A stretch of 64,000 nucleotides of DNA, from positions 62,001 to 126,000 of the forward strand of contig JAKVBG010000003.1 of NCBI GenBank assembly GCA_022447605.1, in the 5' to 3' direction. This DNA is from Mariniblastus sp. Its GTDB lineage: Bacteria > Planctomycetota > Planctomycetia > Pirellulales > Pirellulaceae. This document shows positions 1-64,000 of this stretch, piece after piece; the stretch's first letter is position 1, and each line of letters starts with the position of its first letter. The notes beneath the pieces were generated by a model. It was not told the DNA's origin. It did no database searches and saw only the letters and a list, made by a program, of their open reading frames with translations. Made by a program: the position numbers and the translations under genes.

Positions 1-120
1 ATTACTCGCCGGGCTACTCGCCGAACAGAGTCGGATGATCCCCCGGATCGTCAAGATGAAACCCGCCACGGCAAAGCCGAAAAAGGCGACAACGATCAGG
101 AAAAGAAAAAATAATTCCAT
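1..120 (-). CDS. N-terminal part of a small membrane protein, cut by the window edge
   Basis: The minus strand from the ATG at 118-120 stays open to the window edge for 40 codons. The first 20-odd residues are strongly hydrophobic (MELFFLFLIVVAFFGFAVAG) and are followed by a second short apolar stretch and an Arg, so this looks like an N-terminal membrane anchor. The rest of the gene lies outside the window and no family can be named. The high hydrophobicity and sensible codon use support it. The product is unknown. Confidence 0.5.
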   Translation of the reverse strand, partial: MELFFLFLIVVAFFGFAVAGFILTIRGIIRLCSASSPASN

Positions 121-444
121 GGTGGCTACCGTTTACGATGGGTCAAACGAAGCTGGGTAAGGACAAATACCCATGCGACGTTGGAGCCCGGAACGTGACA
201 GGAAAAACCGGAAACTATTCCAGATTAACCTCGCTCGATTTGCAGCTCGGCAGGAAAGGGAGCACCCTCGATTTTTCGCCAATTTTTCCGCCCGAAACGG
301 CCCAACCAAGCCTTATATCCCACAGAACCAGACACCATCGTTTATACTCGTGCTGCTCCCCGCGAGCGGAACCCTGCCCTGTCCTGGCCGCTCCACGAGG
401 ATCGTGGACGACAGGCAGATACTCTGAACTGGAGGTAATGATCG
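121..444. other. intergenic region, no gene seen
   Basis: About 320 bases separate the divergent start at 120 from the DUF1080 gene. Overlapping frames here have no plausible start site or recognisable protein. The stretch should hold the two divergent promoters. A TTTATACT-like element near 340-350 is the only -10-like sequence noted, and it is weak. Confidence 0.4.
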
Positions 445-1206
445 ATGCGAAGGAATTTTCCCGTTCTGGTGACCCTGTCCCTCGTCATCATCGCCCTGGG
501 CGCGGCTCATTTTTCAAGCGATGAATACAAGAGCGGCATTGTCTGGCCGGAACCGGTTGCCGTAGAACCAGGCAACCCATCGACAGCCCCCGCCGACGCG
601 ATTGTCCTGTTTGACGGCACCCACCTGGATGCCTGGAAAAATGGCGACGCGTGGAAGATCGAGCAGGGTCACGCCGAGGTTCACGGCAAAAGTATCCAAA
701 CCAAACAGGCCTTTGGCGACTGTCAGTTGCATCTCGAGTTTGCCACCCCCGCTGAAATTCGCGGGAAGGGACAGGGACGCGGTAACAGTGGCGTCTACCT
801 GATGGGAAAGTACGAAGTCCAGATCCTCGATTCGTATGAGAACCCGACCTACTTCGATGGTCAATGCGGGGCCCTCTACAAGCAACAACCACCGATGGTC
901 AACGCCTCACGGGGACCCGGTCAATGGCAGTCCTTCGATATCATTTTCTCGGCGCCCCGTTTTGATGGTGAGGGCGAACTGAAACAACCAGCCTATGTGA
1001 CAGTGTTGCACAATGGGGTGCTGATCCACAATCATTACGAACTGCCAGGCGGAACATTTTGGGACCAGCCACCCCACTACCAGGCGCACCCGGACAAGCT
1101 GCCGATCACATTGCAGAACCATGGCAACCCGCTCCGTTTTCGGAATATCTGGATCCGGGAAAATATCGAGCCCCTGGTTGGGAAACAACCGGAAGCCAAC
1201 CAGTGA
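445..1206 (+). CDS. exported DUF1080 (3-keto-disaccharide hydrolase fold) protein
   Basis: This 253-residue protein begins with a signal-peptide-like segment (residues 1-21, RRNFPVLVTLSLVIIALGAA). A DUF1080 domain follows, of the concanavalin/lectin-like jelly-roll type, with the typical opening DAIVLFDGTHLDAWKN near residue 52 and the family stretches GNSGVYLMGKYEVQILDS and LQNHGNPLRFRNIWIR. In planctomycetes these exported proteins are multi-copy and are linked to glycoside or keto-sugar degradation; some members act on 3-keto-disaccharides. The gene sits 31 bases upstream of the acetyltransferase of the lysine cluster, on the same strand, but has no obvious part in that pathway. The family call is firm; the substrate is unknown. 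Confidence 0.88.
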   Translation: MRRNFPVLVTLSLVIIALGAAHFSSDEYKSGIVWPEPVAVEPGNPSTAPADAIVLFDGTHLDAWKNGDAWKIEQGHAEVHGKSIQTKQAFGDCQLHLEFATPAEIRGKGQGRGNSGVYLMGKYEVQILDSYENPTYFDGQCGALYKQQPPMVNASRGPGQWQSFDIIFSAPRFDGEGELKQPAYVTVLHNGVLIHNHYELPGGTFWDQPPHYQAHPDKLPITLQNHGNPLRFRNIWIRENIEPLVGKQPEANQ

Positions 1207-1237
1207 AACCGGGTCCCCTGAACAGAAGTCGACGAAC

Positions 1238-2716
1238 ATGCCGCCACCCAGCCGCCTGATCCATGCCGAGGATGCCGTCACCGAGGTCGCGCCCGCCCGA
1301 TGGGATCGGCGGTATTCGTTCGGTCCTTTCCTGGCGCTGAACGGGACCGGTTACCTGCTCGATTGCACATCACGTTCCGGGAAGCCTCTGCTTGGATTCA
1401 ATGCCAGCCCGTTGTTCGGGACGGCACACCACATGGGCAGCTGGTCGACAGGCCAGCGATCCGACGAGGATCGACGGTTGAAAACGGCCCTGCTGGAACT
1501 GGCCAACCGCTGCCAGGCGAACCTGGCCAACCGGTTGGACCCGCGCCGACTGGAACAGTTGTCCCAGGTGATCAACCAGACCGATGCCTCGGCAGCCCAA
1601 GTCTCCAGGACTTACATCACGCTTTCTGTCTTGGACCAGTACACCGATCAACTGGACCAGGTGGCCGGTCGCATCCGTTCCGAATTGCAACGACTCGAAA
1701 CCGAATTTGCCGATTTGCTGGCCGGTTACCAGGTCGAGGGCCTGCAGTTTGAACTGCAGTTTCAGGAAGAGCGCCAGCTGGAGCGTTTCCATCTGGGACG
1801 TTTCGAGGTTGGGCTCGACTTTGATCTCACAGGCCAGGCGGCCCGGTTCGAGTGGGTCCTGGCCGGTGGCCGACCGGCGTTGGACCTGTTGTGGCAGCAA
1901 CTGGAGCGACTGCTGCAAGCAACGCGAGGTGACTCACCTGCAATGATCGAAACGCCCGTTGATCCACCGCCGTCGCTGGAACAAAATTACCACTTCACAG
2001 AACAGATGCTCGCAGCCCGCAGTCTTGCAGGCGACCACCCCATACCCGAAACGGCCAACCAGGCAACGGTCGCCTACCTGCAATCCTCTCTCGAACACCG
2101 CGCCGACGGTCTGGACCTGCAGCCGGTGATCCTCGACGCCGATTCCTACACCGATTACCGGGACCAGGTCCTCTCCCTGCAAACCGATATCTACGAACCT
2201 GCACGACAGACGTCCGCCGAAGAGTTTGACGCGATCTTCCAGTCGGCCCACCCAGTGGCCCTGTTGCTCCTGGCCGAGGGTCGCATCGCAGGCATGGGGT
2301 TGGCGGGGCCGATCGACCAGTTTCCGCAGGTCCGCGGGATGGCGACGGATCCTTTCCGGGCGGACCCCGGCACCCTGTACATGGTTGATGTCACGGTACG
2401 GGAGGAATTCCGGGGAGGCCTGGGAAAACTGATCAAACAGGCGATCACCCTGCTGGCTCAACAACGGGGATTCCGAGCCATTCATGGCAGAAACCGGGAC
2501 CGACTGGCCCGAGGGATGTGGTCGATCAACCTGTCCCTCGGTAGCTTCGAGTTGCAACACCTGGTGGATGATTACCCCGACCAGGGAGAGTTTCGCGATT
2601 GCCTCTATTACCGCTGCCCACTGGAATGGCCCGCGGCGACCCGTGCGAACGACCTGTCCTGGCCGGACCGGGAGACGATGCTCACCCAATTACCCGGGAT
2701 CATTAATGGTCCCTGA
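1238..2716 (+). CDS. GNAT acetyltransferase with long N-terminal extension, probable beta-lysine N6-acetyltransferase (AblB/YodP-like)
   Basis: The product has 492 residues from the ATG at 1238; an ATG further upstream would overlap the DUF1080 gene. Residues about 295-460 form a GNAT domain. Strand beta-4 is YMVDVTVREEFRGGLGKL (residues 381-398), with the acetyl-CoA binding RGGLGK turn at 392-397. Residues 1-235 are an extension I do not recognise, partly helical and coiled-coil-like (140-185, rich in Gln, Glu and Leu). Known beta-lysine acetyltransferases (AblB, YodP) are near 270-280 residues, so this protein is much longer. Its place at the head of a cluster with lysine 2,3-aminomutase, an aminotransferase and a CoA-transferase points to acetylation of beta-lysine on N6. 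The GNAT fold is clear; the substrate is inferred from context. Confidence 0.75.
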   Translation: MPPPSRLIHAEDAVTEVAPARWDRRYSFGPFLALNGTGYLLDCTSRSGKPLLGFNASPLFGTAHHMGSWSTGQRSDEDRRLKTALLELANRCQANLANRLDPRRLEQLSQVINQTDASAAQVSRTYITLSVLDQYTDQLDQVAGRIRSELQRLETEFADLLAGYQVEGLQFELQFQEERQLERFHLGRFEVGLDFDLTGQAARFEWVLAGGRPALDLLWQQLERLLQATRGDSPAMIETPVDPPPSLEQNYHFTEQMLAARSLAGDHPIPETANQATVAYLQSSLEHRADGLDLQPVILDADSYTDYRDQVLSLQTDIYEPARQTSAEEFDAIFQSAHPVALLLLAEGRIAGMGLAGPIDQFPQVRGMATDPFRADPGTLYMVDVTVREEFRGGLGKLIKQAITLLAQQRGFRAIHGRNRDRLARGMWSINLSLGSFELQHLVDDYPDQGEFRDCLYYRCPLEWPAATRANDLSWPDRETMLTQLPGIINGP

Positions 2717-2841
2717 ACGGCCACGGCGCGCCGAAACTGGCCGGTTGACCGCCCGCCAGATTCTGTTCGACAATGGAATTCAGCCTACAATAGGGAGCGG
2801 GGTGACCCGGCTGACCGTCCCTTTGACCCGGTGGTTCATTG

Positions 2842-3927
2842 ATGATTGATTGCAATTTTCCCATCCTCCAATTCGAGCGAAACCGGACTCCCCGCCAGTG
2901 GGGACAGAGGCACGGTGAATCGTATCGCGAGGCGATTGCTGAATTGGTCCAGATTCGGACCGACTTGATGCGGGAAAAAAACCCGGGTCTCGATCGTCAA
3001 CGGATTGAACAGTTAGCCGATGAGCAATGGCAGCTGACCGGCCAGTTTGACGCCGAGCTGACGGACGAACTGACGGGGATTGCCGAAGGCGCCGACATCA
3101 GCCTGACCGACCTGGTGATCCTGAACAATTACACCGACTTCCGAGACATCCAGGTCGACGATCAGGGCTGCAGCCTGGTTTATGCCAATTCCGATGCGGG
3201 TCCCGTGGTGGGGCAAACCTGGGATATGCACGGATCGGCCAAGCGCTATGTCTGCTGCCTGCGGGTTCCCGACCGCCACTCCGACCATGAAGCGGTCCTG
3301 TTCAGCCTGGTCGGCTGTGTCGGGATGATGGGTTTTACCAGCCGTCAAACCGTGCTGGGCGTCAACAACATCAACGTCACGGGCGCCGTGGCTGGCATCC
3401 TCTGGCCGGTCCTGGTCCGCGCCGTGCTGAATCAGCCCAGCCTGGCGGAGATGTCCCGCTGCCTGACCACCGCGCCGGTCACGTCCGGGCACAATTACCT
3501 GCTGGCCGAGCGCGATGCGGCGGAGATGTGGGAAGTGGCCCCACGGTTGGCGGAGTCGGTGGGACAGATGAAACCGTCCGAGCACGGGTTCATGTTTCAC
3601 ACCAATCACTGCCTGGGAGAGGCGATGCAACAACGTGAAGCGACGATCTCTCTCAACAGTACGACTCATGTGCGCCACGAGTTGCTGACCCGGAAAGTCC
3701 CTGCAGTAGCCACGTTGGATCAGATGTACGACCTGATGAACGACCATGAAAATTATCCGAAATCGATCTGTTCAAATTTTCAGGCCGACACACAGGACCC
3801 GTCGATCACCTGCGGTGGAGCCGTGGGCCACCTGGATACGGGTGAGATTCGGATGTGGCGAGGTGACCCGGTACACGATGACCATTTCCGGTTGTGTTCT
3901 TTCCAGCTCCACCCGGCGCCCAAGTAA
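2842..3927 (+). CDS. C45-family (acyl-CoA:6-APA acyltransferase-like) Ntn hydrolase
   Basis: This 361-residue protein belongs to the peptidase C45 / isopenicillin-N acyltransferase-like group. These are N-terminal-nucleophile hydrolases that self-cleave before a Cys and then form or hydrolyse amide bonds. The likely cleavage and nucleophile site is Gly109-Cys110 in DDQGCSLVYAN, preceded by the typical LVILNNYTDFRD and followed by GQTWDMH. Later family blocks GVNNINVTG and FMFHTNHC are also present. TTG at 2839 is in frame, but the adjacent ATG at 2842 is the likely start. The gene lies between the acetyltransferase and the aminotransferase of the lysine cluster. It could therefore remove the acetyl group from an N-acetylated intermediate, the job of YodQ in Bacillus. 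The family is sure; the substrate is inferred. Confidence 0.82.
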   Translation: MIDCNFPILQFERNRTPRQWGQRHGESYREAIAELVQIRTDLMREKNPGLDRQRIEQLADEQWQLTGQFDAELTDELTGIAEGADISLTDLVILNNYTDFRDIQVDDQGCSLVYANSDAGPVVGQTWDMHGSAKRYVCCLRVPDRHSDHEAVLFSLVGCVGMMGFTSRQTVLGVNNINVTGAVAGILWPVLVRAVLNQPSLAEMSRCLTTAPVTSGHNYLLAERDAAEMWEVAPRLAESVGQMKPSEHGFMFHTNHCLGEAMQQREATISLNSTTHVRHELLTRKVPAVATLDQMYDLMNDHENYPKSICSNFQADTQDPSITCGGAVGHLDTGEIRMWRGDPVHDDHFRLCSFQLHPAPK

Positions 3928-3969
3928 ACAACTTTTCGCGAGCCCTGTTCGACCAAGGTCACCCTTCCC

Positions 3970-5148
3970 GTGGAACATTCCTACTACTCCTGGTCAGCCC
4001 AGTCCTTAGCGGCCAACTTTCCGGTCGAACGGTCGGAGCGCGATGAATTTATCCTGGCCGACGGGCAGCCAATCTACGATTTTATCTGCACCAGTTTCCA
4101 GGCAAATTTCGGTCATGGTTTCGACCCGATACAAAGCCGAATCAGCAAGCAGTTGGCCACCCTGCCGATCGCATCGCCCAAGTCGCGTTTCGATCTGAAA
4201 CAGGAAGTCTCCCGGAGACTGGTCGATCTGATCGGCCTGGGACCCGGTAAAATCTTCTACACGGTCAGCGGTGCCGAGGCCGTGGAAAATGCCTTGAAAA
4301 TCGCTCGTCAGATCACCGGTCGCCCGATCGTAGCCGCCCGCCAGAAAAGTTATCACGGCGCATCACTCGGTGCCCTGAGCGTGACCGGGGACTGGAGAAA
4401 CGACGCGCATTTGACATTCGATCAGGGAACCTTGCGGATCCCCGACCACGACGAAGACCCCGATCTGGTAGAGACCGAGCGGAGGTTCCTGGATACGGGG
4501 CCCGATAAGATTGCCGCTGTCATCCTGGAGACGATTTCCGGTACCAACGGGATGGCAATCCCCGACCCGGCATGGTTCCACAAGATTCAGTCTCTCTGTC
4601 GCCAGCACGGTTGCCTGTTGATCCTGGACGAGGTTCTGGTGGGCTTTGGTCGCTGTCGAACCGATTTCGCTTTTCAGGCGTATTCATTGGAGCCGGACAT
4701 GGTCTGCATGTCCAAAGCGATGTCGGGTGGTTATATTCCACTGGGGGGTGTCTGGACCTCCGCCGAGATTGCGCGGTATTACGACACTCAGACGTTGTCC
4801 TGCGGACTGACCAACTACGCGCATCCGCTCGGATTGGCCGCTTTGGATGGTGTCCTGGCCAGTCTGGCCGATCCCGTTTTTCGCGACCAAATGGCAGACC
4901 TGGAGACATGCCTCCAACAAAACCTGGAACCGTTGTCGCGAGGCAATCCTCGGGTGGAGATCCGCCAGCGGGGCTTGATGGCGGCCATCTACCTGGATCA
5001 GCCTGCCCCCACGTGGAAAATGGGAATCGAACATGGTTTACATTATTACAGCCGGGACAACCTGGTGATCATCGCCCCCCCCTATATTTCGACATGCTCG
5101 CGCCTGGATACGGCCTGTGCGTCCCTGCGTAAACTGTTGGGCAGCTAG
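3970..5148 (+). CDS. class III PLP aminotransferase, probable N6-acetyl-beta-lysine transaminase (YodT-like)
   Basis: The product has 392 residues starting at GTG 3970, 42 bases after the C45 gene. It shows the class III (omega) aminotransferase pattern: SGAEAVENALKIAR near residue 100 for phosphate binding, the Asp of LLILDEVLVGFGR (Asp220) that contacts the pyridine nitrogen, and the PLP lysine in CMSKAMSGGYIPLGG (Lys249). Relatives are GABA, ornithine and adenosylmethionine-8-amino-7-oxononanoate transaminases. In this cluster the best-fitting reaction is removal of the beta-amino group of N6-acetyl-beta-lysine to give 3-oxo-6-acetamidohexanoate, as proposed for YodT. The fold and chemistry are secure; the substrate comes from context. 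Confidence 0.82.
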   Translation: MEHSYYSWSAQSLAANFPVERSERDEFILADGQPIYDFICTSFQANFGHGFDPIQSRISKQLATLPIASPKSRFDLKQEVSRRLVDLIGLGPGKIFYTVSGAEAVENALKIARQITGRPIVAARQKSYHGASLGALSVTGDWRNDAHLTFDQGTLRIPDHDEDPDLVETERRFLDTGPDKIAAVILETISGTNGMAIPDPAWFHKIQSLCRQHGCLLILDEVLVGFGRCRTDFAFQAYSLEPDMVCMSKAMSGGYIPLGGVWTSAEIARYYDTQTLSCGLTNYAHPLGLAALDGVLASLADPVFRDQMADLETCLQQNLEPLSRGNPRVEIRQRGLMAAIYLDQPAPTWKMGIEHGLHYYSRDNLVIIAPPYISTCSRLDTACASLRKLLGS

Positions 5149-5207
5149 ACCGGGACAAGGGTGCGGCCCGTTTGTTTTTTCGACCGAAACATGAGCTTGG
5201 CAAGTCA

Positions 5208-5909
5208 ATGACATCCGAACCGAAAGTTTTTGCGGATGCAAAATCCGCCCTGTTTGATCTGAGAGACGGCATCTCGTTGATGAGTGGCGGTTTCGGGTTA
5301 TGTGGCATCCCGGAAAACAGCATTCGCGAAATTGTCCGCCAGGGAATCCGTGACATCCACGCCATCTCCAACAACATTGGCAATTCGGGGCGCGGTCTGG
5401 CCATGTTGCTGAAGCAACACCAGATCTCCCGTGCCACCTGCAGTTACGTAGGTGGTAATCCCGACCTGGAGCAACAGATGCTGGCCGGGGAAGTCGAAAC
5501 AACACTGGTACCCCAAGGTACGTTTTCCGAACGGATCCGCGCAGCGGGAATGGGTATCCGAGCGTTCTACACGCCGGCCGGCGCCGGGACCTTGGTAGCG
5601 GAAGGAAAGGAAGTCCGGGAATTTGACCGACCGTGCATCCTGGAGTATCCACTCTCGGCCGATTTTGCGATTATCAAGGCGGAAAAGGGGGACACCTATG
5701 GCAACTTGTGGTTCAAGGAGACGGCCCGGAATTTCTCGCCGCTGATGGCCATGGCCGGAAAAACGGCCGTCGTCGAAGTCGAACAACTGGTCGAATTGGG
5801 GGAGATTCCGGCCGAAGATGTCCATCTGCCCGGGGTTTTTGTGCAGAGAATCTACCAGGGGCGAGACTACGAAAACGTGGTCGAAATTCCGGTTTACGCC
5901 CCGGCATAA
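5208..5909 (+). CDS. 3-oxoacid CoA-transferase subunit A (AtoD/ScoA/YodR-like)
   Basis: The ATG at 5208 gives 233 residues, the usual size for the alpha subunit of family I CoA-transferases; the upstream TTG at 5172 only adds a non-conserved tail. Typical blocks are MSGGFGLCGIPENSI at about residues 25-39, the glycine-rich CoA-binding loop SNNIGNSGRGL and the conserved YVGGNPDLEQQ. It should pair with the beta subunit at 7551-8195, separated from it by kamA. Together they would transfer CoA to 3-oxo-6-acetamidohexanoate, or to acetoacetate or a similar 3-oxoacid. It is the last gene of the first, tightly spaced group (1238-5909). Confidence 0.9.
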   Translation: MTSEPKVFADAKSALFDLRDGISLMSGGFGLCGIPENSIREIVRQGIRDIHAISNNIGNSGRGLAMLLKQHQISRATCSYVGGNPDLEQQMLAGEVETTLVPQGTFSERIRAAGMGIRAFYTPAGAGTLVAEGKEVREFDRPCILEYPLSADFAIIKAEKGDTYGNLWFKETARNFSPLMAMAGKTAVVEVEQLVELGEIPAEDVHLPGVFVQRIYQGRDYENVVEIPVYAPA

Positions 5910-6129
5910 GGGGAAACGGAACGAAACACTCGTCGCCTGCCCTGCCAACCGTATAATTCCGGCCTCCATCACACACTCAAAAGTTGCTATATCCCTGAAT
6001 TGGCCGCTCAACTAGACTTGCTAGGTCCATCCCGGCTGGACTATCTGGACGGGATCGTACTGGTCTTCTTCGGCCCCCAATCTCATTCGGTTCTAAAATC
6101 ATTCGGCTCAAACTTGTACAGGTGGCGAC
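5910..6129. promoter_or_regulatory. intergenic gap before kamA with a TATAAT-like element
   Basis: These 220 bases between the CoA-transferase A gene and kamA hold no gene. TATAAT at 5952-5957 matches a sigma-70 type -10 box, but no convincing TTGACA lies 17 bases upstream. The gap is larger than the others in the cluster, so kamA and the B subunit may have their own promoter here. This rests only on spacing and one hexamer. Confidence 0.3.
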
Positions 6130-7536
6130 ATGATACAATCCGATCCCTCCAACGCAGCCCTCTCGCTGGATCATCGGCTGTTTCGCGATGACACGTTCTG
6201 GCAGACGATCCCGGCCTGGCAAGAGGTCGACCATGAACAGTTTGGCAATCACCTGTGGCAAGCCAAAAATTCGGTCAAACGACTGTCCGAGGTCAAGGAC
6301 GTGCTGGGGAACCGGGTGTCCGATGAGTTGATCAATGACATCGACGCCGGGCTGAAGATTGCGCCGATGAATATCCGCATCACGCCTTACGTGTTTGCCC
6401 TGATCGACTGGGACAATCCGTACCAGGATCCACTCAGAAAACAGTTCCTGCCGGTTGCCTCACAGATGTTGCCGGACCATCCGTATTACCTGGCCGACTC
6501 ACTCTACGAAGACGTCGATTCACCCGTGCCGATGTTGACGCATCGCTATCCGGACAAAGTCCTGTTCCTGCCATTGACGACGTGCCCCGTATACTGCTCC
6601 TACTGCACGCGGAGCCGGATCATTGGTGGATCGACCGAAAGCGTCGAAAAAGAGACGTACGGGGCCAACATGGAGCGGACGGAGGAAGCGCTCCAGTACA
6701 TTGCCGACAACCCGTGCATCGAAGATGTCGTCATCTCCGGCGGCGACGCCTTCAACATGACGGCCAAACATATCGAGTTCATTGGCAACCGGCTGCTGGA
6801 AATCGATCACGTCCGGCGACTGCGGTATGCCACCAAGGGGATCGCAATTTTGCCCCAGAAGATCCTGACCGATGACCGCTGGGTCGAGGCATTCCTGGAT
6901 GTTCACCGCAAGGGACGCGACCTGGGTAAACAGGTCGTGATCCATACCCATTTTTCCTCGCCGCGGGAAATCACCGAGTGGAGTCGCCTGGCGATGAACC
7001 GCCTGTTTGCCGAGGGCGTGATCGTCCGCAACCAGGCCGTCCTGCAGGAAGGGGTCAACAGTGACACGGATGTCATGATCCGCTTGACCAAGAAACTTTC
7101 GTACATGAATATCCAACCCTACTATGTCTATGTTCACGACATGGTACCCGGCTGTGAACACCTCCGCACTTCCCTCGGCGAAGCGGTCGAGCTGGAGAAA
7201 CAGGTTCGCGGTTGCACGGCGGGTTTCAACACCCCGACGTTTGTCTGCGATGCTCCCGGCGGTGGTGGAAAACGCCACGTCTCCTCTTACGAGTACTACA
7301 ACGCAGAAAACGGCATCTCGGTCTGGCGGGCACCGAACGTCAAGCCAGACGAATTGTTCCTCTATTTTGATCCGCTCTACAAACTGTCCGAGGATTGCCA
7401 AGCGCGCTGGAACGACGCCACGCAACGCGAGAACATGGTCAATCATGCCATCCACAGCGTGGACCTGAAACTGACTCAGGAACAGCGACAGAAAATCAGC
7501 AAACGTCTCGAATCCGCCTTTCATCAACCAAAATAG
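6130..7536 (+). CDS. kamA: lysine 2,3-aminomutase (radical SAM, KamA family)
   Basis: The product is a 468-residue radical SAM, PLP-dependent aminomutase. The cluster-binding CxxxCxxC is Cys152, Cys156 and Cys159 in TTCPVYCSYCTRS. The PLP lysine is Lys381 in the C-terminal CDAPGGGGK motif. Two aspartates that hold the substrate epsilon-amino group in Clostridium lysine 2,3-aminomutase (Asp293 and Asp330, 37 apart) correspond here to Asp337 (YYVYVHD) and Asp374 (CDAP), also 37 apart. Glutamate 2,3-aminomutases have Lys and Asn at those positions, so lysine is the likely substrate. The reaction is L-lysine to L-beta-lysine and is the entry step of the surrounding pathway. The N-terminus (about 75 residues) differs from the better known enzymes. 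Confidence 0.9.
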   Translation: MIQSDPSNAALSLDHRLFRDDTFWQTIPAWQEVDHEQFGNHLWQAKNSVKRLSEVKDVLGNRVSDELINDIDAGLKIAPMNIRITPYVFALIDWDNPYQDPLRKQFLPVASQMLPDHPYYLADSLYEDVDSPVPMLTHRYPDKVLFLPLTTCPVYCSYCTRSRIIGGSTESVEKETYGANMERTEEALQYIADNPCIEDVVISGGDAFNMTAKHIEFIGNRLLEIDHVRRLRYATKGIAILPQKILTDDRWVEAFLDVHRKGRDLGKQVVIHTHFSSPREITEWSRLAMNRLFAEGVIVRNQAVLQEGVNSDTDVMIRLTKKLSYMNIQPYYVYVHDMVPGCEHLRTSLGEAVELEKQVRGCTAGFNTPTFVCDAPGGGGKRHVSSYEYYNAENGISVWRAPNVKPDELFLYFDPLYKLSEDCQARWNDATQRENMVNHAIHSVDLKLTQEQRQKISKRLESAFHQPK

Positions 7537-7550
7537 ACGCCCTGAATCCA

Positions 7551-8195
7551 GTGAATTCTAATCCCCCGCAAGTTGGTTGGACCAAGACGGAGATGGCGGA
7601 CACGGTGATCGACCTGATCCAGCCGGGCTCCAGTCTCAACTTGGGGATCGGGATGCCGACGATGGTGATCGAGCGGATGCCGGCCGAGAAACGGGTCATG
7701 ATCCACTCGGAAAATGGAGTGCTTGGTGTGGATGGCCGGCCCCTGCCAGAGACCGTCTCGCCCACCCTGATCAACGCGGGTAAAGAGACGATCACGGCCG
7801 GCAAGGGGGCCAGTTTTTTTGACAGCGCCCTCAGCTTCGGGATGATACGGGGCGGGCATATCGATTTCTGTGTCCTGGGAGGGATGGAGGTCGATCGTCA
7901 CGGCAGCCTGGCCAACTGGATGGTGCCCGGCAAAAAAGTAACAGGGATGGGAGGGGCCATGGACCTGGTGCATGGCGCCAAGCAGGTGATCGTCATGCTC
8001 ACCCATTTCTCCAAGGCGGGCAAATGCAAACTGGTCGCCGAGTGTGAACTTCCCCTGACGGGCGAGCGGGTCGTCCACCAGGTGGTGACCGAACGGGGTG
8101 TCTTCTCGGTCGGGAACGGGCAATTCAAGATTGAACAGCTGGCCCCAGGCGTGAGTCGGGATCAGTTGGGCATCGACGACCAGTGGCTGGCCTAA
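7551..8195 (+). CDS. 3-oxoacid CoA-transferase subunit B (AtoA/ScoB/YodS-like)
   Basis: The GTG at 7551, 15 bases after the kamA stop, gives 214 residues, the normal length of the beta subunit. Longer in-frame starts would overlap kamA. The catalytic glutamate that forms the glutamyl-CoA thioester is Glu54 in MIHSENGVLG. Other family blocks are NLGIGMPTMV, GGHIDFCVLGGMEVDRHG and NWMVPGKKVTGMGGAMDL. It pairs with the A subunit at 5208-5909. The two subunits are usually adjacent; here kamA lies between them, which ties the transferase to lysine catabolism rather than to general ketone-body use. Confidence 0.9.
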   Translation: MNSNPPQVGWTKTEMADTVIDLIQPGSSLNLGIGMPTMVIERMPAEKRVMIHSENGVLGVDGRPLPETVSPTLINAGKETITAGKGASFFDSALSFGMIRGGHIDFCVLGGMEVDRHGSLANWMVPGKKVTGMGGAMDLVHGAKQVIVMLTHFSKAGKCKLVAECELPLTGERVVHQVVTERGVFSVGNGQFKIEQLAPGVSRDQLGIDDQWLA

Positions 8196-8217
8196 CGGCC
8201 AATCCGGCCGCCGGCGC

Positions 8218-9606
8218 TTATTCTTTGCGAGTCAACTGGTTCTCGACCGGTTCAACACTCGCCTCGTGTTTCGCTTTCAGTTCCCGCAACGCCTGCACGA
8301 CCTGCGGTTGCTGTTTCGCGACATCATGCTGTTCCCCCGGATCGTGGCCCAAATGGAACAGCAATGGCGGATCATGGACTTTCGCCTCCCGCTGACCGGT
8401 ATAGGACGTCTTGGTCTTGAAGTGGGCTTTGTACATCCCCTGCCTCACGGCAAACACCTCGTCACCGTGGTAATAGACCATCTGGTCGCGGGGACTCGGC
8501 TTGTTCTCCAGCAGGGTCGGCGACAGGTCGAACCCGTCCAGCGTACGATCCGTTGGCAGGTCGGCATCGGCTAACTGGGCGAGTGTCGGCAACAGGTCGA
8601 GCGTCGAGCCCATCTCCATCACCACCCCGGGCTCTACCTGGCCCGGCCACCAGAACAGGGTCGGTTCGCGCATGCCGCCTTCCCAGGTCGAACCCTTGCC
8701 GTCACGCAACAAACCGGCCGAGCCACCCTGCTGTCGAAAACTCTTCCAGGGGCCGTTGTCCGAGGTGAAAACGACCAGCGTGTTCCGGTCCAGTCCCGTT
8801 TCGCGCAGCGTTCCGAGCACCTGGCCCACCGACCAATCAATCTCCTCGATCACGTCCCCGTACAGTCCCCGGCGACTGGCATCGGCAAAGGCAGGCGAGC
8901 GGAACAGGGGAACGTGGGGCAGATTATGAGCCAGGTAGATCAAAAACGGCTGCCCCGATTCCTGCTGCCGGATCAGTTGACAAGCTCGCTTGGTGATCGT
9001 ATTCTGATCGGCCGGCCGTTCAATGATCTTCTCCCCCTCGATCAAGGGCACATTGAAATTGCGGAAATCCGGGTCCTCGAAACGAGTCCGGGTCGAGCCT
9101 TGCACAAAATCCATATCGTTCGAGTAGGGGATACCGTAATACGTATCGTAACCATGCCGCGTCGGTAGGTACTGGGGCAAATGGCCCAGGTGCCACTTGC
9201 CAATCGCATGGGTCGAATAACCACGCTGTTTTAACAGGCGACCCAGGGTGACCTCGCCCGGCGGCAAACCGCCCTGCGAGTCTGGAAACAGAACCCGCCG
9301 CTTCATCGAACACATCCCATTGCGGATCGGGTAACGGCCCGTTTGCAGGGCGGCCCGACTGGGCGTACAGACCGGGGCGGCGACGTAGAACTCGGTCCAT
9401 TTTTGTCCCTCACTCGCCATGCGGTCGAGGTGCGGCGTGCGAATCGTTGGGTGACCAAAGCAACCCAAATCACCGTAGCCAAGATCATCGCAGAAAATAA
9501 TGACGAAATTGGGCGCCGCGCGATCGTCGGCCCGCAATTCGGCCAACCCGCCGAGGGCCACCCCCGCCAACAGTCCCAGTAGGATCCAGCATCGATTCAA
9601 TCTCAT
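8218..9606 (-). CDS. secreted sulfatase (arylsulfatase family)
   Basis: The 462-residue product has a signal peptide (about residues 1-26). The sulfatase core starts with PNFVIIFCDDLGYGDLGCFG, where the Asp pair binds Ca2+. The formylglycine signature is VCTPSRAALQTGR, with Cys80 the residue to be oxidised by formylglycine-generating enzyme or an anaerobic maturase. KWHLG and TSDNGPW blocks complete the active site. Planctomycetes carry many such enzymes for sulfated polysaccharides. The start codon overlaps the stop of the next upstream sulfatase in an ATGA arrangement, so the two are translated from one mRNA. The exact substrate cannot be read from the sequence. Confidence 0.92.
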   Translation of the reverse strand: MRLNRCWILLGLLAGVALGGLAELRADDRAAPNFVIIFCDDLGYGDLGCFGHPTIRTPHLDRMASEGQKWTEFYVAAPVCTPSRAALQTGRYPIRNGMCSMKRRVLFPDSQGGLPPGEVTLGRLLKQRGYSTHAIGKWHLGHLPQYLPTRHGYDTYYGIPYSNDMDFVQGSTRTRFEDPDFRNFNVPLIEGEKIIERPADQNTITKRACQLIRQQESGQPFLIYLAHNLPHVPLFRSPAFADASRRGLYGDVIEEIDWSVGQVLGTLRETGLDRNTLVVFTSDNGPWKSFRQQGGSAGLLRDGKGSTWEGGMREPTLFWWPGQVEPGVVMEMGSTLDLLPTLAQLADADLPTDRTLDGFDLSPTLLENKPSPRDQMVYYHGDEVFAVRQGMYKAHFKTKTSYTGQREAKVHDPPLLFHLGHDPGEQHDVAKQQPQVVQALRELKAKHEASVEPVENQLTRKE

Positions 9607-11006
9607 TTTCCCGCACCCTTCTTCTCTTGTTGCTGTCTCTTTTTTTCCTGCTGTTCTGCTTTGATTTTCTCGCCCACCGCGGCGACCGCCTCAGGCCGAA
9701 TCGTGTCGAATTCTTTTAGCACACCCTTCAATTTTCGATAGGCCTGCTTGGCCGGCCGCGAATCGAGCTCCTTAATCTTGTTGCTCGGCCGCGTTTCAGT
9801 CGGATCGTTTTCCAGGTCAAAGAAACGACCATCGCCGTACAGCTTGAATCGTGCATCGCGGGCCCACTCCTTGCCCTGGGCGCCCCCGTTGCGGGCGTAC
9901 CAGACGTAGATCCAGTCCCGACCTGGCCCAGCCTGCCCCGTTAAATCTCCCAGGAAACTCTGGCCATCCAGGTGCCAGTCCGCCTGGACGGGAACCTGGG
10001 CCACCTGGCAGATCGTGGGAAAGAAATCGGTGAAATCGACCAGCCGATCGGAGACCTGGTCCGCTCCGATTTTACCTGGCCAATTGGCAATCAAGGGGAC
10101 ATGGGTCCCCGTGTCATCCATCTTTCCTTTGCCGCCGACCACCTCACGATCGCCCATGCGGGAAACGACCGGCTTGTCCGTTCCATTATCACCGGTAAAC
10201 AGGATCAGTGTGTTGTCGCGCACACCGGACGCCACCAACTGCCGTTCAATTTTGCCGACGATCCGGTCCATGTAGGTCACCATGTCACCGAAGTACTTGG
10301 CATCCCCCTTGTACGTCTGGGACCCTTTATCCTGGGGATCGTAATCGGGCGTACCAGGCGTGGGACAAAACGGGCAGTGGGTCAGGATCATCGGGTAGTA
10401 GACCAGGAACGGCTGGTGCTTGTTGGCCTCGATAAACTGGCAGGCAAAATCACTGACCAGGTCGGGACCATATTCACCCTGGCTGAAATCGACTCGTTTC
10501 CCGTTGATTTCCAAACCGGCATTCGGGTATCGCTCGGGACGGCGATCGACCTGCCAGAGACAGTATTGGTCGAAGCCAAAATGATGTGGACCCTGCAGGC
10601 CCCCACCCAATTGCCATTTACCAACCACACACGTCTTGTAGCCGGCCCGTTTCAAGACCTGGGAAAACGTCCTTTGCCCACTCGGCAGAAAACCGAACTT
10701 TTCGTAGTTCCGCTTGTTGTACAGGCCCGTCATCAGCTTGACACGCGACGGTGTACAAATCGGTTGGCTATGACAATGTCGAAACCGCATGCCAGCCGAG
10801 GCCAAGCGGTCCAGGTTGGGCGTCTGGTAGGACGTCCCTCCATTGGCTCCCAAGCACTCGTAGCCGAGGTCATCGGCCATGATCAGCACGATATTGGGAC
10901 GTTGCAGGTCAGCCCGGGCTGCCAACGGTCCATCGGCCATGATCGCCTGGCCATTGACCAGCAAGGCACCACAGGCCAGCAGTAGGATCCACCGTTTCAA
11001 ATTCAT
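9603..11006 (-). CDS. secreted sulfatase (arylsulfatase family)
   Basis: I chose the ATG at 11006 because an AGGAG lies eight to ten bases upstream; an in-frame ATG at 11042 would add 12 residues before the signal peptide. The 467-residue protein has a signal peptide (MNLKRWILLLACGALLVNG), the metal-binding IVLIMADDLGYECLG and the formylglycine motif ICTPSRVKL (Cys84). The C-terminus after residue 440 is Lys-, Glu- and Gln-rich and probably disordered. It is the first gene of a two-gene sulfatase operon overlapping by four bases with 8218-9606. The pair lies inside the lysine cluster, convergent with the B-subunit gene and divergent from the thiolase. Confidence 0.92.
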   Translation of the reverse strand: MNLKRWILLLACGALLVNGQAIMADGPLAARADLQRPNIVLIMADDLGYECLGANGGTSYQTPNLDRLASAGMRFRHCHSQPICTPSRVKLMTGLYNKRNYEKFGFLPSGQRTFSQVLKRAGYKTCVVGKWQLGGGLQGPHHFGFDQYCLWQVDRRPERYPNAGLEINGKRVDFSQGEYGPDLVSDFACQFIEANKHQPFLVYYPMILTHCPFCPTPGTPDYDPQDKGSQTYKGDAKYFGDMVTYMDRIVGKIERQLVASGVRDNTLILFTGDNGTDKPVVSRMGDREVVGGKGKMDDTGTHVPLIANWPGKIGADQVSDRLVDFTDFFPTICQVAQVPVQADWHLDGQSFLGDLTGQAGPGRDWIYVWYARNGGAQGKEWARDARFKLYGDGRFFDLENDPTETRPSNKIKELDSRPAKQAYRKLKGVLKEFDTIRPEAVAAVGEKIKAEQQEKKRQQQEKKGAGK

Positions 11007-11203
11007 TCTGACTCCTGTCTCGGTTGAGGGCGGGAACCCCATTGTAGCCGAATTTGTCCTGGTTCGACGGGAAAAGAACGCGGCTTAATTTACCCGGCGG
11101 TGGAGGGTAGACTTGGTGATCCGGCCGAGTCACCGCGGCAACGGCTTGGCCGGACGTTTCGCCAAGGGTCAAGAACTGTCCAGGAAATCTGTCGAGTCAT
11201 CGC

Positions 11204-12349
11204 ATGAATCCATCTAACTCATCCCCCGTTTTTGTGGGCGGTCTCCGCACCCCGTTTGGACGCGCCGGCAAAGGAGCGTACACGGAGATACGTCCCGATG
11301 ACCTGCTGGTCGAACTCTTCACGGCCCAGGCCAGCCGCCACGAACGTCTCTGGCAATACGGTCCACAGGATCTGGTCGTCGGTTGTGCCTATCCCGAGGG
11401 CGAGCAAGGTTACAACCTGGGCCGCATGGTCGCCCTCGGTGCCGGGCTCGACGTGCCCGGGATGACCGTCAACCGGCTCTGTGCCAGCAGCCTGGAAGCG
11501 CTCGCCATCGCCGCAGCCCGCATCCACTCGGCTTGGGGAGACTGTTACCTGGTGGCCGGTATCGAGTCGATGAGCCGGATCCCGCGGCGGGGTGCGAATT
11601 TCTCCGAATCGGAGACGATCAAGTCCGCCTTGGCAACCGCCTATACCCCCAACGGGATCACGGCCGAGAACGTGGCGAGCCAGTTTCCCGAATTGGATCG
11701 TTCCCGGCAGGAAGACCTGGCAGCCCGATCGCATGAGCTCACCTTCCAGGCGTACGAGGACGGTCGTTACGCCAACCAGATCCACCCCTACCTGATCGAG
11801 CGGGACGAATTTGTCCGCTACCCGGTCGACCGGGAGAAGATGGCCAGTCTGAAACCGGCCTTCCTGGACGACGGAAGCGTGACGGCCGCCACCAGCTCTC
11901 CCCTGACCGACGGGGCGACCAGCGGGTGGGTGACCAGCGCCTCGGTCGCCCGTCAAACCGGGTTTACCAAGGCCTTGGAAATTGTCGATGTGGCCATCGC
12001 TCATGTGGCACCCGACGTGATGGGACTGGGACCGGTACCGGCGACCCGCCTGCTGCTGCAGCGCAACGACTTGCAAGCGGATGATATTGCGGCCTACGAA
12101 ATCAATGAAGCGTTTGCGATCCAGGTACTCGCCTCAGCCACGGCGCTCCAGCTGCCTATCGAACGAATCAACCGATGGGGTGGCGCAATGGCGATCGGCC
12201 ACCCGTTGGGAGCCAGTGGCTTGCGCCTGGTGATGACCTTGCACGATCGCTTGGTGGCAGAACATACGACGGGCGATCTCGGCATTGCCACACTCTGTGT
12301 CGGCGGTGGCCAGGGGATGTCGATCCTGTTCCGCCTGATCGACCTGTAG
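11204..12349 (+). CDS. acetyl-CoA acetyltransferase / 3-oxoacyl-CoA thiolase
   Basis: This 381-residue protein is a type II thiolase with all catalytic parts. The acyl-accepting cysteine is Cys93 in TVNRLCASSLEA. The NEAF block is followed by His333 in GGAMAIGHPLGASG, and the second cysteine is Cys365 in TLCVGGGQG. As part of the lysine pathway it would cleave 3-oxo-6-acetamidohexanoyl-CoA with CoA to acetyl-CoA and 4-acetamidobutyryl-CoA. It could equally serve general beta-oxidation or acetoacetyl-CoA cleavage. It is transcribed away from the two sulfatase genes, with about 200 bases of shared upstream region. Confidence 0.88.
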   Translation: MNPSNSSPVFVGGLRTPFGRAGKGAYTEIRPDDLLVELFTAQASRHERLWQYGPQDLVVGCAYPEGEQGYNLGRMVALGAGLDVPGMTVNRLCASSLEALAIAAARIHSAWGDCYLVAGIESMSRIPRRGANFSESETIKSALATAYTPNGITAENVASQFPELDRSRQEDLAARSHELTFQAYEDGRYANQIHPYLIERDEFVRYPVDREKMASLKPAFLDDGSVTAATSSPLTDGATSGWVTSASVARQTGFTKALEIVDVAIAHVAPDVMGLGPVPATRLLLQRNDLQADDIAAYEINEAFAIQVLASATALQLPIERINRWGGAMAIGHPLGASGLRLVMTLHDRLVAEHTTGDLGIATLCVGGGQGMSILFRLIDL

Positions 12350-12852
12350 GTTGCGGTTGCGCGCAGGTTGCCCGCAGGTTGCGCCACTTGGAGCTGGGAT
12401 GCCTGGGCAGCGGCCCGACCTGCTTCCCGCTAACTGCAGACGTCACGGCTAGCGCATAGAAAAAGCCAGAACCCTGAAGAGCGACTTAACCTGAGGTGGT
12501 TGGGTCTGGCTTCTGACGTCTGTGCAATCACCCAGACGTCAAACATAAGGCAAATTGTGGTAGACAAGCCGGGTGAAGAGATTCGCTTCGGGAGATTGAA
12601 GCTACGAACCCTTCTGACTCGTCTGATCAAACTTTAAAGCAAGCCGCATGCCAAACTTGTTTTTTCAAAAAAACCCGCGTTTTCAACTTATGGAAATGGA
12701 TGGAACGGACCATTTCGTCTCGATTTGCGACGAGGTTCTCAAAAAGAGAATAAGGAGGCAGCGCCGACCGGTTCCGGGAGTGGTATGCTTGGTTTCTTCC
12801 TGATCAGGCCAACCGGCCGAACCGACACCTCCTTCGATCTTGAAGGTTAGAC
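12350..12852. other. 500-base intergenic region with inverted repeats, no gene
   Basis: There is no plausible gene between the thiolase and the double hydrolase. Just after the thiolase stop is a short array of GCAGGTTGC-like units (about 12360-12382). Further on lie two nested inverted repeats, listed separately. Near 12655-12680 is an A/T-rich segment (TTTTTTCAAAAAAA). Confidence 0.5.
12463..12541. repeat. two consecutive inverted repeats (possible structured RNA or terminator)
   Basis: The first repeat has arms AAGCCAGAACCC (12463-12474) and GGGTCTGGCTT (12502-12512), complementary except for one bulged base, around a 27-base loop. Immediately after it, TGACGTCT (12514-12521) and AGACGTCA (12534-12541) are perfect 8-base arms around 12 bases. 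No T-run follows, so they are poor intrinsic terminators. They could be protein-binding dyads or a structured transcript. Confidence 0.5.
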
Positions 12853-14319
12853 ATGATACGTTTCTCCAGCCTGCTGGCCTTGCTGACGCTGCTTCTCGCC
12901 TGGTTTCCCTCGATTGCCTGTTCTCAGGAAACCGAACTGACCAAGGGGAAGATCCTCTCCCGCAAATATGATTTCGCCGAAGCGGGCAAGTCGATGAGGT
13001 ACTCTCTCTATGTTCCCACCCGTTACGACCCACAGAAAAAAGCCCCTCTGGTCGTTGCCCTTCACGGGCTAGGCAGCAATGCGGCCGTCATGATTCGTTA
13101 CCCCGGCTTCACGCGGGAAGCGGAAAAACATGGTTACCTGGTCGTCGCTCCGACCGGATACAACTCACGCGGCTGGTACGGCTCGCGCGGTAAAGGCGGG
13201 GGCCGGGGCTCCGATCCTGACAACCTGGGCGAGCTCAGTGAAAAAGATGTCATGAACGTTTTGGAAATCATTCGCAAAGAATTCAATATCGACGAAAATC
13301 GCATTTACCTGATGGGACATTCGATGGGGGGCGGCGGCACCTGGCACCTGGGGAGCAAGTATCCTGACATCTGGGCAGCACTCGGACCGATTGCGCCAGC
13401 CGCACCTCGCAACCCGTCACGCCTGGAGACGATGACCCATATCCCGGTGATCGTAATTCAGGGCGACAAGGATGGGCTGGTTCACGGGGCGCGCCGCTGG
13501 GTGGCCAAGATGAAAGAACTTCAGATGGAATACGAGTACCTTGAAATCGAAGGAGGAGGCCATGTCGATGTGGCTTTCAAACACTTCCCAGAGCTGTTTG
13601 CCTTCTTTAACGCCCACCCGAAAGGCGTTCAACAGGAGGATGCGCCGGCGCACGAGCCGCAAGGCCTGCAGGCAGAGCGGTTTGAAGGTTTCAAGCAGAC
13701 CCCCGTCGTTATGGATTACCTTGTTCACCTGCCCGGCGGGTACACTGCCGACAAGAAGAAAACCTGGCCGATGATCCTCTTCCTGCACGGTGCCGGGAGT
13801 GTGGGAAATGATATCGATCGGGTGAAACGCAACGGTCTTCCCCAGTTGTTGGAGTCCTCGGCCGAGACTCCCGCCAGGCAATTTATCGTGATCTCACCGC
13901 AAACGGGAGAACGGCGTTGGAGTGCCAGTTCGCTGGACGCCCTGCTGACTCATGTGCTGCAAAAATACCAAGTCGACCCGCAACGCGTCTACCTGACCGG
14001 ACTGAGCCTGGGAGGATACGGCACCTGGTCCCTGGCCAGCCGTTATCCGAAACGGTTCGCTGCCATCGTGCCCATTTGTGGCGGGGGCCGTGAATCGGCA
14101 ATGGAGCCACTCAAGGACCTGCCGGTCTGGGTCTTTCACGGAGCCAAGGATGAGATCGTCTCGATCAACGAATCCGAGCGCCTGGTGGAGGCACTCCAGG
14201 CAATTGACGGCAACGTGAAATTCACCGTCTATCCCGAGGCAGACCACGACGCCTGGACAGAAACGTACAACAACCCGCAACTTTACCAATGGCTACTGCA
14301 ACAGAAGCGGTCCAACTAG
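12853..14319 (+). CDS. exported protein with two tandem alpha/beta-hydrolase domains (PHB-depolymerase/feruloyl-esterase-like)
   Basis: The product has 488 residues with a signal peptide (residues 1-23, ending ACSQ). Two esterase D / polyhydroxybutyrate-depolymerase-like domains follow, each about 210-220 residues. Domain 1 has the oxyanion block VVALHGLGSN, the nucleophile elbow GHSMGGGG and a GDKDGLV acid loop with a following GGGH histidine. Domain 2 repeats the order with ILFLHGAGSVG, GLSLGGYG, HGAKDEIV and EADHDAW. The two look like an internal duplication with both catalytic triads kept. These enzymes cleave ester bonds in polymers or plant-type esters. It stands alone between long intergenic regions. 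Confidence 0.82.
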   Translation: MIRFSSLLALLTLLLAWFPSIACSQETELTKGKILSRKYDFAEAGKSMRYSLYVPTRYDPQKKAPLVVALHGLGSNAAVMIRYPGFTREAEKHGYLVVAPTGYNSRGWYGSRGKGGGRGSDPDNLGELSEKDVMNVLEIIRKEFNIDENRIYLMGHSMGGGGTWHLGSKYPDIWAALGPIAPAAPRNPSRLETMTHIPVIVIQGDKDGLVHGARRWVAKMKELQMEYEYLEIEGGGHVDVAFKHFPELFAFFNAHPKGVQQEDAPAHEPQGLQAERFEGFKQTPVVMDYLVHLPGGYTADKKKTWPMILFLHGAGSVGNDIDRVKRNGLPQLLESSAETPARQFIVISPQTGERRWSASSLDALLTHVLQKYQVDPQRVYLTGLSLGGYGTWSLASRYPKRFAAIVPICGGGRESAMEPLKDLPVWVFHGAKDEIVSINESERLVEALQAIDGNVKFTVYPEADHDAWTETYNNPQLYQWLLQQKRSN

Positions 14320-14865
14320 GATCGGAACACCCGTCTCAAGCTCGGACCGCTGTCTCAAAACAGTACACGTGAGCATGTTGGGCTGCACCGCTCTCCCAGC
14401 AGAGACTGCTATCAGGATTTCATTCGGATCGATGAAAGGGCTGTCCGGGCAGCCCTGAACCGCGCGCCGCGCAAATGGTAGCAGTGGCGCCAGCCAGATT
14501 TGGCACGCTACTTGCTTCCCTCTCGATCACCCCTCGCATGTTGGACGGCTTGACCATCAACCGGTCGGAACCGATTCCATTTGCTCCTGCCCTTCCCTCT
14601 CTCGAATTGGAGTCCACGAATGAGACTAACCCTCTTTTCGATCCTGGTCCTGGTTGCTCTTTTGGCCACTTGTGTATTCCCCTGCCTGGTCGACCCAACC
14701 TGCGGGCAATAAAAAAACACAAGATCTACCATGACAGGCTGATGCTGTCTCACCGGCCGGCAGATCGAGGCGGAACCAACCTGCTAGGTTTTTTCGCCAC
14801 GATGTGGATAATCGAGGGATTGCCATGCTGGCGCCTCACTTGCTGAACCGACTGCTTCGCTCGAT
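14320..14865. other. intergenic region with one small candidate ORF
   Basis: These 546 bases separate the double hydrolase from the DinG helicase. Apart from the 30-codon candidate listed separately I see no gene. Longer frames here have no ribosome binding site and odd composition. Confidence 0.4.
14620..14712 (+). CDS. possible 30-residue membrane micropeptide
   Basis: ATG at 14620 is preceded by GGAG with seven bases between, a good ribosome binding site. The 30-codon frame encodes a Leu/Val-rich hydrophobic helix (LTLFSILVLVALLATCV) with Cys residues and a short polar tail, ending in TAA at 14710-14712. A single membrane helix or tiny exported peptide is possible. Chance is also possible at this length; comparison with related genomes would decide. 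Confidence 0.35.
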   Translation: MRLTLFSILVLVALLATCVFPCLVDPTCGQ

Positions 14866-16863
14866 ATGATCGCCGTCCAAGATATCCTCGGTGCCGATGG
14901 CCGGATTGCCGCCCGGTTGCCCCACTACGAGTTCCGCCAGGAACAGATCGAGATGGCCGACGCGGTGGCCGACGCGATCGGGCAGAAACAGCACCTCGTG
15001 GTCGAGGCGGGCACCGGGGTCGGCAAGAGTTTTGGTTACCTGGTGCCAGCCATCCTCAGCCTGGCGGAATCCCAGGAGTCCTCCAGTGGAGGCCGACGGC
15101 GAATTGTCGTTTCGACACATACGATCAGTCTGCAGGAACAGTTGATGAGCAAGGACCTGCCACTGCTCAACAGCCTGATCCCACTCGAGTTTTCGGCCGT
15201 CCTGGCCAAGGGCCGCGGCAACTACGTCAGTCTCCGTCGACTGGGCCAGGCCATTAGCAAGGCCGAAGGCCTGTTTGCCCTGGACGAAGAGCATGACCAG
15301 TTGCGGCAGTTGCTGCGCTGGAGCAAGAAGACGGGGGACGGTTCCCGTAGCGAACTCGATTTTCGATTGTTACCGCAGGTTTGGGACGAGGTCCAAAGCG
15401 ACAGCAGCAATTGCCTGGGACGCAACTGCCCGACCTACGACGCATGCCACTATTTCCGCGCCCGCAAGCGGCTGCAGAACGCCGACATCCTGGTCGTCAA
15501 CCACGCCCTGTTTTTCAGTGACCTGGCACTGCGAAAAATCAATGTCAACATCCTGCCCGATTACGACACAGTGATCCTGGATGAAGCGCACACCATCCAG
15601 GACGTGGCCAGTGATCATCTGGGGATTGGCGTGACGCTGCGAGGGGTCGAGTACGCGTTGAACCGCCTGTTCAACCCGCGGCGGAACAAGGGCGTCCTGG
15701 TCGCCCACCGCTTTGCCGAAGGCCAGAAAGCGGCCAACCTCTGTCGTGAAAAGATGGACGATTTTTTCGGTGACCTGTTAGCCTGGGCAGCCCGCCACCA
15801 GGGATCCGGCACCTCGGGATCCCAGCTGCTGCGGGTCCTGGAAGCCGGCGTCGTTGCCAACCCGCTCAGTCCCGCCCTATCGCAAACCAGCCAACTGGTT
15901 CGGCGGTTTGCCGATGGTCGTGAGACCGCTTCGGATCGGCAGGATCTGGTCTCGGCCTGCGACCGGATGGATGCATTGGCGGCCGAACTGGAAAACTGGC
16001 GGCTGCAACAGTTGAGCGACGGGGTCTACTGGATGGAGACGTCCGTGTCCCGCCGCGGCCGACAGAACGTCCGCCTGATGGCCGCCCCGCTCGACGTGGG
16101 GCCCGAGTTGCGGGAGAACCTGTACAGCAAAGTCGACACCTGTGTCCTGACCAGTGCCACCCTGGCAACCGGCAGCGACTCGTTCGAGTTTTTCCAGCGG
16201 CAAATCGGGCTGACCCAGACCCGGACCCTGCAACTGGGCAGCCCATTCGACTACCAGCGCCAGGCCAAGCTGATCGTGGTCGAAAACATGGCCGACCCGG
16301 CCAAGGATCGGGATACCCACGAGCGGCAGTCGATCGAGGCGATCAAAAAGTACGTAGAACAAACCGACGGCCGCGCCTTTGTGCTCTGTACCAGCTACGC
16401 CTTCCTCAACCGGGCAGTCCGCGAACTGACCCCCTGGTTGATTGAGAACGACCTGGCCGTCTACAGCCAGGCTTCCGGCGTCGACCGCAACCAGTTGTTA
16501 TTGCAATTCAAGGAGAATCCCCGCGGGGTCCTGTTTGGCACCGACAGCTTCTGGCAGGGTGTCGACGTGCAGGGTGACGCGCTGCAGAACGTGATTATCA
16601 CCCGCCTGCCATTCAGTGTTCCCGATCAGCCACTGCTGCAGGCCCGCTTGGACGCCATCCGCGAGGCGGGTGGCAATCCGTTCAACGAATACCAGTTGCC
16701 CCAGGCCGTGATCAAGTTCAAGCAGGGGTTTGGGCGTCTGATCCGCAGCCAGACCGACACGGGTATCGTGGTGATCCTCGACCCTCGTATCAAGACAAAG
16801 TATTACGGCCGGATCTTTATCGGCGCCTTGCCGGAGTGTGAAATCGAGCTGGAGAGGATCTAA
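14866..16863 (+). CDS. DinG/YoaA-type ATP-dependent DNA helicase (XPD-like superfamily 2)
   Basis: The 665-residue product carries the XPD/DinG helicase motifs: Walker [10 protein letters not shown] (Lys54), DEAH box [10 protein letters not shown] near residue 239, motif III-like [10 protein letters not shown] and the C-terminal motif [14 protein letters not shown]. These 5'-3' helicases unwind forked or R-loop DNA and have a 4Fe-4S domain between motifs Ia and II. Three of the four cluster cysteines are visible (Cys183, Cys188, Cys194, same spacing as Cys194/199/205 of E. coli DinG). The first is replaced by Ser122 in [11 protein letters not shown]. No exonuclease domain is fused. The family is certain. 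Confidence 0.92.
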
Positions 16864-16882
16864 ACCGGTTTCCCGACGGGGG

Positions 16883-18058
16883 CTACTTCTGGAGTCCCGG
16901 CTCCGGCTGGGAGCCGTTCGGGTCCGACGAGAAGGTCTCGCCTGCAGTCTCGGCAGAGGTCTTGCCTGTGACCGCACTCGCTGCCGAATCATCGGCCGCC
17001 TTCTCCGCGTCAGTCCCCTGGCCGGCCGGGGCTGGCTTGGCCCGCTTCGCATCCTCATCACTGGAAAAGATGGGGAGATATTTTTCAAAGACGCGATCGA
17101 GGTCCCGGTAATGTTTTCCATCCCGGTTCCAAGTCAACTCACCCCCCTCGTGCCCGACATAGGCAATGCCGGCCGCCAGCAACATGGCCCCCAGTTTCCA
17201 GAGCACCCCGTCGTCGGGGTTTCGATTGCGGGACCCCGTGGCATAGAGGGCGACCAACAGAGCAGCTGCCGTCACCGCCAGACCGGTCGTGCGGTGCCAG
17301 AAAATCTTGCTGTCCATGTTGGTCAGGTCTTCCAGTGATTCGACCTGCCAAGCCGAGTTCTCCATTGGCGCAAACCACCAGCCCGTCACGCAGGCGAGAA
17401 TCGCCCCCAACGTGCCGAGCCAGAGGCAGTAGTAGGAGCAATCGCTCATCACAAAACTGCCCCGCAGGCTGAACAGGGCAAACAGCCCCGAGGCGAGCAG
17501 TAACCCGATCGGCAGGTGGATCATGGCCGGGTGAAGGGAGCCGATCGCATTGTAAAGGTTGGGCTCGTCGGTCTTGACCACAACAGTCTCGGCTGCCGGG
17601 GCCGCTCCGCTGACCGGCTCCGCGTTGCCGACGGGTTCCGCGTTGCCGACGGGTTCCGCCTCGGGCTCGGCCGGGGCCCATTGGACATCATCCGGCCAAG
17701 AGGCACCCTGCTGGATCCAAAGCTTGACCAGTTGCACATCCGCGTCATCCAGGGGTCCGCCCTCGTCCGGCGGTGGCATCAGCTCCTCTTCGTCATCCGT
17801 AACGAGGTAAGTATAAATTTCACTCTCTTCCGGCTCACCTGGCGTGATATAGTCCAGGGCGGCCTCTTTTTCATCGATCCGGAATCCCTCCTCGATGTCT
17901 GGGCCGTGGCACCTCAGGCAGTGATTCTCAAAAATCGGCTGAATGTCGTTCTTGAAGCTGACTGCGGTTTCCGTCTGGGGGACCGCCCACAGACTGGAGC
18001 AGAGCAACAGGTAAACGAACGATGACAGCATCGGGTAACGGCAGATCGATAACTTCAT
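16883..18058 (-). CDS. c-type cytochrome domain plus DUF2231-like membrane domain
   Basis: The 391-residue product has a signal peptide (about residues 1-26). A planctomycete-type cytochrome C domain follows with one heme site, CLRCH (Cys47, Cys50, His51), and a likely Met ligand in EELMPPPDEGG. A low-complexity linker contains a repeated EPVGNA unit. Next comes a membrane domain with four apolar helices starting at HPAMIHLPIGLLLASG. This is the pattern of DUF2231-like proteins found with planctomycete cytochromes. The last 60 residues are Ala-, Glu- and Lys-rich and disordered. It probably takes part in electron transfer at the cytoplasmic membrane. It is convergent with the helicase gene, 20 bases apart. 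Confidence 0.8.
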   Translation of the reverse strand: MKLSICRYPMLSSFVYLLLCSSLWAVPQTETAVSFKNDIQPIFENHCLRCHGPDIEEGFRIDEKEAALDYITPGEPEESEIYTYLVTDDEEELMPPPDEGGPLDDADVQLVKLWIQQGASWPDDVQWAPAEPEAEPVGNAEPVGNAEPVSGAAPAAETVVVKTDEPNLYNAIGSLHPAMIHLPIGLLLASGLFALFSLRGSFVMSDCSYYCLWLGTLGAILACVTGWWFAPMENSAWQVESLEDLTNMDSKIFWHRTTGLAVTAAALLVALYATGSRNRNPDDGVLWKLGAMLLAAGIAYVGHEGGELTWNRDGKHYRDLDRVFEKYLPIFSSDEDAKRAKPAPAGQGTDAEKAADDSAASAVTGKTSAETAGETFSSDPNGSQPEPGLQK

Positions 18059-18125
18059 TTTCCCAACCAGGCAGATCGCGTTTCAAGTACGTCGATATGA
18101 TAACAGTTTTTCACCGTGGCGAAAA

Positions 18126-18431
18126 TCAAAAGCGGGTTTCCCCCACCGGCAGCACAAGAATTTTCCCGTCGCCCGGGCGACCTGTCCTGGAGATCTCGCT
18201 GATCACCTGTAGAACGGCGTCGACCAGGCGGTCGTCCACCCAGGCGGCAATCTCGACCTTGGGAACATACACAAGTGAATATTCGTTCTCGCCGTACCGG
18301 TCGAGGTAGTTCTTCTGGCGACCAAACCCTTTGACTTCACGGACGCAGAGTTCCAGCACATCAAACTGGCTGATGGCCGTAATCACTTTTTCAGCCAGGA
18401 AGGGCTTTACGATGGCAACAATCTGTTTCAT
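18126..18431 (-). CDS. PII-family signal protein, short form
   Basis: The 101-residue product matches GlnB/GlnK-type proteins. It starts MKQIVAIVKP, has the T-loop entry VKGFGRQK (residues 33-40), Tyr51 of the T-loop in GENEYSLVYVPKVEI (the uridylylation position of enteric PII) and the B-loop TGRPGDGKILVLPV (83-96). It ends at residue 101 and lacks the C-loop of 112-residue PII proteins. PII proteins bind ATP/ADP and 2-oxoglutarate and control transporters and enzymes. The gene is last in an operon with a permease and a methyltransferase (10-base gap), so the permease is its likely target. The call is strong at family level. Confidence 0.85.
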   Translation of the reverse strand: MKQIVAIVKPFLAEKVITAISQFDVLELCVREVKGFGRQKNYLDRYGENEYSLVYVPKVEIAAWVDDRLVDAVLQVISEISRTGRPGDGKILVLPVGETRF

Positions 18432-18441
18432 GGTCCCCACT

Positions 18442-19116
18442 TCAAGACTGGATCGATGCCCAGGTCCAATGGCGGTCGGTTGTCGCCTGAACATCCTCAG
18501 CATCAAAGCCGTTCTGAACGACCAGTTCCCGGATTTCATCAATCGACAGGGCGGCCCGCAACGAGTCATCGAACATCTGTCGCGAATGGTCATTCTCCTG
18601 GCCGGCATACGTTTGGACCAGGTGCTCCACCTGGGCGTCCGTCTCGGGCCGTAGCAGGTCCCGCACATACAGGATTCCCCCACTGGCCGTCACCCGCACC
18701 ATCTCACTGACGCAGTCGGCTGGTTCAGGAATATGGTGGATGATGCTATTGGACATCACCGAGGAGAACATCCCGTCGGAAAACGCCATCTGCTTGGCAT
18801 CCACCTGCGCCAATTCGATCCGCTCGATCAGGCCGTCGGCCTCGATATTGTACCGGGCCAGTTCCAGCATGTTGATCGACATATCGATCGCCATGACCCG
18901 ACAGTCCGATTCCCGCTGACACAACTCGATCGGGATCAGCGCGGTCCCGGTTCCCAGGTCCAACACATCCCCCAATGGTTTCTCGTGCGCATTGGCAAAA
19001 TGGAGCAGATCGCTGACAAACACCCGGTTGACCTCCGAGTGATCCATCGCGTTGTAGTCCTCCGCTTCCTGCGAAGTATCCATCACTTCCGGTTCCCGTA
19101 CACGTTCCAGGCTCAT
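18442..19116 (-). CDS. class I SAM-dependent methyltransferase
   Basis: The 224-residue product has a Rossmann methyltransferase domain: motif I VLDLGTGTALIPIEL (near residues 51-65), the acidic end of beta-2 in VMAIDMSINML, motif II AQVDAKQMAFSDGMFSSVMS and post-motif FFHH-like NSIIHHIPEP. It resembles UbiE/type-11 methyltransferases. Its ATG directly follows the TGA of the permease gene, so translation is coupled, and the PII-like gene follows after ten bases. The substrate is unknown. Between a permease and a PII protein it may modify the transported compound or a regulatory target, but nothing in the sequence shows this. Confidence 0.8.
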   Translation of the reverse strand: MSLERVREPEVMDTSQEAEDYNAMDHSEVNRVFVSDLLHFANAHEKPLGDVLDLGTGTALIPIELCQRESDCRVMAIDMSINMLELARYNIEADGLIERIELAQVDAKQMAFSDGMFSSVMSNSIIHHIPEPADCVSEMVRVTASGGILYVRDLLRPETDAQVEHLVQTYAGQENDHSRQMFDDSLRAALSIDEIRELVVQNGFDAEDVQATTDRHWTWASIQS

Positions 19117-20820
19117 TCAGGCCTCCAGTTGTTCAAATTCTTCGTCGGTCGAAATGGGTGGCGTCGTCTTTCCCATCGTCAAACCCAACAGGAATAGCAG
19201 GACTGCCATCACCAGGTAGGCAACGGCAAACTGCAGGACGACCCGGGTCGAAGCCGCGTCAAATGCGTACAAAGTGTTCCACATATTCCAAGGCAAAAAC
19301 ATCTTGTCGCCCTCCAATGGTGAATGCATCACACCAAACAGGACGAGCAATCCCCCCACCGCCATATAGAGCGAGGCCTGAATGAAACGGCGATCGATGA
19401 TCTTGGCCATGGCTGAGGCCCAGATCAAGCTGGTCAGAATAAAACCTCCTGCCAAAACATTCATATGCAGCACCAAGCTCTGTAAATCCGTTCGCACCGC
19501 GGCCGGCAATGAATCCCAATCCAACCATGCGGCGAACTGCCCCACATAAATCATGATCAACTTGGCCAAGGCCGGCAAACAAGCGATTGCCAGTGCCGCA
19601 TAATGCCTGCGTGGTGTTGCGTGAAAACTTTGTGCGGTAATCTCGATCCCGATAAAAATCAGGATCGGCAAAAGGGCCGCTTCCGGTATGAACTTGAACA
19701 ACAGCCCGAAATAACCGATCAAACCGGCGCCCCCTACGAACAGGGCCGTGGCCAGGGTGTACGCCGCACGGCCCCCCATCGCTTTGTAGGCAGGATGCCC
19801 AATGTAGGGAGTGGTTTGAATCACACCCCCACACAAACTCGCACCAATCGTGGCGAGCGCTTCGATGCTAATCACGTTATTCGTATCAAAATCATCACCC
19901 ACCGATGCCGCGCTCTCGGCACAGTCAATTCCTCCAATCACGGTGGCAATGGCAAAGGGAATCACATACGGGAGATATTGAAAGGTCGATTCCATGGCAT
20001 CAAACCAGGAAAACTGGAAGACCGTCAGCCATTCCATGGGAAACCAGACGGGATCCGTCTCATTACTGGGTAATTGCGGTGCCAAACGGGTGCCCAGCGC
20101 CTCGTCCGCGCCGACCATCAGGTACCACAAGACCGACCCGATCATGACCGCCCCCAGGGCCCCCGGTATTCGGAAAGGGAGTTTGCCCCGGGCGACCAAA
20201 GTCACCAGAACAATGATCAACGCGGCAAAACCGACAATCGGATTGACGGCGAGTTTGGGCAGCTGCATGAAGGCTATCAGCACCAGGGCAATCGCTGCCA
20301 GCGACCCCAACAGCCCCGCTCGCGGAAACACGTTCCGCACCCAGTTGGAACCAAAAGACATCAGAAGTTTGATCAGACCTGTGATGAAGATGGCGCAAAT
20401 ACCAATATGCCAAGCCTCCATCGCCGCCGTTTGAACGGCTACTTGCTCGGCCATCCCTTCGGCCAACAGTCGCTCCTTGGCCGTCACAAAAGCGGGGCCG
20501 ATCACGAACAACACCATCCCGATCGTACTCGGTGTATCCAGCCCCAGTGGCATCGCCGTCACATTGGTCTTGCCCGTTCGTTTGGCATAGCGAAAGGCCA
20601 ACCAAAAGAACATCAGATCCCCGACCATGACGCCGATCGCCGTTCCCGGCACCATGTAACGCAAGGAAAAATCTACAGGGAACTGAAAGATGCTAGCTAA
20701 CATACCGACGGTCAAAACAAGACCGGCAATGTTGTCTAACATCAAGCCAAAAAAGGCATTTACGTCACCTGGAGCGGCCCAGATATAGCGGTTTTTCTTC
20801 ACGGCTGACCTTTTCGGCAT
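19117..20820 (-). CDS. NCS2/AzgA-like multi-pass permease
   Basis: The 567-residue product has about 12-14 membrane helices and resembles xanthine/uracil/adenine-type (NCS2, AzgA-like) permeases. The N-terminal block GDVNAFFGLMLDNIAGLVL, TAMPLGLDTPSTIGMVLF and the central IGGIDCAESAASVGDDFDT are the recognisable parts. Longer than usual loops lie around residues 115-135 and 230-260. It heads an operon with a methyltransferase and a PII-family protein. This recalls transporter/PII pairs such as AmtB-GlnK and SbtA-SbtB, in which the PII protein gates the transporter. The substrate could be a nucleobase or another small anion. The family call is moderate. Confidence 0.75.
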   Translation of the reverse strand: MPKRSAVKKNRYIWAAPGDVNAFFGLMLDNIAGLVLTVGMLASIFQFPVDFSLRYMVPGTAIGVMVGDLMFFWLAFRYAKRTGKTNVTAMPLGLDTPSTIGMVLFVIGPAFVTAKERLLAEGMAEQVAVQTAAMEAWHIGICAIFITGLIKLLMSFGSNWVRNVFPRAGLLGSLAAIALVLIAFMQLPKLAVNPIVGFAALIIVLVTLVARGKLPFRIPGALGAVMIGSVLWYLMVGADEALGTRLAPQLPSNETDPVWFPMEWLTVFQFSWFDAMESTFQYLPYVIPFAIATVIGGIDCAESAASVGDDFDTNNVISIEALATIGASLCGGVIQTTPYIGHPAYKAMGGRAAYTLATALFVGGAGLIGYFGLLFKFIPEAALLPILIFIGIEITAQSFHATPRRHYAALAIACLPALAKLIMIYVGQFAAWLDWDSLPAAVRTDLQSLVLHMNVLAGGFILTSLIWASAMAKIIDRRFIQASLYMAVGGLLVLFGVMHSPLEGDKMFLPWNMWNTLYAFDAASTRVVLQFAVAYLVMAVLLFLLGLTMGKTTPPISTDEEFEQLEA

Positions 20821-21151
20821 GAAGTTTGCAACTGTCTATCCTTCGCGATGGGACAGCGTTTGCGAGTGTAAATCGTTCGCGGGCGTAAAAAAAGGCCTGT
20901 TGGGGGACCGGGTGAGTCACCAGAGACCCCGATACGGCCGATAGGGGACCGGTTCTTCAGTGCTTGGGGCACTGAAAACGTCAGGCCAAAATCGCTGTTT
21001 TTCCCGTAAAAAACGCGAAATATGCCCGGCAACCAACTGGAAACTGCTCAACGTTTTCCGATTTTAAGGAGTCGTATCGAAGAGAAATGATTGACGAGTG
21101 GGGCATTTTGCCCGACCCGTGAACTTCCTCCACTAAGATACGTATAGAGGA
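20821..21151. other. divergent intergenic region with palindromes
   Basis: These 331 bases lie between the start of the permease operon (minus) and the ECF sigma gene (plus). They hold no gene, but contain an 11-base palindrome and a strong hairpin (listed separately) and GGGGACCGG twice (near 20903 and 20944). An A-run at 20887-20893 gives a T-run on the minus strand. Confidence 0.45.
20911..20976. promoter_or_regulatory. palindrome and hairpin upstream of the permease-PII operon
   Basis: GGTGAGTCACC (20911-20921) is a perfect 5-1-5 palindrome, as expected for a dimeric repressor or activator. TTCAGTGC (20956-20963) and GCACTGAA (20969-20976) form a perfect 8-base hairpin with a five-base loop. 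Both lie 90-160 bases upstream of the permease start, in a region that could hold operators for either divergent transcript. Function is inferred from symmetry and position only. Confidence 0.4.
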
Positions 21152-21799
21152 ATGCAAGCCACGATTCACGATTTGCACTTTAACCATTCACGCCAACTCA
21201 CTGCTAAGCAAGATCCGGTGACTGACGAGCAATTGCTGATTGAATACCGCGAAACGGGTGACCGGGAGCTGTATGCGCAACTCGTTTACCGGTATGAGCG
21301 TGAGTTGTTCAGTTACCTGAGAAGGTATTTGGGTAACGCCGAGATGGCCGAGGACGTTTTTCAGACAGCGTTTTTGCAGGTTCATCTCAAGTGTGATCTG
21401 TTTCAGGCAGGTCGTCGTTTCCGACCGTGGCTTTATACGATTGCAACCAATGCGGCCATCGATGCCCGACGGCGTAACAAGCGACACAGGATGGTCAGCC
21501 TTGACACGCCGCGCGAGCAAGAAAATGAAGATGTGGGCCGCCTGGTGAACCTCTTGGAGAGTGGCGATCTGGGTCCTGTGGGGTCGGCCGAACGCGCCGA
21601 GGCAAATCGCCTCGTTCGCGAAACGCTGAACCAACTGCCCGAGTCGATGCACGCGGTGATTCAGCTGGTCTATTACCAGGGTTTGAAATACCGCGAAGCG
21701 GCGGAAATTTTGGAGGTTCCGGTAGGAACCGTCAAGAGCCGCCTGCATTCGGCAATTGCCAGACTGACCGATGTTTGGAATTCAAGCCAGGTCGACTGA
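21152..21799 (+). CDS. ECF-type RNA polymerase sigma factor
   Basis: The 215-residue product has region 2 at about residues 35-105 (LVYRYERELFSYLRRYLGNAEMAEDVFQTAFLQV in part, then FRPWLYTIATNAAIDARRR). Region 4, at about 160-210, has the helix-turn-helix YREAAEILEVPVGTVKSRLH. It directs core polymerase to specific promoters. The following gene encodes a membrane protein with an anti-sigma-like N-terminus, so this sigma is probably held at the membrane. The linker between regions 2 and 4 is long and acidic. The start at ATG 21152 has an AGAGGA just upstream, but a start a few codons later cannot be excluded. Confidence 0.9.
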   Translation: MQATIHDLHFNHSRQLTAKQDPVTDEQLLIEYRETGDRELYAQLVYRYERELFSYLRRYLGNAEMAEDVFQTAFLQVHLKCDLFQAGRRFRPWLYTIATNAAIDARRRNKRHRMVSLDTPREQENEDVGRLVNLLESGDLGPVGSAERAEANRLVRETLNQLPESMHAVIQLVYYQGLKYREAAEILEVPVGTVKSRLHSAIARLTDVWNSSQVD

Positions 21800-21856
21800 G
21801 CAACCCCCGGCGGTTGCCAGCTGGTTTGGCCTACCCAGTTGAGTGAAAAAAGAACC

Positions 21857-22897
21857 GTGAATAACCCTTCGAAAGAAGATTTGCTGGGCTACGTGTTGGG
21901 GGCATTGGACGCCGACCAACAGCAGCAGGTCCAGCAGTCGATCGACCAAGACCCCCAGATTGAAGATGAACTGATCGAGATCAAGGCTTCCTTGGCTCCG
22001 TTGGAGCTGCTGGAGAGCAGGTCCGGAGCGCGTCCTGGATTGGCGCGACGAACCTGTGAATCGCTGGCGATCCTGCAGAAAACAGAAGCGCGTGAATCTG
22101 CCGCAGATTCTCACCCGGATGAGCCCGCGTTGTCACCCGCCTCCCGGGAGCGCTCGCTCCAGCAGATGAGCCCGGAGTTCGCGACCGGGACCCTCCGGTC
22201 CCGCTGGTCCTTGAACGACCTGTTGGTGGGCATTGCCTGCGCCGCGGTGATGGTCGGCCTGTTATTCCCGGCCATATCGTACACCCGTTATTACAGCAAC
22301 CGAGCTGGCTGCCAGGAAAACATGATCAGCCTGGGGTCCGCCTTCCAGTCCTACAGTGATATCCACGATGGGCAATTCGTGGCGATCCCGACCTCCGGCA
22401 ACTGTGCCGTCACTGGCATCTTTGCACCGACGCTCAAGGCTGCCGGCCTGTTGTCGGACGATCACCTGGCCTGCCCTGGGTCAAATCGGGAAGCGCCCGT
22501 TTTCGTTCCCAGCCTGCAGACGATTGAAGGAAGCCGGGGAGAACGATTGTCGTATTACCACCAGATCATGGGTGGGGATTACGGTTACACGATGGGATAC
22601 TACGCAAACGAACAGTACGTAGCGCCCACCGATGTAGGCAGAAGCCACTTCATCCTTTGTGCTGACAAGCCCTCGCCAATGAACGAGGGGTTCCGGTCCA
22701 GCAATCACGGTGGTGTCGGACAGAACTGCCTGTTCGAAGATGGCCACTACCAGTTTGTCAAAGGGCACGCTTACGGCCATGACCCGATCTACAAAAATGA
22801 TTATGACATGGTGGCCGCTGGGGCTCACGCCAACGACTCGGTGATCGGTGCCAGCCACAACGCACCGACTCATTACAAAATGTCGCTCATTGAATAA
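21857..22897 (+). CDS. membrane anti-sigma-like protein with a DUF1559-like extracytoplasmic domain
   Basis: The 346-residue product starts from GTG 21857; TTG 21839 is an alternative. Residues 1-75 resemble the helical anti-sigma/zinc-less ASD-type N-terminus (SKEDLLGYVLGALDADQQQQV...). A single membrane helix lies at about 121-141 (LLVGIACAAVMVGLLFPAIS). The outside part begins like a pseudopilin neck (YYSNRAGCQENMISLGSAFQSYSDIHDG) and ends in the DUF1559-type H-x-DG signature (NHGGVGQNCLFEDGHYQFV). It follows an ECF sigma gene by 57 bases. It likely binds the sigma factor inside and senses something outside with the pseudopilin-like domain. The roles are inferred from layout; domain resemblance is visible. 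Confidence 0.72.
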   Translation: MNNPSKEDLLGYVLGALDADQQQQVQQSIDQDPQIEDELIEIKASLAPLELLESRSGARPGLARRTCESLAILQKTEARESAADSHPDEPALSPASRERSLQQMSPEFATGTLRSRWSLNDLLVGIACAAVMVGLLFPAISYTRYYSNRAGCQENMISLGSAFQSYSDIHDGQFVAIPTSGNCAVTGIFAPTLKAAGLLSDDHLACPGSNREAPVFVPSLQTIEGSRGERLSYYHQIMGGDYGYTMGYYANEQYVAPTDVGRSHFILCADKPSPMNEGFRSSNHGGVGQNCLFEDGHYQFVKGHAYGHDPIYKNDYDMVAAGAHANDSVIGASHNAPTHYKMSLIE

Positions 22898-22930
22898 ACG
22901 ATTGCAGAATGACGCCATCGCTCGAGAAGG

Positions 22931-22972
22931 AAACGGGTCGTTGGGATTCGCCCTCCAACCCGTTTCTTTTTC
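22931..22972 (+). terminator. intrinsic terminator after the sigma/anti-sigma pair
   Basis: AAACGGGT (22931-22938) pairs with ACCCGTTT (22957-22964), extended by TTGG with CCAA, and is followed by TTTCTTTTTC. It lies 34 bases after the anti-sigma stop and has the stem plus T-run of a Rho-independent terminator. Confidence 0.75.
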
Positions 22973-23152
22973 TCAGCAGCGCCAGCCAAAGGCAGTCGCT
23001 CTCACACCAGGGCTATCAGAAAACGGGCCATCGACGTTTTTTTGAACGACCACCGTCCCGGACACGTATGGCTACTCGCCAATCCGGTCAGCGGGGCGCT
23101 GTGGTAACCGACGCCCCCTGGCCATCCTGCTTCTTGAAACCGGGTCTCGATC

Positions 23153-23305
23153 ATGAAATTGCATTCCTGGCTGACCGCCACCCTCTGCCTGCTGGCAGCT
23201 ACCCTCCTGCTGGCATGTCTCGGCTGTCAAGCGACCAGCCCTTACGGCCTCGATGGCCAGGTCTTCTACCCCAACTCCCCGATTCCCGGGTGCCGCTCGA
23301 CGTGA
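23153..23305 (+). CDS. small predicted lipoprotein (50 residues)
   Basis: ATG at 23153 starts a 50-codon frame ending at TGA 23303-23305. It encodes a Lys start, a hydrophobic stretch (WLTATLCLLAATLLLA) and a lipobox-like LLAC or CLGC. A short mature part follows with Tyr, Asn and Pro (SPYGLDGQVFYPNSPIPG). Small lipoproteins of this kind are common in planctomycetes and are often missed by gene callers. No function can be assigned. Confidence 0.5.
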   Translation: MKLHSWLTATLCLLAATLLLACLGCQATSPYGLDGQVFYPNSPIPGCRST

Positions 23306-23644
23306 GGATTTTAGCCGGGCATCGTGCATGCCCTCAATCGATTCCCCACCGCAGAAACAACCGCGCCTGAACAGAAGAACCGCCCTTCAGGCCCGGCGGG
23401 GACAGTGACTCTCGATCGCCAACATAAATTTCCAGTCAAAATATTGGGAACGAATCGAACGGTCCGTGCGTCGGAGACGAAAACGACTGGACATGCATAC
23501 TGGACAGTCGTCGTTAATACCTGTTTTTGTTTCTGTTTGGCTGGAAGCGCGCACTCGACTAGACTGGTTGTCCGATGAGTTGGCCCGAGTCAACCTGTGG
23601 AGTGATTCCTTCGAGCCCGCCCCCTGTCAACGCGAGGACCCACG
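23306..23644. other. intergenic, nothing recognised
   Basis: About 340 bases lie between the small lipoprotein and the gene at 23645. No convincing frame, repeat or promoter was seen. Confidence 0.4.
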
Positions 23645-24598
23645 ATGTGCTGCTTTTCTCAACCGGTCGTTTCAGTTACCGACACCAATATTTTCGCGCG
23701 GCTGCTCCCCAACGGCTGGCAGTACCTGGTTTACCAGATGAATTTCAAATCGGACGAAAAGAACGCCATGGTCCTCCCTCTGCCCGTTCAGTTGCCGGCT
23801 GTGGAAGAGCAATCAGTGGAGTTCATTTCACTGCAACAACACGAACGTTTTTTCCAGGAACTCCGCAGCGGTTTCCCACTGACACAATACCCCCGCGGGC
23901 AGGTCGATTCCCGCGCCCCATCCGCTAATAGGTCCATTCTGAAGGTCCACGAAGTCGGCGATTTCATCGCCTCGTTCGTACCCACAGCCGACGATTTTGA
24001 CCGGCTGGACCCCCAGTTCCGCATCCCGCGGGAATCGTGGGACCAGATTCCCCATTACTCCGATTACGGTTTCGCTGTCTTCCAGTTAAAGACGCTCGAG
24101 GGCAAGCCCCACCCGATGGCCTTCAAGTTCCGTTCCCGACTGAACCAGCCGGATGGCGGTTCTCTCTTTTTTCCCACCGTTCACATCCACGATGGCGAGG
24201 TACACACCCGGGAGAAATTTGACCACACGCTCTTCCTGCAGGATCCAACCTTCGACCGCGCCTGCGGCAGCTACAAGCAGCGCGGCTATCCGGTAACCGA
24301 CCCGGCCACCGGTTATGTCCGTTCGAAATGGCCCGCCCAAAAGTTCTGCGATATCGAGGCCTGTCGGGGAATCGTCGACCCGAACGGACTGGTCCACCGT
24401 CTCGAGATGCGGGGACGATTGGAAAACGCCGACGTACTCGCCTCGCTCAAACCGTCCGACTTCAAGCGTTCGTCCGGTATCTTTCCCTGGCTCGGCCTGT
24501 CGGCCGGAGCCGGGCTGGCCGGGATTGTCGGCCTGAAGTGGTTTTTTGATCGCCGCGATCAGGTTTCCAGCCAACAGGCGGAAGAAACAACCGGCTAA
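23645..24598 (+). CDS. conserved protein of unknown function with C-terminal membrane helix
   Basis: The 317-residue product opens with MCCFSQPVVSVTDTNIFAR and continues with WQYLVYQMNFKSDEKNAMVLPLPV. I recognise this opening as a conserved type of uncharacterised protein in planctomycetes and relatives but know no function. The N-terminal Cys pair, the PLP-rich stretch, His residues (FPTVHIHDGEVH) and the CGSYKQRGYP region stand out. A membrane helix near residues 279-300 (FPWLGLSAGAGLAGIVGLKWFF) is followed by a charged tail. There is no signal peptide, so the protein is probably tail-anchored in the cytoplasm. It stands alone upstream of the U32 gene. Confidence 0.75.
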   Translation: MCCFSQPVVSVTDTNIFARLLPNGWQYLVYQMNFKSDEKNAMVLPLPVQLPAVEEQSVEFISLQQHERFFQELRSGFPLTQYPRGQVDSRAPSANRSILKVHEVGDFIASFVPTADDFDRLDPQFRIPRESWDQIPHYSDYGFAVFQLKTLEGKPHPMAFKFRSRLNQPDGGSLFFPTVHIHDGEVHTREKFDHTLFLQDPTFDRACGSYKQRGYPVTDPATGYVRSKWPAQKFCDIEACRGIVDPNGLVHRLEMRGRLENADVLASLKPSDFKRSSGIFPWLGLSAGAGLAGIVGLKWFFDRRDQVSSQQAEETTG

Positions 24599-24717
24599 AC
24601 GTGCTCCGGTGTCGGCCGCAAACCCTGCGATTCCGGCCACCCTTCGGTTACCATGGACATCTGCGCGATTCGCACCGACGATCGCCCCCAACCCCGTAAC
24701 GAAGTGTGCCAGATCCG

Positions 24718-27246
24718 ATGACGAGGGAACCGGAAAACCGTAAACGACTGGAACTGATGAGCCCGGCTGGCCATTGGCCAGAGCTCCAGGCAGCCATCGA
24801 GGCGGGGGCCGACGCGGTCTACTTCGGTCTCAAGCACTTTTCCGCCCGCAGCAAAGTTGGCTTTCAGCTGAGCGAACTTCCCCGTGTGATGGAGACGCTG
24901 CACCGCCGGGGTGTGCGCGGCTATGTCACGTTCAACACGCTCGTCTTCGACCACGAAATGGAACAGGCCCAGCAGGCGCTAATCGCCATCGCCAAGGCAA
25001 ACTGCGATGCCATCATCGTGCAGGATGTCGGGGTGGCCAGGCTGGCGCGGCAAGTTGTTCCCGAGCTGGAGATTCATGGCAGTACCCAAATGTCGATCAC
25101 CAGCGCCGAGGGTGCCAACCTGGCCCAGTCGTTCGGATGCACGCGCGTCGTTCTGGGCCGGGAGCTCGACCTCAAGGACATGCGCCGAATCGCCTCGGCC
25201 ACCCAGGTCGAACTGGAAGTCTTTGCCCATGGGGCACTCTGTGTCTCCTATTCCGGTCAGTGCTTCAGCAGCGAAGCGTGGGGGGGACGGAGCGCCAACC
25301 GAGGCCAGTGTGCCCAAGCCTGCCGACTCTCCTACCGGCTGGTCGTTGATGACCAAGTCCGGGATCTGGAGGCCGACCGGTACCTGCTATCACCGGGAGA
25401 TCTGTACGCCTTGCAGCAGGTACCCGAGCTGATCGAGTGCGGGGTGGCCTGCATCAAGATCGAGGGCCGTTACAAGGACGCCGATTACGTCGCTCTGACC
25501 ACATCCGCCTACCGACAGGCGATCGATGCCTGCTATGAAACCCATCTCGCCACGCCAAGCGGCCACCTGCCGGCCTGGTCACAGCAGGACCTGGAACAGA
25601 TCTACTCGCGGGGACTGGGGCCCCATTTCCTGGCCGGCACCAATCACCAACAGGTCGTGCAGGCCCGGGCTCCCCGCCACCGGGGATGCCAGATGGGAAT
25701 CGTCGTGAAAGTCGCTGATCCATACATCTTGGTCCGCGGCGAGACGATTGCCCCGGGAGACGGGCTCGTGTTCGATGCGGCCCATTGGCGCAGCCCGGAT
25801 GAGCCAGAAGAAGGGGGCAACGTTTACGGCGTCGAACAACAGGCCGACGGCGACCAACGACTGGAATTCGGTTCGGGCCAGATCGATTTTTCGCGGATTC
25901 GACCGGGAGACTGGGTCTGGCGGACCAAGTCGCCCCCCCTCAACCGGAAATTGAAACGGCTGACCCAGGCCCACCAGCCTGTCTACACCCGACCTGTTCA
26001 TTTCTCGGTCCAGGCGGTCGCCGGCCAACCTCTGGCGATTCAAGCCGAGCTCGATTCCGGCGTGCGCGCCGAGCGGCTGGCGGGTGAACCGTTGCAACCG
26101 GCCCGCAACCGGGCGTTGACCGAGACCTTGTTGGCAGAAAAGTTGGGACGACTGGGGGGGAGCCCGTTTCACCTGGGGCGGCTCACACTGCATAGCGACC
26201 AGCCGCTGTTCGTCCCGACCAGCCAATTGAACCAGTTGCGCCGCGAACTGGTCAACGACCTGCAACAGCAACAGGCCGCTCCTCGAACCAACCCGGTCCA
26301 CCCGGTCGATCCGGCCCGCTGGAACGTCGACCGCGCTGCGCATCCCGACCCGGTCGCCCCCATACAGGACGCTCCTGGCGTCCACCTGCTGGTTCGCAAC
26401 GCCGAGCAACTCGAAGCGGCCATCGCGTGTCAACCGAGCAGCATCACACTCGACTACCTCGAGCTGTACGGCTTGAGAAAATCGGTCGAGCAGGTTCAGC
26501 GGGCCAATCTCCCCTGCCGGGTTGCCAGCCCCCGTATCCTGAAACCGAGTGAACAGAAGATCGTCCGGTTCCTGCTCTCGCTCGATTGCGATCTGCTGGT
26601 TCGCTCCGGGGGCCTGTTGCACGACCTGGGTACCCCGGACCCGGACCTCCCGCCGATCGATGGTGATTTCAGTCTGAACCTGGCCAATCGGATCGCCGTG
26701 GAGACATTTTTGGCCATCGGTTTGCGACGGGCCACACCGACGCACGATCTGAACGCCCAGCAGATCGTCGACCTGGCCCGCCAGATTGACCCCGGCCGCC
26801 TGGAAGTGATCGCCTACCAGCACCTGCCCGTCTTCCACATGGAACACTGTGTTTTCTGCCGGTTTCTGTCGGAGGGGACCGACCATACCAACTGCGGCCA
26901 CCCCTGTGAAAAACACCGGGTCGCCGTCCAGGATTCGACCGGCCGTCGCCACGCCGTGCTGGCGGATGTCGGCTGTCGCAACACGGTGTTTGGCGCCGAG
27001 GCACAAGTCGCCACCGATTTTTTACCCGCCATGCTGGAAGCCGGCATCCGTCATTTCCGCCTGGAGTTCGTTCACCAAAGTCCGGAGCAGGTGGCCGGAA
27101 TTACGACCGCCTTCCAGCAATACCTGCGGCAGGACGTCAACCGAGGACAACTGCAGCAGGCCCTGTCCCAACATTCTCCCCAGCGGACCACACAGGGCAG
27201 CCTGTTTGTGCCGGACCAATTCAAACAACTGGTCCAGCTGCAATAG
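24718..27246 (+). CDS. U32-family protein, probable RlhA-type RNA hydroxylase (long form with DUF3656-like part)
   Basis: ATG 24718 gives 842 residues. Residues 14-300 form the U32 domain: ELMSPAGHWPELQAAIEAGADAVYFG at the start and FAHGALCVSYSGQC followed by RGQCAQACR. These give Cys175, Cys182, Cys198 and Cys202, the iron-sulfur cysteine region of U32 hydroxylases. E. coli RlhA, which hydroxylates C2501 of 23S rRNA, is about 650 residues and shares U32 plus DUF3656, so this protein is longer by about 190. The C-terminal part has another Cys cluster (HCVFCRFLSEG and TNCGHPCEKH), possibly a second metal site. These proteins act on RNA or ubiquinone rather than as peptidases. The exact target is uncertain. 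Confidence 0.82.
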   Translation: MTREPENRKRLELMSPAGHWPELQAAIEAGADAVYFGLKHFSARSKVGFQLSELPRVMETLHRRGVRGYVTFNTLVFDHEMEQAQQALIAIAKANCDAIIVQDVGVARLARQVVPELEIHGSTQMSITSAEGANLAQSFGCTRVVLGRELDLKDMRRIASATQVELEVFAHGALCVSYSGQCFSSEAWGGRSANRGQCAQACRLSYRLVVDDQVRDLEADRYLLSPGDLYALQQVPELIECGVACIKIEGRYKDADYVALTTSAYRQAIDACYETHLATPSGHLPAWSQQDLEQIYSRGLGPHFLAGTNHQQVVQARAPRHRGCQMGIVVKVADPYILVRGETIAPGDGLVFDAAHWRSPDEPEEGGNVYGVEQQADGDQRLEFGSGQIDFSRIRPGDWVWRTKSPPLNRKLKRLTQAHQPVYTRPVHFSVQAVAGQPLAIQAELDSGVRAERLAGEPLQPARNRALTETLLAEKLGRLGGSPFHLGRLTLHSDQPLFVPTSQLNQLRRELVNDLQQQQAAPRTNPVHPVDPARWNVDRAAHPDPVAPIQDAPGVHLLVRNAEQLEAAIACQPSSITLDYLELYGLRKSVEQVQRANLPCRVASPRILKPSEQKIVRFLLSLDCDLLVRSGGLLHDLGTPDPDLPPIDGDFSLNLANRIAVETFLAIGLRRATPTHDLNAQQIVDLARQIDPGRLEVIAYQHLPVFHMEHCVFCRFLSEGTDHTNCGHPCEKHRVAVQDSTGRRHAVLADVGCRNTVFGAEAQVATDFLPAMLEAGIRHFRLEFVHQSPEQVAGITTAFQQYLRQDVNRGQLQQALSQHSPQRTTQGSLFVPDQFKQLVQLQ

Positions 27247-27298
27247 GAGACCGCACGGGAAAACGGCCTCGGACCTGATTCAAACCGTTTTTTTCCGA

Positions 27299-27304
27299 TA
27301 CAAT
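27299..27304 (+). promoter_or_regulatory. TACAAT -10-like element before pepF
   Basis: GATACAAT ends about 55 bases before the pepF start, in a T-rich stretch. It matches a sigma-70 -10 box; no clear -35 box at 17 bases was found. Confidence 0.3.
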
Positions 27305-27359
27305 CTGCGGGTAGTTCAAGACGACCCTGGCCCGGCAAACTTTTTTCACGTGGGAGACC

Positions 27360-29162
27360 ATGAACGATATCCAACGACTGCCAACCCGAGCCGAAGTGGC
27401 CGAATCCGATACGTGGGACCTGAGCCGGCTGTACACCAGTGACGAGGACTGGGAAAACGCCTTCGGTCAGTGGGAATCCCGTCTCGATGGGTACGAGGCC
27501 TTTCGCGGCAAATTGGCCGAGTCCCCCACCTTGCTGGCCGAATGCCTGGCCTTTGACAGCGAACTGGATCGCCTGGGAGAACGGCTCGGTAACTACGCCT
27601 ACCTGCGGACCACCGAAGACCAGGCCAACAGTCATTACCAACGGATGATTGGCCGCTTTCAGAACGTGGCCACCCGAGCCGGGGAAGCGAGCAGCTATAT
27701 CCGCCCGGAGATCCTGGCGATCGATGAAGTTCAATGGGCGGCCCTGATCGATGCCCCCGAACTGGCCCCCTACCGGCTCCTGCTCGAGCGGCTGGTTCGC
27801 TACCGGCCCCACACCTTGACCGGCCGGGAAGAAGAACTGCTGGCCATGCAAGGAGAGATGGCCGGGGCCACCTCCAAGATTTTTCGGCAGCTCCACGATG
27901 CCGATCTGAAATTCGGTTTCGTCGAGAACGAGCAGGGCGAAAAGGTCGAACTGACCCCCAGCACGTTTTCCCAGCTGCTGATCTCTCCCGAACGGGAGGT
28001 TCGCAAGAACGCGTTTCACCAGTTCTACCAACAGTTCACGGCGCACGAGAACAGCCTGTCGGCCATCCTCTGCGGCTCGATCCAGAAGGATGTCTACTAC
28101 GCCCGGGCCCGCGGCTACGCGAGCGCCCGTGACAAGGCCCTCTTCGCCGACAAGGTACCAGCCAGCGTCTACGACAACCTGATCGCCTCGGTCAGAAAAA
28201 ACCTGCCCGCGCTGCACGGCTATTACGACCTGCGGCGACGCAAAATGAACCTCGACGCGATCCATCACTACGACACGTACGTTCCGATCCTGAGTGACCT
28301 GGAGGTGGAACACAGCTGGGACCAGGCGGTCGACGTGGTCTGCGAATCGCTGCAACCACTGGGGACTGAGTACTGCGAAACGCTGCGGCAAGGTCTCAGC
28401 GGCCGCTGGTGTGACCGGTACCCGAACCAGGGGAAACAGAGTGGCGCCTTCAGTTACGGGACCTACGATGGCGACCCGTACATCATGATGAACTACAAGC
28501 CCCGTGTCTTGAACGATGTCTTCACCTTGGCCCACGAGGCGGGCCATTCGATGCACTCCTATTTTTCCAGCCAGCACCAGCCGTTTGAGTACTACAACTA
28601 CACGATCTTTGTGGCCGAGGTGGCCAGCACGTTCAATGAACAGTTGCTGACCCAGCACCTGCGGTCCCAGGCCACCGACGACCGGCAGAAGGCTTACCTG
28701 CTGAACAATGAAATCGACGACATCCGGGGCACCATCATTCGACAGACGATGTTTGCCGAGTTCGAGAAGATCACGCATGAAATGTGCGAAGCGGGTGAGC
28801 CGTTGACGGTCGACGCCTTCAAGTCGGTTTACCACGGGTTGCTGCAGGATTACTTCGGTCCCGAATTCGTGATCGATGACGAACTCTCGCTGGAATGCCT
28901 GCGGATTCCTCACTTCTACCGCGCGTTCTATGTCTACAAGTATGCCACCGGGCTGTCGGCCGCCATCGCGCTCAGCCAGCGGGTGCTGCAGGGGGGTGAC
29001 CAGGAGCTGAATGACTACCTGGCGTTCCTCAAGGGAGGATGCAGCCAGTACCCACTCGACCTGCTGCGGGATGCGGGTGTCGATCTGGAACAACCGGAAC
29101 CGGTCGATACGGCGCTCCGCCATTTTGCCAGCTTGGTGGACGAACTCGAATCGTTGCTATGA
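27360..29162 (+). CDS. pepF: oligoendopeptidase F (M3B metallopeptidase)
   Basis: The 600-residue product has the length and layout of PepF. The N-terminal helical part is SDTWDLSRLYTSDEDWENAF. The zinc-binding site is HEAGH (residues 392-396) in FTLAHEAGHSMHSYFS, with the third ligand in the following FVAEVASTFNE block, as usual for family M3. A Pro/Tyr-rich C-terminal block (FYRAFYVYKYATG) lines the peptide cleft. PepF cuts short peptides in the cytoplasm and helps recycle amino acids. It is followed after 72 bases by the DUF1570 protein gene, on the same strand. Confidence 0.95.
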   Translation: MNDIQRLPTRAEVAESDTWDLSRLYTSDEDWENAFGQWESRLDGYEAFRGKLAESPTLLAECLAFDSELDRLGERLGNYAYLRTTEDQANSHYQRMIGRFQNVATRAGEASSYIRPEILAIDEVQWAALIDAPELAPYRLLLERLVRYRPHTLTGREEELLAMQGEMAGATSKIFRQLHDADLKFGFVENEQGEKVELTPSTFSQLLISPEREVRKNAFHQFYQQFTAHENSLSAILCGSIQKDVYYARARGYASARDKALFADKVPASVYDNLIASVRKNLPALHGYYDLRRRKMNLDAIHHYDTYVPILSDLEVEHSWDQAVDVVCESLQPLGTEYCETLRQGLSGRWCDRYPNQGKQSGAFSYGTYDGDPYIMMNYKPRVLNDVFTLAHEAGHSMHSYFSSQHQPFEYYNYTIFVAEVASTFNEQLLTQHLRSQATDDRQKAYLLNNEIDDIRGTIIRQTMFAEFEKITHEMCEAGEPLTVDAFKSVYHGLLQDYFGPEFVIDDELSLECLRIPHFYRAFYVYKYATGLSAAIALSQRVLQGGDQELNDYLAFLKGGCSQYPLDLLRDAGVDLEQPEPVDTALRHFASLVDELESLL

Positions 29163-29234
29163 TTCTGTGACTCGGTTTGTATACAATGAGGGAGCCCCAG
29201 CGGCGGACACCCTCCCCCACTCTGAACGGATGCC

Positions 29235-31061
29235 ATGAACCGAATCGTGCCCAGTCTCCTTGCCGCCTTGATCGCAGCCGGGATCGGCCTCTGCCCGGGC
29301 TACCTCCTGGCTGTGCAAACAGGGAACGACTCCACGGATGAGTCGGCCGCGGCTTCCAAGTGGCGACGCCATCAGGCACTCCAGCAACAGTTGCTGGAAT
29401 CGATCGAGGCACTCGGACTGAGCGAAGCGGCCCGGCCCTGGATCATCGACCGCGATCCGCAGCGACTCTACGTTTTCCCACCGCAGGAACAGGTTCATCT
29501 GCCGGACGAAGCGAAACTGCAACCGTTGCTGGAACAGCACGCCGATCGCCTGTTCACGTTGGCCCGTCAACTGAGCGACGAGAAGCAGGCCGCTGCCTGC
29601 TTTCAGACCTTGCACGAAGTCCTGTTCTACAACCCGAACCACGCCCAGGCCCGCGAGATCCTGGGGCATCGCGCCGAGGGAGACGCCTGGCACGTCGCCT
29701 CGGATCGGCTGCGAATCACCGTTGCCACGCGGCGCCAACCGCTGATGGACTGGCCGGCCAAATCGTACCGGATCTGCAAGACACCCCATTTCGAAATCGC
29801 CTCGCAGGCGAGTGAAGCAGAGACCCGTTTGTTGGCCGAGAAGCTCGAGCTATGGCATCAAGTCTGGCGGCAGGTCTTCTTTGAGTACTGGTCCAGCGCC
29901 TCCACGCTGCAGCGCTGGATGGCCGGCAAGGGAAAGGCGCGACTGCCGACCAAGAAATTCCAGGTGATCTTTTTCAAGGACCGGAATGCCTATGTGGATG
30001 GCTTGTCACCCTCGATCCCGGGGATCGCGGCCTCGACCGGCTATTACGCACCCTCGGAGGAAGCCTCTTTCTTTTACGCCTCGGACCAGGTGCAGGACCA
30101 GGCAACCTGGCGACATGAATTGACCCATCAGTTGTTCCGCGAGTCGCGACGCTCGGCCCCGGACCCGTTCGCGGACCGGTTCCTCTGGCTGGATGAAGGG
30201 ATCGCCATGTATTTCGAATCGCTCAGCGAATTCCCGCGGCATATCGTGCTGGGTGGGTTCGACGCGAGGCGGCTCCAGTTTGCCAGGATCCGCTGCCTGA
30301 AAGAACAGTTCTACATTCCGGCCAAGGAGCTGACAGGGCTCGATCAAAAAGCATTCCAAACCCACCCACAAGTCCAAAAGGTCTACAGCCAGTCGGCCGG
30401 GCTGGCCCACTACCTGATGAGCGCCGATCATGGTGGGCTGCAACCAAAATTATGTGAATTCCTGCGGCTCAGTTACCTGGGCAAGCTGAAGGACGACTCG
30501 TTCAACAAGATCATCGGGATCACAATGGACAAGATCGATACGGCCTACCCCGAATTCCTGCGGGTCGAGCGGGAGCAACTGGAGGCAGGCGTCAGCGCCC
30601 CGAACCTGCGGACCGAGTTAGCGCTGCCCCGTTCCCAGCTCTCCCCGGTCGCCCTGGCGGAAATTGGCCGCTGTCCCCATCTCGTCTGGCTGGACTTGTC
30701 GGCGGCCGATTTACGGGGAGAAGTACTGGCCGGGATCCAGGGCTGTGGCCAGTTGCGCCAGCTCTTCCTGACCGGTTGCCTGCTAGATCGGTCCAGCCTG
30801 GAGGGCTTGCGCGGGCTCCAGCAGCTGGCCCAACTCGACCTGAGCGCATCCAGCCTGGCCGATGACGACCTGGGCCCTCTGACCGCACTGCCCGCCCTGG
30901 CCGATCTGAATCTGGCCGGGACCCGCATCACCGATGCGGCCGTCCCCACCCTGATACGGCTCAAAGGCCTGACCGGCATCAACCTGTCGGGCAGTGGCCT
31001 GACGCGCGCCGGGGTCGGGCGACTGCAAGCGGCCCAACCAGATCTGAACATTACGTTTTGA
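29235..31061 (+). CDS. exported DUF1570-type metalloprotease-like protein with leucine-rich repeats
   Basis: The 608-residue product has a signal peptide (about residues 1-26). A helical and TPR-like N-terminal half is followed by a DUF1570 (gluzincin-like) domain with the zinc signature HELTH (294-298) in TWRHELTHQLFRESR and a downstream acidic ligand candidate in WLDEGIAMYFES. After about residue 450 come several leucine-rich repeats (LVWLDLSAADLRGEVLAG, LAQLDLSASSLADDDLGPL, LADLNLAGTRITDAAV, LTGINLSGSGLTRAGV). The joining of a protease-like domain with an LRR ligand-binding region suggests a surface enzyme with its own recognition module. The substrate is unknown. Confidence 0.8.
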   Translation: MNRIVPSLLAALIAAGIGLCPGYLLAVQTGNDSTDESAAASKWRRHQALQQQLLESIEALGLSEAARPWIIDRDPQRLYVFPPQEQVHLPDEAKLQPLLEQHADRLFTLARQLSDEKQAAACFQTLHEVLFYNPNHAQAREILGHRAEGDAWHVASDRLRITVATRRQPLMDWPAKSYRICKTPHFEIASQASEAETRLLAEKLELWHQVWRQVFFEYWSSASTLQRWMAGKGKARLPTKKFQVIFFKDRNAYVDGLSPSIPGIAASTGYYAPSEEASFFYASDQVQDQATWRHELTHQLFRESRRSAPDPFADRFLWLDEGIAMYFESLSEFPRHIVLGGFDARRLQFARIRCLKEQFYIPAKELTGLDQKAFQTHPQVQKVYSQSAGLAHYLMSADHGGLQPKLCEFLRLSYLGKLKDDSFNKIIGITMDKIDTAYPEFLRVEREQLEAGVSAPNLRTELALPRSQLSPVALAEIGRCPHLVWLDLSAADLRGEVLAGIQGCGQLRQLFLTGCLLDRSSLEGLRGLQQLAQLDLSASSLADDDLGPLTALPALADLNLAGTRITDAAVPTLIRLKGLTGINLSGSGLTRAGVGRLQAAQPDLNITF

Positions 31062-31070
31062 AGGGAAGTG

Positions 31071-31859
31071 ATGAACGATATTCGACCGTGGGTTTTGGCC
31101 GAAACGAATTACGGCCAGGTCAAGCAGCAGACTTACGAGGTGGCCGTGATCCCGCTGGGGGCGACCGAGCCACACAACCTGCACCTGCCGTACGGCACCG
31201 ACCTGTTCGAAGCGAACGAAGTCAGTCAGCGCATCTGCCAATACGCCCATGAGCGGGGCGCCTCGGTCGTCACGCTACCCGCCATCCCGTTTGGAACGGA
31301 GACGAACCTGGCTGAATTCCCCCTGGCGATCAACCTGAACCCTTCTACGCTGCATGCCGTGCTGGAAGATATCGTCGATTCGCTGACCGACAGTGGGATC
31401 CAGAAAATTGTGCTGCTCAACAGTCACGGCGGAAACGAGATGAAACCGTTTCTCCGCGAGATGGCCGGCACCACCCCGGCCCACCTGTTTCTCTGCAACT
31501 GGTACCAGGCGATCGGTGACGTCTACTTCGACCTGTTTGAACATGCCGAGGATCACGCTGGCGAGATGGAGACCTCGTTTGCCCTCGCCTATTTCCCGAA
31601 CCTGGTCGCCAGGAACGACGATGGCAGCCTGACGGCCGACGAGGGAAAGACGCGGCCGATGCGGTTTGAGGCCTTGAACCAGGGCTGGGTCTCGATCACC
31701 CGACCCTGGCACCTGCTCACCACCAACTCGGGCGCGGCCAACCCGCACCAGGCGACGGCCGACAAGGGGCGGCGGATGATGGAGATCCTGGAAGAACGGC
31801 TGGGCGGATTCCTGCTGGAACTGTCCGAGTCGGAACTGGACGAGTCCTTCCCATTTTGA
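31071..31859 (+). CDS. creatininase-family amidohydrolase
   Basis: The 262-residue product starts at ATG 31071, behind an AAGGGA ribosome site; GTG 31068 is in frame just before it. Creatininase-fold metal-ligand blocks are visible: PLGATEPHNLHLPYGTD near residues 28-44 (Glu, His, Asp), LLNSHGGNEMKP and DHAGEMETSFAL. Members hydrolyse cyclic or lactam-like amides, for example creatinine, or the formamide intermediate in riboflavin and F420 synthesis (ArfB) and mycofactocin (MftE). Nothing nearby selects between these. It starts ten bases after the DUF1570 gene and is probably co-transcribed. Confidence 0.88.
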   Translation: MNDIRPWVLAETNYGQVKQQTYEVAVIPLGATEPHNLHLPYGTDLFEANEVSQRICQYAHERGASVVTLPAIPFGTETNLAEFPLAINLNPSTLHAVLEDIVDSLTDSGIQKIVLLNSHGGNEMKPFLREMAGTTPAHLFLCNWYQAIGDVYFDLFEHAEDHAGEMETSFALAYFPNLVARNDDGSLTADEGKTRPMRFEALNQGWVSITRPWHLLTTNSGAANPHQATADKGRRMMEILEERLGGFLLELSESELDESFPF

Positions 31860-31879
31860 AATCACGAAAGGGAAACGCG

Positions 31880-32323
31880 ATGGAAAACAACCCAACTGAA
31901 TTCCAAAAATTCTGCGAGGGGAAGGACGAAACGGAGATCAGCGAAATTCGCATTGCGTCACCGGACAAGGATTATGCCAAAGCAGAACAAACCTTGCTGG
32001 AAAACATCCTCGATAGCGAAACCCGGAACGACTGGACCGAAAAAGACTGGGAAGAGAACCTGGCACAAGCCTCTCGGATTTATCGCAACATGGCCAGTGC
32101 CATGAAAACGGGGCTCGCGCCCGATGCCGACGAGGTGCAGACACTTGTCCGGCAGCACCACAACCATTCAAAGAATTTTTACACGATGTCCTCCCAGGTT
32201 TACATCGCCATGGCTGAGTTGTATCGACAACATCCCGATTTCCGACTTCAACTCGAATCGGTCGACCCAAGGCTTCCTGAATTCATGGCCGACGCAATGG
32301 TTTGCTTTGCAAACCATCAGTAA
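31880..32323 (+). CDS. hypothetical acidic soluble protein
   Basis: The 147-residue product starts at ATG 31880, 20 bases after the creatininase stop, with AAAGGGAAA upstream. It is highly charged and mostly helical (KDETEISEIRIASPDKDYAKAE...). Its middle contains a His-rich stretch (VRQHHNHSKNFYTMSSQVYIAMAELYRQHPDF) and there is no signal peptide. I do not recognise the family. Its tight spacing suggests it is the last gene of the 29235-32323 transcript. Confidence 0.65.
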   Translation: MENNPTEFQKFCEGKDETEISEIRIASPDKDYAKAEQTLLENILDSETRNDWTEKDWEENLAQASRIYRNMASAMKTGLAPDADEVQTLVRQHHNHSKNFYTMSSQVYIAMAELYRQHPDFRLQLESVDPRLPEFMADAMVCFANHQ

Positions 32324-32526
32324 ACAAGGTGATTGATAAGAACCAACATCGTGAATTGACAGATTCCAGCGCGATTGAATCACGCAAAAAAATTGGAGTT
32401 ATTGGCGCACCTATGGGTATATTCTTCTGTGGGCGTTTGTGATTGGCTTCGCTCTGCAATATATGCTCAAATAGTCTTTGGTCGGTTTCTATTTCCCGTT
32501 TTAACATTCCAACCAAACCATTTCCT

Positions 32527-32697
32527 ATGGACGATTTCGCGGAAGATTACGTTGCGTTCGAGCTATTTGAAGAAGCTCTCTGCGAGCCTACAGACATCCC
32601 GTGTCCTAATTGTGAATCATCGCTACTGTTGGATCGTGAGCGGCAACTCTTTCTTTGTCCCGATTGTCGCAGCGAGTTCGTTGCCAAGAATGACTGA
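32527..32697 (+). CDS. small zinc-ribbon protein (56 residues)
   Basis: ATG 32527 starts a 56-codon frame with an acidic N-terminus (MDDFAEDYVAFELFEEALCE). A classic two-knuckle zinc ribbon follows: CPNC, 14 residues, then CPDC (IPCPNCESSLLLDRERQ, LFLCPDCRSEF). Such small ribbons often bind nucleic acid or other proteins. The frame extends upstream to 32443, but only the part from 32527 looks like this protein. Confidence 0.6.
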   Translation: MDDFAEDYVAFELFEEALCEPTDIPCPNCESSLLLDRERQLFLCPDCRSEFVAKND

Positions 32698-32812
32698 TAT
32701 GGCGACTTCTAGCTACGTTAGGTGTTTTTTGCCGATTTTTTTCGGTGCTTGTGCCGATACAGATCTAGACGACAATCAGAAATACCCTATTTTTATGGGG
32801 TCAAATCTTTGT

Positions 32813-32887
32813 GGTGGCTGTGGCGCAATTGGTTAGCGCACTGGATTGTGGTTCCAGGGGTTGGGGGTTCGAGTCCCCTCAGCCACC
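32813..32887 (+). tRNA. tRNA-His (anticodon GTG)
   Basis: A full cloverleaf is present. The acceptor arms are GTGGCTG (32814-32820) and CAGCCAC (32880-32886). The D arm is TGGCGCAATTGGTTAGCGCA, and the anticodon stem CTGGA/TCCAG encloses TTGTGGT with anticodon GTG at 32848-32850. The T arm is GGGGGTTCGAGTCCCC. The G at 32813 opposite C 32887 is the extra G-1:C73 pair typical of tRNA-His. CCA is not encoded. The gene stands alone. Confidence 0.95.
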
Positions 32888-32925
32888 CTCTTTTGCTCTG
32901 TTGCGAATCGTGTTGGGCCGGCGGC

Positions 32926-33897
32926 CTAATCGATCTGGGTGTTCGTTTCCCGGTTGGCGCGGGTCCCCAGCGCACTCCAGACCTGGGCATCGACCGACTC
33001 GCTGACGAAACGGCAATGCCCATCGGCAAACCCCATATTGACCCCCTGGGGATGTTGGCTGCCAAAGCTGAGTTCCATCGCATCGTTCTGGGCGTTGGGG
33101 TCCTTGATCGAGTTGATCGGACAGGCGGTCGAACCGACGCACTCGGAACACTCAGACGAACCCCATCCGGTCGACTCGGGGTAACTCCGCAGTTCCCCTG
33201 AACCGATGTACCAGTGATCGATCTTTTGGGCATTCCCATTCAGGTCCGTATACCAGACGTCCTGGTCCGGTAGCGATTCTCCCATCATGATCGTATTGGA
33301 GAGGCCATCCACAATATCGGCCACACGGGTCTGGCTGTTCTGATAAAAGATGCCATCCGAGCCATCGTAGTCTTCAAAGGGACCCATCCCGCACCAGGGC
33401 AAGTCACCCGATTCGCGGTCCAACAGGCCACTGGCACAGGCCAGGTAACAGCAGGGCACCCGATCGGTAGCTGGAAACGGATCGTACTGGAGCTGGTCAA
33501 CACCGGCCGAGGGACATTGAAAAATCTCGATGTAGGTACCGAGCGCAGCCGGGTTGTTCGGGTTGGTCGCGGTCGCGACCTTCCAAGGCCCTTCGATGTC
33601 GAGCCCCTCGTACAGGTTGTTCTGCTCGATAAACGGGAGAATGTAACCGGTCCACATCGTCATGCTGGGAGTATTGAAACCGGGCGGCAAGTGTTCGTAG
33701 GCGCTCTCATAATTCAACAGGGCCAACGTCTGTTGCTTGACATGATTGGCGCACTGCACCCGGCGGGCCGCTTCCCGGACCATCTGCACCGCTGGCAACA
33801 GCAGCCCGATCAGGATGGCGATGATGGCAATCACGACCAACAACTCCACCAGCGTGAAGCCTGGGCGCACCCGGTTGGCCGTACGTGATCTGCTCAT
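32926..33897 (-). CDS. DUF1559 pseudopilin-like protein
   Basis: ATG 33897, preceded by GAGAGGGG, gives 323 residues; upstream in-frame ATGs lack conservation. It has a type IV pilin-like N-terminus: the prepilin peptidase motif RPGFTLVELLVVIAIIAILIGLLLPAVQ (in part), with cleavage after Gly and a Glu at +5. The DUF1559 domain follows with ARRVQCANHVKQQTLALLNYES and the C-terminal H-x9-DG signature (SQHPQGVNMGFADGHCRFV). Planctomycetes encode dozens of these; their role is thought to be extracellular or in a type II secretion/pilin-like system, but it is not established. Confidence 0.92.
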   Translation of the reverse strand: MSRSRTANRVRPGFTLVELLVVIAIIAILIGLLLPAVQMVREAARRVQCANHVKQQTLALLNYESAYEHLPPGFNTPSMTMWTGYILPFIEQNNLYEGLDIEGPWKVATATNPNNPAALGTYIEIFQCPSAGVDQLQYDPFPATDRVPCCYLACASGLLDRESGDLPWCGMGPFEDYDGSDGIFYQNSQTRVADIVDGLSNTIMMGESLPDQDVWYTDLNGNAQKIDHWYIGSGELRSYPESTGWGSSECSECVGSTACPINSIKDPNAQNDAMELSFGSQHPQGVNMGFADGHCRFVSESVDAQVWSALGTRANRETNTQID

Positions 33898-34066
33898 TGC
33901 CCCTCTCCGTCCCATCTCAAAAGATCTATTCGATTCTGATCGACCGCATCGCCAAGTGTCAACCAAATTGATGCTTTGGTGAGCCAGTTTACGTTGATTC
34001 AGCCTGCTTTCAGGCCGCCTGGCAGCTCACCCTATGAGTTCCAGCACGTCAGGCTGAAAGCAAATC

Positions 34067-34597
34067 TCATTTCTTCCGCGTCTGAACTCCAAACGTTTCC
34101 ATCATCAGTTGGCCACGACCGTCATGGATGGTGATTTCCCACTCCATCTTATCTGGGCCGGAAAACTGAAAATGCATCTTGCCGTGTAGATCAGGGGCGA
34201 CTTGAAATTTCCAGTCCATCCGCTCCAGCTTCGGGTTCCAGCGACCGATTGTTTCTCCCCTTGGAAAACTTTTGTTGCCAAAAAACCAGGAGCGATAGGT
34301 CTTGGATTCGTCGTCGTAATTAATCAGCCAGTGGCCTTTCAAACCATCGTTCATCACCACGTCACCCTGGATAAAACGTTTGTCCAGCACCCATTTAATC
34401 GTTTCTTCGCCCGTACTGGTGCGCTCTACCGGGTTCCAGGCAGCCTTTTTCTCAACCACCTTGTTGACCCAGCTACCGACGCGACGGTTCAACGGCTCCA
34501 AGGGGTCATTTTCACCAGCATCATTTCTGTCCAGAACGGCAGTTCCTGCCAACATCAACGCCCAACAAAAGAGTTGACTAGACTTGGCAATCCACAT
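34067..34597 (-). CDS. exported DUF1579-like protein
   Basis: ATG 34597 is preferred because a GGAGG lies six bases upstream; ATG 34624 is in frame. The 176-residue product has a signal-peptide-like start (WIAKSSQLFCWALMLAGTAVL). The body resembles DUF1579 (LNRRVGSWVNKVV near the start, later WNPKLERMDWKF and a beta-rich C-terminus). These lipocalin-like proteins are of unknown function. It lies between the DUF1559 gene and the large dehydrogenase, all on the minus strand with spacings over 60 bases. Confidence 0.7.
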   Translation of the reverse strand: MWIAKSSQLFCWALMLAGTAVLDRNDAGENDPLEPLNRRVGSWVNKVVEKKAAWNPVERTSTGEETIKWVLDKRFIQGDVVMNDGLKGHWLINYDDESKTYRSWFFGNKSFPRGETIGRWNPKLERMDWKFQVAPDLHGKMHFQFSGPDKMEWEITIHDGRGQLMMETFGVQTRKK

Positions 34598-34666
34598 ATG
34601 CAGCCTCCAATTCTCATTAGACATCCGACAAAACGACTCTTTTAACTTGGCGCCCAGCTGGGTGAA

Positions 34667-37636
34667 CTACTGTTCAGTTGAGGTCTCCAATTGGCTGGTC
34701 GATTTCATGTAGGCCAGCAAATCGACGATCTCCTGGCGGGTGAAATTGTCCAGCAGCCCGGTCGGCATCATCGACACGGTGGACGGCTTGGAATCTTCAA
34801 TCTGGTCGACGTTGATGTTGGTCAAGCGACCCGGGTTGATCATATCTTCCTGGACCATGTAATTCTTGCCATTCAAGTTGACCACCCGGCCACTGACCGT
34901 TCGGCCATCGACCATCTGGAAGATGGTTGCCTGGTATTGGTCCGAGACCGCCTTGCTCGGGTCAATCAAGGTCTCCAACAGGTCACGCGTATTGAAACGG
35001 CGACCCGCATTGGTCAGGTCCGGACCGACAATCCCCCCCTGCCCCTGCACGCGGTGGCACTTGAAGCATTGGGCGGCCGCAAAGATCTGCTTGCCGTTTT
35101 CGATATCCGCCCGGGCAAAATCGATCGGCTCGCCCTGCAACAGGTCATCGACTCCCCATTTCTTGACAAACGGGCGAGCCTTGAGGTCGGCATACGGATC
35201 GATAGGGGTCGGCTGTTTGGCCAGCAAATCAGCCAGTGCGTCCTGTTCTGCCTGGCTCATCGACTTGATCGCCGCCTGGCGAATGTTGTTCAGGTAAGGT
35301 GCAAATGAGTTACCACCCTGCAGCCCGGCCGCGTCGAGGAACCACTGGAAATACCTTTCCCGCAATTCCGGAGTCCATCCGTTCTGAACGTTGTGCAGGA
35401 CGATCGCATAGTGGATCTGCTCTTCCTGGGTCGGCGCCTTTTCCAGCAAGTCGATCGTGGTGGAGACGGCCTGCGGTGCATTGGCTGCCGACAGGAGCCG
35501 CGCCAGCTCGCGATCGAGTTCCGGGTCATTGGCCGGGAAATGGCTGGCCAGCTTCTCGATGGCCGCCTGGGTTGGCGGGTTCGGTTTGCCCATGCGAATC
35601 AGGATCAGGGCGTAGTCACGCAGCAGATGCAAACGCTGCGACTTGGTCAGGTTGCTCCAATCGAGTTTCGACAATTGTTCGACCGCCAGGCCTTGTTGAT
35701 CCGGGTCGCCGACCCGCGCCAGCGCCATGACGGCTTCCAGGATAATTTGCGGGTTCTCTTCCGACTTCAGCTTGCCGATCCACTCGGTCGCCGGGAGATT
35801 CTCCAGAGCCGTGCGGGCCGCATAGCGAACAAACCGATCCGGGCTGGCCAATTTCGACCATTGGCTGACGGTCAGTCCCGCTCCCTGTTTGCCATGCCCC
35901 TTTTCCAACGCCTTGCGAACCGACGCCTGCGCGGTCGGGGGCGGGTACTGGGCGGGGGCGGTTGATTCATCACCCTGGTACGTCACCCGGTACAAGGCTG
36001 ACTGGATTCGTCGGCCACCGACCAGGAAATAGAGCGCGCCGTCAACCGGGTTAACGACCAGGTCCGTCACCGGTAGCGCCGGCGCCGTACAAAAGAGCTC
36101 TTTTTCCGCCTGGAACGAAGCGCCCTCCGGTTTCATGTGGACCGCGTAGATGATGCCGTAACTCCAGTCCGAGATGTAGAGCGCATTCTGGTAACGGGCC
36201 GGGAACTTGGCCCCCGTACCAAACACAATCCCGGTCGGGCTGCCCGGACCAATATCGATCACGGCGGGTAAATTATCGGGGAACCAGGTCGGCCATTTCC
36301 CGGAGCCGTGTCGCCAGCCATACTCGCTGCCACTGGTCACGTGGCAGACGCGCGTGGGGCGATACCACGGCAACCCAACATCCCATTCCATATCGGCATC
36401 GTACGTAAACAGTTCCCCGTTGGGATCGAAGGCGATGTCGTATTCGTTGCGGTACCCGGAGCTGATCAACTCGAAGTTCTTTCCATCCGGATCGATTCGG
36501 CAGACCCAGCCCCCCGGTGCCATGCGGCCGACGGCGTGACCCCGCGCATCGGGCAGACGAGGTGTGGCCTGGTCTTCCTGCCAGACCTGCGTGACACGCG
36601 AGTCCTGGACTTCGGGTAACTGCGTGTGGTTCCCGGCACAGATATAGAGCGATTTCTTGTCCGGGCCCATGACGATCGCGTGGGGACCATGTTCTCCGCC
36701 CCCCTTCATTTCGCGCAGCAGTTCCAGGTGTTCGTACTGGTCATCGTTATCTTTATCCTGCAAGCGGTACAGGCCAGCCGGCCATTGCTTGTTCCCATGG
36801 GCCATGACATACAGACTGCCAAAGGCGTGCAGCAGACCTTGCGCATGGCCGATCGAGAGATCGATCGGCTCGACCTGGACTGGCGACTCTCCCACAGTGA
36901 CACGGTACAGCTTGCCGTACTGATCGGAGGTGATCAGCCGACCCTGGGGGTCGGTAGTGATGGCTACCCAGGAGCCCTGCTCCTGCGGCACCGTGTACAA
37001 CCGCTCGGCGACAAACCCTTTGGGTAGGCGCAGCTTGGCGCCGTCGACCGCCTGATTCTGCGATCCGGCCGGTGAGCTGACCCTCTTTTGAGTCAGGTTC
37101 CAGGGCGCCATATTCGAGGCGCCGAGTTCGGCCGCCTTGTCCCATTGGTTGTCGTCAAAACCTGTTTTGTTCCAACCCTTCTTTCGCTCGTCCGAGACCC
37201 TCCACGTGCCATTGGAGACCAGTTTCACTTCGTCACCGATGATCAGGGAAGCCAGCATGCCGGCCGGGCCACCCTCGTTGGTCGCCTCGATGGCAATCGT
37301 GTTGTCACCCGCAACGAGGTGTTTCTTGATATCGTACCGGGCCACCGTATTCCAGGACGGATGGGTGCCCAGTTTCTTCCCATTGACGTACGTGGTGCAA
37401 CGATTGTCGGCCGTTACCCAGAGCGTGGCCGACGCGTTTGGGTCGGTCACGGTAAGGCGATGACGAAAATACCTCGGGCTGTCTTCCTGATTGGCGGTAG
37501 CAGCCTGGCGGTCGTCCCAGATCCATTTGGCCGTTTTCCATGGATCGAGCTGGGTTGCATCCGAAAGGGCGGGCCCCCAACCAACCAGTAGTCCAGAAAA
37601 AAACAATACTATCGCCGTAGAAAATCGGAGTCTCAT
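34667..37636 (-). CDS. large exported membrane-bound dehydrogenase with Pirellula-type heme-binding domain
   Basis: The 989-residue product has a signal peptide and a galactose-binding-like N-terminal domain (residues 35-190, with FRHRLTVTDPNASATLWVTADNR in part). A six-bladed glucose/sorbosone-dehydrogenase-like beta-propeller follows (about 205-590), then HEAT-like helical repeats (600-850). The C-terminal c-type heme domain has CFKCH in AAQCFKCHRVQGQGG and the block DLLETLIDPSKAVSDQYQ. This is the typical PVC membrane-bound dehydrogenase plus Pirellula/Verrucomicrobium heme domain layout. It probably oxidises a sugar or alcohol and passes electrons to a cytochrome. The substrate is unknown. 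Confidence 0.9.
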   Translation of the reverse strand: MRLRFSTAIVLFFSGLLVGWGPALSDATQLDPWKTAKWIWDDRQAATANQEDSPRYFRHRLTVTDPNASATLWVTADNRCTTYVNGKKLGTHPSWNTVARYDIKKHLVAGDNTIAIEATNEGGPAGMLASLIIGDEVKLVSNGTWRVSDERKKGWNKTGFDDNQWDKAAELGASNMAPWNLTQKRVSSPAGSQNQAVDGAKLRLPKGFVAERLYTVPQEQGSWVAITTDPQGRLITSDQYGKLYRVTVGESPVQVEPIDLSIGHAQGLLHAFGSLYVMAHGNKQWPAGLYRLQDKDNDDQYEHLELLREMKGGGEHGPHAIVMGPDKKSLYICAGNHTQLPEVQDSRVTQVWQEDQATPRLPDARGHAVGRMAPGGWVCRIDPDGKNFELISSGYRNEYDIAFDPNGELFTYDADMEWDVGLPWYRPTRVCHVTSGSEYGWRHGSGKWPTWFPDNLPAVIDIGPGSPTGIVFGTGAKFPARYQNALYISDWSYGIIYAVHMKPEGASFQAEKELFCTAPALPVTDLVVNPVDGALYFLVGGRRIQSALYRVTYQGDESTAPAQYPPPTAQASVRKALEKGHGKQGAGLTVSQWSKLASPDRFVRYAARTALENLPATEWIGKLKSEENPQIILEAVMALARVGDPDQQGLAVEQLSKLDWSNLTKSQRLHLLRDYALILIRMGKPNPPTQAAIEKLASHFPANDPELDRELARLLSAANAPQAVSTTIDLLEKAPTQEEQIHYAIVLHNVQNGWTPELRERYFQWFLDAAGLQGGNSFAPYLNNIRQAAIKSMSQAEQDALADLLAKQPTPIDPYADLKARPFVKKWGVDDLLQGEPIDFARADIENGKQIFAAAQCFKCHRVQGQGGIVGPDLTNAGRRFNTRDLLETLIDPSKAVSDQYQATIFQMVDGRTVSGRVVNLNGKNYMVQEDMINPGRLTNINVDQIEDSKPSTVSMMPTGLLDNFTRQEIVDLLAYMKSTSQLETSTEQ

Positions 37637-37795
37637 TGCTAAAATCTCAGTTGAATGGATGCCATGGGGGATCCATGCGACTCCTTTGCCGACCTGAACC
37701 CCCCGGTTTTACCGATTTCATTTTAGCCGAATTTCCAAGTCCTATCGACCAAGCCAGTCGAATAGGAGTGATTCACAAAAACGGGTTAAAAACGA

Positions 37796-38779
37796 TTGTC
37801 CGACTCCCAAATCAACGCCCTGCTGGCCCATTACCGTCTGCATAACCGAAATGCGGTCACCCACGTGATCCGCACGGCCGTATCCCTGGGGATCATTGCC
37901 GCCCTGGCAGAGGGTCAAAAAACGATCGACCAACTCGCAACACAGCTGGAATTGCAGACCGAACCCCTCTCGCTGTTGCTCAACGTGCTGGTAGAAACTG
38001 AGCTGATCGAGCAATACGGTGACGATTTTGCCCTGTCGACCGTCGCCCGCCTGATCCCCCGCGAATTGAGGGATTTTGGTGATTTCCATTGGAGCCACCT
38101 GGGAGAATTTGTGCGCAGTGGGATCAGCCTTCCCAACGACGAAGCGATACCGGCGACCGATTCCGACTTCCTGGCCCATTCCAAGGCGAACGAATGGCTG
38201 GCAACTCCGGCCGCGCTGAATGTTGCCCAGGTTCTCGACTTTGGTGAGTCCCGCAAGTCATTGCGGGTCCTGGAGATTGGCAGCGGTAGTGCCGTCTTTG
38301 GCGTGACCCTGATCCACCGGGACCCCGAGTCCCGCCTGGTGTTGCTCGACGATGCGGCCGGGTTGAAGCTGGCCCGCAAAACGGTGGAAAGCGTCGGGGT
38401 CGAGAACCGGGTCGATCTGGTGGAGGGGAACTACCTGGAACCGGATCTGGGTGACGATCAATTCGACATGGTCCTGATGTCCGGCATTCTGCATCGTCAC
38501 TCGCTGGAGACCTGCCGGTCGCTGTTCAAGACGGCGCATCAGTTGTTGAAACCCTCCTCGGAAATGGTGGTTGTCGACCTTTTCCCCGGACAGGATAAAG
38601 GTGAACTGAACTACCGGGTCGCCGAACTCGAAATACGCTTGCGCACTTCGGGCGGACAACTTCACGATCCGGCCCGGGTCCAGCATGAAATGGTCATGCA
38701 GGGGTTCGACCAGATTCAGTACGCCCACCTGCCAGCGGCGCCGTATTTCTGGGGTCTGATCCTGGCTACCCGGGATTGA
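37796..38779 (+). CDS. O-methyltransferase-like SAM-dependent methyltransferase with winged-helix N-terminus
   Basis: The 327-residue product starts at TTG 37796; an in-frame TAA just upstream rules out a longer form. Residues 1-90 form a winged-helix dimerisation domain typical of plant/bacterial O-methyltransferases (AALAEGQKTIDQLATQLELQTEPLSLLLN). The Rossmann domain follows with motif I VLEIGSGSAVFGVTL (near residue 160) and RLVLLDDAAG, then the late block MVVVDLFPGQDKG. Members methylate small molecules such as quinones, phenols and antibiotics. It is isolated, so the substrate cannot be guessed. Confidence 0.8.
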   Translation: MSDSQINALLAHYRLHNRNAVTHVIRTAVSLGIIAALAEGQKTIDQLATQLELQTEPLSLLLNVLVETELIEQYGDDFALSTVARLIPRELRDFGDFHWSHLGEFVRSGISLPNDEAIPATDSDFLAHSKANEWLATPAALNVAQVLDFGESRKSLRVLEIGSGSAVFGVTLIHRDPESRLVLLDDAAGLKLARKTVESVGVENRVDLVEGNYLEPDLGDDQFDMVLMSGILHRHSLETCRSLFKTAHQLLKPSSEMVVVDLFPGQDKGELNYRVAELEIRLRTSGGQLHDPARVQHEMVMQGFDQIQYAHLPAAPYFWGLILATRD

Positions 38780-38783
38780 CCCG

Positions 38784-39602
38784 TCATCTAGCGTCCCGTT
38801 TTCTGCAGGCATCGCTGGTCGGGCCATCAAGGTTCACTCGTGGATCGGCCCCCTCTGTCTCAATCCAACCGCGATCGGTGAGCCCAGGCCAACCTTGCGT
38901 TTCGAATCGATCGGCTTCCAAACAGGCCATGACCCCGCTGGCAATCTTCCGGTTCCAGTCCGGATTGGCAGCCGTGCGTCCTGTCGAGTTGCACAGGTCA
39001 TCGGAAAAGACCTGGCTCGACCAACCCGGCTCGCCGCACGGCACAGCCCCGCGCCGCGGGCCCCGTAGTGGGCGGAAGTTCATCATTCGCCGCGCATCGA
39101 AAGCAAAACGGGCTCCCACGCCAGGATTCGACAACCGGGACAGCAATAAATCAGACCACCGCTCCAGTTGCACCCGTAGCTGATTGATGCGGCCAGCTGT
39201 TCGTTCGCGACACGGATCCGCCGCGACAAGCAGGCGCAGAGCCCGGTTGCGGGCTACACTCTGCTGGGCATGCACATTCAGGGCCACGAGCCTCATCCCC
39301 GCGTCAGGGCAGGATTTTTCCCGATCGGAAACCAGAGCAGCCCAGGTTCGGGTCAGTACTTCCGACAACAGGATCTCTTCCAAGACTATCTTGACCGCTG
39401 GCCAGCCAACACGTTCCGGTTCACAATACCGGGCGCCATCTTCCAGTCTGTCCAGGGCATGCATCCAGCGTTGCATCCGGCCTTTGCAGGAGGTCCAATA
39501 CTGCTGGGCCGCCCCGCAGGATGTAGGTTCCCGCCTCAGCACGAGGCGGGTGGAATGACCGGCTAACCAGCTGGCCATGACGGCAAGTTCTCGGGCGTGC
39601 AT
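38784..39602 (-). CDS. hypothetical Arg-rich protein
   Basis: The 272-residue product starts from ATG 39602; an ATG ten codons earlier is possible. It is Arg-, Trp- and Cys-containing with helical stretches (LRLLVAADPCRERTAGRINQLRVQLERWSDLLLSRL in part) and no signal peptide or known motif. It ends five bases from the convergent methyltransferase stop. I do not recognise a family. Length, single frame and composition suggest a real gene, but it could be a diverged or taxon-restricted one. Confidence 0.55.
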   Translation of the reverse strand: MHARELAVMASWLAGHSTRLVLRREPTSCGAAQQYWTSCKGRMQRWMHALDRLEDGARYCEPERVGWPAVKIVLEEILLSEVLTRTWAALVSDREKSCPDAGMRLVALNVHAQQSVARNRALRLLVAADPCRERTAGRINQLRVQLERWSDLLLSRLSNPGVGARFAFDARRMMNFRPLRGPRRGAVPCGEPGWSSQVFSDDLCNSTGRTAANPDWNRKIASGVMACLEADRFETQGWPGLTDRGWIETEGADPRVNLDGPTSDACRKRDAR

Positions 39603-39812
39603 GATGCGGGGTTTTCCTGAAACGGGTAACAAGGTGTTAAGAAGAACAGCAAAACGAGTGCCAAACAGCCGCGAATCGGCCCGCCCCGGCCCGGGGCGCC
39701 CCGCCGCCCATTTCGGTCGACCAACAACAACCTTAACCGGGCGTCACCTGGTGATTTATTTCAACATCACGTTGCCCAATGCCAACAAACCCGCCTTGGA
39801 TGAGATGATTGG

Positions 39813-40811
39813 ATGAACAGGACAACCCAGCCGGATATGAAAACGGACGCCAGCGTTTCAGAATTCATGAAGCGAAATTTCCGTCATTTCAATGCGCGGG
39901 AGACCTTGGCGGCAGCCGAGGCATACCAAAACCATATTGATGAAGGTGGCAAAATGCTGGTCGCCCTGGCGGGTGCCATGAGTACGGCCGAGCTGGGAAT
40001 TTCGCTGGCCGAAATGATTCGTCAGGAAAAGGTACATGCCATTTCCTGCACGGCGGCCAACCTCGAAGAAGATGTGTTCAACCTGGTCGCGCACTCGGAA
40101 TACAGAATCTGCAGCCAGTATCGTGATCTCTCAGCGGAGGACGAAGTCCGCTTGCGCGACGAAGGCTTCAATCGCGTCACGGACACCTGCATCCCGGAAA
40201 GTGTCATGCGACACATCGAGGGACCTTTCATGGAGCAATGTCACGACTTGGCAGAGCGGGGTGAGAGCCAGTTTCCCTACCAGATTTTTTACGAGTTGTT
40301 TGACCGCAACCTGTTGCAGCCCCATTTCGATATCGATCCGACTGACAGTTGGCTGTACGCCGCGTGGGAAAAACAGTTGCCGGTCTACTCCCCAGGATTT
40401 GAAGACTCGACTCTGGGAAACATCTTCTCGGCCAGGGTCATGCAGGGAAAAATCAAGTCTCACCATGCGGTTCGCACGGGAACCGAACAGATGCAAAGCC
40501 TGATCGAATGGTATCTGGAAACCGACCAACAGTCGCCGATCGGTTTCTTCCAGATTGGCGGCGGCATCGCCGGGGACTTTGCCGTCTGCTGCGTGCCGAC
40601 CATCCTGCAGGACCTCCAGCGGGACTGTCGCCTGTGGCAGTATTTTGCCCAAATCTCGGATTCAACAACGTCCTATGGTTCGTATTCCGGCGCGGTTCCC
40701 AATGAAAAAATCACCTGGTACAAACTGGCCCAGGAGACCCCCAAGTTCATGATCAACTCAGACGCCTCGATTGTGGCACCACTCGTTTTTGCTTACGTCC
40801 TGGGACATTGA
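39813..40811 (+). CDS. deoxyhypusine-synthase-like enzyme (possible homospermidine synthase)
   Basis: The 332-residue product matches the deoxyhypusine synthase family. It has the N-terminal FMKRNFRHFNARET, the NAD-binding and spermidine region (GGKMLVALAGAMSTAELG; SCTAANLEEDVFNLV) and IGFFQIGGGIAGDFAVC. The catalytic lysine block is GAVPNEKITWYKL (Lys304, matching the active-site Lys of eukaryotic DHS). Bacteria lack eIF5A, so bacterial members are thought to act on polyamines, for example making homospermidine from spermidine and putrescine. Agmatine-to-putrescine enzymes lie 16 kb away in the same window. The family is sure; the reaction is inferred. Confidence 0.85.
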   Translation: MNRTTQPDMKTDASVSEFMKRNFRHFNARETLAAAEAYQNHIDEGGKMLVALAGAMSTAELGISLAEMIRQEKVHAISCTAANLEEDVFNLVAHSEYRICSQYRDLSAEDEVRLRDEGFNRVTDTCIPESVMRHIEGPFMEQCHDLAERGESQFPYQIFYELFDRNLLQPHFDIDPTDSWLYAAWEKQLPVYSPGFEDSTLGNIFSARVMQGKIKSHHAVRTGTEQMQSLIEWYLETDQQSPIGFFQIGGGIAGDFAVCCVPTILQDLQRDCRLWQYFAQISDSTTSYGSYSGAVPNEKITWYKLAQETPKFMINSDASIVAPLVFAYVLGH

Positions 40812-40986
40812 GGGCTGCCAGAACGGGCCAAATCCCGCATCGACCAGTTCCCGGGCCGCCGCACGGCAATGCCAATTCACCCGGCAAAACGAACCGTTTT
40901 TTCTCTCCTGCGACGGCTCCGCAGTGGCCCCCTGACGGCAACCGGTGCTCCCCGCCCGCCCACCGGCCTATATTCAGGAAAATGCC

Positions 40987-41015
40987 TTACCGATACGGCC
41001 CGTTTTTGATACAAT
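40987..41015 (+). promoter_or_regulatory. candidate promoter of rpmG
   Basis: TTACCG (40987-40992) and TACAAT (41010-41015) are separated by 17 bases, a sigma-70-like arrangement. They lie about 50 bases upstream of the bL33 start. The -35 box is weak. Confidence 0.4.
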
Positions 41016-41064
41016 TCGAGGCTCGAAAAAAGAACGGTAACCCCTCTGCACGTTGGGAGTGGCG

Positions 41065-41238
41065 ATGGCCAAAAAGGGTAAAAGTAAAAAGAAACTGGAA
41101 GTATTGCACCTCGTTTGCGAAGAAACGGGTGACTACAACTACACGATCCGCAGGAAAACGGGTGGTGAAAAACTCAAAGTGAAAAAGTATTCCCCCCGTT
41201 TGCGGAAACATACGATTCACAACGAGAAGAAAAAGTAG
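41065..41238 (+). CDS. rpmG: 50S ribosomal protein bL33
   Basis: The 57-residue basic protein starts at ATG 41065 with GGGAG upstream. It matches bL33: KLEVLHLVCEETGDYNYTIRRKTGGEKLKVKKYSPRLRKHT in part, ending in HNEKKK. It has a single Cys and no paired cysteine knuckles, so it is the zinc-free form. It is a structural part of the large subunit near the E site. It is a monocistronic gene with its own candidate promoter and terminator. Confidence 0.95.
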   Translation: MAKKGKSKKKLEVLHLVCEETGDYNYTIRRKTGGEKLKVKKYSPRLRKHTIHNEKKK

Positions 41239-41287
41239 GATCGGCCAAGGGCCCCTCCGTACTTCCCCCTGCCATTTGCCTTTCTCC

Positions 41288-41314
41288 CAGCCGGCCTCAG
41301 CCGGCTGTTTTTTT
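41288..41314 (+). terminator. intrinsic terminator after rpmG
   Basis: CAGCCGGC (41288-41295) and GCCGGCTG (41300-41307) form a perfect 8-bp stem with loop CTCA, followed by seven T (41308-41314). It lies 50 bases after the rpmG stop. Confidence 0.9.
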
Positions 41315-41377
41315 GTACCTTTCTGCTAGGATGTCGATCGGTCAACCTCACTGCTTGCAACCAAGAGGATTCACTCG

Positions 41378-43141
41378 ATGCCTTTAAGATGGACCGTCCA
41401 GCAACACGACATGGCCGCCATCGAATCCTTGCAGTCAACCTGTAGCGTGTCGCCTGTCCTGGCACAACTGCTGGCCGTTCGAGGAATCACCCACCCGGAA
41501 CAGGTTAGCCGTTTCCTCGATCTCAAGATGACCGGGCTTCGTCCGCCCAACGAATTGCCTGGCGTTTCGGGGGCGGTCGACCTGATCCTCGACGCGATTG
41601 ATCGAAAAAGAAAAATTACGATCTACGGCGATTACGATGCGGACGGAATGACCTCCACGGCCATACTCTACCACTGCCTCCAACTGCTGGACTGCCCCGT
41701 CAACTACTATGTGCCCAACCGGCTGGATGATGGCTATGGGCTGAATTCCAACGCGCTGGAAAAACTGAAACAACGAGGGACAGAACTGGTGATTACCGTG
41801 GACTGCGGCATTGCCAGTATCGATGATGTCCAGCGGGCCAAGGAGCTTGGGCTGCAGATCATCGTGACGGACCACCATCATGTCGGCGAACAGCTGCCGG
41901 CAGCTGACGCCATCGTCCATCCCGCCCTGCCCGGTACCGAATACCCGTTCGAGGGGCTATGTGGTGCCGGTGTTGCCTTCAAACTGGCCTGGGCCCTTTG
42001 CCAGCGGCATTGCGGGTCGGAAAAATTGCCGGAGCGTTACCGGAACTTTCTTTTCCGGGCCATCTCCCTGGCCGCAATCGGTACGATTGCCGATGTGGTT
42101 CCCCTGTTGGATGAAAACCGGATCCTGGTACACCACGGCTTGAACTGCCTGCGCCAGTTTGCCAACCCTGGACTGGCCCATCTCATGCAACTTTGCAAGC
42201 TGACCGACAAGCCGAAGCTCGCTGCGGAAGATGTCGCGTTTTCCATCGGCCCCCGCTTGAACGCCGCCGGGCGTCTCGGCCAGGCCCAACTCGGCGTCGA
42301 ACTGTTGACCCTGGACTCGGAAGAGCGCGGGAAGGCATTGGCCGATTATATCGACCAGCTAAACAAGAGCCGGGATTCACTGGACCGCAAGATATCGCGG
42401 GCGGCCAACAAGCTGATCGAAGAACAGTTTGATCCCAGCAACGAACCCGCGCTCGTTCTCGCCCAAGCCGACTGGCACCTGGGTGTCATCGGGATCGTGG
42501 CGGGACGTATCGCAGAAAAGTACCACCGGCCCACGGTCCTGATTTCGATCGACAAGCTGAACCAAAAACCTGCGGTCGGGTCCGCCCGTACGTCCTGTGG
42601 AGTTGACCTGTACCAGGCCATCTCCCAGTGCTCGGAACTGCTGGTCAAGTTTGGCGGTCACCGCGCAGCGGCCGGTCTTTCCATTGAGCCGGACATGATC
42701 GATCCGTTTCGGGCAGCCTTCTGTGAGCAGGTGGCCCAGCAAGTGGCTGTAGAAGACCTGATTCCCGAACTGGACATCGACGCCGAAGCCCCGCTCAGCC
42801 AGTTGAGCCTGGAAACGGTTAACGACCTGGAAAAGCTGGCTCCCTTTGGACAGGATAACCCGCGCCCGCTGTTGTGCGCCACGCAGGTTCGCCTGGCAGC
42901 GGAACCGAAGACCATGGGTGCCGACAATCGACACCTGGCGTTGCAACTGGAACAGCACCAGGTCCGAATGCGAGGTGTCGGTTTCGGCAAAAGCGACTGG
43001 ATTGAACACCTGACTGACGGAACCGAGTATTTTGACTTTGCCTTCAAGCCGGTGATCAATGAGTTTCGAGGACGGCGCAACGTCGAACTTCACCTGGTCG
43101 ATTATCGCCAATCCCAGCCCGCCCCGCTGCCAACACCTTGA
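41378..43141 (+). CDS. recJ: single-stranded-DNA-specific 5'-3' exonuclease RecJ
   Basis: The 587-residue product has the DHH phosphoesterase core: TIYGDYDADGMTSTAIL (motif I), ITVDCGIAS (motif II), IVTDHHHVGEQ (the DHH motif) and GAGVAFKLAWAL. The DHHA1 block GGHRAAAGLSI follows, and a C-terminal OB-fold-like part includes LAPFGQDNPRPLL. RecJ degrades single-stranded DNA in mismatch repair, recombination and base excision repair. Uracil-DNA glycosylase follows after ten bases, so these two DNA repair genes probably share a transcript. The length is typical. Confidence 0.95.
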   Translation: MPLRWTVQQHDMAAIESLQSTCSVSPVLAQLLAVRGITHPEQVSRFLDLKMTGLRPPNELPGVSGAVDLILDAIDRKRKITIYGDYDADGMTSTAILYHCLQLLDCPVNYYVPNRLDDGYGLNSNALEKLKQRGTELVITVDCGIASIDDVQRAKELGLQIIVTDHHHVGEQLPAADAIVHPALPGTEYPFEGLCGAGVAFKLAWALCQRHCGSEKLPERYRNFLFRAISLAAIGTIADVVPLLDENRILVHHGLNCLRQFANPGLAHLMQLCKLTDKPKLAAEDVAFSIGPRLNAAGRLGQAQLGVELLTLDSEERGKALADYIDQLNKSRDSLDRKISRAANKLIEEQFDPSNEPALVLAQADWHLGVIGIVAGRIAEKYHRPTVLISIDKLNQKPAVGSARTSCGVDLYQAISQCSELLVKFGGHRAAAGLSIEPDMIDPFRAAFCEQVAQQVAVEDLIPELDIDAEAPLSQLSLETVNDLEKLAPFGQDNPRPLLCATQVRLAAEPKTMGADNRHLALQLEQHQVRMRGVGFGKSDWIEHLTDGTEYFDFAFKPVINEFRGRRNVELHLVDYRQSQPAPLPTP

Positions 43142-43151
43142 CCCGTGATTC

Positions 43152-43871
43152 ATGACTCTTTCCAGCGCATGGCCCCGTGAAACCGATTGGAATGAACGCC
43201 TGGGAGACTATCTGGCCAGTCCCTCCTTTGAGCGACTCGACCAATACATGGCGAATGAAAGAAAACACCACACGGTGTATCCCTGCAGGGACCAGGTGTT
43301 CCGGGCTTTCCAGCTCACGCCCTTCGCTCAAACACGTGTCGTGATCCTGGGGCAGGACCCATACCACGGTCCTGGCCAGGCAGACGGGCTGGCCTTCTCG
43401 GTACCGCCGGGCTTCCCCCCTCCACCCTCGCTGCGAAACATCCTCCAGGAACTCACTACCGACCTCAACCTTCCCCTCAAAAAGACGGTGGGTGGAGATT
43501 TGACGAGCTGGGCCCGACAGGGCGTTCTCCTGCTCAACACGGTGTTGACGGTCCGCCAGGGAGAGGCGGGTTCCCACCAGAAGCAGGGATGGGAAACGCT
43601 GACCGATCATGTCATGGAATCACTCAATCACCATCCCCAGCAGCTGGTGTTTATCCTGTGGGGACAAATGGCCGGACGAAAAGCTGCCCTGATCGATTCG
43701 CGACACACAACGATTCAATCCGCCCACCCCTCTCCCCTCTCCTGTTACCGCGGGTTCTGGGGGAGCCGGCCGTTTTCCAGGGCCAATGCCGCGCTGGAAT
43801 CGGATCGGCAACGGCCCATCTGCTGGGAGAGTGTTTTCCAGCCCCTGACCACGGAGCCGGACCCGCGCTAG
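43152..43871 (+). CDS. ung: uracil-DNA glycosylase (family 1)
   Basis: The 239-residue product has the family 1 signature: the water-activating motif VVILGQDPYHGPGQADGLAFSV with the catalytic Asp, WARQGVLLLNTVLTV and the DNA-intercalation loop QSAHPSPLSCYRGFWG. It removes uracil from DNA as the first step of base excision repair. It follows recJ by ten bases. The extreme C-terminus is a little longer than in E. coli. Confidence 0.95.
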   Translation: MTLSSAWPRETDWNERLGDYLASPSFERLDQYMANERKHHTVYPCRDQVFRAFQLTPFAQTRVVILGQDPYHGPGQADGLAFSVPPGFPPPPSLRNILQELTTDLNLPLKKTVGGDLTSWARQGVLLLNTVLTVRQGEAGSHQKQGWETLTDHVMESLNHHPQQLVFILWGQMAGRKAALIDSRHTTIQSAHPSPLSCYRGFWGSRPFSRANAALESDRQRPICWESVFQPLTTEPDPR

Positions 43872-44305
43872 GACGGTCCAATCCCGCAATGGCGGCGGCC
43901 AACCCAACACGCTTGCCACCGCGGCACCAAGCGGCAACGATTCTCATGGTTCCAGGTTTCTCGTCGCACCAAGGAGAAACGGAATACGAAACGGTCCGTC
44001 GGCGCAAAAAAATAATCTCCTTTTTTTAGGGCAGACATGGAAATGCGTGTCGACACTTCTGCTGGAAATCGACTTCGTTTCACTTGAAAAATGGGTTCCT
44101 CTGGCGGCGAAAATGAAAAGCAATTTTTGTCAACCTGAAAGTTGATAATTTATTTTGTCCGAAACCCCGTTAGATCGGGTTGCAACTTGCCTTCTTCGAA
44201 AAGTCCTACCCACTTATAATGAAGAACCGTGGCAACGTCTCCCGGACCGGGAATCGTTTTGCCAGCCGCCCCGAGCGGATGATGTTCATATGATCAAGTG
44301 ATGTC
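43872..44305. other. intergenic, A/T-rich, nothing recognised
   Basis: This 434-base gap separates ung from the DUF2617 gene. It contains A/T-rich blocks unlike the rest of the window (near 44007-44030 and 44120-44160) and a small dyad TCAAC/GTTGA (44130-44145). It may hold the promoter of the next gene. No frame looks coding. Confidence 0.4.
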
Positions 44306-44863
44306 GTGCCTGAAAGCAACCCTGTATTAACCGTTCGTCCCAAGATTGCGGACTTGAATTTCCACTTGTATGGGCGATCCATCCATCCGGAACTTTTTGA
44401 TACGTGTGCCGGGCGATTGATCGAGCGGGAGAATTACAGGATCCATCTGAACATCACCTCGGACGGTCACTTGGTCGTTTTTGAACACGACTCGGTTGTC
44501 CTGTCCGAGGTTGCCGCCAGTGCGCTTCATCCCCTGCCCTCACGACGACAATTGATTTGCTGTCCCTTCGAGTCAGTTCGCGAGGAAGAGACGTCCTTCC
44601 AGGATCGTGTCCATTACCAATGTGAATTCCAACTGGACATTGTCGAACCCAAGACATTTTTTTCGATCGCCCAGCAAATCAATCAAAGCCAGGAATGCGA
44701 TGGCTTGATCCACCGGTTCCAATCGAGCGGACGAATGGCTTTTGGAGCGGTGAGTTTCATTCATATCCAGGCTTTTCGCGAACACGTATGCCTGAAGACG
44801 TTTCACACGTTTCCGGATTCCTGTGCCATGGTGAAAAGCCAATCGGAATTCCGACTGACCTAG
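44306..44863 (+). CDS. DUF2617 protein
   Basis: The 185-residue product starts at GTG 44306; nearby ATG codons are out of frame. It matches DUF2617, a Pirellula-group domain: TVRPKIADLNFHLYGRSIHPELFD at the start, CPFESVREEETSF in the middle and a beta-rich C-terminus. No signal peptide or catalytic motif is visible. The function is unknown. The protein supports the taxonomic reading of the window. Confidence 0.75.
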   Translation: MPESNPVLTVRPKIADLNFHLYGRSIHPELFDTCAGRLIERENYRIHLNITSDGHLVVFEHDSVVLSEVAASALHPLPSRRQLICCPFESVREEETSFQDRVHYQCEFQLDIVEPKTFFSIAQQINQSQECDGLIHRFQSSGRMAFGAVSFIHIQAFREHVCLKTFHTFPDSCAMVKSQSEFRLT

Positions 44864-44893
44864 CCCTCCGTTCATCGGGGCGGCCCGCTCCCA

Positions 44894-45700
44894 TCATGTC
44901 GACAGCGGTTCGCCTGCCAGGAATCGACCGATGGCGCGGTTGACGAACTGCGGGCTTTCCAGGGGGGCCAAGTGGCCCGCACCCGGAACACTCAGCAATT
45001 GACTGTCCGGGATCGCATGGGCAACCTCGCTCATTTCACCCGGGGTTGTAATCCGATCCTGTTCCCCGACAACCAGCAGAGTTGGACAAGCAATGGATGC
45101 CAATAGAGGTGTTGCATCATTGCGGAGCGCCATGCCCAACAGACCGTCGGCGACCGACTGCGGCGCCGCCCGTTGAATCGTACGGCTTAACTGGTCCCGT
45201 ACGGCCGCCTGGGATTCTGTCGGATCGGTCGCAACGAGCCGGTTGGGCATCGAACGGGCCAGTTCATCCATCCCATATTTCAGGACGGAGCGGGCCGTCA
45301 TTCGTCGGACGCGAGCCGCCGCCTCGTCATCGGCGGCTGCCCGCGTATCGCACAGGATCAAATGGGACAGACGCTTTGGGAAAGACCGGTAAAACTCCCA
45401 CGCAATATAACCGCCCATCGACAAGCCACAGAAGCAAACGGGCTGTTCGCCAACGATCTTTTGCAACAACTCGGACAGGTCGAGTGCCAACTGGCTCATG
45501 GTCAACTCCGCCGTGCCTCGTTGACTCACTCCAAAACCGCGGAGGTCGGGAGCAATCACCTGGTAGCGGTTCGCCAGGTAGTCGATCTGGTGGTGCCACA
45601 TCCCGTGATCCAGCGGGAAGCCATGAACCAGGAGAACCGGGGGACCCTGCCCGACAATATGACAACCCATCTCGATTTCAAAAACGTTGAACGATTCCAT
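44894..45700 (-). CDS. alpha/beta-hydrolase
   Basis: The 268-residue product has the classical fold: oxyanion block LLVHGFPLDHGMWHHQ (about residues 22-37), a substrate-gating RVIAPDLRGFG-like strand (YQVIAPDLRGFGVS), the nucleophile elbow CGLSMGGYIAWEF, the acid in LVVGEQDRITTP and the catalytic His in PGAGHLAPLE. It is close to haloalkane-dehalogenase and 3-oxoadipate enol-lactonase-like enzymes. The DUF2752 gene lies eight bases upstream, so they are likely co-transcribed. The substrate is unknown. Confidence 0.85.
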   Translation of the reverse strand: MESFNVFEIEMGCHIVGQGPPVLLVHGFPLDHGMWHHQIDYLANRYQVIAPDLRGFGVSQRGTAELTMSQLALDLSELLQKIVGEQPVCFCGLSMGGYIAWEFYRSFPKRLSHLILCDTRAAADDEAAARVRRMTARSVLKYGMDELARSMPNRLVATDPTESQAAVRDQLSRTIQRAAPQSVADGLLGMALRNDATPLLASIACPTLLVVGEQDRITTPGEMSEVAHAIPDSQLLSVPGAGHLAPLESPQFVNRAIGRFLAGEPLST

Positions 45701-45707
45701 CGGCCGC

Positions 45708-46229
45708 CTACAAAGGAAAACAGATTTGGACCAGCCATTGCAGCAGTAAACTGGCTGCCGCCAGTGCGGGCAGCAGGTAAATCCAGTTCGAGCTCACCGG
45801 GTATCGCCCGCGCCAGATGCGCCCTAGCTGATAAAGCTGCCAAGGGATTTGGCCAATCACCAGCACGTAAACGACGAAGCTGGCTGGATTAAAATGCCAG
45901 GCCCGCTGAAACTCGCCATGGGAAATCGAGATGAAGCCGCGCGTCAGCCCACAACCGGGGCAATCGATGCCGAATACTCGCTTGCTGGTACACAGCTCCG
46001 GCAGAGGAAGTTCCGTTCCTGGCAGGAAAACTTTGGTTTCTCCTCCCGTTCTCATGCCAATGGAAAACCCGAGAACCAGGCAACCGGCTATCAGCAAAAA
46101 CAGGTGCAAACCGATTTCGACTCGATGCACTGTGAACGGACCGTGTGCCGTTTCGGGAACCGCTTGAGATGGCGTGACCGTGTTATTCAACGGGTTCGTC
46201 CGGAAAATGATAACGACAATTCGAGGCAC
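45708..46229 (-). CDS. DUF2752 membrane protein
   Basis: The 173-residue product has three to four membrane helices. Between helices 1 and 2 is the DUF2752 signature CPGCGLTRGF (in RVFGIDCPGCGLTRGFISI). The function of this family is unknown. The start at 46229 is the first ATG; a later GTG would remove the polar N-terminus. It is the upstream partner of the alpha/beta-hydrolase gene. Confidence 0.82.
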   Translation of the reverse strand: MPRIVVIIFRTNPLNNTVTPSQAVPETAHGPFTVHRVEIGLHLFLLIAGCLVLGFSIGMRTGGETKVFLPGTELPLPELCTSKRVFGIDCPGCGLTRGFISISHGEFQRAWHFNPASFVVYVLVIGQIPWQLYQLGRIWRGRYPVSSNWIYLLPALAAASLLLQWLVQICFPL

Positions 46230-46280
46230 GCCCCAACGACGGTGTGCCTGCTTTCATTCTAGAGAATCCAGGCAGCCAGG

Positions 46281-48155
46281 TCATTGGTCGCGCCAGAAAC
46301 TCAACCGAAACAGGACCAGTACCGGGAAAATCTCCAGTCTTCCCAGCATCATCATCAGGATGAACATCATTTTAGACGGGTCACTAAAGTGCCCATAGTT
46401 CTGCGTGGCCCCGACGGCTCCCAAACCGGGGCCCACATTGTTCAAGGTCGAAACGACACTGCTGGCCGAATCGATCAACTTGTTGTCTGACACGGGGCCC
46501 CAGGTATTATCCGGCTCCACGGTCAGGATGAACAAGAAGCCCGCCATGAACAGGACCATCACCAGGCAGAAATAGATTGGGATCGACTGCCTCAACCCCT
46601 GATCTTCCACCGGCTTGCCACCCAGCCGCAAATGTCGAATGACCTTCGGGTGAAAGGAATGCTCGACCTCGATCCCCAAAATTTTCACCAGCAAGATATG
46701 CCGGATCACTTTCAAGCCACCCCCGGTGCTGCCGGCACAACCACCCACAAACATCAAGACCAGCAAGAGGCCCCGGGAAAATTCATCCCATTGATCGAAA
46801 TCGGCCGTAATGAAACCGGTCGTCGTGACAATCGAGACGACCTGGAACGCAGCATCGCGGATGACACTCATCAGCGACTCGGCCTCCCGATCAGCGTGCC
46901 AGACACCAAACAGGACGATCGCTGTCGTCGCAAACAGCAAGATCGATAAATAGGTGCGAAACTCGATGTCGGCAAACAGCTTCCAGGGCTGGCCCACAAC
47001 GAACAGGGCCAACAGGGTAAAGTTCGTTCCCGCCAGAATCATGAAGATCATGACCGTTGTCTCGATCGCGCCGCCATGCGTTGCAGCCAGCCCTTCAAAG
47101 TGGCCGAGACTCGCGTTGTAAGTGCTGAATCCGCCGGTGGCCATCGTTGTAAACGAGTGGCAAATGGCATCAAAAAAGCTCATGCCCATCAGGTACAGGA
47201 TGATGGCCAGTATCGCGTTCAAACCGACATACATTCCAGTAAACAACCAGGCGGAATGCTGGATACGGGAACTGAAATTATCCTGGGTAGGTCCCGGCAC
47301 CTCGGTGCGCATCAGCGCCTTGCCCGCCGATCCCTGGCCGAGAATCACCACAAACAGGACAATGATCCCCAGGCCGCCCAGAAACTGGGTGCTGGCTCGC
47401 CAAAACAGGATACAGTGTGGTACGAGGTAAGGATCTTCCAGATCGGACAATACGGTCGCGCCCGTCGTACTGAACCCCGATTGTGATTCAAACATGGAAT
47501 CGACGATCCCCATCGGCACCCAATCGATGCGAAAGTGGGAAGCCCGATCGGCCGGTGCCAACTCTTCCGATTCACCCGGCAACAGCAACCACTCACCCAG
47601 TATCGGTTGCTGACAAAGCTGCTCAAAGATCTGAGCCGCGTCCGCATGCCCACTCAATCCCTCCAGCCGCCATTCACTCAAGCCCCGCGCCGGGCGTTGG
47701 GCGACGGCTGCCAGAACATCAAACTGGTCATCGGTGACCTCGACCGTCTGCCACGAGTCCCAGAACCGCCAACGATCAGCCACCACCATCACCTGTCGGC
47801 TTTCGTCAAAGACGCGAATGGCAGGCGCGCGGGACGTTCCGCTCAGTATGAATGGCAGCGCACCGAGCAGCGTGGCCAATACCCAGCTCAACCCGACGAC
47901 CGCCATCGCTTCTTTTCGAAACAACCGGCCCGAACTCCCGCGGCCAATCCACAGAAACAGCAGACCGACCGAGACGGAAATCAGTGTACTGTACAGCAGC
48001 CCCTGAAATCCCTCGGTCTCGAACCGATCGTGGTCAATCGACAGGTCCGTGTGCTGGCCGAACTGCGGGTTGGCCCAGAACAGGCTGAACAGCATGAAGG
48101 CGCCAATCAAAAGCGACAGGATGCCCAGCAGTCTAAAAAGCAGTTTTACGTTCAT
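46281..48155 (-). CDS. TrkH/KtrB-type K+ transporter with an inserted extracytoplasmic domain
   Basis: ATG 48155 gives 624 residues; an earlier in-frame ATG at 48215 is less likely. Superfamily-K-transporter pore repeats are present: ESQSGFSTTGATVL (the first filter), SFTTMATGGFSTYNAS (second), VSIVTTTGFITADFD (third) and NNVGPGLGAVG (fourth). The first two helices (about 1-105) are followed by about 105 residues of soluble character (107-213) before the first pore loop, where TrkH of E. coli has a loop of only about ten residues. A TrkA-type partner is not seen in the window. The family is certain; the insertion is odd. Confidence 0.9.
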   Translation of the reverse strand: MNVKLLFRLLGILSLLIGAFMLFSLFWANPQFGQHTDLSIDHDRFETEGFQGLLYSTLISVSVGLLFLWIGRGSSGRLFRKEAMAVVGLSWVLATLLGALPFILSGTSRAPAIRVFDESRQVMVVADRWRFWDSWQTVEVTDDQFDVLAAVAQRPARGLSEWRLEGLSGHADAAQIFEQLCQQPILGEWLLLPGESEELAPADRASHFRIDWVPMGIVDSMFESQSGFSTTGATVLSDLEDPYLVPHCILFWRASTQFLGGLGIIVLFVVILGQGSAGKALMRTEVPGPTQDNFSSRIQHSAWLFTGMYVGLNAILAIILYLMGMSFFDAICHSFTTMATGGFSTYNASLGHFEGLAATHGGAIETTVMIFMILAGTNFTLLALFVVGQPWKLFADIEFRTYLSILLFATTAIVLFGVWHADREAESLMSVIRDAAFQVVSIVTTTGFITADFDQWDEFSRGLLLVLMFVGGCAGSTGGGLKVIRHILLVKILGIEVEHSFHPKVIRHLRLGGKPVEDQGLRQSIPIYFCLVMVLFMAGFLFILTVEPDNTWGPVSDNKLIDSASSVVSTLNNVGPGLGAVGATQNYGHFSDPSKMMFILMMMLGRLEIFPVLVLFRLSFWRDQ

Positions 48156-48332
48156 GGACCATTTTGGGATCGGGTTTGTTGGATCGGTCACGATCGGGCG
48201 CGCCAACCAGCACACGCTAGTTTACCGGCGTTTGTGTCACGATGCACTGTGCACCCACTGGAAATAAGCTGTACGCCGATAAAAAATGAACCGTCGACGA
48301 CCATCTGGCAACCCTGTTCCCGGTAGCAACCC

Positions 48333-48935
48333 ATGGCTCACGATGCGCTTGACGCGGCGTTCTTCCAGCACGACGTGCGTCGCGTCGCGCGCGCACTGAT
48401 TGGAAAAACGCTCGTTTCACGGTGGAACCAACAGAGGGTATCCGGCATGATCGTTGAAACCGAAGCGTATTTGCCACGGGGAGATTCCGCCAGCCATGCT
48501 TTGGGTGGACCGAACCGGAAAAACGCATCGATGTTTGGACCGGCCGGGCATGCCTACGTCTACACGATCCATGCCCGGCACTGCTTCAATATCGTCACCC
48601 AGAACCCGGGGATACCGTCGGCCGTATTGATCCGGGCCGTCGAACCTTTGGGCGGAATTGGCTGGATGCAAACACGTCGAAACCAGGAGAAACGGGAACT
48701 GCTGACGACCGGTCCTGCCCGGTTGTGTGAAGCCTTTGCCATCGGCCGACAACTGGACGGGGTACGACTGGGACGGCGGCGCCACATCTGGATCGAGCAT
48801 GACCCGGACATCCGCTTGGCCGCTAAGGCAATCCGGAAAACCGAGCGCATCGGGGTGACTTCGGCGCAGCGGCTCCAACTGCGGTTCGTCCTGCGGGGTA
48901 ACCGCTTCGTCAGTGGCCCGCGCTCTCTGGGCTAA
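48333..48935 (+). CDS. 3-methyladenine DNA glycosylase (AAG/MPG family)
   Basis: The 200-residue product matches the alkyladenine glycosylase family: FFQHDVRRVARALIGKTLVS, the catalytic-Glu region IVETEAYLPRGDSASHALGGPN, AYVYTIHARHCFNIVTQ and AVLIRAVEPLGGI. It excises alkylated and deaminated purines from DNA. Its last 26 bases overlap the end of the convergent membrane protein gene at 48910-49398. Confidence 0.92.
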   Translation: MAHDALDAAFFQHDVRRVARALIGKTLVSRWNQQRVSGMIVETEAYLPRGDSASHALGGPNRKNASMFGPAGHAYVYTIHARHCFNIVTQNPGIPSAVLIRAVEPLGGIGWMQTRRNQEKRELLTTGPARLCEAFAIGRQLDGVRLGRRRHIWIEHDPDIRLAAKAIRKTERIGVTSAQRLQLRFVLRGNRFVSGPRSLG

Positions 48936-49398
48936 CCCTATCGTTCCTCGATAGATAGAGCTTGCCGCCCAGCAGGGTGGCGATCGGGGTAGCTGCCATC
49001 AAGCCGATATGCATCCACTGGATCGCGGCCGGGGCACCGACCGCGGACTGGAGAAATGAGACGCAGAGAATCATGGCCAGGAAGACACAGTGGGCAAATT
49101 TCGCAAAAGGCGCCAAACGGGTCACAGCATAGCCAATTCCCAGGCAGGCGACCGACTGAAGTCCCAGCAATGGCCAATACCATTTCTGCGGGAGGATTTC
49201 GCCCGCGTTATTCTCCAGCTGCTGCTGAAAGATGGCCGGCTCGCTGGCAAAGGCTTCGATCGTCTCCGGCGACAGGACCAGGGCCAAGCCGAATCCCAGG
49301 AGGTAGAGGCACACGGCACTCGATATATAGCCACCCCCTACCAGCAAAAAGCTTAACAGCAGGGTCCGGGGTGGCAAACGGTATTCGGGCTGGTCCAT
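48910..49398 (-). CDS. four-helix membrane protein, unknown
   Basis: ATG 49398 is preferred over one 26 codons earlier, because the earlier part is low-complexity. The 162-residue product has about four apolar helices (TLLLSFLLVGGGYISSAVCLYLLGFGLAL; PLLGLQSVACLGIGYAV; FAHCVFLAMILCVSFLQ; MHIGLMAATPIATLLGGKL, in part). I do not recognise the family. It converges with the AAG glycosylase gene with a 26-base overlap of the coding ends. Confidence 0.7.
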   Translation of the reverse strand: MDQPEYRLPPRTLLLSFLLVGGGYISSAVCLYLLGFGLALVLSPETIEAFASEPAIFQQQLENNAGEILPQKWYWPLLGLQSVACLGIGYAVTRLAPFAKFAHCVFLAMILCVSFLQSAVGAPAAIQWMHIGLMAATPIATLLGGKLYLSRNDRVSPESAGH

Positions 49399-49497
49399 CG
49401 GGATTCCAAACCTTGGCCCCAGGACCTTTGATGATCCGGGAGCCGTTTCGAGATCAGGATCGTGGCCGACCGGCAAGCAACCGCCGCCCCGGCTCGA

Positions 49498-50124
49498 TCA
49501 ACGGGAATTTGAATTGGGGTTCGGCGTTTCCGCAACGCTGGTAATTTCCTGTCGGGTAAACACGAGCTTGGTCGTGACGCCAGCAAACTCGGCCCCCAAA
49601 GGGATCGCCACTTCACACTGATTGCGGTCAGCGCTAAACCGGATGATCCGCTCACCCGGAGCCGACGAACCGTCCGCCAGGCGTTCGTTGACCTTGATTT
49701 TCAGTTCGTTACCGCTCGCTGCCAGAACCTGATAGGTCCCCAGTGAAACATCCCGAATGGGTGAATTTCCGTTGATCGACATCTCGACCTCATTTTCAAA
49801 CAGACCCTCCGGCGTGTATTGCATCGCCATCACGGTCGTCAGGAAGTTGGCCACAATGTTCTTTGCTTCGGCCTGTTGCTCGGGCGACATGGTTGCCAGG
49901 TGCGCCTCAAACTGAGCCTGGTCAATCCGGGCATCACCCAACCAGATGCCGACCAGCTGCTGTGGCAGATCCGTCCCCTGCAGGGCCGTTTTGTCAGTGG
50001 GTGGGGACGTGGATTCTGGCTCGGCCGGTTTGGGATCGCCACCACAGCCAAGACTCAACAGACAGACGGCCGCCAGCGCGACTCCCCAAACAAGTGGATG
50101 ACAACCTTGGTTTTTCGGTAACAC
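49498..50124 (-). CDS. predicted lipoprotein
   Basis: GTG 50124 is the likely start: a GGGAG lies six bases upstream, and the longer frame from 50175 has no such site. The 208-residue product has a signal sequence (LVWGVALAAVCLLSLGC) with a lipoprotein-like Cys and a Pro/Glu/Ser-rich linker. A soluble domain follows (LVGIWLGDARIDQ..., ending in a beta-rich part with VFTRQEI). Its downstream minus-strand neighbour is the four-helix protein and its upstream one is another small lipoprotein with a similar LIGQW-type domain. Function is unknown. Confidence 0.7.
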   Translation of the reverse strand: MLPKNQGCHPLVWGVALAAVCLLSLGCGGDPKPAEPESTSPPTDKTALQGTDLPQQLVGIWLGDARIDQAQFEAHLATMSPEQQAEAKNIVANFLTTVMAMQYTPEGLFENEVEMSINGNSPIRDVSLGTYQVLAASGNELKIKVNERLADGSSAPGERIIRFSADRNQCEVAIPLGAEFAGVTTKLVFTRQEITSVAETPNPNSNSR

Positions 50125-50237
50125 AGCAAACTCCCTTTTACCCTGCGATCGAAACGTTTGGATCGAAGACGCCATCTTCGCATAAAATGCCTGCCTTCAA
50201 AACAGCAACTTGCAACCGCTGCCGACAGCACCGTGTC

Positions 50238-50681
50238 TCAATCCGCCCGACGAAATTCAAGCTTGGTCAGCGTCCCGGCCATGTTGGGAGGGACCATTTT
50301 GAGATTCCCGTTGGCCAACCAGTCAATCTCGTGTTCGGTGGTTTGGTCATTCAAGGTACATCGAATGAGGCTGGTTTGTTCCGCAGACTCGAACTCCAAC
50401 AGTTCCCAGGTTCCGGTTTTTTTCCGGTCAATCTCGCCCATTTGGGTCACGGTCTCCAGTTTTCCACTGGAATGAAAAACCACCAGCATCTGGTTGTCAT
50501 CCATGGTGGCCAGGTTGTCAGCGGGCAACCTGGCAGAACCCTTTCCGATCCGGTTCAGGATTTTGCCAGCTTTTTCAATCTGCCACTGCCCAATCAACAT
50601 TTCCCGCTCCGGCGATGAGCAACCCGCTAGCATGCAGGCAGGAATCAGTAACAGCCAGGCCCATTTACGACTTGCGATCAT
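50238..50681 (-). CDS. predicted lipoprotein
   Basis: ATG 50681 begins a clear lipoprotein signal: SRKWAWLLLIPACMLAGCSS (lipobox LAGC). The frame extends far upstream, but that part is not protein-like. The 147-residue product continues with EMLIGQWQIEKAGKILNRIG, a beta-rich domain and a C-terminal LTKLEFRRAD. The layout resembles the 49498-50124 lipoprotein (LVGIW ... FTRQE), and the two may be diverged relatives. They sit 113 bases apart on the same strand. Function is unknown. Confidence 0.7.
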   Translation of the reverse strand: MIASRKWAWLLLIPACMLAGCSSPEREMLIGQWQIEKAGKILNRIGKGSARLPADNLATMDDNQMLVVFHSSGKLETVTQMGEIDRKKTGTWELLEFESAEQTSLIRCTLNDQTTEHEIDWLANGNLKMVPPNMAGTLTKLEFRRAD

Positions 50682-50904
50682 CCCGGAAATCCCCTGTGGC
50701 GATTGGTCCCCTGAAATTCTAAACGCTGGCAAGCTTTCATCCCGATAAACTTTCATAATTGAACCGTTTTTTCTGGTTGCGGAAAATCTGCCTACCGATA
50801 AATCAGAAGTGAAACGGTTCGTTAATGAACCGGTTTCTCGTAATGGAACAGGTCCACGTGGATCTGCAAATGGCAAAAAAGGCATGCCTTGCCGGGGGCG
50901 AATC

Positions 50905-51543
50905 ATGTATCTGCGATATGCATCTTTATCGATTGCCGTGATGGCGACCTTCATGGCCAGTGGTTGTTGCACGATGGGGCCCTATGCGGGCCACCCCGGC
51001 AACTATCCGATGGGCTACGCTTCGGATTGCGGCGAGTGCGTTGATGGCTGTGAAACGGCCTGCTACCCACCGGGCCCGTTGCACGCCGTTCACGCCTGGG
51101 GCAGAGGTGTGCTGCACGGCCATGGCTGCGGCAGTATCTACCGGGGTGAATGGCTCAGTACGCCGCCCTCCCACGGTGATCCTTGTTGGGATCCCTGCTC
51201 GGGTCTCCAGGCGTATGGATATGGCCACCACTGGCATCCGGGCAAGTTCCTGGGCCACTTGTACGGCAAACGGTTTTGTGGCGGTTGTGGCTTGGGCCAT
51301 GTCGACTACGGATGTGCCCAGCCAGGCGGTTGTTACGACGGGGACTGCGGCTGTCAGGGAGAGGTGATCTCCGAAGGAGAATATATCGAACCATCCAGTT
51401 CTGCCCGCATGGCCACTGGCATGGCGCCCCAGCGCGCCACGATGTCGCCCAGCACGAGCCGCTCCCAGGGCAACTCGGCACCCAGTCGCTCGCGGATCAC
51501 CCGCGACGCGGGAAGCCGACGAGTTCCTAACCAACGGAACTAG
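50905..51543 (+). CDS. Cys/Gly/His-rich exported lipoprotein-like protein
   Basis: ATG 50905 gives 212 residues: a signal sequence (YLRYASLSIAVMATFMASGCC), then a region full of Cys, Gly, His and Tyr. Examples are DCGECVDGCETACYPPGP, HGHGCGSIY, DPCWDPCSG, CGGCGLGH and GCYDGDCGCQ. The C-terminal 60 residues are Ser/Arg/Thr-rich and disordered. Around 17 cysteines in the mature part suggest disulfide cross-linking in the cell surface. Similar Cys- and Gly-rich proteins are typical of planctomycete envelopes. No function is known. Confidence 0.75.
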   Translation: MYLRYASLSIAVMATFMASGCCTMGPYAGHPGNYPMGYASDCGECVDGCETACYPPGPLHAVHAWGRGVLHGHGCGSIYRGEWLSTPPSHGDPCWDPCSGLQAYGYGHHWHPGKFLGHLYGKRFCGGCGLGHVDYGCAQPGGCYDGDCGCQGEVISEGEYIEPSSSARMATGMAPQRATMSPSTSRSQGNSAPSRSRITRDAGSRRVPNQRN

Positions 51544-51590
51544 CACACCAGACAAACGGGCGGCCACCAGCCGCCATTTCAAAACAGCCA

Positions 51591-51637
51591 AAAAGAATGC
51601 CGGAGGTTGCAAAACGCTTATCTCCGGCATTTCTTTT
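51591..51637. terminator. bidirectional intrinsic terminator
   Basis: AATGCCGGAG (51596-51605) and CTCCGGCATT (51622-51631) form a perfect 10-bp stem with A-run on the left and T-run on the right. It lies between two convergent genes (51543 and 51651) and can stop transcription from both sides. Confidence 0.88.
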
Positions 51638-51650
51638 GCGCGTTCAGAAG

Positions 51651-53399
51651 TTAGACGGCCAACTTGGCCACCATATTCCACTTGGGTTGATGCCACTTGA
51701 GCAGAAGAGACTGCCGGGCCAATCGATAATCGGCCACCGTTTCCAGGTCGTGATAAAAGATCTCCAGATCACGGTGTTCCCGCAACCAACGTTGGCGCGA
51801 TTGTTCGGACTCGAAATGAGCTCTTAACCGGTGAGCCAGGCCGTGAGTTTCACCGGCAAACAAGAACTCACCTCCGGACAATGCAATCCCATAAACCCCG
51901 GCCGAAGCGGGCACCTGCGACAGATCGAGTTCACTCAGCGGAATCCCCCGGGTAAATTTCTTGATTTTCAACCGACGCTGGTGGTTCTCGGCTCGCTGCC
52001 TTGCATTGCGCCCCTCTTTCCTCAGTTTGATTGCGCCCCAGCGGTAATCGACAGGGCGAAATCCCGGCGCAAATTGCCCCGCTATTTCGTCAAATTGGGT
52101 CGCGATTCTCGGATCACAAAGGATGTCATCCAGACTCATATTGCCATAATCATCACTGATTCGGCGCCAAGCGATTTCACTGGCAAAGATATACTGTTCC
52201 AAGTCATCCCAGCTGACCTGGGTCCGGGCCGTCGTGCCGATGCCAACCCGTTTCAAGCGGCCCGACTTGCGCAAACGGAACAGGAATCGATTGCGCTCCG
52301 CCGCCGTGCCCTCAACCTGGTTGCGATCGCAGGCCAGTTGAAAATCTTCATTGAAGATCGGATCAGCGACGACGCGGTCCACCGAGTAACCCCGATGGAT
52401 CTGCCGGAAGGACTCGATCACGCCCTCGGCCTCGCTGCCAGGGCGACGGTCCGAACTCGACTCGGCAGAAAACAGCTGTTTCTGACCCTCCTGGTCCACT
52501 CCGCGTCGCGGCCGTTTCTTTGTTTTTCCCTCGCCACGACCCCCTGTGGCCGGCGCGCTGCACTGCGGTTCGGGGGATCCAACCAGGTCGTCACCGACGT
52601 GGATCGCGTCCAATCTCTGGCGCCCCAGGGTGCAATACTCTTTGCTCAGCTCCAGCCCGATATATTGGCGATCCAGTTTCTTGGCGACAGCCAGCGTGGT
52701 CGCACTCCCACTGAATGGATCGAGCACCACCTCGCCTGGCTGGGAACACGCTTTGATAATCCGGCCCAACAATTGTTCGGGCATCTGGCAACCATGGAAA
52801 CCGGCCCGTTCCTTAAACGTCCCAGCCACCCGGGGAAAATACCACGTATCTTCGTCCGGGCTGAATCCATCGGTACAGTCCTGGGGCCTGAGGATCCAGG
52901 TGTCATCCGGAAGCCGGCCACCCTTGGCTGCCCGGGAATCGTTGTAGACAAGTTGTCGCGCCGAAGGCACCTTGACCTCATCGGCGTTGAAGGTGAACTG
53001 CTTGGCATCCTTGACGAAGTAGAACAGATGGGCATGGGAGCGGGTGAACTTGTGGGTGCAATGCACCCCGAAGGTATAGTACCAAATCACCCAGCTGCGA
53101 CACTCAAACCCGATCCGCGACGCTTCGATCTTCAATTCGGCCGCATACTCATCGCCCATGGCCAACCAGAAAGCACCACTCGGTTTCAGGACCCGATGAA
53201 CCTGGTTCATCCAGCGGGATGACCAGTCGAGATAAGCCTCTGCAGGCAATTTGTCCTGATATTCATCGTACTCGTACCCAATATTAAATGGCGGGTCGGC
53301 GAACACGAGATCCACGCTGCCCTCCGGCAGGGAACCCATCAGGGTGATGCAGTCGCCTTGGTTAATTTTGTTGAGTCGCTGGTTTCGCTTGGTTGCCAT
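51651..53399 (-). CDS. DNA methyltransferase fused to a degenerate GIY-YIG domain
   Basis: ATG 53399 gives 582 residues. The first 265 residues are a beta-class amino methyltransferase: motif IV DPPF (35-38) in LVFADPPFNIGY comes before motif I (DPFSGSATT, 227-235), and QMPEQLLGRII lies between. A basic Lys/Arg linker (286-320) and a region of unknown fold follow (325-480). Residues 499-582 resemble a GIY-YIG endonuclease: GVYGI (501-505), FAG (514-516) where YIG is usual, Arg524 and Asn575. The catalytic Glu position has Gln563 (ARQSLLLKWHQPKWN), so the nuclease may be dead. The methyltransferase call is strong; the GIY-YIG call rests on motif alignment by eye. Confidence 0.83.
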   Translation of the reverse strand: MATKRNQRLNKINQGDCITLMGSLPEGSVDLVFADPPFNIGYEYDEYQDKLPAEAYLDWSSRWMNQVHRVLKPSGAFWLAMGDEYAAELKIEASRIGFECRSWVIWYYTFGVHCTHKFTRSHAHLFYFVKDAKQFTFNADEVKVPSARQLVYNDSRAAKGGRLPDDTWILRPQDCTDGFSPDEDTWYFPRVAGTFKERAGFHGCQMPEQLLGRIIKACSQPGEVVLDPFSGSATTLAVAKKLDRQYIGLELSKEYCTLGRQRLDAIHVGDDLVGSPEPQCSAPATGGRGEGKTKKRPRRGVDQEGQKQLFSAESSSDRRPGSEAEGVIESFRQIHRGYSVDRVVADPIFNEDFQLACDRNQVEGTAAERNRFLFRLRKSGRLKRVGIGTTARTQVSWDDLEQYIFASEIAWRRISDDYGNMSLDDILCDPRIATQFDEIAGQFAPGFRPVDYRWGAIKLRKEGRNARQRAENHQRRLKIKKFTRGIPLSELDLSQVPASAGVYGIALSGGEFLFAGETHGLAHRLRAHFESEQSRQRWLREHRDLEIFYHDLETVADYRLARQSLLLKWHQPKWNMVAKLAV

Positions 53400-53467
53400 G
53401 CCCACCCCGGTCAATCGATTCTGTTTCCAGACAAGTTGATGTGTCTATCCATTCCGCCGGCCCCACG

Positions 53468-53818
53468 TTAGCCCGGTGGCCATTTCATCTGTCTGCCACC
53501 CAACACGTGCAGGTGAAGATGGTCGACACTCTGGCCGCCATCGGCTCCACAGTTGGCAACCACACGATAGCCCGTCTCGGCCAGGTTCAATTGCCTGGCC
53601 ACATGACCGACGGCCAGCAGCAATTTTCCCGCGATTTCCGAGTCTCCGTCCTGCAGGCTAGCCACGTTCTCGATGCGACGCTTGGGAATCACCAGCACAT
53701 GTACCGGGGCCTGGGGCTGGATGTCATGAAACGCCAGGCAATCATCATTTTCATAGACGATATCGGCCGGGATTTCCCGTGCAATGATCTTATCAAAAAT
53801 GGTGCTGGCTTCGCTCAT
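53468..53818 (-). CDS. HIT family (histidine triad) nucleotide hydrolase/transferase
   Basis: The 116-residue product has the Hint-type layout: [29 protein letters not shown] at the start, the strand [12 protein letters not shown] and the triad [14 protein letters not shown]. Hint-type proteins cleave adenosine phosphoramidates. The ATG overlaps the stop codon of the Trm112-like gene upstream, so these two are translationally coupled. Confidence 0.92.
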
Positions 53819-54114
53819 CTATCATCCCCTGAAACGGACAACCACTCTGGGTCCAACTGGTCTGACGGAATCAATTCGTCCACGACCAGAGAGACGATCC
53901 CTTCGCGAACCGGAATGAACAGGCTCTGTTCCTGGTTGATCAACACGGACTCCAGTTGCCACTCCACTTTTTGTCCGACCTGATTGAACAGCTGCCCCGC
54001 CTCAATTTTCCGGTTGATCTCGGATATTACTGCATCCGATACCGGTTGCAAACAACCCCGCGTCACAGGGCATCGAACCAGTTGTAAAAAATCCGGGTGG
54101 TTCGGTTCAAACAT
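53815..54114 (-). CDS. Trm112-like (UPF0434-type) small protein
   Basis: The 99-residue product has [19 protein letters not shown] near its start and [20 protein letters not shown] near its end, the two conserved blocks of bacterial Trm112-like proteins. In these the short beta core usually carries zinc-ribbon-like cysteines; here Cys residues at about 15 and 21 remain. Trm112 partners activate methyltransferases in eukaryotes; bacterial ones are mostly uncharacterised. It overlaps the HIT gene by four bases. Confidence 0.8.
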
Positions 54115-54370
54115 GTTTCACGAGGCCCCGGTGGGGTTTGGATCGGTTTTACTGGTCAATTTCGTTTTGCCCGCCTAGGTTTTACCCCCTGACTTCAACC
54201 CATGATAGCACTCTGACCGGGCGATCACCAACCACCACCCCGCCGTGCAGTCGCAGTCGCGCCCCAGATTCATCTTGCCCGAAAATTGAGCCTGGATTAT
54301 CACCAAGTGATACTGGATCGGTATTCGACAAGAATCCGGCTTTTTTCCCGAACTGTTTGAGGATCCCGTC

Positions 54371-55516
54371 GTGTCAAGGAAGACCCATCATTCCCGCCCG
54401 TTGCTGTTTGCGATCACCGGTTGCCTGTTTTGCCTGGCGATGACCTGCGAGTTTCGGCTACACGGCCAGGAGGTGGGCGAATCCCCGGCCAAGGGATTGG
54501 ACCAGCAAGCGACGGAACTGGTTGCACCTGGCTACCAACCCCAGGTTCCCGCCCGTATCAACATGGCGTTGCTGGATGACACCAAGCCAGACATGCAAAG
54601 GTTGACGCCCGTTCCTTGCGAAGATACCGATTGCAACCAGTCGACATGCACCGATTGTCAGCAGCCGGATCAGAACTGGAAATCAACGGTTGCCAATGGA
54701 CCCTTCGAGGATATGGTGGAAGGACTTGCGGCACAATTGTCCAACCCGGGAATGTCGGCGATGCAAAAAGCCGACATCCTGCGATCCGCTTTTGAAACAG
54801 TGGCCCAGCAAACACGCATGCAGACACGACCCGAATTCGATCGAACCGCGAACCGGTCGTTGGAGAGTCGTTCTGGTCCGGCATTCGGTACCGCGCAAAC
54901 GATGGAAGCCAACCGAGGCCAACCCTACCACCTGGTTGATGGCAACGAGATGGAAAATATCCGACGCTGGCTGGAGGTCGTCTATTCCCACCAAACGATG
55001 CTCTCTTCACAGATGCAGCACATGGCAATGGAAAATGCGGCCTTGAAAGCATCGCTGCAGTTGATGCAGCAACAGATGAAGATGAGCAGGATGCCAACGG
55101 AAAACCAGGTCGACACAATGCTCGGCACGACCACGGCCGGATCCGCGTACCGGCAACGAGAACGCTACGAGCCGTCTGGCCACAGCCGCAGGCAGGAACA
55201 ATCGGGGGACGGCGACGCCGTCATGGCCTGGAATCCCGCGCAAGGATACCACCTGAAGCCATTTTACCCACAGGAACTGTCCTCCACGTCCACCGGAAAC
55301 AGGGTCATCCGCGCTGACTATCAGACCCAAGTCGACCGGGAAATCGAGGCACTCCACCGGCAAATGGAAAGATTGACGACGCAGATCGAAGACTTCCAAG
55401 CCCGCCACAAACGGCTGCAGCCCGCACCCGATCTGCTGGAACCGGTCTACGCGCCGGAACAGGAATTGAAACCGCTCCATTCGGTTCCCGCCAACCGACC
55501 CGGTCCTTACCGCTAA
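54371..55516 (+). CDS. exported protein with coiled-coil segments, unknown
   Basis: GTG 54371 with GAGGA upstream gives 381 residues. It has a signal peptide (SRPLLFAITGCLFCLAMTC), a Cys-containing segment (CEDTDCNQSTCTDC) and helical coiled-coil stretches around residues 195-245 (MLSSQMQHMAMENAALKASLQLMQQQMKMS in part) and 320-345. The C-terminus is Pro-rich. It resembles other planctomycete exported proteins of unknown role. No enzymatic motif was seen. Confidence 0.65.
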   Translation: MSRKTHHSRPLLFAITGCLFCLAMTCEFRLHGQEVGESPAKGLDQQATELVAPGYQPQVPARINMALLDDTKPDMQRLTPVPCEDTDCNQSTCTDCQQPDQNWKSTVANGPFEDMVEGLAAQLSNPGMSAMQKADILRSAFETVAQQTRMQTRPEFDRTANRSLESRSGPAFGTAQTMEANRGQPYHLVDGNEMENIRRWLEVVYSHQTMLSSQMQHMAMENAALKASLQLMQQQMKMSRMPTENQVDTMLGTTTAGSAYRQRERYEPSGHSRRQEQSGDGDAVMAWNPAQGYHLKPFYPQELSSTSTGNRVIRADYQTQVDREIEALHRQMERLTTQIEDFQARHKRLQPAPDLLEPVYAPEQELKPLHSVPANRPGPYR

Positions 55517-55552
55517 TTTCCAGCAGCTACTTCTGCCTGCCAGGCAGACGGC

Positions 55553-56086
55553 TCAAACCGTTTCCAACTCGATACCAAGTCCATCGGCAATCCGGTTGGC
55601 AAAGGCGAAGTAGGCCGTCACGGCACAGAGGTCATGAATCGCCCGGTCATCCAGACCGGCCTGCCGCAGAGGTTCCATGTCGGCCCGTTCGACTCGTCCT
55701 GGCGTTTCGGTCAATTTGACCGCGTATTGAAGCATCACCCGGTCGGTCGGATCGAGGTCCACCGCCCGCCAATCCCGAATCAGTTGTTCGACGCGCTGGC
55801 CAGCTTCCCCCGACGACAAACCCTCGCTCATCCACTCTCGACGCAGACCGCGCGCATGGTGAACCTGTCAGTAGTGGCACTCGTTCAAACTGGAAACAAC
55901 CACGGCAACCATCTCCCGCTGTCTTCGGCTCAGCGGACTGGGGGCGTGCATCAAGCCGCGATAGAGTTCCCAATGTTGCCGCATCACGGCTGAGTGGACC
56001 GAGTGAACCTGCAGGATATGGTCACTGTCGTCGATGCGATTTGCAGGTGACTGCTGTTCAACCGGAAGATAGTCGATGAATGCCAT
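55553..56086 (-). CDS. AhpD/CMD-family peroxidase-related selenoprotein (Sec encoded by in-frame TGA)
   Basis: ATG 56086 through TGA 55868-55870 to the stop at 55553 is a single frame of 177 residues if TGA is read as selenocysteine. It then matches the AhpD-like peroxidase-related family along its whole length: PLSRRQREMVAVVVSSLNEC before the TGA, QVHHARGLRREW directly after it and AYFAFANRIADGLGIELE at the end. The active site is Cys70-His-Tyr-Sec73 in NECHYUQVHHA, with His77 four residues after Sec as in AhpD (Cys130, Cys133, His137). A SECIS-like hairpin follows the TGA. Members reduce peroxides through a CxxC pair. bioD lies 40 bases upstream. A pseudogene would not be expected to break exactly at the catalytic Cys. 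Confidence 0.87.
55828..55867 (-). promoter_or_regulatory. bacterial SECIS-like hairpin directing Sec insertion
   Basis: Eighteen bases after the TGA, the loop GGUCU is closed by GCGC and GCGU (loop at 55845-55849 on the plus strand), with a possible lower helix UCAC/GUGG. E. coli fdhF, as I recall it, has the same GGUCU loop and the same 18-base distance from its UGA. It lies inside the coding region, as bacterial SECIS elements do. Confidence 0.8.
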
Positions 56087-56126
56087 GCTGGACCTGACTG
56101 CCGGGGCGGGTTGATTAACGAAAAAC

Positions 56127-56864
56127 CTACGAAGCATCACCTTCGGGTGGGGAGATATCAACCGCCATCGATTCCGTGGCAACTTGGTGCCAGTTGACCG
56201 GCTGGCTGAACTGGCTCGCTTCATAATCGACCTTGGCCAACAGCGGCACCTGGATCCTGCATTCAATCTCCTGGGGGTTGGTTGGAATGCTGCGATCCCC
56301 CTCGAATACCTGCGGGTTGTTCAGCACGACCCCGCCGACCGGGATCCCGCCACGGAAGCAGGACGCGGTGATCAAGGTCTGCAAGGTCTGGTTGATGACA
56401 CCCAGCACGTTGGGCGCGACCACAACGACCGGGTAACCAAAGTCAAATGCGAGATCCGCCACGTATTCTTCGTCGCTGATCGGTGACATCAAGCCACCCG
56501 ATCCTTCGACAACGATCAGGTCGCACTGACCCTCCCATCGGCTGATGCCGTTCCGCAACAAGTCAATATCCATCTGTCGACCCTCAGCGCGAGCCGACAG
56601 GTGAGGGGCCAGGGGGGCCCGGAAGCGTTGGGGACAAACATCGTTCAGTGTCAACGGCCTTCCGGCAGCTTCCCACAAAGCAACCGCATCTTCAGAAACC
56701 AGCTCCTGGCCGTCGTGCACACAATCACTGGCCGAAGGTTTATAGACGCCCACCCGATAGCCGGCGTCGACTAAAGATTTTACGATGAGAGCCCCGACGT
56801 AAGTCTTCCCGACTTCGGTATCGGTTCCCGTGACAAACAGACCGACAGGTGGTTTCTTGAACAT
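56127..56864 (-). CDS. bioD: dethiobiotin synthetase
   Basis: The 245-residue product has the P-loop GTDTEVGKT (Lys20) near the N-terminus, the second NTPase block VVEGSGGLMSPIS and VVAPNVLGVINQTLQTL, as in BioD. It closes the ureido ring of dethiobiotin from 7,8-diaminononanoate, CO2 and ATP, the third-last step of biotin synthesis. No other bio gene is in the window. The selenoprotein gene lies 40 bases downstream and may share its transcript. Confidence 0.93.
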   Translation of the reverse strand: MFKKPPVGLFVTGTDTEVGKTYVGALIVKSLVDAGYRVGVYKPSASDCVHDGQELVSEDAVALWEAAGRPLTLNDVCPQRFRAPLAPHLSARAEGRQMDIDLLRNGISRWEGQCDLIVVEGSGGLMSPISDEEYVADLAFDFGYPVVVVAPNVLGVINQTLQTLITASCFRGGIPVGGVVLNNPQVFEGDRSIPTNPQEIECRIQVPLLAKVDYEASQFSQPVNWHQVATESMAVDISPPEGDAS

Positions 56865-56925
56865 GCTGTTAAGTTAGCATTTTGCTGGGCCTGTTCCAAT
56901 CAGATGGAAAACGGTTAAAAATCCA

Positions 56926-57798
56926 ATGAAATCCAAATTCGTCCAGATCGCAGCACTGCAAACAAGCTGTTCTGACAACCGTTCGGCCAACCTCGAGCAG
57001 TCGATCGAGCTGATTCGCAAGGCGGCACAAGAAGGCGCAGAGCTGGTTTGTCTGCAGGAGCTTTTCCACAGTCGCTATTTCTGCCAGACCGAAGATCATC
57101 AGCATTTCGAGATGGCCGAGTCGATCCCGGGTCCCACGACCGAGGCCATCGCCAAAGTGGCGGCCGAGCTCCACATCGTCGTCGTGGCCAGCCTGTTCGA
57201 ACGCCGGGCCGCTGGCCTGTTCCATAACACGGCCCTGGTCTTCGAACGGGACGGGGCGATGGTAGGCAAATACCGGAAAATGCACATTCCCGACGACCCC
57301 GGTTACTACGAGAAATTCTACTTCACGCCGGGAGATCAAGGCTTTGTGGCGATCGAAACCTCGGTCGGCACCCTGGGCATCTGCATCTGCTGGGACCAGT
57401 GGTTTCCCGAAGCCGCCCGGCTGACGGCCCTGGCCGGTGCCCAGGTGCTGATTTACCCCACCGCCATCGGCTGGCTGTCGGAAGACAAGCAGGACTTTGG
57501 GGCCAGCCAGCAGGACGCCTGGCAAACCGTGATACGTTCCCATGCCATTACCAATGGCATTTTCGTCGTTGCTGCCAACCGGATTGGAACCGAGGAAAAC
57601 ATAGAATTCTGGGGCCATTCCCTGATCGTTGACCCTTACGGCAATGTGATCGCACAAGGTTCCTCGGATCAAGCCGAAATTGTTACCGCCCCCTGCAACC
57701 TGGAGTCGATTGAAACGGCGCGCACCCACTGGCCGTTCCTGCGCGACCGTCGCATCGATGCCTACTCCGGCCTCGACCGACGGATGATCGATGAATGA
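56926..57798 (+). CDS. aguB: N-carbamoylputrescine amidohydrolase
   Basis: The 290-residue product is a nitrilase-superfamily enzyme with the Glu-Lys-Cys triad: Glu45 (LVCLQELFHSRYFCQ), Lys118 (GKYRKMHIPDDP) and Cys155 (GICICWDQWFPEAARL). The pattern HIPDDPGYYEKFYFTPGD is typical of N-carbamoylputrescine amidase. It hydrolyses N-carbamoylputrescine to putrescine, CO2 and ammonia. The next gene, agmatine deiminase, overlaps it by eight bases, giving a two-gene route from agmatine to putrescine. Confidence 0.93.
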   Translation: MKSKFVQIAALQTSCSDNRSANLEQSIELIRKAAQEGAELVCLQELFHSRYFCQTEDHQHFEMAESIPGPTTEAIAKVAAELHIVVVASLFERRAAGLFHNTALVFERDGAMVGKYRKMHIPDDPGYYEKFYFTPGDQGFVAIETSVGTLGICICWDQWFPEAARLTALAGAQVLIYPTAIGWLSEDKQDFGASQQDAWQTVIRSHAITNGIFVVAANRIGTEENIEFWGHSLIVDPYGNVIAQGSSDQAEIVTAPCNLESIETARTHWPFLRDRRIDAYSGLDRRMIDE

Positions 57799-58858
57799 AG
57801 CAACGGAATTGATCGACTTGCACGCGGCCGGGTTTCGCATGCCACCCGAATGGCATCCCCATGCCGCGACCTGGCTGGCATGGCCCCACAACCGCGAAAC
57901 GTGGCCCGAGAATCTATCTCTGGCCCAAGAGGAATTCTGGCAGCTGGTCGTGGCCATTTCTCAGGATGAGCCCGTTTGCATCGTGGCCGACCTGTCTCAA
58001 AGGGAAAGGGGAGCCGAGCTGCGCAGGAGAATTGCCGGGCAGGCCAGCGAGAATATCCGACTGTTTGACATCCCGACCAATGACGCCTGGCTGCGGGATT
58101 ACGGACCCACATTCTGCACGGACCCCTCCGGTAAGCGCCTGGCAGCCGTCGACTGGAAATACAATGCCTGGGGAGGAAAATATCCCCCCTTCGACGCCGA
58201 CCAGCAGATCGTAACGCGGCTACTGGACCACGCGCAGGGACCAACCGATTGCCTGCACGCCCGGTCGAGACTCTGCCTCGAAGGGGGCGCCATTGAAATC
58301 GACGAGTCCGGCCTGTTGTTGTGCACCACGCGGTGTGCTCTGAACCCGAACCGGAACCCGGGACTGGACCAGGCGTCGGTCACCGCGCAGTTGCAACAAT
58401 CTTTGGGGGCATCGGCTGTCATCTGGCTCCGCGGTGATTCACTGATCGGTGACGATACCGACGGTCACATCGACCAGCTGGCCCGTTTCACACCTGCGGG
58501 GTCGATCCTCTACGCCTGGGTGGAAGCGACGGACCCTCAACATGGTGGCCTGGCTGGCAATCTCGATGACCTGCAACAGTCTCTCCGCCTGGCGAAGATC
58601 CAGAAAGAGCTGGTACCGCTTCCCCTGCCCGAACCGGTCCTGTTTGACGGGGTGAGGCTGCCGGCCAGCTATTGCAATTTCTATATCACCAACCGCTCTG
58701 TACTGGTCCCCCAGTTCGACGTTCCCCAGGACGGGGCCGCCCTGCAGATTATCGGCCAACATTTCCCCGACCACCAAGTGGTCGGGCTGCCATCGAGAAA
58801 CCTATTGGTGGGACTCGGGTCGTTTCACTGCCTGACTCAGCAACAGCCTCGCCTGTAA
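57791..58858 (+). CDS. aguA: agmatine deiminase
   Basis: The 355-residue product has the PPAD-type amidinotransferase fold: NDAWLRDYGPTF, CLEGGAIEIDESG, DTDGHIDQLARF and the catalytic cysteine Cys347 in GLGSFHCLTQQQP near the C-terminus. It converts agmatine to N-carbamoylputrescine, which the preceding enzyme hydrolyses. The start overlaps aguB by eight bases, so the pair is translationally coupled. Together they make putrescine from arginine-derived agmatine; no arginine decarboxylase is in the window. Confidence 0.93.
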   Translation: MNEATELIDLHAAGFRMPPEWHPHAATWLAWPHNRETWPENLSLAQEEFWQLVVAISQDEPVCIVADLSQRERGAELRRRIAGQASENIRLFDIPTNDAWLRDYGPTFCTDPSGKRLAAVDWKYNAWGGKYPPFDADQQIVTRLLDHAQGPTDCLHARSRLCLEGGAIEIDESGLLLCTTRCALNPNRNPGLDQASVTAQLQQSLGASAVIWLRGDSLIGDDTDGHIDQLARFTPAGSILYAWVEATDPQHGGLAGNLDDLQQSLRLAKIQKELVPLPLPEPVLFDGVRLPASYCNFYITNRSVLVPQFDVPQDGAALQIIGQHFPDHQVVGLPSRNLLVGLGSFHCLTQQQPRL

Positions 58859-58868
58859 ACAGGACCAG

Positions 58869-59672
58869 CTATCCACTGTCGGGTGTCCAGAGCGCTTCGC
58901 TCTCGACCGGTTGGCCCGTCCGCCTGGCCTTGATACGGACGTAGGGAGCGACATAGTGGGAGCGATGGCCAAAACTGCCCGGCTCGGCCGTCATGTCGGC
59001 ATGGAGTGGCTCTGTCAAATCTTCGATCACGAATCCAGACCGGCACATGGCTCCGATCAGTTCCTGCCAACGGTGAATGTACTCGAGGGTACCCGCCTCG
59101 CGAACCAGCGAGGCAGTCCTGGCCGGTGCCAACGGTTCGCCCCGGTAATAGGCCGCGGCCAGCCGATAACTTCCACCGTCCCGGTCGACCTGCAAGCTGG
59201 TCGGTTGTTTATGCTGGCTGATATAAATCCCATTCGGCTCCATAACCCGGGCCACCTGGCGATAGATCACCTCGATGTTGGGGAGATAACAGGTGCTGAC
59301 AGGCTGGATGACGATGTCAAAACTGGCTGGTTCAAAACAGGAAAGGTCGTCCATCGACTGCTCCACCACCCGAATCTCCAGGTTTCTTTGGCGGGCCACC
59401 TCGCGATCCAGTTCCAGCATCTCGTCGCTGATATCGACCACCGTTACAATACCTCCAGCCGCGGCGTAAAGGGGGCCTTGTCGGCCTCCACCAGCCGCCA
59501 GACAGAGGACTCGCTTCCCCTGGATGTTGCCACCCAGCCAACCGGGGCCGTCGACCGATTTCAACGGCTCCAGGTAGTCTTCGTCTCGGGCTGGACGGGC
59601 AAACCGGTTGCGTTGGCGGGCCATTTGATTCCAGGCCGATCGGTTATGGCCAACGGGATCTGACGGTTGCAT
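58869..59672 (-). CDS. class I SAM-dependent methyltransferase
   Basis: The 267-residue product has a Rossmann methyltransferase core: VLCLAAGGGRQGPLYAAAGG (motif I), TVVDISDEMLELDREVA (acidic loop) and VVEQSMDDLSCFEPASFDIVIQPVS. The N-terminus NRSAWNQMARQRNRFARPA and the late block HKQPTSLQVDRDG are also seen in uncharacterised relatives. The substrate is unknown. It converges with aguA (ten bases apart) and is divergent from the thioesterase gene. Confidence 0.82.
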   Translation of the reverse strand: MQPSDPVGHNRSAWNQMARQRNRFARPARDEDYLEPLKSVDGPGWLGGNIQGKRVLCLAAGGGRQGPLYAAAGGIVTVVDISDEMLELDREVARQRNLEIRVVEQSMDDLSCFEPASFDIVIQPVSTCYLPNIEVIYRQVARVMEPNGIYISQHKQPTSLQVDRDGGSYRLAAAYYRGEPLAPARTASLVREAGTLEYIHRWQELIGAMCRSGFVIEDLTEPLHADMTAEPGSFGHRSHYVAPYVRIKARRTGQPVESEALWTPDSG

Positions 59673-59697
59673 GATGGACTCAGTGGGCTGGCAGAAA

Positions 59698-60177
59698 ATG
59701 TCAAAACGATCATGGATTGCGAATCACCGACGGACCGACTGGATCCGATGGGTCGATGTCGATGCCAATCGCTTCGCCCATTTTGATACGTATCTGCGGT
59801 TAATGGAAGAAACCGAGTACTCGTTTTTGCGACATTGTGGATTGAGCGTTGTGTTGCATGACGAAAAAGGGACAATTGGGTTTCCCCGGCTATCGGTCCG
59901 GTTATCCATTGAGCGACCAGTCGGTTTTGATGAGAGGGTGGAAACCCGGCTAGGTCGCGTCGAGGTGGATGGCAAACAGATCACCTACCATTTTGAAATG
60001 GTCGACGACGCCGGGGACCCGGTCGCCGCCGGGCGTTTTGCCGTTGCTTGTTGCCGCTTCCCGGCTCAAGCGCCACCCTATGCCATTTTGACGCCCGAAT
60101 TTGTTCTTCAATCTTTGTCAGACGCCTGCCGTCACCATCCGCCTGCCGAGACCTGCAAAGAACCAACCCACGAATGA
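59698..60177 (+). CDS. hotdog-fold acyl-CoA thioesterase (4HBT family)
   Basis: The product has 159 residues from ATG 59698; ATG 59671 is in frame but overlaps the divergent methyltransferase start. The hotdog hallmark is WVDVDANRFAHFDTYLRLMEETEYSFLRH in part, with the catalytic Asp in the DVDANRF turn, then RLSVRLSIERPVGFDERVE and FEMVDDAGDPVAAGRFAV. It hydrolyses acyl-CoA thioesters, as do YbgC- and FcbC-like proteins. Its TGA overlaps the ATG of the ferrochelatase gene (ATGA), so the two are coupled. The start is uncertain. Confidence 0.8.
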   Translation: MSKRSWIANHRRTDWIRWVDVDANRFAHFDTYLRLMEETEYSFLRHCGLSVVLHDEKGTIGFPRLSVRLSIERPVGFDERVETRLGRVEVDGKQITYHFEMVDDAGDPVAAGRFAVACCRFPAQAPPYAILTPEFVLQSLSDACRHHPPAETCKEPTHE

Positions 60178-61226
60178 TTGAATCCATGCCTGAGTCGCCA
60201 TTTGATGCCATCCTGCTTATCTCGTTCGGCGGTCCGGAAGGTCCGGACGATGTCATGCCGTTTCTGGAAAATGTCTTGCGGGGCAAGAACGTACCCCGTG
60301 CCCGCATGTTGGAGGTTGCCGAACATTACAACCACTTTGGCGGAATCAGCCCAATCAATCAGCAGAATCGGGAGCTGATTGCGGCCCTCAAACAGGAACT
60401 GGCCGACCACCAGATCGAGTTGCCGGTTTACTGGGGAAATCGGAATTGGCATCCGCTGATTCCGGATACCTTGCAGCAAATGCAAAAGGACGGCATCCGG
60501 AATGCCTTGGCATTCTTCACCTCCGCCTACAGCTGCTATTCCGGGTGTCGGCAGTACCGAGAAAACATCATGGAAGCCCAGGTCGGCCTGGGAGACGGCG
60601 CCCCGCAAGTACACAAATTGAGAATGTTCTTCAATCATCCTGACTACATCGCCGCGTCGGTTGACCGGGTCCGCGAAGCGCTGTCAGAGATCCCCGAACA
60701 ACGGCGGGCCAAGACCCATTTTCTCTTCACCGCCCACAGCATCCCGCTGGGGATGGCCGAACGTTGCCGATACACGGCGCAACTGGAAGAGGCGAGCCGA
60801 CTGGTGATGGAAGCAATAGGAGCATTTTCCTGGAAACTGGTCTACCAGAGTCGCAGTGGGCCACCCTCGCAGCCATGGTTGGAGCCGGATGTTTGCGATT
60901 ACCTCGAGTCACTGAAGCAGGAATCCGAGGTAGAGGATGTGGTCATCATGCCGATCGGCTTCGTTTCCGATCATATGGAAGTCCTGTTTGACCTGGACAC
61001 CGAGGCGAAAGAGGTCTGCCAGCGGGTCGGGCTTCAGATGGTGCGGGCAAAAACGGTTGGCATCCACCCGAAGTTTATCAGTATGATCCGACAGTTGATT
61101 CTGGAACGAACCGCAGGCCAACCGAAACAGGCGATCGGCTTCATGCCAGCCAACCACGATGTCTGCCCGGTCGACTGCTGTTTGCCGGGCAAGCGGCCCG
61201 GCGGCGCCAGACCATCAACAGCCTAA
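60174..61226 (+). CDS. hemH: ferrochelatase (proto- or coproporphyrin type)
   Basis: ATG 60174 overlaps the thioesterase stop and gives 350 residues; ATG 60186 is possible. The family blocks are AILLISFGGPEGPDDVMPFLENVLRGK near the N-terminus, VYWGNRNWHPLI and the metal-inserting HFLFTAHSIPLGM. Later blocks are VYQSRSGPPSQPWLEP and MPIGFVSDHMEVLFDLDTEA. It inserts Fe2+ into a porphyrin, the last or second-last step of heme synthesis. The C-terminus has CPVDCC, perhaps ligands of a 2Fe-2S cluster as in some bacterial and animal ferrochelatases. Confidence 0.93.
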   Translation: MIESMPESPFDAILLISFGGPEGPDDVMPFLENVLRGKNVPRARMLEVAEHYNHFGGISPINQQNRELIAALKQELADHQIELPVYWGNRNWHPLIPDTLQQMQKDGIRNALAFFTSAYSCYSGCRQYRENIMEAQVGLGDGAPQVHKLRMFFNHPDYIAASVDRVREALSEIPEQRRAKTHFLFTAHSIPLGMAERCRYTAQLEEASRLVMEAIGAFSWKLVYQSRSGPPSQPWLEPDVCDYLESLKQESEVEDVVIMPIGFVSDHMEVLFDLDTEAKEVCQRVGLQMVRAKTVGIHPKFISMIRQLILERTAGQPKQAIGFMPANHDVCPVDCCLPGKRPGGARPSTA

Positions 61227-61254
61227 CCTGAACGGTAAACGGGAGCGGACGGCG

Positions 61255-61458
61255 TTACCGGTAAAAGGCAAAAGTCGCCTGCTGGCCGCGGGAGCGATTG
61301 CCGCCCAGGCTCGGAAGCGAATCAGTTTCCAAATGCTGTCGTGCAGCGGCCTGGCATTCGTAAAAAGCGATCAGTCGAGGTAGCAGGCTGGCTGCGCTCT
61401 GTAATCCACACCGCGGTTTGGCACTGGTCAATTCGGGAGTATGTGTTCGTTGTGTCAT
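61255..61458 (-). CDS. possible small hypothetical protein (67 residues)
   Basis: ATG 61458 is preceded by AGGA with seven bases between. The frame encodes a 67-residue basic protein with a central helical stretch (LQSAASLLPRLIAFYECQAAARQH) and one or two Cys. No family is recognised. It lies in the convergent gap after ferrochelatase. The ribosome site is its main support. Confidence 0.4.
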   Translation of the reverse strand: MTQRTHTPELTSAKPRCGLQSAASLLPRLIAFYECQAAARQHLETDSLPSLGGNRSRGQQATFAFYR

Positions 61459-61840
61459 GCTGGTTCCTGAAAGTTGAACTGAGTTTCAATCGTCTGACAC
61501 GGTTATGATTGGCAGCCCCCACGACACATCTGGTCCCACTCGAAAAGATTCCTAGAAAAACAGTTCGGCCCCTCACATTCGCCCACCATGGCCAGATCGG
61601 ATAGACGGATATCCGTGAAAAAACCGTGGAAATTGCGGTCCATTGGAGGCGTGACCAGATGTGTCACGCGCGCACTGAAAAGCGGTTGATGGCACTGTCG
61701 ACCGATCGGACCCAGGCCAACTCGAGGTCCACCTGCAGTTCGACTCGACACAGTGGCAAAGCATCGCCTTGATAGACGGAGGGGGCCGGGTCTCGCCAGG
61801 TCGCTGTGCCAAGCTGATCACTCCAGCCGGAGAACAGCGT
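61459..61840. other. gap with long inverted repeat and possible degraded coding remnants
   Basis: GACACATCTGGTC (61523-61535) and GACCAGATGTGTC (61653-61665) are perfect 13-base inverted copies 117 bases apart. Between about 61680 and 61840 both strands have stop-free frames with coding-like composition but no start codon. One lies directly after the TAG of the oxidoreductase gene in the same frame; the other, on the plus strand, runs into it. This may be the trace of a decayed gene. Confidence 0.35.
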
Positions 61841-63196
61841 CTACAGATTGTCCACGGTAAAACCTTTACGGTATTCCGTTTTTAACAGCTGGTTGGCCAG
61901 CTCAACCGAACCGCCAGGACAGCGGGTCACTTGCATCGCTTCGGCATCCCACTCCAATCGCTTGCCGGGGAAGCGGTTGGCCACGACCCCCAGCAACAGC
62001 GCTTCGGTCAAGGGACCGGCATAACTGAAATCGGCCGAAGTCTTCGCCTGGCCCATGCAAGCGTCAACCCATTGATGGTAATGGTTAACCTTTTCCATCT
62101 GCGGGCGAGGGCGATCCTTGAACTTCGCTTCAGGGAAAAGAACCGCTTCGCCGACGTGAGGCAACAGCATGATGCCCTGCTCACCCACAAACAGCGAGCC
62201 CTGCCCCGGCAGCTGGTACGATTCGGGCAAGGCGAACTCGGCCGGCAATGCCAAGTCGTCGGATGAGGGAGGTGCATCGGCCCCATCGTACCAGCGCCAT
62301 ATCATCCGATCAGTCGTGTAATCCGTCCCGGGGAATTCGTATTCGACCACATTCCGCGTCGGGTGACCGACCCCGGTCGGTTCACGGCACTCGGTCCGTA
62401 CCGTCAAGGGTGCCGTCAGTGCCAATGCACCGTAAGGTGTGTCGAAAATATGAACACCCATATCCCCCAACGTCCCCGTGCCGAAGTCGATCAACTTCCG
62501 CCAGTTGCCGGGGTGGTAGACCCCGGGGGCAAAGGGACGCATGGAAGCCGTGCCAACCCACAGGTTCCAGTCCAGTGTGTCTGGCGGGGCGACCTGGCTG
62601 GCAAAGGACCCTCCATCGTAACCCCAGTTCTTGTTGGACCAGGCGTGGACGTGGCTGACTCGTCCGATCATTCCGTCCTGAATCATCTGCTTGGCACGGC
62701 GATAAGGTTCGGCCGAGTGAACCTGGATCCCCATCTGAGTTGCCAGCTGTTTCTGTTGGGCCACCTCGTTCAGGCGGCGGGCCTCGTGGACTTCGTGCGT
62801 CAACGGTTTTTGGCAATAGACCGGCTTGCCGAGATTCATGGCCGACATGGCGGCCGGTGCATGGGTGTGATCGGGGGTCGAGACCACAACCGCATCGATC
62901 GAGTCACCCATCTCCGAGAGCATTTGGCGATAGTCGGAGAAGAAGCGGGCCTGGGGATGCTTTTGATGGGCGCCCGTCAGTCGACCGGCATCCACATCGC
63001 ACAGCGCTGCCACCTCCACCTGGGGATGGGAGGCAATCGATGCCAGGTCGGCACCGCCCATTCCTCCCACACCCACGTGGGCCGTGCGGAGTTTTTCGAC
63101 CGACATCCCGACCGGTAGCGAGCGGGCCAACGGTGCAGTAGTGACAATGGCTCCGGCCAGTTTGACGAACTGTCGACGTTGCAATTTCCCGGTCAT
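61841..63196 (-). CDS. Tat-exported Gfo/Idh/MocA-family oxidoreductase
   Basis: The 451-residue product starts with a twin-Arg-type signal (LQRRQFVKLAGAIVTTAPLA). The NAD-binding domain follows with RTAHVGVGGMGGADLASIASHP, ALCDVD and the family Lys block VYCQKPLTHEVHEARRL. The C-terminal substrate domain includes LGDMGVHIFDTPYGAL. Planctomycete genomes carry many such exported members, thought to act on sugars or their derivatives. Whether it catalyses oxidation or only binds cofactor is unknown. Confidence 0.88.
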   Translation of the reverse strand: MTGKLQRRQFVKLAGAIVTTAPLARSLPVGMSVEKLRTAHVGVGGMGGADLASIASHPQVEVAALCDVDAGRLTGAHQKHPQARFFSDYRQMLSEMGDSIDAVVVSTPDHTHAPAAMSAMNLGKPVYCQKPLTHEVHEARRLNEVAQQKQLATQMGIQVHSAEPYRRAKQMIQDGMIGRVSHVHAWSNKNWGYDGGSFASQVAPPDTLDWNLWVGTASMRPFAPGVYHPGNWRKLIDFGTGTLGDMGVHIFDTPYGALALTAPLTVRTECREPTGVGHPTRNVVEYEFPGTDYTTDRMIWRWYDGADAPPSSDDLALPAEFALPESYQLPGQGSLFVGEQGIMLLPHVGEAVLFPEAKFKDRPRPQMEKVNHYHQWVDACMGQAKTSADFSYAGPLTEALLLGVVANRFPGKRLEWDAEAMQVTRCPGGSVELANQLLKTEYRKGFTVDNL

Positions 63197-63567
63197 CTCA
63201 TGGTTCCTGTTTCAAAATGCAAAAATAAAACGTCGGTCCCCGGACCGTTCATTCTCTCAGGAGGTTAGCAGATATTCCTCCGCTTGGATCTCCCCGCAGA
63301 CGGGGTGTTGGTCGATTATTTGCCAAACGGACAGATGTTTCAAATAGAAAACCGAATCCCCCTGGCCACAGCGACCGTTTCCCCCTTGTTTTGCGCCGTT
63401 TGCCACCAGGCCGACCTCGCCAGACAAGACAGCCCGGCAGACCACCTGAAGCCGGGTGGCCAATAACGGCCCTTTCAAAATCGGGCTGGGCGGGAAATCC
63501 AGCTGGATTTGAAAGCCGATGAATCCTAAAATTCAGCATGCTACCGCCTGTCGAACGGTCAAGGTGA
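63197..63567. other. intergenic, nothing recognised
   Basis: This 370-base divergent gap lies between the oxidoreductase start and the last gene. Frames here lack ribosome sites and sensible composition. It should contain both promoters, but no clear boxes were identified. Confidence 0.4.
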
Positions 63568-64000
63568 ATGACGCAGCCAACTCACAACCCCGCCGGCTCT
63601 CAACCGACTGCCGCGCCAGCCCGTACGGAGACATCGGAGTTGCCCCGTCGGACCGTGCCAGCCTGGCTGCTCTCCTTCCTGCTGCATACATTGATCCTGT
63701 TTTCCCTGTTGTTTCTGTTGAGCCGCTTCAGCGGCGGGGCCAGCGAAGTCGAAAACCGAGCCGGGGGAATCGTGCTGGTCAACGCGGTCGCTAAGACCAC
63801 TGAATATCTCGCTGAGGGGGACGTCACCGAACCGTCGCCAGCCGCCGCCCAGCAACAGAGCCCACCCCCGATGGCAACGGAAGAACGGCCGCCCGACCTG
63901 GCCGGCCTGGAATCGAACCCGTCCGAACTGACCGGGGTTGGTCAGGATTTTTCCGAAGCCCTGTCCGGGGCCGATTCACTGCTGGACGGGATGAACAGCC
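63568..64000 (+). CDS. N-terminal part of a membrane protein, cut by the window end
   Basis: ATG 63568, with AAGGTGA just upstream, opens a frame that runs to the window end (144 codons). Residues 1-28 are Pro/Thr/Ala-rich. A membrane helix lies at about 33-53 (AWLLSFLLHTLILFSLLFLL), followed by an extracytoplasmic part rich in Ala, Glu, Pro and Gln with low-complexity stretches. The start resembles planctomycete proteins with one helix and a long secreted domain, but the rest is missing. No function can be given. Confidence 0.7.
   Translation, partial: MTQPTHNPAGSQPTAAPARTETSELPRRTVPAWLLSFLLHTLILFSLLFLLSRFSGGASEVENRAGGIVLVNAVAKTTEYLAEGDVTEPSPAAAQQQSPPPMATEERPPDLAGLESNPSELTGVGQDFSEALSGADSLLDGMNS

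What the first reader, a model, noticed from the sequence alone, without database searches (positions are those of the whole stretch)
55553..56086. AhpD-family selenoprotein hidden by an in-frame TGA
Seen: two frames on the minus strand are in phase and separated by one TGA. The TGA stands exactly where AhpD-like proteins have the second Cys of CxxC (NECHY-TGA-QVHHA), and the family signature continues on both sides. Known: CMD/AhpD-like selenoproteins have been reported in bacteria. Inference: this is a functional Sec-containing peroxidase-type enzyme, and standard annotation would split it into two short ORFs.
Basis: partly seen in the sequence, partly recalled or inferred. Interest (0 to 1): 0.93.

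Follow-up and report, generated by a model that had tools for sequence, protein, structure and literature searches.

The report
AhpD-type selenoprotein in a planctomycete
A planctomycete gene that looks cut in two by a stop codon is predicted to make one intact AhpD-type redox enzyme with selenocysteine in its active site; the same TGA is kept in many relatives, and selenoproteins of this family have been described since 2005.

Summary
On the minus strand, 55553-56086, one frame of 177 codons is interrupted only by TGA at codon 73, the second Cys position of the AhpD motif (CHY-TGA). Read through, it scores 128 bits against TIGR01926 (cut-off 81.8). The genome has tRNA-Sec(TCA), SelA, SelB and an oxidoreductase-SelD fusion. 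Of the 30 best matches in 147 genomes, own included, 28 hold exactly one TGA, 2 no stop. Purifying selection acts on both sides of the TGA. A SECIS-like hairpin follows: its stem covaries in clade A, and its GGUCU loop sits at the same distance as in E. coli fdhF. Folding the window alone gives no significant hairpin. Gene calls do lose half the protein: 57 of 120 listed homologues are C-terminal pieces of 97-112 aa. Sec incorporation is very likely, but untested. It is not new in kind: CxxU AhpD-like selenoproteins were reported in 2005 and 2008, and a 2026 review lists one under TIGR01926. Mildly new: Sec forms fall into two lineages with differently placed hairpins, suggesting more than one gain of Sec.

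The parts
55553..56086 (-). AhpD-like (TIGR01926, CMD fold) selenoprotein gene, 177 codons plus TGA stop
   Evidence: TGA conserved in relatives; dN/dS well below 1 on both sides of the TGA
55868..55870 (-). In-frame TGA, codon 73, predicted Sec: second position of the CxxU motif (C70-H-Y-U73)
   Evidence: TGA in 12 of 12 clade A loci of one codon alignment, window included; Cys in solved relatives 3c1l, 2pfx, 2oyo
55840..55854 (-). SECIS-like hairpin, nt 17-31 counted from the T of TGA, loop GGUCU at 55845-55849
   Evidence: Stem covaries in clade A; GGUCUG at the same nt 22-27 as in E. coli K-12 fdhF. In the window alone not exceptional
56127..56864 (-). bioD-like dethiobiotin synthase gene, 40 bp upstream on the same strand, possibly co-transcribed (inferred)
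   Evidence: TIGR00347 141.9 bits; homologue next to the Sec gene in 4 other distinct planctomycete loci

Best explanation
The gene at 55553-56086 (minus strand) has an in-frame TGA at the second cysteine position of an AhpD-type CxxC site, and this TGA is very likely read as selenocysteine, giving one 177-residue redox protein. Inferred mechanism: SelB carrying Sec-tRNA(UCA) binds the hairpin just downstream of the UGA and inserts Sec73. Cys70 and Sec73, with Glu58, Tyr72 and His77 as proton relay, would cycle between a reduced and a selenylsulfide state, reducing peroxides or the disulfides of peroxiredoxins. Shown by calls: the frame, the conserved TGA, the Sec machinery, the covarying hairpin in clade A, the active-site residue spacing. 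Inferred: Sec insertion, redox cycle, substrate and electron donor.
For: Sec machinery in the same genome: tRNA-Sec 68.7 bits with anticodon TCA, SelB 377 bits with winged-helix domain, SelA 573 bits (18, 73), SelD fusion (19, 73). One TGA in 28 of the 30 best rows and in 53 rows of 47 of the 147 genomes overall (own included), against one weak row with TAA and none with TAG. Purifying selection: against the Mariniblastus homologue dN/dS is about 0.12 before and 0.13 after the TGA, dS being near saturation. Hairpin: covariation score reached by 0 of 500 shuffles in 7, 8 and 13 clade A loci; targeted stem score reached by 0 of 1000 synonymous shuffles summed over 13 clade A and over 20 clade B loci. 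selA match in 42 of 47 TGA-form genomes against 56 of 100 others, Fisher p 6e-5. Fold: AlphaFold pLDDT 96.9 with Cys for Sec; 16 best PDB rows are AhpD-like or peroxidase-related proteins, TM 0.78-0.87. E58, C70, Y72, position 73 and H77 have the spacing of Glu36, Cys48, Tyr50, Cys51, His55 in PA0269. Further genes of the genome with an in-frame TGA, three of them read and all at redox sites.
Against: The hairpin in the window alone is not more stable than shuffles (0.264 of synonymous shuffles reach its stem score), and whole-region folding energies of clade A show no clear excess. L025 lacks the GGUCU loop and most of the stem, and the Acidobacteriota loci fold best two nucleotides earlier; with all 13 loci a stem slid by 3 columns has as many double changes (11 against 10), though fewer paired cells and a lower score. 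Two of 47 TGA-form genomes showed neither selA nor selB at the thresholds used: G023 (71% complete) and G029 (99% complete). The genome is a draft in 203 contigs with 4.2% contamination, and the sel genes lie on other contigs than the window. No protein-level evidence; activity and substrate are unknown.
Confidence: 0.93

Rival explanations
1. The TGA is a nonsense mutation or sequencing error in an ordinary CxxC gene, which is now a pseudogene.
For: A single TGA in an otherwise Cys-type family would look like this in one genome; Cys forms exist.
Against: The same codon is TGA in 33 distinct loci read in detail, window included (13 clade A, 20 clade B), five of them from Acidobacteriota; selection persists after the TGA.
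Confidence: 0.02
2. TGA is reassigned in this lineage to another amino acid (Trp or Gly) throughout the genome.
For: Some database copies carry W or G at this site (P0002, P0003, P0012), as if called under another code.
Against: The gene itself ends in TGA; the genome has tRNA-Sec and SelA/B/D; the position is Cys in solved relatives; W or G would remove the redox pair.
Confidence: 0.01
3. Termination at the TGA is the main outcome and the downstream part is made from an internal start as a separate protein.
For: Gene callers place starts downstream of the TGA: 57 of 120 listed proteins are 97-112 aa and align to residues 75 onwards.
Against: The split would cut the CxxU site and separate the two active-site helices 54-67 and 71-87. 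These short records are gene predictions, not observed proteins.
Confidence: 0.03
4. The gene is read through with Sec but the protein is no peroxidase: it acts as a disulfide reductase adaptor or on another substrate.
For: Characterised AhpD-type proteins regenerate peroxidases and are weak peroxidases themselves (passages of PMC3141380; PMC10460364); the fold also includes the debrominase Bmp8 and sestrins.
Against: PA0269 of the same fold does reduce H2O2 weakly. Nothing here separates the two.
Confidence: 0.5

Closest known systems
AhpD-like selenoproteins (AhpD-like 1, COG2128, CxxU) of the Sargasso Sea and GOS surveys, PMC1088965 and PMC2398784
   Same: AhpD-like protein, Sec at the second position of CxxU, SECIS-like hairpin directly downstream, Cys homologues
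   Different: Those were metagenome reads; here whole genomes with the Sec machinery, neighbouring genes and lineages. COG2128 itself was not tested here.
AhpD-like protein, TIGR01926, CxxU, MCB9421940.1, in the 2026 review PMC13188914
   Same: Same NCBIfam family (128 bits, cut-off 81.8) and same motif
   Different: That record's sequence was not compared
Peroxidase-related proteins of known structure (3c1l, 2pfx, 2oyo, 6k40, 2prr)
   Same: Fold, length (188-197 aa) and, in the three alignments shown, the active-site region
   Different: Cys in place of Sec in the three aligned (3c1l, 2pfx, 2oyo)
NF041238 AhpD_rel_CFYUT and NF053654 YciW-related (seleno)proteins
   Same: AhpD-like; named (seleno)proteins by NCBI
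   Different: The window protein scores 57 and 19.5 bits, far below their cut-offs of 175 and 310

Membership tests
AhpD-like CxxU selenoprotein of TIGR01926 | Scores above the TIGR01926 cut-off when TGA is read through | tested here: met
   128.3 bits against 81.8; 119.7 bits in the genome search
AhpD-like CxxU selenoprotein of TIGR01926 | In-frame TGA at the second position of CxxC, with Cys homologues | tested here: met
   C70-H-Y-TGA73; Cys in L028, L033 and 45 of 55 database rows
AhpD-like CxxU selenoprotein of TIGR01926 | Bacterial SECIS hairpin just downstream of the UGA | tested here: met
   By comparison, not by folding the window alone: covariation, synonymous-shuffle test, same loop position as fdhF; single-sequence folding not significant
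AhpD-like CxxU selenoprotein of TIGR01926 | Host has SelA, SelB, SelD and tRNA-Sec | tested here: met
AhpD-like CxxU selenoprotein of TIGR01926 | Sec present in the protein | not testable with these tools
   Needs mass spectrometry or 75Se labelling
Peroxidase-active AhpD fold | Proton relay of Glu, Cys, His/Tyr, Cys, His with the spacing of PA0269 | tested here: met
   E58, C70, Y72, Sec73, H77 against Glu36, Cys48, Tyr50, Cys51, His55
Peroxidase-active AhpD fold | Peroxidase or peroxiredoxin-reducing activity | not testable with these tools
   No assay possible
NF041238 AhpD_rel_CFYUT (seleno)protein | Score above the family cut-off | tested here: not met
   57.1 bits against 175

The most novel reading that the evidence does not exclude
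Selenocysteine was gained more than once at the same active-site position of AhpD-like proteins: clade A (this gene; Planctomycetota and Acidobacteriota) and clade B each built their own SECIS hairpin, with the loop at nt 22-26 after the UGA in planctomycete clade A and about nt 28-33 in clade B; clade A and the largest clade B subgroup both recruited Gly-Leu codons for the same GGUCU loop.
Probability: 0.45. Interest if true: 0.4.

Novelty: new member of a known kind. Interest (0 to 1): 0.25.

Why it matters
It adds a well-supported selenoprotein, with its genome context, to a family first described from metagenome reads, and shows again that standard gene calls truncate such genes: nearly half of the listed homologues are C-terminal pieces. 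Such half proteins mislead annotation of planctomycete redox metabolism. The two Sec lineages with differently placed SECIS hairpins offer a case for studying repeated Cys/Sec exchange.

Tried and rejected
Nonsense mutation, genome-wide TGA reassignment and two separate genes were considered and rejected (see rivals). Folding the window's own downstream region gave no significant hairpin, nor did whole-region energies against synonymous shuffles; only the targeted stem test and covariation did. These tests treat related loci as independent, so their strength is overstated. The first covariation count left out L025, the eighth planctomycete clade A locus, because it lacks the hairpin; with it the score still beats 500 of 500 shuffles. 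In clade B covariation is weak: 19 of 500 shuffles reach the score in six loci and 87 of 500 in thirteen near-copies; L047 was in neither.

A conserved functional partner was sought: bioD and a CN-hydrolase lie beside the gene in four other planctomycete loci, an agmatine deiminase-like gene in one (most loci are too short to show it); one Acidobacteria contig has a weakly similar CN-hydrolase (33%) next door, and the ORF lists of three others show none that I recognised. No functional link is claimed. The ten best-scoring other in-frame TGA junctions of the window gave either no Pfam domain (6) or none that spans the TGA (4); the scan ranked the real gene 46th of 160, so it is insensitive.

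Literature: searches. Searches returned no paper, so no planctomycete AhpD selenoprotein was found in print by these words.

Full report
Observation. Window 56086 to 55553 on the minus strand is one frame of 177 codons from ATG to a TGA stop, interrupted only by TGA at codon 73 (55870-55868). Ordinary ORF listing gives a 132-aa piece (55868-56266) and a 92-aa piece (55553-55831). Read through, the protein hits Pfam CMD across the TGA (50.6 bits, cut-off 23) and NCBIfam TIGR01926, peroxidase-related enzyme (128.3 bits, cut-off 81.8).

Organism. The window is part of contig C127 of a 4.99-Mb draft genome in 203 contigs, 94% complete, 4.2% contamination. The closest homologue found (68% identity) lies in G026, labelled same genus; its contig has the length and the gene sequence of JABACA010000043.1, a Mariniblastus sp. 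MAG. The host is therefore most likely a Pirellulaceae planctomycete near Mariniblastus.

Sec machinery. The genome has tRNA-Sec (68.7 bits, gathering 47; anticodon TCA), SelB (377 bits, cut-off 242; winged-helix domain), SelA (573 bits, cut-off 268) and SelD (271 bits, cut-off 125) fused behind a pyridine nucleotide-disulphide oxidoreductase domain (733-aa frame). The SelD part carries CLGC, in line with the Ndh-SelD fusions with CxxC described in PMC2398784 (passages). Other genes of the genome also hold one in-frame TGA: 8 of 26 AhpC-TSA matches and the one SelW-like (Rdx) match. Of these I read two AhpC-TSA genes (WGDW-TGA-PPC) and the SelW-like gene (C-N-Q-TGA); all three TGAs lie at expected redox sites.

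Conservation of the TGA. In 147 genomes (the window's own included) 90 have a match. Of the 30 best rows (E up to 2.3e-22) 28 have exactly one TGA inside and 2 have no stop. Over the whole list 53 rows in 47 genomes have one TGA, one weak row has two TAA, none has TAG. In the 33 distinct TGA loci read in detail, the window among them, the TGA always stands at the second position of CxxU. Two Cys loci (L028, L033) have TGC there. Six named MAG loci were found, one planctomycete and five Acidobacteriota by their titles, all with the TGA.

Co-occurrence. Of the 47 genomes with a TGA form, 42 have a selA match at E up to 1e-40, against 56 of the other 100 (Fisher p 6e-5; hand-counted; one of the 42, G021, is a partial match below the family cut-off). 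Of the five without selA, three have selB. G023 (71% complete) and G029 (99% complete) have neither at those thresholds; G029 is a point against. G057, which has the Cys form, has neither selA nor selB; G098, also with a Cys form, does have selA.

Selection. Against the Mariniblastus homologue, NG86 dN/dS is about 0.12 (0.182/1.513) over 72 codons before the TGA and 0.13 (0.247/1.849) over 104 after it; third positions change most on both sides, 31 and 55. Synonymous sites are near saturation.

SECIS. In the window nt 22-27 from the start of the TGA read GGTCTG; E. coli K-12 fdhF has GGTCTG at the same nt 22-27. In clade A, G22 and G23 are invariant in 13 of 13 loci and GGTCT is present in 11 of 13. 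For the stem 17-21/27-31 the covariation score is 0.695 (shuffle mean 0.230) in seven planctomycete loci, 0.636 (0.220) with L025 added and 0.469 (0.160) in all 13 clade A loci, reached by 0 of 500 shuffles each time. Cells paired are 88.6, 82.5 and 70.8%. In the 13-locus count a stem slid by 3 columns has 11 double changes against 10, but 56.9% paired and a score of 0.292. A targeted stem score beats synonymous shuffles when summed over clade A (196 against 133, sd 12) or clade B (338 against 202, sd 15), 0 of 1000 each; the two Cys loci do not (18 against 16; 272 of 1000). These sums treat related loci as independent. For the window alone the hairpin is not significant.

Protein. AlphaFold2 (Cys for Sec, 56 sequences) gives mean pLDDT 96.9; the best PDB matches are peroxidase-related AhpD-like proteins 2pfx, 3c1l, 6k40, 2prr, 2oyo. 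E58, C70, Y72, position 73 and H77 have the spacing of the proton relay Glu36, Cys48, Tyr50, Cys51, His55 of PA0269, which reduces H2O2 weakly (PMC3141380, passages). AhpD proteins of Corynebacterium regenerate thiol peroxidases through Lpd/SucB/NADH (PMC10460364, passages). Whether this protein is a peroxidase or an adaptor is open.

Annotation. Of the 120 proteins listed (of 218 found), 57 are 97-112 aa long, and all 57 align to residues 75 onwards of the joined protein. P0010, a hypothetical protein of Mariniblastus, is the part of the Mariniblastus gene right after the TGA.

Evolution. In a tree of 89 proteins the Sec rows fall in two main groups: clade A with this gene (13 Sec rows) and clade B (19 Sec rows). 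Holding all 32 Sec rows together against 47 Cys rows is rejected (AU p 0.0006); at least 4 Sec/Cys changes are needed. Five genomes (G023, G024, G039, G054, G076) have a clade A gene and a second, weaker match that also holds one TGA; those second copies were not placed in the tree. The SECIS loop lies at nt 22-26 in planctomycete clade A and at about nt 28-33 in 19 of 20 clade B loci; in 12 of the 13 loci of the largest clade B subgroup it is again read from GGT CTG, Gly-Leu. This suggests separate gains, but an unrooted tree cannot exclude one old Sec form with losses, and hairpins may shift.

Literature. PMC1088965 (passages) reports 27 AhpD-like selenoproteins and CXXU in 2005; PMC2398784 (passages) lists AhpD-like 1, COG2128, CxxU, 299 sequences; PMC13188914 (passages) lists AhpD-like protein, TIGR01926, CxxU. 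Planctomycete selenoproteins and Sec genes were reported in PMC4807772 (passages). The finding is therefore a new member of a known kind.

Noticed in passing
G000 C160, locus L015:1393-3594: SelD is fused behind a pyridine nucleotide-disulphide oxidoreductase domain (733-aa frame), with CLGC in the SelD part.
   Followed up: partly
G000 C129, C1, C68, C2, C160, C150, C24 (L058, L059 read): 8 of 26 AhpC-TSA matches in the genome hold one in-frame TGA; the two read have WGDW-TGA-PPC, a UxxC site.
   Followed up: partly
G000 C146:4797-5006, L061: SelW-like (Rdx) gene with an in-frame TGA in a CxxU site, 76-aa frame.
   Followed up: partly
window 56127-58858: bioD-like gene upstream of the Sec gene, then divergent CN-hydrolase and agmatine deiminase-like genes; all three are kept in Mariniblastus L050, and bioD plus CN-hydrolase in L020, L022, L024.
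   Followed up: partly
G029, locus L041: A 99% complete genome with a TGA form but no selA or selB found at the thresholds used.
   Followed up: no
P0002, P0003, P0012, P0027, P0031, P0036: Database homologues with W or G at the Sec position, probably TGA read under another genetic code by gene callers (inferred, DNA not seen).
   Followed up: no
P0005, P0006, P0007: A small group inside clade A with S, C or A at the Sec site and, in P0006 and P0007, no first Cys: apparent loss of the redox pair.
   Followed up: no
window 29235-31856, 18445-20820, 21152-22894, 44576-45700: In-frame neighbouring ORFs separated by a TGA; no Pfam domain spans the TGA, so they look like ordinary adjacent genes.
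   Followed up: partly
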